Positions 1-24,843 of a stretch of DNA of 24,843 nucleotides are shown piece after piece (position 1 is the stretch's first letter; the number at the start of each line of letters is the position of its first letter). The DNA comes from a virus, in IMG/VR virus record IMGVR_UViG_3300035182_000641, positions 1 to 24,843 of that record; one strand, 5' to 3'. A model generated the notes under the pieces. That model made no database searches. It was not told where the DNA came from and saw only the letters and a list, made by a program, of their open reading frames with translations. The translations under genes were made by a program, and so were the position numbers.

Positions 1-120
1 CCTTCGGCTCCTTGACCTTCGGCTCCTTGACCTTCGGCTCCTTGACCTTCGGCTCCTTGACCTTCGGCTCCTTGACCTTCGGCTCCTTGACCTTCGGCTC
101 CTTGACCTTCGGCTCCTTGA
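1..120. repeat. 15-bp tandem repeat, 8 exact copies
   Basis: The unit CCTTCGGCTCCTTGA is repeated eight times without a mismatch and continues past the left edge; the next unit (121-135) is already diverged. It codes for the KVKEP repeat of the leftward gene. Perfect DNA identity, not just protein identity, implies recent expansion or ongoing slippage. Confidence 0.95.
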
Positions 121-283
121 CCTTCGGGGCCTGGACCACCTCCAGCTTGCCGAGGGTGAACTTCTGCTTCCCGGACTTGTCAGAAGCGTATTCCCACCGG
201 CCTTCCTTGAAGATGTCGTCCACGACGAAGGTGGTCTCGGTGCCCTTCACACGAACAGTGACGCCGATCTTAATGGTGTTCAT
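1..283 (-). CDS. KVKEP-repeat small protein, 3' end beyond window
   Basis: The leftward reading frame starts at the ATG at 283-281 and is still open at the left edge, giving at least 94 residues. A good ribosome-binding site (AGAGGAGAG) lies just upstream. The first 50 or so residues (MNTIKIGVTVRVKGTETTFV...) look like a small beta-rich domain with alternating hydrophobic positions. From about residue 54 the protein becomes a perfect five-residue repeat, K-V-K-E-P, encoded by eight identical 15-base units at 1-120. The repeat is highly charged and proline-rich, so it should be extended. I do not recognise the family. Repeats of this Lys/Pro/Glu type are seen in nucleic-acid- or cell-wall-associated tails, but no function can be assigned. 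It lies 56 bases downstream of the leftward HNH-like gene and is probably co-transcribed with it. Confidence 0.75.
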   Translation of the reverse strand, partial: MNTIKIGVTVRVKGTETTFVVDDIFKEGRWEYASDKSGKQKFTLGKLEVVQAPKVKEPKVKEPKVKEPKVKEPKVKEPKVKEPKVKEPKVKEPK

Positions 284-339
284 GGTGCTCTCCTCTCTGG
301 ATGGGGGGCCACGGGCCCTGAGCACACCCATTCTACTGC

Positions 340-798
340 CTAGGAAGGCCCCGTGCAAGGGTCGCTGTCAGAACGCTGTGTGGAACACTTCCGGCAGAAC
401 AAGGCATGGGTGGGTGGGTAGCCAGCCGCCCGGAGGGCTGTCCACAGGGCCGTGGTGCCACCCCGGAGCCGCTGGGAGGTGGCGGAGGTGGCGGAGGTGG
501 GGCGGAGCAGCAGGACCACGCCGGAGGCCCCACAGGAGCTACACCGGCCACCGTAAGCAGCCAGGAGATCCTGGCGGAGGGCCCTCCTCGCGTCCCTGGA
601 GGAGTGTGGGTTATGCCGGGGGCGGGGGTGGGACCTGGCAGGAGAGGATCCGCACCAGACACAATGACGGTCCTTGACCCACCTTTCAACATTGCCGTGG
701 GTAGGGCATGGGACCGCCGAGAGGTATACCTTGGAACCATCCTCGCGGGCGGAGGACCGGCGTTGTAGATCCTGTTCGTTGAGACTGGGTAGTGGCAT
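340..798 (-). CDS. Zinc-ribbon / HNH-like protein with lost HNH signature
   Basis: A 152-residue leftward protein. Four Cys pairs or Cys/His sites are visible: C31-P-T-H34, C46-V-W-C49, C86-S-S-C89 and C135-R-K-C138. The frame around GGRCSSCG (84-90) and LWTALRAAGYPPTHALFC (118-135) matches small phage HNH endonucleases, in which the second zinc pair sits in 'LLC.NC' and the catalytic Asp-His follows the first pair by about ten residues. Here that position reads LLLRPTSATSATS: no Asp-His is present, and the DNA below it is a 9-base microrepeat. The protein therefore keeps the zinc scaffold but probably lacks nuclease activity, or the signature was destroyed by repeat expansion. The start at 798 has only a weak G-rich ribosome-binding site (GGGG, eight bases upstream). 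A promoter lies immediately upstream. Confidence 0.65.
   Translation of the reverse strand: MPLPSLNEQDLQRRSSAREDGSKVYLSAVPCPTHGNVERWVKDRHCVWCGSSPARSHPRPRHNPHSSRDARRALRQDLLAAYGGRCSSCGASGVVLLLRPTSATSATSQRLRGGTTALWTALRAAGYPPTHALFCRKCSTQRSDSDPCTGPS
475..500. repeat. 9-bp microrepeat inside the HNH-like gene
   Basis: GGAGGTGGC is repeated almost three times (475-483, 484-492, 493-500). On the coding strand it encodes the Ser-Ala-Thr repeat at the place where HNH proteins carry their catalytic His. Confidence 0.8.
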
Positions 799-815
799 AG
801 AGAGGACCCCCAGCC

Positions 816-844
816 AGTATAGCGGAGGGCGGAGGGCGTAGCAA
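816..844 (-). promoter_or_regulatory. Putative leftward sigma70 promoter for the HNH-like gene
   Basis: On the minus strand TTGCTA (844-839) is separated by exactly 17 bases from TATACT (821-816). Transcription would begin about 10-15 bases before the ATG at 798. A second perfect TATAAT (856-851, minus strand) lies further upstream without a convincing -35 box. Confidence 0.5.
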
Positions 845-915
845 TGGGTGATTATACATAGCCAATGTGGCGGCGAGATGTCACACCCAATGTCACAACG
901 CCACAGAGGACAGAG

Positions 916-938
916 GCCGCGTCGTCATTGAGCCTTGG
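916..938 (+). repeat. 23-bp direct repeat, copy 1
   Basis: This 23-base word (starting GCCGCGTCGTCATTGAGCC and ending CTTGG) is identical to 1008-1030. In both copies a TGTCACA lies 9-25 bases upstream and ACACAGGT lies downstream. Confidence 0.85.
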
Positions 939-1007
939 CCCGCTAACACACAGGTATCGCTGCCCGATTTTAGTCCGGTGTTATCAAGTTGGTGTCACAC
1001 TCGGAGA

Positions 1008-1030
1008 GCCGCGTCGTCATTGAGCCTTGG
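1008..1030 (+). repeat. 23-bp direct repeat, copy 2
   Basis: Identical to 916-938, offset 92 bases. A diverged inverted relative is present at about 1233-1266: CTGTCACAGA, then GCCCGAGGCTCAA, matching the reverse complement of copy 2 with its neighbouring TGTGACA. Confidence 0.85.
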
Positions 1031-1142
1031 GCACTCTGTGACAGCAGCGTCCTTGTATGATGCCACACAGGTCTGACAACTACACGAGGATCGCGGACCG
1101 ACGAGAGCTCAAGAAGGACGGGCACTGGCATGACTCTTGCGA

Positions 1143-1158
1143 CGCGCGTATACGCGCG
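1143..1158. repeat. 16-bp perfect palindrome CGCGCGTATACGCGCG
   Basis: Every base is matched around the centre at 1150/1151. The core GTATACGC is the same word that is repeated in the 10-base array at 1607-1636, suggesting the same protein may bind both. Confidence 0.8.
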
Positions 1159-1363
1159 CGCCCACACTGACGTGCGCACGAGATATATGCCCATATCAAT
1201 GTCCAGAGAGGATCAAAACAAGCCCCACCAACTGTCACAGATGGCCCGAGGCTCAACAAGGACGGATACAGCGACGGTCTTGGGTGGTGCTGTCACAGAG
1301 AGGAGATCGGGGGTGGTCCAGGTGAAACGAGGACGCGGGCTTGTGTGGGTGTGACACTGGCGT

Positions 1364-1381
1364 GGCACCAAATGCCACGCG
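1364..1381. repeat. Inverted repeat GTGGCA-N5-TGCCAC
   Basis: CGTGGCA and TGCCACG are perfect 7-base arms around CCAAA. The element lies directly after the last TGTGACA and has no T-run, so an operator or origin stem is more likely than a terminator. Confidence 0.5.
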
Positions 1382-1546
1382 AGATTGAGTCTCAGCGGGG
1401 GTGATCTGGAGGATGGGTGGGTCCCGCTGTTGTGCATTAGGGTGCGTTGGCACGAGACCCCCCTACCCCCGACGTTGCTGTAGTGATTCGTGGTGTGAAT
1501 CCTGATGCCGGGGATGGCAGGCTTTGGGTTCCTACAGTTCCCACTA

Positions 1547-1646
1547 ATCTGTGCCGGTATGCACCGATCTGTGCCGGTATGCACCGATCTGTGCCGGTAT
1601 GCACCAGTATACGCCAGTATACGCCAGTATACGCCGGTATGTGTTG
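1547..1646 (+). repeat. Ten tandem 10-bp units, helix-phased
   Basis: Units in order: ATCTGTGCCG and GTATGCACCG alternate (1547-1596), then GTATGCACCA, GTATACGCCA, GTATACGCCA, GTATACGCCG and GTATGTGTTG. The first six form three exact or near-exact 20-base dimers. A period of one helical turn puts every unit on the same DNA face. The region has no spacer structure, so it is not a CRISPR array. An iteron or repressor-binding array is the simplest reading. Confidence 0.85.
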
Positions 1647-1682
1647 CAGAGGGCGGCTCTGCGCGTTCTGAACCGTTGTAAT

Positions 1683-1833
1683 GCCGTCTTTATCAGAAAA
1701 TTACACATTCCACGGGCCCCGTTACAACGCCCTTTCGGTATATGTTCTAATGCCCTTTGGTATATATCTTAACGCCCTTTCGGTATGTGTTATAATGGTC
1801 CTCGGGCCCCGTTGCAATGCCCTTGAATCATGG
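1683..1833 (+). promoter_or_regulatory. Array of seven 22-23-bp promoter-like units
   Basis: Unit starts are at 1683, 1706, 1729, 1752, 1774, 1797 and 1819, spaced 22-23 bases. Most begin GCCCTT and end in a -10-like tail: TACAAC, TCTAAT, CTTAAC, TATAAT, TGCAAT; the sequence just before the first is TGTAAT. The middle of the units is CGGTATATGTT or CGGTATGTGTT, the same word that ends the 10-base array. Two units instead carry CGGGCCCCGTT. The perfect TATAAT (1791-1796) with TTAACG 16 bases upstream (1769-1774) is the best promoter. The last unit runs into the ribosome-binding site of the nuclease gene. Confidence 0.65.
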
Positions 1834-1842
1834 AGGACCCCC

Positions 1843-2478
1843 GTGGCAGTATGTGATAGTGAATCCGGGGTGCAGTCTGTGATCCTCGAATCCTGGTCCA
1901 GGATTCCCGGCTGCCTGTCCGTGCGCACAGAATCTGACAAGGAGCTCGGTGTCCCTGATATCTCCCTGCGTTGTCCGTGGTTCGAGGTTCCTGTCGAGTT
2001 GAAATTTGATGATCGGGCCATGGCCCGTGATTCCATGACCCTGGCCGTTCCAAATAGGCTCACGGGTCATCAGCGTTCGAAACTCATCCAGCTGTGGGGC
2101 CGCCCGTTTCCTTCCGCAGTTCTGCATTACCATGTTTCGGGCTGGTGGGTCGTGATTCCCGCTCTCCTGATTCCAAACTACCTGGAGGACCCCTGGAGGG
2201 TATTTTCACCGGCCATGAACACAGATCAGGTACGTTTCATGACCCCTTCTCGCCTATTTAGGGCCATGGAACGTACCTGGCGAATATTCCGAGAGGACCC
2301 TCTCCTGGGCCCGGAAAGCCTTTTGCCCATACTCAGGGCTATATCAGTAGCCCCCAGGTGTCCAGAGTGGCTCCGAGATACCTCCGGAGCTCAGGACGAG
2401 GCCATCGGAGGGCCACCCGAGGCCCTCAGTCGGCCCGGAACTCGGTCTGAATCCCGTACTCGACCTCCTCGTGGCTGA
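1843..2478 (+). CDS. PD-(D/E)XK nuclease-like protein (VRR-NUC/HJR-like)
   Basis: A 211-residue protein read from GTG 1843, chosen because GGAGGA (1832-1837) lies five bases upstream; the open frame continues upstream only through the repeat array. Visible motif: G36-V-P-D39, then 12 residues, then E52-L-K54, followed by the helix LTGHQRSKL with Gln77. This G-x-P-D...E-x-K...Q arrangement is that of PD-(D/E)XK nucleases of the VRR-NUC and Holliday-resolvase type, which cut branched or broken DNA in phage replication or recombination. The rest of the protein (WWVVIPALLIPNYLEDPW and beyond) is not recognised. The last 53 bases overlap the 3' end of the convergent leftward gene. It is the only rightward gene directly downstream of the repeat arrays, so it is probably an early gene controlled by them. 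Assigned from the motif pattern only. Confidence 0.6.
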   Translation: MAVCDSESGVQSVILESWSRIPGCLSVRTESDKELGVPDISLRCPWFEVPVELKFDDRAMARDSMTLAVPNRLTGHQRSKLIQLWGRPFPSAVLHYHVSGWWVVIPALLIPNYLEDPWRVFSPAMNTDQVRFMTPSRLFRAMERTWRIFREDPLLGPESLLPILRAISVAPRCPEWLRDTSGAQDEAIGGPPEALSRPGTRSESRTRPPRG

Positions 2479-2716
2479 TGATCGAGGTCTTGTTGCAGGT
2501 CCAGAGACATGCGTTGGGGTCTTCCGGGTCAATGTCGCCGGATTCCGCAAGCCTGTCGAGGGCGTCCAGCACATAGTCGTAGTTCAGGATTTCCCGGGCC
2601 GCGTCCATGGTGGCGAGGTGAACCATCAACTCCTCCACCTTCTCGGGAGGGGCGTAGTTGATGATGAGGTGGGCGATTTCGGCGCTGGGCCCGATGAGGT
2701 TCTTGGTGAATTGCAT
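2426..2716 (-). CDS. Hypothetical protein, 96 aa
   Basis: Not recognised. The start at ATG 2716 is favoured over the GTG three bases upstream because AAGGAG sits five bases before the ATG, and because the ATG shares its A with the TGA of the upstream gene (TGATG). The protein is acidic and mostly helical (for example PPEKVEELMVHLATMDAAR and DYVLDALDRLAES), without signal peptide or membrane segment. Its last 53 bases are antisense to the end of the nuclease-like gene. It is the final gene of the leftward cluster of small early proteins. Confidence 0.7.
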   Translation of the reverse strand: MQFTKNLIGPSAEIAHLIINYAPPEKVEELMVHLATMDAAREILNYDYVLDALDRLAESGDIDPEDPNACLWTCNKTSIISHEEVEYGIQTEFRAD

Positions 2717-2922
2717 CACTTCTCCTTGTCGTGGAAGATTATTGCGTTGGGGTTGTGTTTCTCGATCTCTGGTTCGCGGGCCCAGTATCTCGCCTCAGGA
2801 TTCCATTCGCGGAGCCCGTTGGTCTCTTGGATGAAGGTATAGGCTTCGTTGTGGTCCCGGAATGCGTGGAGGACCCTGTCGGAGGACCCCTCCAGACCGT
2901 TCTCGAACACCCAGTAGATCAC
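2716..2922 (-). CDS. Hypothetical protein, 68 aa
   Basis: Not recognised. It begins with GTG at 2922, which overlaps the TGA of the preceding 27-residue gene as GTGA, and it ends in TGATG with the next gene, so its translation is probably coupled on both sides. The protein is polar, with aromatic and acidic residues spread throughout (MIYWVFENG, REWNPEARYWAREPEIEK). GAGGG about eight bases before the start is a modest ribosome-binding site. Confidence 0.65.
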   Translation of the reverse strand: MIYWVFENGLEGSSDRVLHAFRDHNEAYTFIQETNGLREWNPEARYWAREPEIEKHNPNAIIFHDKEK

Positions 2923-3002
2923 AGGAGGACCCTCGCCAGGATTGCGGTGATTGAGATGGCCAGGAGAACCCGTCTGACTCTGCGTTCACGAATTCTGGTC
3001 AT
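2919..3002 (-). CDS. 27-aa basic-hydrophobic peptide
   Basis: A very short gene: ATG 3002 to TGA 2921-2919. The product starts MTRIRERRVRR and continues VLLAISITAILARVLL, a cluster of positive charges followed by one hydrophobic stretch long enough for a membrane helix. GGGAGG five bases upstream is one of the better ribosome-binding sites in this cluster. The gene overlaps the end of the upstream gene by 17 bases and the GTG of the downstream gene by four. It could be a membrane peptide, such as a small toxin, inhibitor or lysis-related protein, or a leader peptide whose main role is translational coupling. No function is claimed. Confidence 0.55.
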   Translation of the reverse strand: MTRIRERRVRRVLLAISITAILARVLL

Positions 3003-3204
3003 CGGAACCTCCCAGGAGGGCCTGGGTCCGTGTGTTGAGGATGTCGTTCAGCTGGCGGGCCTTGCGGGCATCGTCGGCCAAGACCCGTTCGAGGATTTCA
3101 CGGGTCTCGGGCTGGAGGGTATGATACCTCAGGATGGTCTCGACCGTTCCCTGGAGGACCCCCAGGCGGTGTGGATAGTTGAGTTCCATCGGGATGTTGT
3201 GCAT
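2986..3204 (-). CDS. Hypothetical protein, 72 aa
   Basis: Not recognised. It starts at ATG 3204 behind a purine-rich ribosome-binding site (GAGGAGAGAGAGAG). The protein is predicted to be almost entirely helical (YPHRLGVLQGTVETILRY, PETREILERVLADDARKAR), with a short polar C-terminus. Its TGA lies inside the following 27-residue gene, a 17-base overlap. It heads the four-gene coupled group. Confidence 0.7.
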   Translation of the reverse strand: MHNIPMELNYPHRLGVLQGTVETILRYHTLQPETREILERVLADDARKARQLNDILNTRTQALLGGSDDQNS

Positions 3205-3331
3205 GTTCTCTCTCTCTCCTCTCTCGTGGCGCTAGGCCACTCCCAGTGTAGTGCCAGGAGGGCCCCCGCGCTAGGGTGGTGTGGTGAACGTAGGAAGTTC
3301 TGGTTCCCTTGTGGAGAACCCGGGCTGGTGT

Positions 3332-3562
3332 TCAGTCAAATTCCCCGGTTCCCTGCAGGAACCACGCGGCAGAGTAGGCAGCGAAGCAGGACCCTTGGCC
3401 CATCTCGGCGATTCCCTCGCGGATTTCGTAGGAGAACCCGTTCCCGTGGATTCGGTCCACCCAGCCCATTTCGGCAGAGCCACGGGCCCCGGATTGCTGG
3501 TCCTCGCGCCCTGCCTTGATCAGGGTAGCCATAAGTTCGGTGATTTCGGATTGCGTGAGCAT
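3332..3562 (-). CDS. Hypothetical protein, 76 aa
   Basis: Not recognised. ATG 3562 is preceded by GAGGAA at a good distance. The first 20 residues (MLTQSEITELMATLIKAGRE) form a clear amphipathic helix; the remainder is Gly-rich with a YEIREGIAEMGQG segment. It lies 28 bases downstream of the 32-residue gene in the same direction. The 127 bases between this gene and the next (3205-3331) hold no gene; a short inverted repeat GTGGC-N5-GCCAC is at 3226-3240. Confidence 0.65.
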   Translation of the reverse strand: MLTQSEITELMATLIKAGREDQQSGARGSAEMGWVDRIHGNGFSYEIREGIAEMGQGSCFAAYSAAWFLQGTGEFD

Positions 3563-3591
3563 TGGTGTTCCTCGTGGAGTGGGTGGTTGTC

Positions 3592-3690
3592 CTAGAGCAG
3601 TTCGGCCAGGATGGTGAGGTTGTTCCCGTCGTCGTATACCAGCAGCAGCGGGCCTGTGGGATTTGCGGGATTCAGCATTGCTCGGAGCAT
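3592..3690 (-). CDS. Hypothetical small protein, 32 aa
   Basis: ATG 3690 is preceded by AGAGG with a five-base spacer, whereas in-frame starts further upstream (for example 3732) have no ribosome-binding site. The product (MLRAMLNPANPTGPLLLVYD, then DGNNLTILAELL) is short, neutral and hydrophobic. It fits in the spacing and direction of the leftward cluster, 28 bases before the 76-residue gene. The longer frame extending to 4017 overlaps the 134-residue gene in another frame and is rejected as a start. Confidence 0.5.
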   Translation of the reverse strand: MLRAMLNPANPTGPLLLVYDDGNNLTILAELL

Positions 3691-3738
3691 GATTGCCTCT
3701 GTTCTCTCTGTGGTGGTTTCGGATTTCCTCATGGTAGT

Positions 3739-3760
3739 GGGCCCGGATTTCTCCGGGCCC
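3739..3760 (-). terminator. 9-bp perfect hairpin after the 134-aa gene
   Basis: GGGCCCGGA (3739-3747) and TCCGGGCCC (3752-3760) pair perfectly around TTTC (GAAA in the leftward transcript, a stable tetraloop type). No U-run follows, so it may be a processing or stabilising stem, or a Rho-assisted stop, and not an intrinsic terminator. Confidence 0.5.
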
Positions 3761-3779
3761 GGGTGTGGGTCGTGGTGGA

Positions 3780-4184
3780 TTAGCGGCCAGCCTTGCGGAG
3801 AGCGTTGCGGAGCCGATTGCCGAGGTTCATGCGAACCTGCCCAGGGTTCAGGTCGGCGTAGCGCACCTGCAGTTCGGCCACGGGCAGCAGCTCCCGGATG
3901 GTGGGGCAAGCCCAGATTGATCGCTTGTCCTCGGGCTGGGCGGCCAGCTCGGAAGCGATCAGTTCGGCCACTCGGTCCTCGTTGTCGTGTGTGTGGTGCT
4001 GCAACTTCTCGCGCCACGTGGGTGTGTGCCTGGCACGGAACGCGACGAATCCGGCGCTACGGAACGGGGCGCGGGTCGGCTCGGTGGTGTTGGCGGGTTC
4101 GGCAACCTCAGCGGGTGCAACTTCGGCGGGGGTAGCAATGGCGGCTACCTTGGCGGTCTTGGAGGAGGTGTGCTTGCGGGCCAT
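3780..4184 (-). CDS. Hypothetical protein, 134 aa, Ala/Pro-rich N-terminus
   Basis: The start is ATG 4184, with AGGAG six bases upstream; the frame is open further but without a ribosome-binding site. Residues 1-45 are low-complexity and basic, then rich in Ala, Pro, Glu and Thr (MARKHTSSKTAKVAAIATPA). The C-terminal half (about 60-134) looks folded and helical, with repeated Arg/Leu heptad-like spacing (NLGNRLRNALRKAGR at the end). The basic N-terminal tail and basic end would fit nucleic-acid binding, but no family is recognised. It is the first gene of the leftward cluster, about 70 bases downstream of a promoter-like sequence, so it is probably the first early protein made. Confidence 0.65.
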   Translation of the reverse strand: MARKHTSSKTAKVAAIATPAEVAPAEVAEPANTTEPTRAPFRSAGFVAFRARHTPTWREKLQHHTHDNEDRVAELIASELAAQPEDKRSIWACPTIRELLPVAELQVRYADLNPGQVRMNLGNRLRNALRKAGR

Positions 4185-4250
4185 TGTTGGCTCCTGTAGT
4201 GGCCCTGGGGGGTGCCAGGGAGGCGGGAGGTTAGCGGCCCGCCATACCCA

Positions 4251-4279
4251 AGTGTAAGGTATCGGCGGCACTCGCGCAA
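4251..4279 (-). promoter_or_regulatory. Putative leftward sigma70 promoter of the small-gene cluster
   Basis: Minus strand: TTGCGC (4279-4274), 17-base spacer, TACACT (4256-4251). Four of six bases match consensus in each box and the spacing is ideal. It lies about 67 bases before the ATG of the 134-residue gene. Confidence 0.45.
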
Positions 4280-4299
4280 GTATCGCTCGATAAACTGTG

Positions 4300-4325
4300 A
4301 CGACGATCACACACCATATCGTCGT
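4300..4325. promoter_or_regulatory. Inverted repeat ACGACGAT-N10-ATCGTCGT, operator candidate
   Basis: Two perfect 8-base arms around CACACACCAT. It sits about 21 bases upstream of the -35 box of the leftward promoter candidate, a usual position for an activator or repressor dimer site. Confidence 0.4.
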
Positions 4326-4585
4326 GGGGCAGGACAGGCCACAGGAGACACACGGACCTCGGGCCGCTATCCTAGGGCGGCTCAGGACGCGACGCGCGCA
4401 CGAGGGGCCACGGACGGCCAGGACGGGGCCACGAGCGGGGGGCCCGGGAGCAGGTACCGAGCAGCGGAATCCTCCTTCCACAGAACGCGACCCGGGGCAG
4501 GGGATCCTTTTGACCTTGGGCCGCTTCCCAAGGTTGTAAACCCCCTTTTCAACGCCCCCGGGCCACCATTATATCGCCATTGCCG

Positions 4586-4635
4586 TATATTCTAGAGTAT
4601 ATTTGCAACGGTCCTCGGGCCCCCGTTAATATAAT
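4586..4635 (+). promoter_or_regulatory. Control element before terminase: palindrome, GGTCCTC dyad, TATAAT
   Basis: Contains TATATTCTAGAGTATA (4586-4601, one mismatch from a perfect palindrome), then AACGG-N11-CCGTT (4607-4627) and TATAAT (4630-4635). The 14 bases GGTCCTCGGGCCCC (4610-4623) are identical to 1797-1810 in the early array. There is no good -35 at the standard distance from TATAAT, so activation by a phage factor is possible. The block lies 60-110 bases before the small terminase start. Confidence 0.5.
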
Positions 4636-4694
4636 CCGGTTATATCTTCCGTGTGCTTGGTCATTTGTGCTTTGATGGTCCATCCGGAGGTGTT

Positions 4695-5279
4695 ATGAGT
4701 GCGAACTGGGGCCAGTCGAAGTACAAGGCCAACCTTGGCACCCGGGCCGGGGCCGGGAGCGTAAGGGACAAGGCTGTGGATGAAATTCCTCCGGTCGGTG
4801 TGAACGCGATTGTGAAGGACAACCTCGGCCTCGTGTTCAACAAGACGAACTACCTTCCCAAGCCGAAGGTGGACCCGGAGAATGACAAGGTCCTGTATGC
4901 CCTGGTGGAGGTGCTGGCATCCATCGGCCTGGACAAGAAGCAGATCCGTATGGCCCTGGGCTGGACGGAGGATGAGTGGAATACCCGCTGCGCCTCCGAC
5001 CCCCAGATGGAGAACATGTATAATCAGGGTGGGACTCGTGGGATCGCCCTGATCGCGAACCGGCATTTCCAGGCCGCCATGCAGGGGTCCATCCCCGCCA
5101 TGCAGTTCATTCTGCGTACCAAGGGTGGGTTCGTCGAGCCGAAGGAAGCCCCGATGGGACCCCAGGAGATGGCCGAGGCCATCAAGAAGTTCCTCGGGGA
5201 TGTGGCCGCCACCACCGGGATGCCACCCCTGCCGCCCCCGCGGAACGTTGATGGTGAAGAGGTCGTGGGCGGGGACTAA
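4695..5279 (+). CDS. Terminase small subunit
   Basis: 194 residues from ATG 4695, preceded by GGAGG at good spacing. The central part (KVLYALVEVLASIGLDKKQI, MALGWTEDEWNTR) reads as a DNA-binding helix-turn-helix of the small terminase type, followed by the characteristic helices around RHFQAAMQGSIPAMQFILRT that mediate ring assembly in this family. The C-terminus is Pro/Gly-rich and acidic, as in small subunits that contact the large subunit. It would recognise the phage packaging site and load DNA onto the motor. It is followed two bases later by the large subunit gene. The assignment rests on helix pattern and position, since small subunits vary widely. Confidence 0.8.
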   Translation: MSANWGQSKYKANLGTRAGAGSVRDKAVDEIPPVGVNAIVKDNLGLVFNKTNYLPKPKVDPENDKVLYALVEVLASIGLDKKQIRMALGWTEDEWNTRCASDPQMENMYNQGGTRGIALIANRHFQAAMQGSIPAMQFILRTKGGFVEPKEAPMGPQEMAEAIKKFLGDVAATTGMPPLPPPRNVDGEEVVGGD

Positions 5280-5281
5280 TC

Positions 5282-6670
5282 ATGGCCGTGGCCCTGACGT
5301 ACCGCTGGACGCCCCTGCGGCCACACCCCATGCAGTATGCCTATTGGACCTCCCCACATAGGTTCAACGTGGTCCCTGCGGGCCGCCGATCTGGGAAGAC
5401 GGAACTCGCAAAGAGGAAGATCGTATCCAGGGCCCTGAACCCCAATGCATCGAAGTTCCCGGACCCGCACTACTTCTGTGCTGCCCCCACCCGGGATCAG
5501 GCAAAGAGAATCTACTGGGATGACGTCAAGGCCCTGATCCCTAAGATATTCATTAGGTCCATATCGGAGACGGAGCTGACCGTGCTGACGGTCCTGGGAT
5601 CCTCGATCACGATCCTCGGTATGGACAAGCCGGAGCGGGTGGAGGGCTCCCCCTGGGACGGAGGGATTCTGGATGAATACGGCAACATGAAGGGCCACGC
5701 CTGGGGGGCCAACGTACGCCCCGCCCTGGCAGACCGGAAGGGGTGGTGTGACCTAATCGGGGTCCCGGAGGGACGCAACCACTACTACGACACGGCGGAA
5801 ATGGCCCGTGGGATGATGCTGGAGCGGAAGGAACGCTCCGAGTGGGGGTACTACCACTGGAAGTCCGTTGACATCCTGGACCCTGATGAGGTGCAGGCGG
5901 CCCGGGAGAACCTCGACCCACTGACCTTTCAGCAGGAGTACGAGGCCAGCTTCATCAACTTCACCGGGCGGGCCTACTACACCTACGAGGACCAGAACAA
6001 GGCCCACCTGATCTACGACCCCCGGGCCACGTTGATCATTTGTCTGGACTTCAATGTGGACCCCGGGGTGGCGGTGATCTGCCAGGAGATGCGCCTCCCC
6101 TGGGATGTGGAGGTGGTGAAGAAGTCCCCGGAGGGGATCGTATACAAGGAGTATGAGCCGGTGTACGGTACTGGGGTGATCGGAGAAGTATACATCCCGT
6201 ACAACAGCAACACCCCCGCTGTGTGCAACAAGCTGATACATGACTGGGGACACCACGAGGGCCGGGTACATTTCTACGGGGATGCCTCCGGTGGGGCCAG
6301 GGGCACCGCGAGGGTGGAGGGCTCGGACTGGGACATCGTGAAGGAGATGATGAGGCCGGTATTCGGCCCCCGGGTACTGTTCTACCTCAAGTCGGCCAAC
6401 CCCGCAGAACGGTCCAGGATCAACGCCGTGAATACCCGGGCCTGCAACGGTGCCGGGGTAAGGAAGCTGGCGGTGGACACCAGGAAGGCTCCCTTCACCT
6501 CGAAGGATCTGGAGGGTGTACGCCTCCTGGAGGGTGGGGCGGGGGAGATTGACAAGAGGTCGGACAAGAGCCTTACCCACCTGTCGGATGCCCTGGGGTA
6601 TTACATCGAGTACGAGTTCCCTGTAAACGCCAACCGTGGTATCGTGAAGATTGGAACGACTGGGAGGTAG
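5282..6670 (+). CDS. Terminase large subunit
   Basis: 462 residues, normal length for the family. N-terminal ATPase: Walker A G34-R-R-S-G-K-T-E41, Walker B with GGILDE (Asp131, Glu132). C-terminal RNase H-like nuclease: Asp256 in CLDFNVDPG and Asp334 in FYGDASGG, with a third acidic site in HLSDALGYY near the end. The protein is the packaging motor: it hydrolyses ATP to pump DNA through the portal and cuts concatemers into genomes. The start ATG 5282 lies two bases after the small subunit stop, with GGGG upstream as a weak ribosome-binding site, consistent with translational coupling. Confidence 0.95.
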   Translation: MAVALTYRWTPLRPHPMQYAYWTSPHRFNVVPAGRRSGKTELAKRKIVSRALNPNASKFPDPHYFCAAPTRDQAKRIYWDDVKALIPKIFIRSISETELTVLTVLGSSITILGMDKPERVEGSPWDGGILDEYGNMKGHAWGANVRPALADRKGWCDLIGVPEGRNHYYDTAEMARGMMLERKERSEWGYYHWKSVDILDPDEVQAARENLDPLTFQQEYEASFINFTGRAYYTYEDQNKAHLIYDPRATLIICLDFNVDPGVAVICQEMRLPWDVEVVKKSPEGIVYKEYEPVYGTGVIGEVYIPYNSNTPAVCNKLIHDWGHHEGRVHFYGDASGGARGTARVEGSDWDIVKEMMRPVFGPRVLFYLKSANPAERSRINAVNTRACNGAGVRKLAVDTRKAPFTSKDLEGVRLLEGGAGEIDKRSDKSLTHLSDALGYYIEYEFPVNANRGIVKIGTTGR

Positions 6671-6673
6671 TCA

Positions 6674-8173
6674 ATGCCCGTCAGCACTCCCCACCCCGAA
6701 TACTCTCGTGACATCAGGATGTGGACCCTCCTCCGGGACTGTTACGAGGGGGAGGAAGCGGTGAAGGCCAAGGGCGAGGTGTACCTGCCCAAGCTGGCCG
6801 AGGACTCGCCCGATGAATACGATGCCTACCGGATGCGGGCCAGCTTCTTCCCCGCCCTCACCCGCACCGTGGACGGCCTGGTGGGTGGGGTGTTCCGGGT
6901 GGAACCCATCGTGGAGTTCCCGGAGCAGGATTGGGCGGATGATGTCACCCTCACCGGCATGAATATCCCCCAGCTATCGAAGCTTCTCACCACTGAATGT
7001 GCCATTCAGGCCCGGGTCGGGGTCCTCGTGGACTGGGATGACGTCCACCAGCGACCCTTCCTCACTGTGTACCCCACGGAGACCATCCTGAACTGGGGTA
7101 GGGACTACGTGGTCCTCCGGGAGAAGATCTATGAGCCGGGGATGTCGGGGGACATCTTTGCAACCCGGACGGTGATCCGATACCGCTTCATCCAGAAGCT
7201 CCCGGAGGGCGGGGCGAAGGTGGAGACCTACGAGCAGGTGTCCATCCCGAACAAGGCCGAGGAGGGTGTATCCCCCACCCCCTCCAGCACCCGGTTCATC
7301 CGGCCAGTCATGCCCGATCCTGATTTCTTCCCCTTCGTGTTCATCCGGCCCCTGGGTGATGCTATCACCTACGCCCGCCCGCCCCTCCTGGGCCTTGCGA
7401 GGGTGAACCTCTCCTGCTACCTCAACTCCGCCGACCTGGAGAATGGCCGCCATCTCACCGCCCTCCCGACTCCCTGGATCGCGGACGACGACATCAAGAA
7501 CGAGATCAAATCCAACCCCGGGATGAAGATCAAGCTGGGGTCCAAGGCTGCGTTCATCCTGGGCAGGGGCTCCCAGGCCGGATTCCTGGAGTACACCGGG
7601 CAGGGCCTGGGGGCCCTGGAGCGGGCCATCGAGCAGAAGAAGTCCGAGATGGCCGCCCTCGGGGCCATGATGATCCTCCAGCAGAGGAAGCAGGTGGAAT
7701 CCTCGGAGACTGCCAGGATCCATGCATCCGCGCAGACCTCCATCATGGGGAACATCGTGACCGGTACGGAGAACGGGGTGAGGAAGGCCCTGGATCTCAT
7801 GCTCCGGCTCGCCAACCGGAAGGCCGCATTCAAGTTCACCATGAACCGGGACTTCGTCGAAGTCGCCATGGACCCGACCGAACTCCTCGCCCTGGTCCAG
7901 ACGTGGCAGGCTGGTGGGTTCGACCAGGAAATCCTGGCCTGGAACCTCAAGAAGGCCGGGTACGTCCCGCCTGAGACCTCCATCGAGGATGTCATCAAGA
8001 AGGCCCAGGCAGAAGTCGCTAACCGCCAGAAGAAGGCTATGGAAGTGGCCCGGGCCACGGGTGGCGGCCAGAACCCCCTGATGGGCCAGGCTGGTGATCC
8101 CACGAAGGCCGAGCGGAGGCAGACCGACAAGGGGGCGAAGTCCGATCCGCCCAGGCCCAATGTGGAAGTGTAG
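6674..8173 (+). CDS. Portal protein (DUF4055 family)
   Basis: 499 residues. The beginning (about residues 10-80: RDIRMWTLLRDCYEGEEAVK, YLPKLAEDSPDEYDAYRMRA, LTRTVDGLVGGVFR) is the hallmark of DUF4055 portal proteins, and the central region has the expected SAETARIHA-type helix (ESSETARIHASAQTSIM). It forms the dodecameric ring at one capsid vertex through which DNA enters and leaves. The ribosome-binding site GGGAGGTAG overlaps the large terminase stop codon, three bases before this gene. The last 40 residues are Gly/Lys/Pro-rich and probably flexible. Confidence 0.9.
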   Translation: MPVSTPHPEYSRDIRMWTLLRDCYEGEEAVKAKGEVYLPKLAEDSPDEYDAYRMRASFFPALTRTVDGLVGGVFRVEPIVEFPEQDWADDVTLTGMNIPQLSKLLTTECAIQARVGVLVDWDDVHQRPFLTVYPTETILNWGRDYVVLREKIYEPGMSGDIFATRTVIRYRFIQKLPEGGAKVETYEQVSIPNKAEEGVSPTPSSTRFIRPVMPDPDFFPFVFIRPLGDAITYARPPLLGLARVNLSCYLNSADLENGRHLTALPTPWIADDDIKNEIKSNPGMKIKLGSKAAFILGRGSQAGFLEYTGQGLGALERAIEQKKSEMAALGAMMILQQRKQVESSETARIHASAQTSIMGNIVTGTENGVRKALDLMLRLANRKAAFKFTMNRDFVEVAMDPTELLALVQTWQAGGFDQEILAWNLKKAGYVPPETSIEDVIKKAQAEVANRQKKAMEVARATGGGQNPLMGQAGDPTKAERRQTDKGAKSDPPRPNVEV

Positions 8174-8200
8174 ATTAACTTCGGGCCAAGTAATTCCGCC

Positions 8201-8250
8201 CCATTGTGAACAGTGGTAACCTAGGTTTTTTCCGCCGGGTGCGGATTTTT
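8201..8250 (+). terminator. Two stem-loops in portal-scaffold gap, second followed by U-run
   Basis: First stem CCATTG/CAGTGG (8201-8216). Second stem TCCGC-CGGGT-GCGGA (8231-8245) followed by TTTTT (8246-8250). The second has the form of a short intrinsic terminator, but with only five base pairs it would be leaky. It ends just before the scaffold ribosome-binding site. Confidence 0.4.
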
Positions 8251-8265
8251 CTGCTGGAGGCAGAT

Positions 8266-9012
8266 ATGGACCCTCAACTCAAGGCTGTGCTGAAGACCCT
8301 GGAGGGTCTGAAGCCTGAGGAAGCTGAGATGTACAAGCAGGACGGGGAGATCTTCGTCCTCGACACCGACAAGTACTTCCACGGCATGTCCTCGGCCCGT
8401 GACAAGGAGAAGCAGGAAGCTCAGAAGCTTCGTGAAATCCTCAAACCCTTCGAGGAGAAGCTGGGCCCCCTCAAGGACATGAACCTGGAAGAGCTGCAGG
8501 AGGCCATGAAGCTCCACCAGAAGACCAAGGACAAGCAGATGATCGACGCCGGGAAGGTGGACGAGCTCGTCGAGCAGAAGGTCACGGGCCGCGTCGAGAA
8601 TCTCAAGAAGGACTACGAGAACCGGCTCCAGGCCGCCGAGTCCCGCGCCGTGAAGGCCGAGTCCATGCTGAACACCCTCGTGGTGGACAACAACGTCCAG
8701 ATTGCTGCGGTCAAGGCCGGGGTGCTCCCCGAGGCCATGGAGGACGTGTCCTACCGCGCCTCCAAGGTGTTCCGTGCGGTAGATGGGAAGCCCATCCCCA
8801 TGAAGGGTGATGAAGTCATCTACGGAAAGGACGGGAAGACCCCCCTCACCATGGACGAGTGGCTCGAAGAGTTGAAGTCCCGTGCCCCCCACTTCTTCAA
8901 GCGGCCCGAGGGTTCCGGGACCCGCCCGGGGGCGGGCAACGGGGGAGCCGAGAACAATACCAGTGGGCTCATGGGGGTGGAACGCCTGAAGGCTGCGCGG
9001 CGCAGGTCCTAG
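8266..9012 (+). CDS. Capsid scaffolding protein
   Basis: 248 residues from ATG 8266, with GGAGG five bases before it; the in-frame upstream start at 8206 runs through the hairpins and has no ribosome-binding site. The protein is highly charged and helical, with long coiled-coil-like Glu/Lys runs from about residue 40 to 140 (EKQEAQKLREILKPFEEKLG, VENLKKDYENRLQAAESRAV). It has a small folded region (VDGKPIPMKGDEVIYGKDGK) and a basic tail (ERLKAARRRS). That composition and its position between portal and major capsid genes define a scaffold, which directs procapsid assembly and then leaves. A basic C-terminus that binds the capsid protein is common in such scaffolds. Confidence 0.85.
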   Translation: MDPQLKAVLKTLEGLKPEEAEMYKQDGEIFVLDTDKYFHGMSSARDKEKQEAQKLREILKPFEEKLGPLKDMNLEELQEAMKLHQKTKDKQMIDAGKVDELVEQKVTGRVENLKKDYENRLQAAESRAVKAESMLNTLVVDNNVQIAAVKAGVLPEAMEDVSYRASKVFRAVDGKPIPMKGDEVIYGKDGKTPLTMDEWLEELKSRAPHFFKRPEGSGTRPGAGNGGAENNTSGLMGVERLKAARRRS

Positions 9013-9021
9013 TCTGAATAC

Positions 9022-9050
9022 TTGCGGAACTCGCCCGGTAGTGCTAGCAT
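9022..9050 (+). promoter_or_regulatory. Putative promoter for the major capsid gene
   Basis: TTGCGG (9022-9027), 17-base spacer, TAGCAT (9045-9050), with TGC directly before the -10 box (extended -10). It lies in the 132-base gap between scaffold and capsid genes and would raise capsid expression independently of upstream genes. Confidence 0.45.
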
Positions 9051-9144
9051 TTCCTCACACATTGGGCGGGTTCCCAAAATCAGCGGCTTAGGATGGTGTC
9101 CGGAGCCACTCCAACCACCAATCCCCCTCATCCGGAGGTAAATC

Positions 9145-10074
9145 ATGGCCCTCACCCTTCTGGAAGCCGCGAAGCTGGACTCCGGCAACGCGCTCCGCAC
9201 CGGCATCATCGAGCTCTACACGGGAAGCTCCGACGTCCTGCGGGTGCTCCCCTTCGACAACATCAATGGCAACGCCCTCTCCTACAACAGGGAGGAGAAG
9301 CTGCCCGGCGTCGGGTTCCGTGGCGTCAACGAGAGCTACACCGAGTCCACTGGCGTCCTCAACCCGCAGACGGAATCCCTCGTCATCGCGGGTGGCGACC
9401 TCGATGTGGACAAGTTCATCGTGGACACGATGGGCCAGGACCAGCGGGCCGTTCACGAGGGCATGAAGGTCCGCGCCCTCTCTCTTGCTTGGACCAAGAA
9501 GTTCATCAAGGGTGACGCGGACTCCGACCCCCGCGAGTTCGACGGCCTGCAGAAGCGCATCACTGGTGCCCAGCTCATCAGCAATGGGAGCAGCTCCGGT
9601 GGTGATGCCCTGTCGCTCTACAACCTCGATCGTCTGATCGATCAGGTGATCAACCCCACCCACCTCCTGATGAACAAGACCATGCGCCGCCGCCTCACCC
9701 AGGCCGCCCGTACGACCGGGATCGCCGGGTTCATCCAGTACCGGGCCGACGAGTTCGGTCGGCAGGTGGCCTACTACAACGACCTGCCCATCCTCATGGT
9801 GGATCTGGACGAGAGCCAGAACGCCATCCTGCCCTTCACCGAGGCCAACCCCGGTGGCGGCACGGCGGCTTCCACCTCGATCTACTGTCTGAGTCTGGGC
9901 GACGGGATGCTCACCGGCATCCAGGGCAACATGCCTGATGTCCGGGATCTCGGGGAGCTCCAGACCAAGCCCGCTCTCCGTACCCGCGTCGAGTGGTACT
10001 GTGGCATCGCGGCCTTCAACGGTCGTGCCGCCGCCCGCCTGAACGGCATCAAGGATGCCGCCGTCGTCGCCTAA
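9145..10074 (+). CDS. Major capsid protein (HK97 fold)
   Basis: 309 residues with a strong ribosome-binding site (GGAGGT, TCCGGAGGTAAATC before ATG). The pattern fits HK97-fold capsid proteins: an N-terminal arm and E-loop region around YNREEKLPGVGFRGVNESYT, the spine helix region near LYNLDRLIDQVINPTHLLMN, and the P-domain/A-domain segments TGIAGFIQYRADEFGRQVAY, NDLPILMVD and the final RVEWYCGIAAFNGRAAARLN. There is no N-terminal protease-cleaved delta domain, consistent with the separate scaffold gene. Hundreds of copies form the head shell. It is followed by a strong hairpin that may limit read-through or stabilise the mRNA. Confidence 0.92.
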   Translation: MALTLLEAAKLDSGNALRTGIIELYTGSSDVLRVLPFDNINGNALSYNREEKLPGVGFRGVNESYTESTGVLNPQTESLVIAGGDLDVDKFIVDTMGQDQRAVHEGMKVRALSLAWTKKFIKGDADSDPREFDGLQKRITGAQLISNGSSSGGDALSLYNLDRLIDQVINPTHLLMNKTMRRRLTQAARTTGIAGFIQYRADEFGRQVAYYNDLPILMVDLDESQNAILPFTEANPGGGTAASTSIYCLSLGDGMLTGIQGNMPDVRDLGELQTKPALRTRVEWYCGIAAFNGRAAARLNGIKDAAVVA

Positions 10075-10079
10075 CTGAT

Positions 10080-10095
10080 GGGGGCTTCGGCCCCC
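10080..10095 (+). terminator. UUCG-capped hairpin after the capsid gene
   Basis: GGGGGC-TTCG-GCCCCC, a six-pair GC stem with the very stable C(UUCG)G loop, six bases after the capsid stop. No U-run follows, so it may be a transcript-stabilising stem or weak attenuator. Confidence 0.5.
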
Positions 10096-10133
10096 TGTCA
10101 TAACCCTGAACCCACCATTCATCGAGGTACACC

Positions 10134-10514
10134 ATGAGCAGCCAGCGGACTTACGACACGGCCCTCGTCCTTCGGGCCCCGGCGACCATCAGCGCGAGTG
10201 AGAACTGCACCCCCCTCACCCCCATCTACCCGGACAAGGTGGACGAGGCCATCGTGGTGGTCAGCGTCACCAGCATCACCGGCACGACCCCCACGGCCAC
10301 CTTCGCCCTCCAGGCCAGCAACGACGGCGGAAACACCTGGATCACCCTCGCCCAGATTGGCCCCATCAGCGCCATCGGTCGCTACGAAATGGCCTGGAGC
10401 GGCATTGGTGCCACTGCCCTCTGCCCCGGCTCGGACCGCGTCCGCCTCTCCACCACCCTCGGCGGTACGTCCCCCAGCATCACGTACCAGTCCTTCCTCG
10501 CGAAGGAAGACTGA
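10134..10514 (+). CDS. Head-associated protein, possible decoration protein
   Basis: 126 residues, rich in beta-branched residues and short strands (EAIVVVSVTSITGTTPTATF, ALQASNDGGNTWITLAQIG), resembling an immunoglobulin-like or jelly-roll fold. No catalytic motif, signal peptide or membrane segment. Position directly after the major capsid gene and the beta-rich composition suggest a capsid decoration or stabilising protein. The sequence is not one I can place in a named family, so the role is inferred from context. A GC-rich hairpin with pyrimidine tail follows. Confidence 0.55.
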   Translation: MSSQRTYDTALVLRAPATISASENCTPLTPIYPDKVDEAIVVVSVTSITGTTPTATFALQASNDGGNTWITLAQIGPISAIGRYEMAWSGIGATALCPGSDRVRLSTTLGGTSPSITYQSFLAKED

Positions 10515-10519
10515 AGATA

Positions 10520-10535
10520 GGGCCCACTGGGGCCC
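10520..10535 (+). terminator. GGGCCC-ACTG-GGGCCC hairpin with T-rich tail
   Basis: Six GC pairs, four-base loop, followed by TTCTTCCTT. It begins six bases after the stop of the decoration-like gene. Intrinsic-terminator-like, probably partial because the next gene has no evident promoter. Confidence 0.55.
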
Positions 10536-10573
10536 TTCTTCCTTCCCCCAACCTTCACACCCCAAGGTGAACC

Positions 10574-10744
10574 ATGGCATCCGAAGACGGAAAGTCCCGC
10601 AAGGCCCCCGAACGCGTTACCCTCTACCACATCTCCACCGGGGAGCCCGTGGAGGTCTTTCAGGTGGATGCCCGGGAGCTGATGGATTCCGGGGAGTACA
10701 CCGAGTCCAAGGCGAAGATCAAGAAGGCCCCCGACGGCAAGTAG
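10574..10744 (+). CDS. Small head protein, 56 aa, hypothetical
   Basis: ATG 10574 to TAG 10744, preceded by AAGGTG. The protein is charged: a basic start (MASEDGKSRKAPERVTLYH), a central segment STGEPVEVFQVDARELMDSG and a lysine-rich end (KAKIKKAPDGK). The pattern 'hydrophobic strand, turn, VDARE..' resembles small head proteins in which a short beta-hairpin is followed by a helix, but I cannot name a family. It lies between two hairpins, so its level may be set by attenuation. Confidence 0.65.
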   Translation: MASEDGKSRKAPERVTLYHISTGEPVEVFQVDARELMDSGEYTESKAKIKKAPDGK

Positions 10745-10763
10745 CCTAGGTCCTACCCCCGCC

Positions 10764-10794
10764 GGGCCCGTATCGGAAATTCCGGTGCGGGCCC
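10764..10794 (+). terminator. Long 15-bp hairpin before the connector gene
   Basis: A 31-base inverted repeat from GGGCCCG to CGGGCCC with 13 Watson-Crick and two G-U pairs, leaving a single A at the centre. Followed by GCGCCTTT. The strongest stem in the window, placed 20 bases before the next start codon. Confidence 0.6.
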
Positions 10795-10813
10795 GCGCCT
10801 TTAGGAGAAGTCG

Positions 10814-11326
10814 ATGGCCACCCTTTCCCTCATTGCTGATCCCACCAATGTGAACGCGAACTCCTACTGCGATGTGGGTTTTGCGGACGCCTACCACTCT
10901 GCCCGCCTGTTCAATGACGAGTGGACTGCGGCCACCCCGGATCAGAAAGTAGCGGTCCTGGTGTGGTCCACCGGCATCCTGGACTCCCTCCCCTGGTGTG
11001 GCTCCAGGCTGAAGGAGGACATGGACCCCACCATCCTCTCCATCCTGCGCTGGCCCAGAGCCTTCCTGAAGGACAGGGATGGGAATGACCTTTCGGCCTT
11101 GGTTGTCCCCCCGGATATCCAGAAGGCCACGGCGGAACTGGCTCTGTTCATGCTCAGGGAAGATCGGACCGAAGGACTCCCCATGATGCATATGGATGCC
11201 CAGCAGTTGGGACCCATCAACATGCGGAAGTTCAGCTACAACAAGTTCCCAGCCTCCGTGCTTGCCCTGATCAACCCCTACGTCCAGATGCAGTCCCAGT
11301 CCCAACCCAGGGTCATGAGGGTGTAA
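10814..11326 (+). CDS. Head-tail connector (adaptor; DnaT-like annotation class)
   Basis: 170 residues. Features typical of the phage adaptor often labelled 'DnaT-like': an N-terminal NANSYCDVGFADAYHSARL segment, helices with an ALIxAT-like VLVWSTGILDSL, and LRWPRAFLKDRDGN before further helices. These proteins bind beneath the portal ring after packaging and prepare the neck for tail joining. Ribosome-binding site AGGAGA. The next gene starts one base after its stop. Confidence 0.75.
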   Translation: MATLSLIADPTNVNANSYCDVGFADAYHSARLFNDEWTAATPDQKVAVLVWSTGILDSLPWCGSRLKEDMDPTILSILRWPRAFLKDRDGNDLSALVVPPDIQKATAELALFMLREDRTEGLPMMHMDAQQLGPINMRKFSYNKFPASVLALINPYVQMQSQSQPRVMRV

Positions 11327-11327
11327 C

Positions 11328-11723
11328 ATGACGAGTGCTCTCGTGAATGCTGCGCGGAGAACCATGAAGTCAAAAGGTTCTCCCATGACCTATGTGTCAA
11401 TCTCGGACCCGGTGCTGAATCCGATTACCAGGGTGGCTAGTGCCGTAGAGACTACTTACCCAATTTACGGGATGATTGACAATACCTCCATGGTGGGCCT
11501 GGGGAGGATCTATGGCGATGGTCTGGTGAAGGCGGGGGACTCTAACATCTATTTCATCGGGGATACCCCCTTCGACCCGAAGCAGGGGGATCGAATCGAA
11601 TTCAACGGGGAGGTCCGTGAAGTCATTCTCCTTAAGGCCATCTACATGGGGACTGTCCCGGTGATGTGGCGGGCCCTCACTCGGTCCGGCCACCGGTCGG
11701 GGGCCAGGAGTACGGTGGTGTAG
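11328..11723 (+). CDS. Head closure / neck protein
   Basis: 131 residues, beta-rich in the second half (GLVKAGDSNIYFIGDTPFDP, GDRIEFNGEVREVILLKAIY), as expected of SPP1 gp16-like stoppers, which contain a small beta-barrel and plug the portal after packaging. Assignment rests on order (adaptor, this gene, gp10-like, tail terminator) and fold-like pattern, not on a specific motif. It starts one base after the connector stop and ends one base before the next start. Confidence 0.65.
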   Translation: MTSALVNAARRTMKSKGSPMTYVSISDPVLNPITRVASAVETTYPIYGMIDNTSMVGLGRIYGDGLVKAGDSNIYFIGDTPFDPKQGDRIEFNGEVREVILLKAIYMGTVPVMWRALTRSGHRSGARSTVV

Positions 11724-11724
11724 G

Positions 11725-12138
11725 GTGGCCAACGACTTCACAAACAAGGTGATGGGCTGGTCTAGAAAGGCTCAGCGGAATCTCCGGTATGTTGTGAAGG
11801 GCAGCACCTACGAGTTCTTCTGCCGGTTGGTTGACCGAACCCCGGTGGATACTGGGAGAGCCAGGGGGAATTGGGAAATCACAGTGACCTCCGGGTACAA
11901 AGGCGAGTCCACGAATTACGACCCTAACCGATTCGATAAGACGGGGGACGCCACAAAGGCCAGGGCTTGGGCCGTCCTGGAGGAGGCTGTAGGGAAGCGG
12001 GCTTACATCGTGAACAACACCCCGTACTTCCAGTATTTGGACAAGGGGTGGTCACAACAGGCCCCCCATGGTATCATTCAGGTTACGGTTTCCGAGTTCG
12101 GAGGGATTGCCAGCGGATACGCACGGAAGGCTGACTGA
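11725..12138 (+). CDS. HK97 gp10-like tail completion protein
   Basis: 137 residues starting with GTG 11725. The family signature is clear: an N-terminal helix with KAQRNLRYVVKGSTYEFFCR, then RTPVDTGRARGNWEITV, and near the end YIVNNTPYFQYLDKGWSQQA followed by PHGI. This is the HK97 gp10-like family, joining the neck to the tail tube. Its TGA overlaps the ATG of the next gene. Confidence 0.88.
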   Translation: MANDFTNKVMGWSRKAQRNLRYVVKGSTYEFFCRLVDRTPVDTGRARGNWEITVTSGYKGESTNYDPNRFDKTGDATKARAWAVLEEAVGKRAYIVNNTPYFQYLDKGWSQQAPHGIIQVTVSEFGGIASGYARKAD

Positions 12139-12539
12139 TGCACCCAGAAATTTCAGCTACCCTGGAGAACGCGGTCATGACCGCGCTTTCCCCGTTGCCC
12201 GTGAAGCTGGAGAATATGGGTTATGATCCCGTGCCAGGGAAGCCCTGGGCCCGTTTCACATACCGGCCCGCCCGCACCGAGTCGGCGGCTTTGGGTGCGA
12301 AGACTGTGGAATACAAGGGCTACGCCCAGGTGGACATCTTCGTCCCCGCTGGGAGTGGCCCGGGTGCCGCTGACGCCTATGCAAATGCTGTGGAAGCTGC
12401 TCTCCCCATCGGGATGTCCATCCCGGTGGGTTCTGATGGTCTGAACATCATCTCCGTATCCAGAATGCATTCCGTGGAAGAACCCGTGTGGTACAATGTT
12501 CCTATCGGCATCTTCTGGCGTCTCCACCACCAGCTTTAA
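12138..12539 (+). CDS. Tail terminator protein
   Basis: 133 residues. The pattern (helix with ISATLENAVMTALSPL, central strand WARFTYRPAR, then a VDIFVPAGSG strand, helix AADAYANAVEAAL and a final strand with WYNVPIGIFWRLHHQL) matches DUF4128/lambda gpU-like terminators, which cap the tail tube at its full length. The gene overlaps the stop of the gp10-like gene and lies directly before the tail tube gene, the expected order. Confidence 0.75.
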   Translation: MHPEISATLENAVMTALSPLPVKLENMGYDPVPGKPWARFTYRPARTESAALGAKTVEYKGYAQVDIFVPAGSGPGAADAYANAVEAALPIGMSIPVGSDGLNIISVSRMHSVEEPVWYNVPIGIFWRLHHQL

Positions 12540-12551
12540 AGGAGGAATCCC

Positions 12552-13460
12552 ATGGCGACCTTGGCTTCTGGCTCCCGCCTCCAACTGGGCTACGTACCCG
12601 AGGTGACTCCCGGGACTACCCCCGCCACCCCGACCCTCAAACTTCTCCGCGTCAAGTCCCATACCCTGGGTCTGGAGCGGGGGCAGATGCAGAGTGCTGA
12701 GCTCCGGGGGGACCGTCAGATCGCTGACTTCCGCCTCGGAATGCGCTCCGTGAAGGGGGACATCGATTGTGAGTTCTCCGCCACCACCTTCGATGACATG
12801 ATCGAGGCCGCCATGGGCGGGACCTGGACCACCAATGTCCTCAAGGCCGGGACCCTGCTGAGGTCCTTCTCGATCGAGGCCGGGCACCTTGACATCTCCC
12901 AGTACCGTCTCTTCAAGGGCTGCATGGTGGACAAGCTGAGCCTCGGCATCAAGCCGAACTCCATCATGGACATGAAGATGTCCATCCTGGGCATGGACGA
13001 GGCGGTCTCCTCGACCACTGCTGCCTCCGCGACTACTGCCGCTGGGACTTCCTCCCCCGTGGATGGCAACAACCCCCTCTGTATCATCCAGGAGGGCGGA
13101 ACCGCCCTCGCGATCATCACTGGCGTTGACCTCACCCTGGAGAACAGCTCCAAGGCCTTGGACGCGATCGGGTCCAACAAGGCCGCAGGGATCACCATGG
13201 GCCGGTCGAAGCTCACCGGGACCGTTACCGCCTACGTCCCGGACATGACCCTCTACAGCAAGTACGTCAACGAGACGAATTCTACCCTGTCGGTGGCCGT
13301 GTCGGATGGCACACACAGCTACACGTTCCTTATCCCCAAGCTGAAGTACACTGGGGCCAAGATTGACGTGAGCAACGAAGATGCCCTCGTCCAGACGCTC
13401 CCCTTCATCGGCCTGTACGACCCCACCACCGGAACCAACCTCCAGATCACTCGGACCTAG
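12552..13460 (+). CDS. Tail tube protein
   Basis: 302 residues with GGAGG upstream of ATG 12552. Two similar beta-domains are visible, the first starting SGSRLQLGYVPEVTPGTTPA (a hallmark of this tail tube family, which begins with a strand followed by PGTTP) and the second from about residue 160. The MTP stacks as hexameric rings to form the tube. A linker rich in Ser, Thr and Ala (SSTTAASATTAAGTSS) separates the halves. An intrinsic terminator overlaps its stop codon, as expected for a gene whose product is needed in larger amounts than the downstream chaperone. Confidence 0.88.
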   Translation: MATLASGSRLQLGYVPEVTPGTTPATPTLKLLRVKSHTLGLERGQMQSAELRGDRQIADFRLGMRSVKGDIDCEFSATTFDDMIEAAMGGTWTTNVLKAGTLLRSFSIEAGHLDISQYRLFKGCMVDKLSLGIKPNSIMDMKMSILGMDEAVSSTTAASATTAAGTSSPVDGNNPLCIIQEGGTALAIITGVDLTLENSSKALDAIGSNKAAGITMGRSKLTGTVTAYVPDMTLYSKYVNETNSTLSVAVSDGTHSYTFLIPKLKYTGAKIDVSNEDALVQTLPFIGLYDPTTGTNLQITRT

Positions 13461-13473
13461 TAGGTCCGTTTTT
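13452..13473 (+). terminator. Intrinsic terminator overlapping tail tube stop codon
   Basis: CGGACC-TAGTA-GGTCCG (13452-13468) followed directly by TTTTT (13469-13473). The stop codon TAG lies in the loop. Best intrinsic terminator in the window; it would reduce transcription into the chaperone and tape measure genes. Confidence 0.7.
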
Positions 13474-13495
13474 CTCCTTTCAGTGGAGCCACCTC

Positions 13496-13894
13496 ATGGC
13501 GAATCTCAAGAACTTCATCACCAAGGACGGAGCCAATTCCGGTGCCACGGTGTCCATCCCCAGTCCCGTGGATGGCACCGACACCGGCTTCACCATCCGA
13601 ATCCTCGGCAAGGATTCCGACGTCTACCGGAAGGTCGAAGCATCCCAGCGTGAGCGGGCCGTCCGTTCCGCCAACATCACCGGGTCCTTCAAAGTCACCC
13701 CCGAGCAGATCGAGCAGAACTCCCTGGACCTGCTCGTCGCCTGCACCGTGGGCTGGGAGGGCCTGGAGGACGAGTCCGGGAACAAGATTCCCTTCACCCC
13801 CGAGGCCGCCTACGACCTCTACCAGCAGTCGCCCTACGTCCGTGAGATCGTGGACAAGTCCATCACGGACCGATCGCTTTTCGCGGGGCGCTAG
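13496..13894 (+). CDS. Tail assembly chaperone (lambda gpG-like)
   Basis: 132 residues from ATG 13496. Position between tail tube and tape measure, length, and a predicted strand-rich N-terminus followed by a helical C-terminus (PFTPEAAYDLYQQSPYVREI) fit gpG-like tail chaperones, which bind the tape measure protein. The C-terminus IVDKSITDRSLFAGR precedes a TAG. A second frame (-1) is open across the stop, so a longer product is likely (see the following entry). It has the ribosome-binding site GTGGAG. Confidence 0.8.
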   Translation: MANLKNFITKDGANSGATVSIPSPVDGTDTGFTIRILGKDSDVYRKVEASQRERAVRSANITGSFKVTPEQIEQNSLDLLVACTVGWEGLEDESGNKIPFTPEAAYDLYQQSPYVREIVDKSITDRSLFAGR

Positions 13895-14238
13895 AGGCGG
13901 CTCTATCCGAATGGGCCGAATCTTGGTTCAAACTTGAGAAGGTGGGTTCGGATGGATTGAGAGTCCGGGACCACCTTCTCGCCGCATCGGGGGCTGGGAT
14001 TCGGATTCCGGAGCTGGAAGTTCCGGATTTCCCCGCCCCCGCAGAACACCTCTGGCGCGTATTTCAGCGGCTACAGCAGTCCCGGCAAGTTACTAGTGGG
14101 GCCCTCCTCCCCCTGACATACCAGGAAATACTTGCTTATACAACCTTAATGGACGACCCCCTCGCGCCGTGGGAGGTCATGTTGTTGAAGCTCCTGGATA
14201 TGATATACTTGAAGCTGGGGGTGCAACATGGGTCTTGA
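13846..14238 (+). CDS. gpT-like chaperone extension read by -1 frameshift
   Basis: The frame one base behind the gpG-like gene is open from 13846 to the TGA at 14236-14238. Its only internal start candidate (GTG 13942) has no spaced ribosome-binding site. Translation in this frame through the gpG stop gives RGALEAALSEWAESWFKLEK and onwards, a coherent helical protein through PLTYQEILAYTTLMDDPLAP to the end, as in lambda gpGT. The slip must occur between 13846 and 13894. Candidate sites are CTTTTC (13877-13882) and GCGGGGC (13883-13889), neither a classical X-XXY-YYZ heptamer. The ORF ends 11 bases inside the tape measure gene. Confidence 0.7.
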   Translation, partial: DRGQVHHGPIAFRGALEAALSEWAESWFKLEKVGSDGLRVRDHLLAASGAGIRIPELEVPDFPAPAEHLWRVFQRLQQSRQVTSGALLPLTYQEILAYTTLMDDPLAPWEVMLLKLLDMIYLKLGVQHGS

Positions 14239-17200
14239 CATAGCATCTCTGATGTTCGAGGTGGACAGCACCCAAGTCCAGAGGGCAAAAAAGGATCTGG
14301 AGGATCTGGAGGGTGTGTCCGGGTCCGTGGAGAGGGCCGTGTCAGCCCTTGGTGATGCGTTCCGCAGGGTAATGGCCTACGGTACAGTCCACAACTTCCT
14401 GGACTTCGGGTCCTCCATCAAGGACACCGCCCTGTTGGCCGCCCGGTACGAGGCCTTGGGCGTAGCCATGAACCAGATTGGGGCCACTGCTGGGTACAGC
14501 GTCACCGATCTTGCGAGGTACCAGTCCGCTCTGGAGAATACCGGCATCTCGGCCCTGCAGTCCCGCAACAGCATTACGAAGTTGATCGCCGCGAATGTGG
14601 ATCTGGATAAGGCCACCCGCCTTGCCCGTGTGGCCCTGGACCTCGCTGTGGTCAGCAATATGGGCCCCTCTGAAGCCTTCGCCAAGATGATTCAAGGCAT
14701 CCAGACTGGCCAAGTTCGCCTTCTCCACAACATGGGCATCATGGTCACCTTCCAGGATGAATACAAGAAGATGGCCAAGGAGTTAGGCAAGAACACCGCC
14801 GAACTCACCGACTACGAGAGGGTCCAGGCCAGAACCAACGCCGCCCTAGAATATGGGGAGAGGGTGGCCAAGGCCTACGAGGCCAGCATGGGGACCGCTG
14901 GAACTCAGCTCAAGATGATGGGACGCTATACCGAGGATCTCAGGGTGTCCATCGGCCAGCTATTTGGACCGGCTCTTACGCAGATCGTGTCCTCTCTGAC
15001 TGATATGTTCCAGGCTTTGGCTCAATCCATCGCCAAGGCCCGGGTAACTGGGGAATTCGCCAAGTGGCAGGGGGTGTTCCTGTCCGTGGCAAATGCTGCC
15101 ATCTTTGTGGTGAAGACTGTCATCGATTTGAGGAATGCCATCATCGCCTTGATCGCGGGTTGGATGGCCATGAAGACTTCGGTGTTTGTCATTGGGCTAT
15201 GGACTTCTCTACAGAAGTCTATTGCCGAAGCCCAGGTAGTCCTCAACGCGTATGCCATAGCAACCGGGACGGTGGCTGAGACGGCTACCGTGGGGACCGT
15301 CGCTGTCGCCGCCTTCCAGAAAGTTGTCATGGCTACCGGAGGGCCCGTCGTGTGGATCATCGGGGCGATAACAGCTGTGGTGGCCGCTTTCATTCTGTTC
15401 AAAGACTCCACCGATGAGACCAACAGGGTCCTCGGGGAGTCTATTTCAAAGGCCGCATCCGCCAGCGATTCCTGGCTGAAGATGTCCCAGGACCTCAAAT
15501 CCGCCGTGGATGCCCAGGCTAAATTGTCGGACGGTACGAAGGACGCCAAGAAGGCCCAGGAAGATCTTGAGATGGCTAAGCTGCGCATCCTTGCCTTGGG
15601 TCCCCAGTACGATACCGCCTTGATTAAGGAAGCCACTAATGTCAAGGCCCTGGCGGACGCGTACAATCTCCTTACTCACCAGCAACTGCAAGAGAAAATC
15701 GAGACCGCCAAGACCCTGGTGAAGGATCTGGAGGATCAGATGAAGAACCTGTCCCCCTCGTTCTTTTCTACATGGCTGGACTCCTTCCTCGGGGGTACTG
15801 GGACAGTCAATGACATTAGTGTCTCTGCCAAGAAGGAAGAACTGTCTGACAAACTGGCCGAGGCTAGGGGAAATCTGGTGAAGTTGATGGAGGCCATGAA
15901 GGCCCTGGATGACTTCAACAAGGGAAAACATCTCACTCCCACGGATGACGACGACACCAAGAAGAAGTTGGAACAGGCCCGGTCCCTTGAGGACGCCTGG
16001 GATGCAGTTAATCGTGCCCGTCTGCAGGGGGACAAAGCTGTAACGGACGAGGAGAAGCTCCAGCATGCCATCGCCCTGGCCCAGTTGGATACCCACCAGA
16101 AGATCCGTGACCTGAAGCGGTCTTTCTCGGATGGGAAGATCGCTGGTGGTTCTTCCGAGCTCAAAAAACTCATTGCGGCCTGGAAGGAAGTGGAGGACAT
16201 TCAGACTAAGTCCGCTCAGAGGGCTTATGATGAGTCCCAGGCCCGCAAGCAGGATGAGGCTCTGAAGCAGATCACTGATGACTACAAGAAGCTGGCCGAT
16301 ATTACCCAGGAGCTTGATATCCTCGATGACAAGGGGTACAATCACCAGTTCGTCCAGGTAGAGCAGAAGTTCAACTCCTTCCGGGACACCGTATCAAAGG
16401 TGTACGAGGACCTGATCCAGGATGCAACGGCGGCTTCCATCTCTCAGGGCCTGATGTTCTCCCCCGAAGTCATCAAGCTCATGGGGGACTATGCCGCTAT
16501 GCTCAAGCGGATCGAGGATGCCCGGAAGGATGCCATGGCCAAGGTTACTGCGTCCATCGTGGAATCTGATGCCAGCAAGCTTCGTCAGGCCCTGAAGGAG
16601 GCCCAGACGAAGGATGGGTACACCTACACTTTCGATCAGCAGGCCATGGCCGTGGAGGCCCTGAACAGGGAACTTCGTCTGACTCCGGATGCCCTGAAGA
16701 AGGTGAAGTCCGAGATCGAAGCGGCTCAGAAGAGGAGTGGGGACTGGCTGGGCGGCCTGAAGGCTGGATTCATAGACTTCTATAACTCCGCTACAAACGT
16801 CTATGAGAAGATCAGGAAGGCCAGCAACAAGTGGCTAGAGGACTTCAGCAACAAGTTGGCCCAGATGGTGGTGACGGGTAAGGCGAACTTCAAGGAACTT
16901 GCCCAGTCCATCATACAGGATCTTATAGCCATCTACATAGAGTCCCTTCTCGTCCAGGTAGTGTGGAAGTCCATGAAGTGGATTGATTCCCTCAGTACTC
17001 TCGGGTCCGGCACGGGGTCTAGCGCGGGGGCTAGTTCGAGTACCGGATCTTATGCGGCGAGTCATCCACTCTCCATCGGCCCTGCCGGGTCCGCCCTGGG
17101 TGCCATGGCATCCCCGATCAACGCGCCCTCAGCCAGGGGTGGGGACGTCTCCATCTCCGTGTCGGTTGATGCCCGTGGGAATACCGATACCGCTGTGTCT

Positions 17201-17317
17201 GGTGCCGGGGTTGGTACCCGTAGTGCGGCCATGCTGGGTCAGATGATCGCGGACAGTGTCCGCCAGGTGATCGTGGAAGAGAAGCGTCCCCGGGGCCTTC
17301 TGGAGTCCTTAGCCTAG
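14228..17317 (+). CDS. Tail tape measure protein
   Basis: 1029 residues, the longest gene, in its normal place after the chaperone pair. The N-terminal region (to about 270) is helical with DLEDLEGVSGSVERAVSALG and a SIKDTALLAARYEALGVAMN segment typical of tape measures. Hydrophobic segments lie at about 283-325 and 372-393 (VVWIIGAITAVVAAFILF), matching the membrane-active part used in DNA ejection. The middle (about 560-850) is a long charged coiled-coil region. The C-terminus contains YNSATNVYEKIRKASNKWLE and KELAQSIIQDLIAIYIESLL, the lambda tape measure C-terminal pattern, then a Ser/Gly linker and a basic end. About 1.5 angstrom per residue predicts a tail of about 150 nm. Confidence 0.93.
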   Translation: MGLDIASLMFEVDSTQVQRAKKDLEDLEGVSGSVERAVSALGDAFRRVMAYGTVHNFLDFGSSIKDTALLAARYEALGVAMNQIGATAGYSVTDLARYQSALENTGISALQSRNSITKLIAANVDLDKATRLARVALDLAVVSNMGPSEAFAKMIQGIQTGQVRLLHNMGIMVTFQDEYKKMAKELGKNTAELTDYERVQARTNAALEYGERVAKAYEASMGTAGTQLKMMGRYTEDLRVSIGQLFGPALTQIVSSLTDMFQALAQSIAKARVTGEFAKWQGVFLSVANAAIFVVKTVIDLRNAIIALIAGWMAMKTSVFVIGLWTSLQKSIAEAQVVLNAYAIATGTVAETATVGTVAVAAFQKVVMATGGPVVWIIGAITAVVAAFILFKDSTDETNRVLGESISKAASASDSWLKMSQDLKSAVDAQAKLSDGTKDAKKAQEDLEMAKLRILALGPQYDTALIKEATNVKALADAYNLLTHQQLQEKIETAKTLVKDLEDQMKNLSPSFFSTWLDSFLGGTGTVNDISVSAKKEELSDKLAEARGNLVKLMEAMKALDDFNKGKHLTPTDDDDTKKKLEQARSLEDAWDAVNRARLQGDKAVTDEEKLQHAIALAQLDTHQKIRDLKRSFSDGKIAGGSSELKKLIAAWKEVEDIQTKSAQRAYDESQARKQDEALKQITDDYKKLADITQELDILDDKGYNHQFVQVEQKFNSFRDTVSKVYEDLIQDATAASISQGLMFSPEVIKLMGDYAAMLKRIEDARKDAMAKVTASIVESDASKLRQALKEAQTKDGYTYTFDQQAMAVEALNRELRLTPDALKKVKSEIEAAQKRSGDWLGGLKAGFIDFYNSATNVYEKIRKASNKWLEDFSNKLAQMVVTGKANFKELAQSIIQDLIAIYIESLLVQVVWKSMKWIDSLSTLGSGTGSSAGASSSTGSYAASHPLSIGPAGSALGAMASPINAPSARGGDVSISVSVDARGNTDTAVSGAGVGTRSAAMLGQMIADSVRQVIVEEKRPRGLLESLA

Positions 17318-17328
17318 TGAGGTAGAAC

Positions 17329-17976
17329 GTGTCTGCAACTGTCACTTGCCCCTTCGTACCCTCCTATTCCACAGTCCTCAACAAAGAGCCCAACGTAAGG
17401 ACTGTTCAGCTCGGGGATAATTACGTCCAACGGGCCGGGCGCGGGATCAACAACAACGGTAGGAAGTACAGTCTCCAGTTCACCGTCCAGTCTGACGCCC
17501 AAGCGGACAAGATCGAAGCATTTTTTGACGCCATGGGGAGCACCACCCCTTTCCTTCTATATATTCCGGGCAGTGACTTCACCGACACCCAGGCCTTTTT
17601 TGGTCTGGGTGATGGTGTGCGTACCCAATTTCAGATCCAGAGGACGAAGATCCCTGAAATCATCGCGGACGCAAATAACCCGAAGTTTTGGCCCCAGGTG
17701 GGGGAAGGGTTCTACCCAGTAACCAAGCTGAATGCGGACCCCACCATCTACAAGAACGTGTCTGGCACCATCACCACCCTGGTCAAGAACACGGACTACA
17801 CGATCACCAGCACTAACCTAGTCATCACTGCCACCGCGCCCTCTGCCGGTACGAAGATGCTGTATTCGGGATCGGGTGGAAATTGGGGGCAGTACGTAGC
17901 CACGAAGTTCAGTCGATCGTTTGACGGGTACTCGAACAACACCGTCACAGTGGAAATCGAGGAGGACTTCTCATGA
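17329..17976 (+). CDS. Minor tail protein, lambda gpM-like with insertion
   Basis: 215 residues from GTG 17329 (GAGGTAG upstream). N-terminus VTCPFVPSYSTVLNKEPNVR and the 35-80 region (GRKYSLQFTVQSDAQADKIE, then FFDAM) are those of lambda gpM-type tail tip proteins. Between about residue 85 and 190 there is extra beta-rich sequence absent from the 109-residue lambda protein, including FYPVTKLNADPTIYKNVSGT and TLVKNTDYTI, followed by the C-terminal FSRSFDGYSNNTVTVEIEEDF. This resembles DUF2460-type tail proteins that carry a WYPV..L inserted domain. Its stop overlaps the start of the L-like gene by four bases. Confidence 0.8.
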   Translation: MSATVTCPFVPSYSTVLNKEPNVRTVQLGDNYVQRAGRGINNNGRKYSLQFTVQSDAQADKIEAFFDAMGSTTPFLLYIPGSDFTDTQAFFGLGDGVRTQFQIQRTKIPEIIADANNPKFWPQVGEGFYPVTKLNADPTIYKNVSGTITTLVKNTDYTITSTNLVITATAPSAGTKMLYSGSGGNWGQYVATKFSRSFDGYSNNTVTVEIEEDFS

Positions 17977-18683
17977 CCCTTCCGGCCCAACTCGCCGCTG
18001 ACATCCAGAGCCTCAATCCGGGCAGTATTGTTGAGATGTTCATCCTGGATTCTACCGTCATCACGGGCGGGGGCATTCAGCATTTCCATGCTGGTACGAA
18101 CTCCCTCCACCAGCCCATCATTTGGCAAGGGGTTACGTACCCCGCCCTCCCCGTCGCGGCCTCCGGGTTTGCATCCAGCACGAAGGACACATTTGCACGG
18201 CCCACCCTGACGGTGTCGAACATCGGTGGGCTCATGGGTGCGATCATCCACGCCCTGGACGATCTGGTGGGGGCGACCCTCATCAGGAAGCGGACCCTGG
18301 TTAAGTATCTAGATGCTGCGAATTTCCCGGGTGGCGTTAACCCCACTGCGAACCCCTCTGTGGCCTTCCCTGATGAGACTTGGGTGGTCAATCGCAAGGT
18401 GTCGGAGGACAACGAGGTCATCGTCCTGGAGTTGGCCGCCTCCGTGGACATGGATAATTACGTTCTCCCGTGCCGGGTAATCCAGGCCAATCTTTGTGGC
18501 TCTGTGTACCGGTCCCCTGAGTGTTCTTATGCGGGGGGCCCCGTCGCCACGAAGGATGACGTTGCCACATCTGACCCCGCCCTGGATGACTGTTCCAGGA
18601 CTCCGAACGGGTGTAAACTGAGGTTTCCCAACCAGCCTCTTCCGTTTGGTGGTTTCGTGGGGGCCGGTCTGCTGCAGGAGTAA
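17973..18683 (+). CDS. L: Minor tail protein L (iron-sulphur tail tip protein)
   Basis: 236 residues, equal to lambda gpL in length. N-terminal strands are followed by a C-terminal domain with cysteines at 167, 175, 184, 207 and 214. The spacing 175-184-207-214 (9, 23 and 7 residues) is that of the four cysteines that bind a 4Fe-4S cluster in lambda gpL. The motif CRVIQANLCGSVYRSPEC and CSRTPNGCKLRF is diagnostic. It is part of the tail tip complex. The ATG overlaps the end of the M-like gene. Confidence 0.9.
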   Translation: MTLPAQLAADIQSLNPGSIVEMFILDSTVITGGGIQHFHAGTNSLHQPIIWQGVTYPALPVAASGFASSTKDTFARPTLTVSNIGGLMGAIIHALDDLVGATLIRKRTLVKYLDAANFPGGVNPTANPSVAFPDETWVVNRKVSEDNEVIVLELAASVDMDNYVLPCRVIQANLCGSVYRSPECSYAGGPVATKDDVATSDPALDDCSRTPNGCKLRFPNQPLPFGGFVGAGLLQE

Positions 18684-18684
18684 A

Positions 18685-19404
18685 ATGTTCACCCTCGAAG
18701 ATTCGGCCCTCGAAGCTGTTCGCGCACACGCGGGGTCCGAAAGCCCCCGGGAGAGTTGTGGTCTTGTTGTGGTCCATAAGGGGAAACAGGTTTACCTGCC
18801 CTGCACCAACATTCACCACGAACCCAATAACAACTTCATGATCCGTCCGGAGGACGTGGTATCGGCTGAAGATTCTGGTGATGTGGTGGCCGTGGTGCAC
18901 TCTCATGTTGCCCACCCTCCCGTTCCGAGTGATGCCGACCTCGTCCAGATCGAGGCCCATGGACTTCCCTGGGTAATCGTGAACCACCCCGTGGGGAACA
19001 TCGGTATCTTCGAACCCTCCGGGTACAAGGCCCCCCTCGTGGGCCGACAGTTCAGCCATGGGGTGCTGGACTGCTACTCCTTGGTTCGAGACTTTTACAG
19101 GGAGGAGTTGGGCGTGGAACTCCCCGACCACCAGCGTGATCCGTTCTGGTGGGAGAAGGGGCAGAACATCTACATGGACCGCTACGAAGCCGATGGGTGG
19201 TCCCCCGTACCTGCCGAGCAGGCTCGCCGAGGGGACATGATCCTGATGGCCCACAATTCCACCGTCCCAAACCATGCCGCCGTGTACCTGGGGGACGGGA
19301 TTATGCTTCATCACCTCATGGGCAGACTGTCCACCCGGGAAGTGTATGGGGGCTACTGGGCCAAAATCACCAGAGTTATTCTTCGTCACAGGTCGCAGCT
19401 ATGA
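18685..19404 (+). CDS. K: Tail assembly protein K (JAB + NlpC/P60)
   Basis: 239 residues from ATG 18685 with GCAGGAG upstream. N-terminal JAB/JAMM metallopeptidase-like domain: Glu23, then H72-S-H74-x7-S82-x-x-D85 complete, so zinc binding should be intact. C-terminal NlpC/P60 domain: Cys130 in GVLDCYSLVRDFY and His197 in VPNHAAVYLGDG. This two-domain order is that of lambda gpK, which acts in tail tip assembly; the C-terminal half probably cleaves peptidoglycan. The stop TGA overlaps the start of the I-like gene in ATGA. Confidence 0.92.
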   Translation: MFTLEDSALEAVRAHAGSESPRESCGLVVVHKGKQVYLPCTNIHHEPNNNFMIRPEDVVSAEDSGDVVAVVHSHVAHPPVPSDADLVQIEAHGLPWVIVNHPVGNIGIFEPSGYKAPLVGRQFSHGVLDCYSLVRDFYREELGVELPDHQRDPFWWEKGQNIYMDRYEADGWSPVPAEQARRGDMILMAHNSTVPNHAAVYLGDGIMLHHLMGRLSTREVYGGYWAKITRVILRHRSQL

Positions 19405-20492
19405 TCACTCCAGTCAAACTCTACGGATTCCTGGGGCGGAAATACGGGAAGGTCCACAGCTTCGATATCTCCACCCCCGGGGAGGCTGTGAAGGCCCTTT
19501 TTGCGAACTTCCCCGAGTTCCAGAAAGATGTAAGGGACTTCAAGGGGGAGGGGTTCCGTGTGTATGTGGGGAATCGTCCGGACTCCATCGCGGTGGAAGA
19601 GACCTCATTTCCATTCGCAGGGGAGGAAATCAGGATAGTTCCCATCGTCCAGGGGTCCAAGGATGCCGGGGTGGGCCAGATCATTGTGGGTACTGTCCTG
19701 ATCGCCATCGGACTAGCCCTGACCTACTTCCTTGCTAGTAACCCAGTGAGTCCCTACCTGTACAAGGCCGGTGCCATCATGATCCTGGGGGGTGTCACCC
19801 AGATGCTTTTCGCCCCTCCCGTTCCAACAGGGCCATCCGAGCAAGCCAAAAACAATCCCAGCTATGTGTTCAATGGGCCCGTTAACACCACGGCCCAGGG
19901 CCATTGCGTTCCGGTGGGTTACGGGGAGCTTGAAGTCGGTGGTGCTGTGATCAACGGAGGTATCAACGCGGAGGTATACGCTCCGAATTCAGGTGGTGGG
20001 TTTGGTGGTGGCAGTGGTGGCAGTGGTGGCAGTGGTGGCAGTGGTGGCAGTGGTGGCAGTGGTGGCAGGTGCCCCGTTCCGGAGACCCTCATCAACATCA
20101 GTCCGGATACATTCCTAGAGGCTGGGTTGTTGAAGCCGGGGGATCGGGTGTGGACCCAGCACGAAGATACCCTGCAGTGGGGGTACTTTGATGTGGAGTC
20201 CGTAGAGAGGGTGAATAATTCCTGCCTAACCCTCCTATTGGCAGACGGGAGAAGTCTCACAGCCAGCTGGAATCACCGGGTGCTGGTGTACATGGAGTCC
20301 ATAGACACCTACGTGTGGACCGGGCTCCATGAACTCGGCCCGGGGGATTTGATCATGGGTGCCCAAACGGGGGAGGTCCGTGCGGTGGAGCCTGCTGGGG
20401 ATAGGGAGGTCATGAAGATATCCGTCAGAGGGGCCCGAACCTACCAGACGTCTGGGATTACCTCCCATAATGTCAAGGTCCTGAGCACCTAA
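19401..20492 (+). CDS. I: Tail assembly protein I fused to a C-terminal Hint/BIL domain
   Basis: 363 residues. Residues 1 to about 200 are lambda gpI-like: MITPVKLYGFLGRKYGK, a ubiquitin-like fold to about 85, two membrane-like segments (VGQIIVGTVLIAIGLALTYF and AGAIMILGGVTQMLF), then YVFNGPVNTTAQGHCVPVGY. Residues about 198-223 are a Gly-Gly-Ser linker. From Cys224 to Asn357 there is a complete Hint domain of 134 residues: block A with Cys224 and GLLKPGDRVW, block B TASWNHRVLV with His292, and a C-terminal block VMKISVRGARTYQTSGITSHN ending in H356-N357. Six residues (VKVLST) follow. Hint domains of bacterial intein-like type splice or cleave themselves. Residue +1 is Val, not Cys, Ser or Thr, so ordinary splicing is unlikely and cleavage is more likely. 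Whether this is unique to this phage is unknown. Confidence 0.88.
   Translation: MITPVKLYGFLGRKYGKVHSFDISTPGEAVKALFANFPEFQKDVRDFKGEGFRVYVGNRPDSIAVEETSFPFAGEEIRIVPIVQGSKDAGVGQIIVGTVLIAIGLALTYFLASNPVSPYLYKAGAIMILGGVTQMLFAPPVPTGPSEQAKNNPSYVFNGPVNTTAQGHCVPVGYGELEVGGAVINGGINAEVYAPNSGGGFGGGSGGSGGSGGSGGSGGSGGRCPVPETLINISPDTFLEAGLLKPGDRVWTQHEDTLQWGYFDVESVERVNNSCLTLLLADGRSLTASWNHRVLVYMESIDTYVWTGLHELGPGDLIMGAQTGEVRAVEPAGDREVMKISVRGARTYQTSGITSHNVKVLST
20007..20069 (+). repeat. 9-bp tandem repeat encoding the Gly-Gly-Ser linker
   Basis: GGTGGCAGT is repeated six times exactly plus one final unit with a G instead of T. It codes for (GGS)6-GGR directly before the Hint cysteine. Exact DNA repeats imply recent slippage, so linker length may vary between isolates. 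Confidence 0.95.
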
Positions 20493-20529
20493 CTTACACA
20501 CTCCCGGATGTACCCCCGGAGGCCACGAA

Positions 20530-23049
20530 ATGCTCCCAACCCCACCCAGTATCCCCCGTGCCCTCCCGGCCCTTTCCACCCCCATCCTCGGCTCAGGGGG
20601 AAAGAGCGGAGGCGGGGGGGCCCACACACCCACGGAGGCATCCGACACCCTTAGATCCGTGGCATACGCCAAGGCCCTGGATCTCGTATCCGAAGGGCCC
20701 ATCGAGGGGCCTTCTCTCCCGGGTCTGCAGTGGATCACCCTGGACGGCACCCCCATTGAAAACCCGGACGGTACTTACAACTTCAAAGGGGTCAATGTGG
20801 CCTGGGTATCTGGTACCCAGTCCCAGGAGGTGATACCCGGGTTTGAAGATACTCAGAGCGAAGTATCGGACGGGCGTGAAGTGCTGTTTTCCACCCCCCG
20901 GGTGTTCACCATTGATGACCCCAACGCGAATTCAGTACGCGTCACCATCGGGTTTCCGCAGATGACTTCTCAGTCTTCCAACGGGGACATCAATGGTAAT
21001 ACTGTAACCATCTACATTGACGTTCAGACCAACGGGGCCGGGTACGTCCAAAAGATCTCCGATGTTGTCACCGGTAAGTGTACCTCGATGTACGAGAAGT
21101 CTTACCGCATCCCCCTCACCGGCACCGGGCCCTGGGACATCAAGGTATCCCGTAGTGCCGATGGAACGGGGGCCTCTGACCAGAAGCGCACCTACCTGAA
21201 CAGGTACACCAAGATCATCGATCAGAAGTTCACATACCCCAATTCCGCCATCATGGGTGTTCAGATCGATGCCTCCCAGTTGGACCGAATCCCGACTCGG
21301 GGCTATCGTCTGAAGCTTCTGAAAGTCCAGGTCCCTACCAACTACGACCCCATCGCCAGGACCTACACTGGGGTGTGGGATGGGACATTCAAAGTTGCTT
21401 GGACTGACAACCCCGCGTGGTGCTTCTACGACCTCGCCACAAACACCCGCTACGGGGCCGGGAAGTTCCTGGCTGGGAAGGTGGACAAATGGGCCATGTA
21501 CACCATCGCGAAGTACTGTGATGAATTGGTTCCTTGCGGCACCACGGGTGCCACTGCCCCCCGTTTCCGGTGCAATGCCTACTTCCAAACCTCCGAGAAG
21601 GCCTACCAGGTACTCGCCAATCTGGCCTCCGTATTCCGTGGGATGATCTACAGCGCCTCTGGCATTGCAACCTGTGTGCAGGACGCCCCCTCTGACCCCG
21701 TCGCGGTCTTCACCAGCGCGAACGTGCGGGGGAAGTTTGTATACACCGGGAGTCCTCTCACCCAGCGACATTCCGTCGCTCTGGTGAAGTGGGTTGATCC
21801 AAACAATGGATTCAAAGAGAAGACCCTCTACGTGGAGGATACCGAATCCAGAAAGCGGTACGGGTACAACCCTACCAACATCACCGCCATCGCCTGCACT
21901 GACATCTACCAGGCCTACCGCGTGGGTGTATGGGCTCTTGCTTCCGAAAGAACGGAAGCGGAGATGGTAACCTTCCAGACCGACCTCATCGGGTCCGTCC
22001 TGACGCCTGGAGCCATCTTCCAGATCCAGGACCCGGATCGCGCCGGAAAATCCTTGGGCGGTCGGGTGCGGTCCGCCACCACCACCGCCGTCACCATTGA
22101 CCGGGAAGTGGTCATCGAGAACGGCAAGACTTACACCATGGTGACCATGCTTCCGGACGGGACCCCCGTGTCCCAGGCCATCAACAACCCCCCGGGGCCC
22201 ACTCAGATACTCACTGTGTCCACCCCCCTTGCCTCGGCCCCCGTGTCAGGGGCGGTGTGGGCCCTGTCCGTGAGTGATCTGGCCTTGACTACCTGGAGGC
22301 TGTTGTCTGTGAACGAAAAGTTCACAGACACGGAGATGTACTACGAGATCGAGGCCGTGGCCCATAACCCGTCAAAGTATGACTTTGTTGACCTGGGCAA
22401 GGACATGGTGACTCCCAACACCACGTCCATCCCAGTAGTACTCACCCCCTCCGGGATCACCATCTCTGAGTACCAGATTCGGAGGGGTGTGGGTACCGCT
22501 ACCGTCCTGGCTGTCGCGTGGAATTTCCAAAAAGACGCACGGAAATACTCCGTCCAGTACCGAAAGGACAACGGTAACTGGATGAATGTTGATGACACCA
22601 CGATTAATCATATCGAGGTAATAGGCATCCCTAATGGGGTGTACGATGTACGGGTGGTGGCGCACTATGATGGGGGGCTCTGCTCTCAGGCGGGTACGGC
22701 TACCTACACCGTGCTCGGCCTGATGGTCCCACCGGCCACACCCACCGGGTTCTCCGCCACCATCAATACCTTCGGCATCCTTCTAAAGTGGAACGAGAAC
22801 CCTGAGGTGGATATTGATTCCTACGAGCTTAGACAAGGCACGGACTGGGCCACCGGTACGCTAATCACCAATCTGAAGTCCACCAGCTACCAGTGGGAGC
22901 TCCAGGCCCTGGGTAGTTATAACTTGATGCTTAAAGCAATCGATACCAGCGGGAATTATTCCACTAACCCGGCCACCCTCCCCGTGGCCCCTTCCGTGAC
23001 CACCCCCGCCAGTATTACCATGACTGTATCCAGTACCAAGCCTGCGTGA
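20530..23049 (+). CDS. J: Tail tip / central fibre protein J-like
   Basis: 839 residues. The start has GGAGG before ATG 20530. Residues 22-60 hold the gpJ hallmark (GGKSGGGGAHTPTEASDTLR, then VAYAKALDLVSEGPIEGP). The middle has tail-tip domains around YANAVAREYLANV-type AYQVLANLASVFRGMIYSAS, and from about residue 640 there are FN3-like repeats (KYSVQYRKDNGNWMNV, GVYDVRVVAHYDGG; PTGFSATINTFGILLKWNEN). Lambda J is 1132 residues, so this one ends early after its FN3 domains. The next gene is in the same reading frame seven codons later, and may be its missing C-terminal half. It is the receptor-contacting tail tip base. Confidence 0.9.
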   Translation: MLPTPPSIPRALPALSTPILGSGGKSGGGGAHTPTEASDTLRSVAYAKALDLVSEGPIEGPSLPGLQWITLDGTPIENPDGTYNFKGVNVAWVSGTQSQEVIPGFEDTQSEVSDGREVLFSTPRVFTIDDPNANSVRVTIGFPQMTSQSSNGDINGNTVTIYIDVQTNGAGYVQKISDVVTGKCTSMYEKSYRIPLTGTGPWDIKVSRSADGTGASDQKRTYLNRYTKIIDQKFTYPNSAIMGVQIDASQLDRIPTRGYRLKLLKVQVPTNYDPIARTYTGVWDGTFKVAWTDNPAWCFYDLATNTRYGAGKFLAGKVDKWAMYTIAKYCDELVPCGTTGATAPRFRCNAYFQTSEKAYQVLANLASVFRGMIYSASGIATCVQDAPSDPVAVFTSANVRGKFVYTGSPLTQRHSVALVKWVDPNNGFKEKTLYVEDTESRKRYGYNPTNITAIACTDIYQAYRVGVWALASERTEAEMVTFQTDLIGSVLTPGAIFQIQDPDRAGKSLGGRVRSATTTAVTIDREVVIENGKTYTMVTMLPDGTPVSQAINNPPGPTQILTVSTPLASAPVSGAVWALSVSDLALTTWRLLSVNEKFTDTEMYYEIEAVAHNPSKYDFVDLGKDMVTPNTTSIPVVLTPSGITISEYQIRRGVGTATVLAVAWNFQKDARKYSVQYRKDNGNWMNVDDTTINHIEVIGIPNGVYDVRVVAHYDGGLCSQAGTATYTVLGLMVPPATPTGFSATINTFGILLKWNENPEVDIDSYELRQGTDWATGTLITNLKSTSYQWELQALGSYNLMLKAIDTSGNYSTNPATLPVAPSVTTPASITMTVSSTKPA

Positions 23050-23055
23050 GGTCTG

Positions 23056-24843
23056 ATGCGCCAGATTATGATTGATGACCAGGGGGGAGTCGGGACCGGG
23101 GGGGGCTCCGGGGGTGGAAGTCCTTCCCTTCTGATACCGAAGTATTTGGATGTCAACTGGACCCACACGGACGCCACCCCCTGGGCACAAAAGGGTTTCC
23201 GTCTTGTATTTTATACTGGCGCAGACCCCAACGACAGCAGCAAGTACTTAGTTCTGCCCATCGAGCTCGGACCGTCGGAGCGCAGGTACGTTCAGAAGGT
23301 CACCGTTCCGTCCAGCACCACCGTCATGGCGGCCATCCAGGCCACTTACCTCAACGGGAACGAGTCTTCCTGGAGGGTGCTGGGTGGTTCTGTGGTCGTG
23401 GACCCCGATACTGTGGTGGTGGGCACACAAGCAGGTGTGGATGCAGCAGCCGCTGCAGCCGCAACCGCCCAGACCACTGCCAACAACGCGGCTTCTGCCG
23501 CTGCTGCCGCACAGACCGCCGCTAATAACGCTCAGGCTTCCGCCAATACCGCTAACACGGCCCTCGCTAACATCGCTTCGGATAACATTCTCAGTCCCAG
23601 TGAAAAGCCTGCGGCGGTGTTGGATTACACGAACATCACGAACGAGCAGGCTGGTATTGACGCTCAGGCCGACGCCTACGGGGTAAGTCGCACGTCTTAC
23701 GATGCCGCTGTTTCGGCTCTGACTTCCTACCTTGGAACACTGCCTGGCTGGAATGTTATTCCCGGCTCCGACGTGGCTATCACGGGAACCACCTTCCGGC
23801 AGAAGTTTGCCGATGTGTATTCCACCAGACAGGCTCTTCTAAATGCGATCTATGCGAAGGCAAAGTCTCTAGCAGATGCGGCACAGAGTGGGGTCATCGT
23901 CCCAAATCCAAACTTTGACCAAGACATGGGCTCCACTTGGCCCAACATGACGCAGATAGCTGCAGGAGCGGCTCCCGCAGGGTGCCCCACGCCATTCTGT
24001 GGTCGAGCACAGTCGCGGGATCAAATTGCCACGCCCAGATTCCCTGTTACCCCCGGGGCGCAGATCTATTACGAGGCGTGGATTGACACGACACAGACCA
24101 CCAATACGGCATCATTTGGTTTGTATTTCCGGGATGCCGCTGGCAATCTTTTCTCCCCCACCTACACCGCCTCAGCCCCCGCCGGATCAGCATGGGCGAA
24201 GCGAAGTTCAACCTTAACGGTCCCGGCGGGGGCCGTGTCCGCCCATTGCTTCTGCCAGATCGATGCAGTCTCATCCTTCGGCAGCGCCTACTTCACCGGG
24301 CTGCGGGTGAGTGAGGGCATACCGGCCCAGACTGCCGCTGCTGCCGCTCAGACCGCCGCTAATAACGCTCAGGCTTCCGCCAATACCGCTAACACGGCCC
24401 TCGCTAACATCGCTTCGGATAACATTCTCAGTCCCAGTGAAAAGCCTGCGGCGGTGTTGGATTACACGAACATCACAAACGAGCAAGCCGGAATTGATGC
24501 CCAGGCAGATGCCTACAGTGTAAGTCGCACGTCTTACGATGCCGCTGTTTCGGCTCTGACTTCCTACCTCGGAACACTACCTGGCTGGAATGACATCCCC
24601 GGCTCCGATGTGGCTATCACGGGAACCACCTTCCGGCAGAAGTTTGCCGATGTGTATTCCACCAGACAGGCTCTTCTGAATGCGATCTACGCGAAGGCAA
24701 AGTCTATAGCGGATGCAGCTAACGATCTCGCTGGCTCAACTATCAAGCCGATTCTCTTCAAAGACTTCTCCGGTGGCCTTCCCTACGGTGTCACATTCCC
24801 AGGCACCGTCGCATCGAGTGACAATGGGACGACCACGACAATC
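23056..24843 (+). CDS. Modular tail fibre protein, 3' end beyond window
   Basis: Open from ATG 23056 to the right edge (596 codons, no stop). GAGGT lies four bases upstream of the ATG. Order: Gly-rich start (about 10-25), an FN3-like domain (YLDVNWTHTDATPW), an Ala-rich coiled coil, then repeat R1 (about 148-276) with ASDNILSPSEKPAAVLDYTN and YSTRQALLNAIYAKAKS, a jelly-roll/carbohydrate-binding-like unit (about 277-426: VPNPNFDQDMGSTWPNM, YYEAWIDTTQTTNTASFGLY, FFTGLRVSE-type end), then repeat R2, nearly identical to R1. The 'SD..LS..EK...' module is common in phage fibres with gpJ-like ends. The carbohydrate-binding-like unit probably recognises the host surface. Same reading frame as the J-like gene. 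Confidence 0.85.
   Translation, partial: MRQIMIDDQGGVGTGGGSGGGSPSLLIPKYLDVNWTHTDATPWAQKGFRLVFYTGADPNDSSKYLVLPIELGPSERRYVQKVTVPSSTTVMAAIQATYLNGNESSWRVLGGSVVVDPDTVVVGTQAGVDAAAAAAATAQTTANNAASAAAAAQTAANNAQASANTANTALANIASDNILSPSEKPAAVLDYTNITNEQAGIDAQADAYGVSRTSYDAAVSALTSYLGTLPGWNVIPGSDVAITGTTFRQKFADVYSTRQALLNAIYAKAKSLADAAQSGVIVPNPNFDQDMGSTWPNMTQIAAGAAPAGCPTPFCGRAQSRDQIATPRFPVTPGAQIYYEAWIDTTQTTNTASFGLYFRDAAGNLFSPTYTASAPAGSAWAKRSSTLTVPAGAVSAHCFCQIDAVSSFGSAYFTGLRVSEGIPAQTAAAAAQTAANNAQASANTANTALANIASDNILSPSEKPAAVLDYTNITNEQAGIDAQADAYSVSRTSYDAAVSALTSYLGTLPGWNDIPGSDVAITGTTFRQKFADVYSTRQALLNAIYAKAKSIADAANDLAGSTIKPILFKDFSGGLPYGVTFPGTVASSDNGTTTTI
23497..23882 (+). repeat. 386-bp direct repeat in tail fibre gene, copy R1
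   Basis: About 94% identical to 24334-24719 (about 23 mismatches counted by eye), offset 837 bases = 279 codons, so in frame. A tract of about 127 bases from 23512 is identical in both copies. Mismatches are mostly synonymous. Confidence 0.95.
24334..24719 (+). repeat. 386-bp direct repeat in tail fibre gene, copy R2
   Basis: Second copy of the repeat at 23497-23882. The 451 bases between the copies (23883-24333) are unique and code for the jelly-roll-like unit. Amino-acid changes are few: Gly to Ser, Val to Asp, Leu to Ile. Confidence 0.95.

Follow-up and report, generated by a model that had tools for sequence, protein, structure and literature searches.

The virus record IMGVR_UViG_3300035182_000641 was analysed as a 24.8-kb window, that is, the whole stretch of 24,843 nt. 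Its gene order is lambda-like (terminase, portal, capsid, tail protein, tape measure, M, L, K, I, J), and its closest terminase relatives are MW202621 and MW202657, neither of which yielded a gpI-Hint protein for comparison. We focus on the gpI-like protein, which carries an additional C-terminal domain (Table 1).

The tail module of the window is syntenic with prophage modules. The gpK-like and gpJ-like products are 51% and 46% identical to K of a Corallococcus prophage and to the prophage J, respectively, and the first 123 residues of the tail-fibre-like product are 45% identical to a separate prophage fibre. The fibre-like gene also contains two near-identical copies of a segment of about 125 residues (QTAANNAQAS...NAIYAKAKS). 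At the left contig end, outside the assigned genes, positions 12-140 form a short tandem repeat that reads as TFGSL repeats in one frame.

Table 1. Positions of the gpI-like gene, its parts and its neighbours in the window
Feature	Position	Strand	Basis or remark
gpK-like gene, adjoining the gpI-like gene upstream	18685..19404	+	phrog_30; syntenic neighbour
gpI-like gene	19401..20492	+	363 aa
gpI-like tail assembly/plug core, residues 1-195	19401..19985	+	phrog_32 match; lambda gpI alignment
Gly/Ser-rich linker	19986..20069	+	contains exact 9-bp tandem repeat, 20005-20068
Hint domain, Cys224 to Asn357, 134 residues	20070..20471	+	family profile, PDB profile matches, AlphaFold2, Foldseek
Cys224, predicted nucleophile, block A position 1	20070..20072	+	Cys in 59/59 aligned relatives
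His292, block B His, position 69	20274..20276	+	His in 59/59; T/S at position 66 in 59/59
His356-Asn357, block G, predicted Asn cyclisation site	20466..20471	+	HN in 73/73 domains; Asn357 at 20469-20471
Tail VKVLST, six residues, then stop	20472..20489	+	Lys359 (20475-20477) stands at +2, where the family conserves Lys
gpJ-like central tail protein	20530..23049	+	phrog_31; syntenic neighbour, without Hint
Tail-fibre-like gene, incomplete at the contig end (24843)	23056..24843	+	syntenic prophage homologues end in a second Hint

The gpI-like protein and its Hint domain

The N-terminal part of the protein matches the PHROG family phrog_32 'tail assembly protein' with E=1e-51 over residues 2-191 (profile positions 4-198 of 203). 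With this near-full-length match, and with K and J as its flanks, we identify it as gpI; the Pfam family Lambda_tail_I matches it with E=7e-4, under its cut-off. In an alignment of gpI proteins from lambda, phiES15 and other phages, phiES15 gpI stops short of the linker and lambda gpI extends over about its first 10 residues. Because both end at the linker, the gpI core of the window protein is complete, and no gpI remainder lies past the Hint domain. Lambda gpI lacks a Hint domain, as the original prediction for this locus had stated.

The same prediction described a Gly-Gly-Ser linker, encoded by an exact DNA repeat, between the two modules; Tandem Repeats Finder reports a 9-bp unit in 7.1 copies with 100% matches. 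The A, B and F/G block motifs of a Hint domain that it had read beyond this linker are present in the translation as LLKPGDRVW, TASWNHR and SGITSHN, followed by the predicted six residues after Asn357. Position 1 is C224, and the T/S-x-x-H pattern of block B is formed by S289 and H292. The catalytic positions are thus intact, and the residue at +1 is Val358, so that the domain has the A-type-like end, lacking Cys, Ser or Thr at +1, that had been proposed. A frameshift or an assembly artefact as the origin of the gpI-Hint fusion was rejected, since the gene is a single open frame and the same layout recurs elsewhere.

The profile search suggested along with the prediction was weak for the domain alone (Pfam Intein_splicing, E=0.01), and an IMG/VR search with the single window Hint sequence gave no matches; with relatives, the assignment became secure. 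A profile built from 58 relatives, with the window left out, was compared with all ORFs of the window and found the Hint domain with E=2.6e-38, compared with 0.04 for the top-scoring one among 2,000 shuffles, although many of the relatives were confirmed by their similarity to the window and the test is hence not fully independent. In the PDB, the family profile matches Tetrahymena BIL2 (6y75, 2.8e-12), the DnaX mini-intein (7cfv, 2.8e-10) and a C. thermocellum BIL domain (2lwy, 5.4e-10), and Hedgehog too. The AlphaFold2 model of the domain has a pLDDT of 94.9 and a pTM of 0.87, and Foldseek aligns it with intein, Hedgehog and BIL structures at TM values of about 0.80-0.87 (E 1e-8 for inteins and Hedgehog). 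These PDB matches and structural comparisons support the Hint assignment independently of the relatives' profile. The C-terminal domain of the gpI-like protein, residues 224-357, is therefore a Hint domain of the HINT superfamily, as predicted.

A family of Hint domains on virion proteins

The collection of relatives started from the deposited phage contig MT835519, which has a near-full-length tblastn match (3e-5) to the window Hint domain. The matching region is the C-terminal end of a tail-tip protein of 734 aa, which shows the same layout of a Gly linker, a Cys...SHN domain and then eight residues. Successive alignments gathered 16 and then 46 IMG/VR loci, plus five GTDB genomes; when 193 genomes were sampled across the phylum to which the Corallococcus hit belongs, 16 of them added further relatives. 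The collection contains 73 distinct phage Hint domains, of which 72 start with Cys and all end in His-Asn. In 60 of them the arrangement is C-terminal, that is, a Gly/Pro linker, the Cys...His-Asn domain, 1-16 residues after Asn, and a stop; at least six Gly or Pro residues lie within the 20 residues preceding the domain in 65 of the 73. The +1 residue is never Cys or Ser, and it is Thr in one case. Across the 59 aligned rows, which share about 27-42% identity with the window Hint domain, Cys1, T/S66, His69, His133, Asn134, A18, G24, T29, A122 and T124 are invariant, and Glu32 is kept in 58.

The domain is carried by gpI, J-like tip proteins (phrog_5616/31), the tail proteins phrog_2048 and phrog_376, tail fibres, phrog_358 proteins and some uncharacterised proteins. 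The Hint tree mostly tracks the carrier protein and shows that the domain was attached separately several times. The window Hint domain belongs to a family that many bacterial viruses have on tail proteins and on further proteins of the virion; in the open-licence literature we found no earlier description of this family, nor a report of a Hint domain on gpI or on tail fibres.

Two other arrangements were seen. In L091 (4564-5060; IMGVR_UViG_3300020045_002196), a gpJ has an N-terminal Hint domain (CFAAGT...VHN, +1 Thr) flanked by two VIRGAGGGGG-like stretches, possibly a mini-intein within the Gly-rich beginning of this protein. In L004 (2775-5540) and L056, a single phage protein contains two Hint domains of the family.

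A survey of gpI homologues, also proposed with the prediction, found the fusion in 12 other distinct gpI proteins, chiefly from prophages of myxobacteria (Myxococcus/Corallococcus) and from related records; the sources, IMG/VR records and genomes, include Corallococcus carmarthensis, Corallococcus sp. AS-1-6 and Myxococcus eversor. The comparison set also held 80 distinct gpI proteins without the domain, and among 1,455 gpI matches in deposited phages none covered 80% of the query or showed the fusion. Most of the 12 fusions adjoin a second Hint-tailed fibre. The prophage fibre syntenic with that of the window itself ends in a Hint domain, and we predict another beyond the contig end of the window; this is a prediction because the fibre gene is cut there.

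Fifteen modules have this fibre. Both gpI and the fibre carry a Hint domain in eight of them, gpI carries it next to a contig-cut fibre in two, the fibre alone has it in two (one sequence), neither has it in one, and gpI lacks it next to a contig-cut fibre in the remaining two. This patchy distribution indicates that the domain is an accessory that comes and goes. In the gpI tree, two changes are needed for the window and the myxobacterial fusions, which is still compatible with a single origin, and the Hint trees gave no supported placement for the window domain. A Gly-rich tail also closes some gpI proteins that have no Hint domain (L086, L124 and L153); the linker may thus be older than the domain.

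Among close gpI fusions, pairwise dN/dS is 0.10-0.61 for the Hint domain and 0.08-0.27 for the gpI core. Judged from these ratios, the Hint codons are under purifying selection, yet evolve faster than the core.

A further regularity lies behind the terminal Asn. Lys occupies +1 or +2 in 71 of the 73 domains, compared with 2.4% Lys in the remainder of the short tails; the C-terminal domains have it at +2 (57 of 60) and nearly all the others at +1 (12 of 13). One of the two exceptions is cut by a contig end, and the other has Lys at +3. We rejected the explanation that the +2 Lys is a by-product of the ribosome-binding site of the next gene, since in 12 of the 13 domains that lack a short tail the Lys is at +1, far from the end of the gene. 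This near-fixed Lys is unexplained by plain cleavage.

Fate of the Hint domain on gpI

The Hint domain is probably active and self-processing in the manner of BIL domains, detaching itself from gpI. We favour this reading because of the fold and profile matches, the invariant catalytic residues, the purifying selection, the complete gpI core and the recurring layout. We infer the chemistry, the products and the timing in tail-tip assembly as follows. After folding, Cys224 would attack the preceding peptide bond in an N-S acyl shift assisted by Ser289 and His292, and the gpI C-terminus would then be held on a thioester. Cyclisation of Asn357 would sever the short tail, water or an amine would resolve the thioester so that the Hint domain leaves, and the mature gpI would end in its Gly-rich tail. 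BIL domains without a +1 nucleophile mostly give cleaved products (PMC7664689), and some of them splice (PMC5874633). Counting against release of the domain are the many phages in which gpI works without it and its patchy occurrence among syntenic modules.

The conserved Lys raises another possibility, in which the Cys224 thioester of gpI is captured by Lys359, or by a Lys of a neighbouring tail-tip protein, to form an isopeptide bond. Tetrahymena BIL2, the closest solved sequence, is reported to join its N-flank (ubiquitin-like domains) to lysine in this way (PMC8616854), and this chemistry, together with a Lys so rarely missing from +1/+2 and so infrequent elsewhere in the short tails, makes Lys capture a real rival. 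The Gly-rich N-flanks, resembling ubiquitin-like substrates, and the presence of Hint domains on both gpI and fibre in eight syntenic modules are also in its favour. However, the acceptor Lys of BIL2 is in the next domain rather than at +1/+2, joining gpI to a tail of 1-16 residues has no evident use, and the Lys could simply aid folding or catalysis; on balance we regard this ligation as unlikely. Slightly more doubtful still is its extension to phage virion Hint domains at large, which would use the fixed +1/+2 Lys, or that of a partner, to link the gpI plug and fibres covalently by ATP-free isopeptide bonds during tail assembly.

The domain might instead have lost processing and be retained on the tail tip for decoration or binding, or as a decaying intein relic. 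Its evolution faster than the gpI core and its absence from many syntenic or related modules would agree with this, but no catalytic residue varies, even between distant relatives and among many carriers, and dN/dS is below 1, so that we consider an inactive domain improbable.

Finally, the original prediction held that lambda gpI is not found in the mature virion, and that self-cleavage could therefore serve to remove gpI itself during tail assembly. The cleavage chemistry is plausible, but cryo-EM and mass spectrometry contradict the premise: lambda gpI stays in the virion as a trimeric tail-tip plug that lies below the tape measure and whose C-terminal part passes through gpJ (PMC10721106, PMC11101478), and a removal device thus has very little to recommend it. 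Cleavage would take the Hint domain off gpI rather than remove gpI.

The Hint domain on gpI joins two separate fields, those of self-processing Hint domains and of the plug that opens the phage tail. The family offers natural comparisons, such as between syntenic modules whose gpI has or lacks the domain, and the Lys after Asn poses a sharp chemical question. If the domain ligates, it would provide ATP-free covalent bonding in virions and possibly a tool for protein engineering.

Comparison with known systems

A-type BIL domains (PDB 2lwy; PMC7765530, PMC5874633) share with the phage domains the Hint fold, Cys1, the block B His, a terminal His-Asn without Cys, Ser or Thr at +1, and placement in variable, linker-rich regions. 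The phage domains differ in being on virion proteins, usually at the extreme C-terminus, and in their T-x-H-E signature and +1/+2 Lys, although A-type BIL domains may share both of the latter. The window domain probably works like a BIL domain; we leave the A-type subclass unassigned, the family profile being of similar strength for BIL2, the BIL domain 2lwy and inteins.

Tetrahymena BIL2 of the BUBL1 polyubiquitin locus (PDB 6y75, 6tmm) is the best PDB profile match of the family, with a TM of 0.80. It also lacks a +1 nucleophile. Like the phage Hint domains, it has a Gly-rich N-flank. It differs from them in being eukaryotic, with ubiquitin-like exteins and its acceptor Lys in the following domain.

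Inteins (PF14890; gp41-1, DnaB and phage terminase inteins) have the same fold and blocks A, B, F and G. In the window protein, however, no Cys, Ser or Thr begins a C-extein, the host protein does not continue behind the domain, its core ending before the linker and six residues following, and the domain is not in a conserved insertion site; a simple intein was rejected on the first two grounds. The Hog domain of Hedgehog has a sterol-recognition region and no terminal Asn, whereas the window domain ends in HN followed by the six residues. Some family members give weak profile matches to Pretoxin HINT (PF07591), but the window protein has no downstream domain to release, and a toxin-type use of this kind was rejected. 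The lambda gpI family (phrog_32, PF06805) resembles the window protein in its core, its gene position between K and J and its hydrophobic segments, and differs in stopping at the linker, without a Hint domain.
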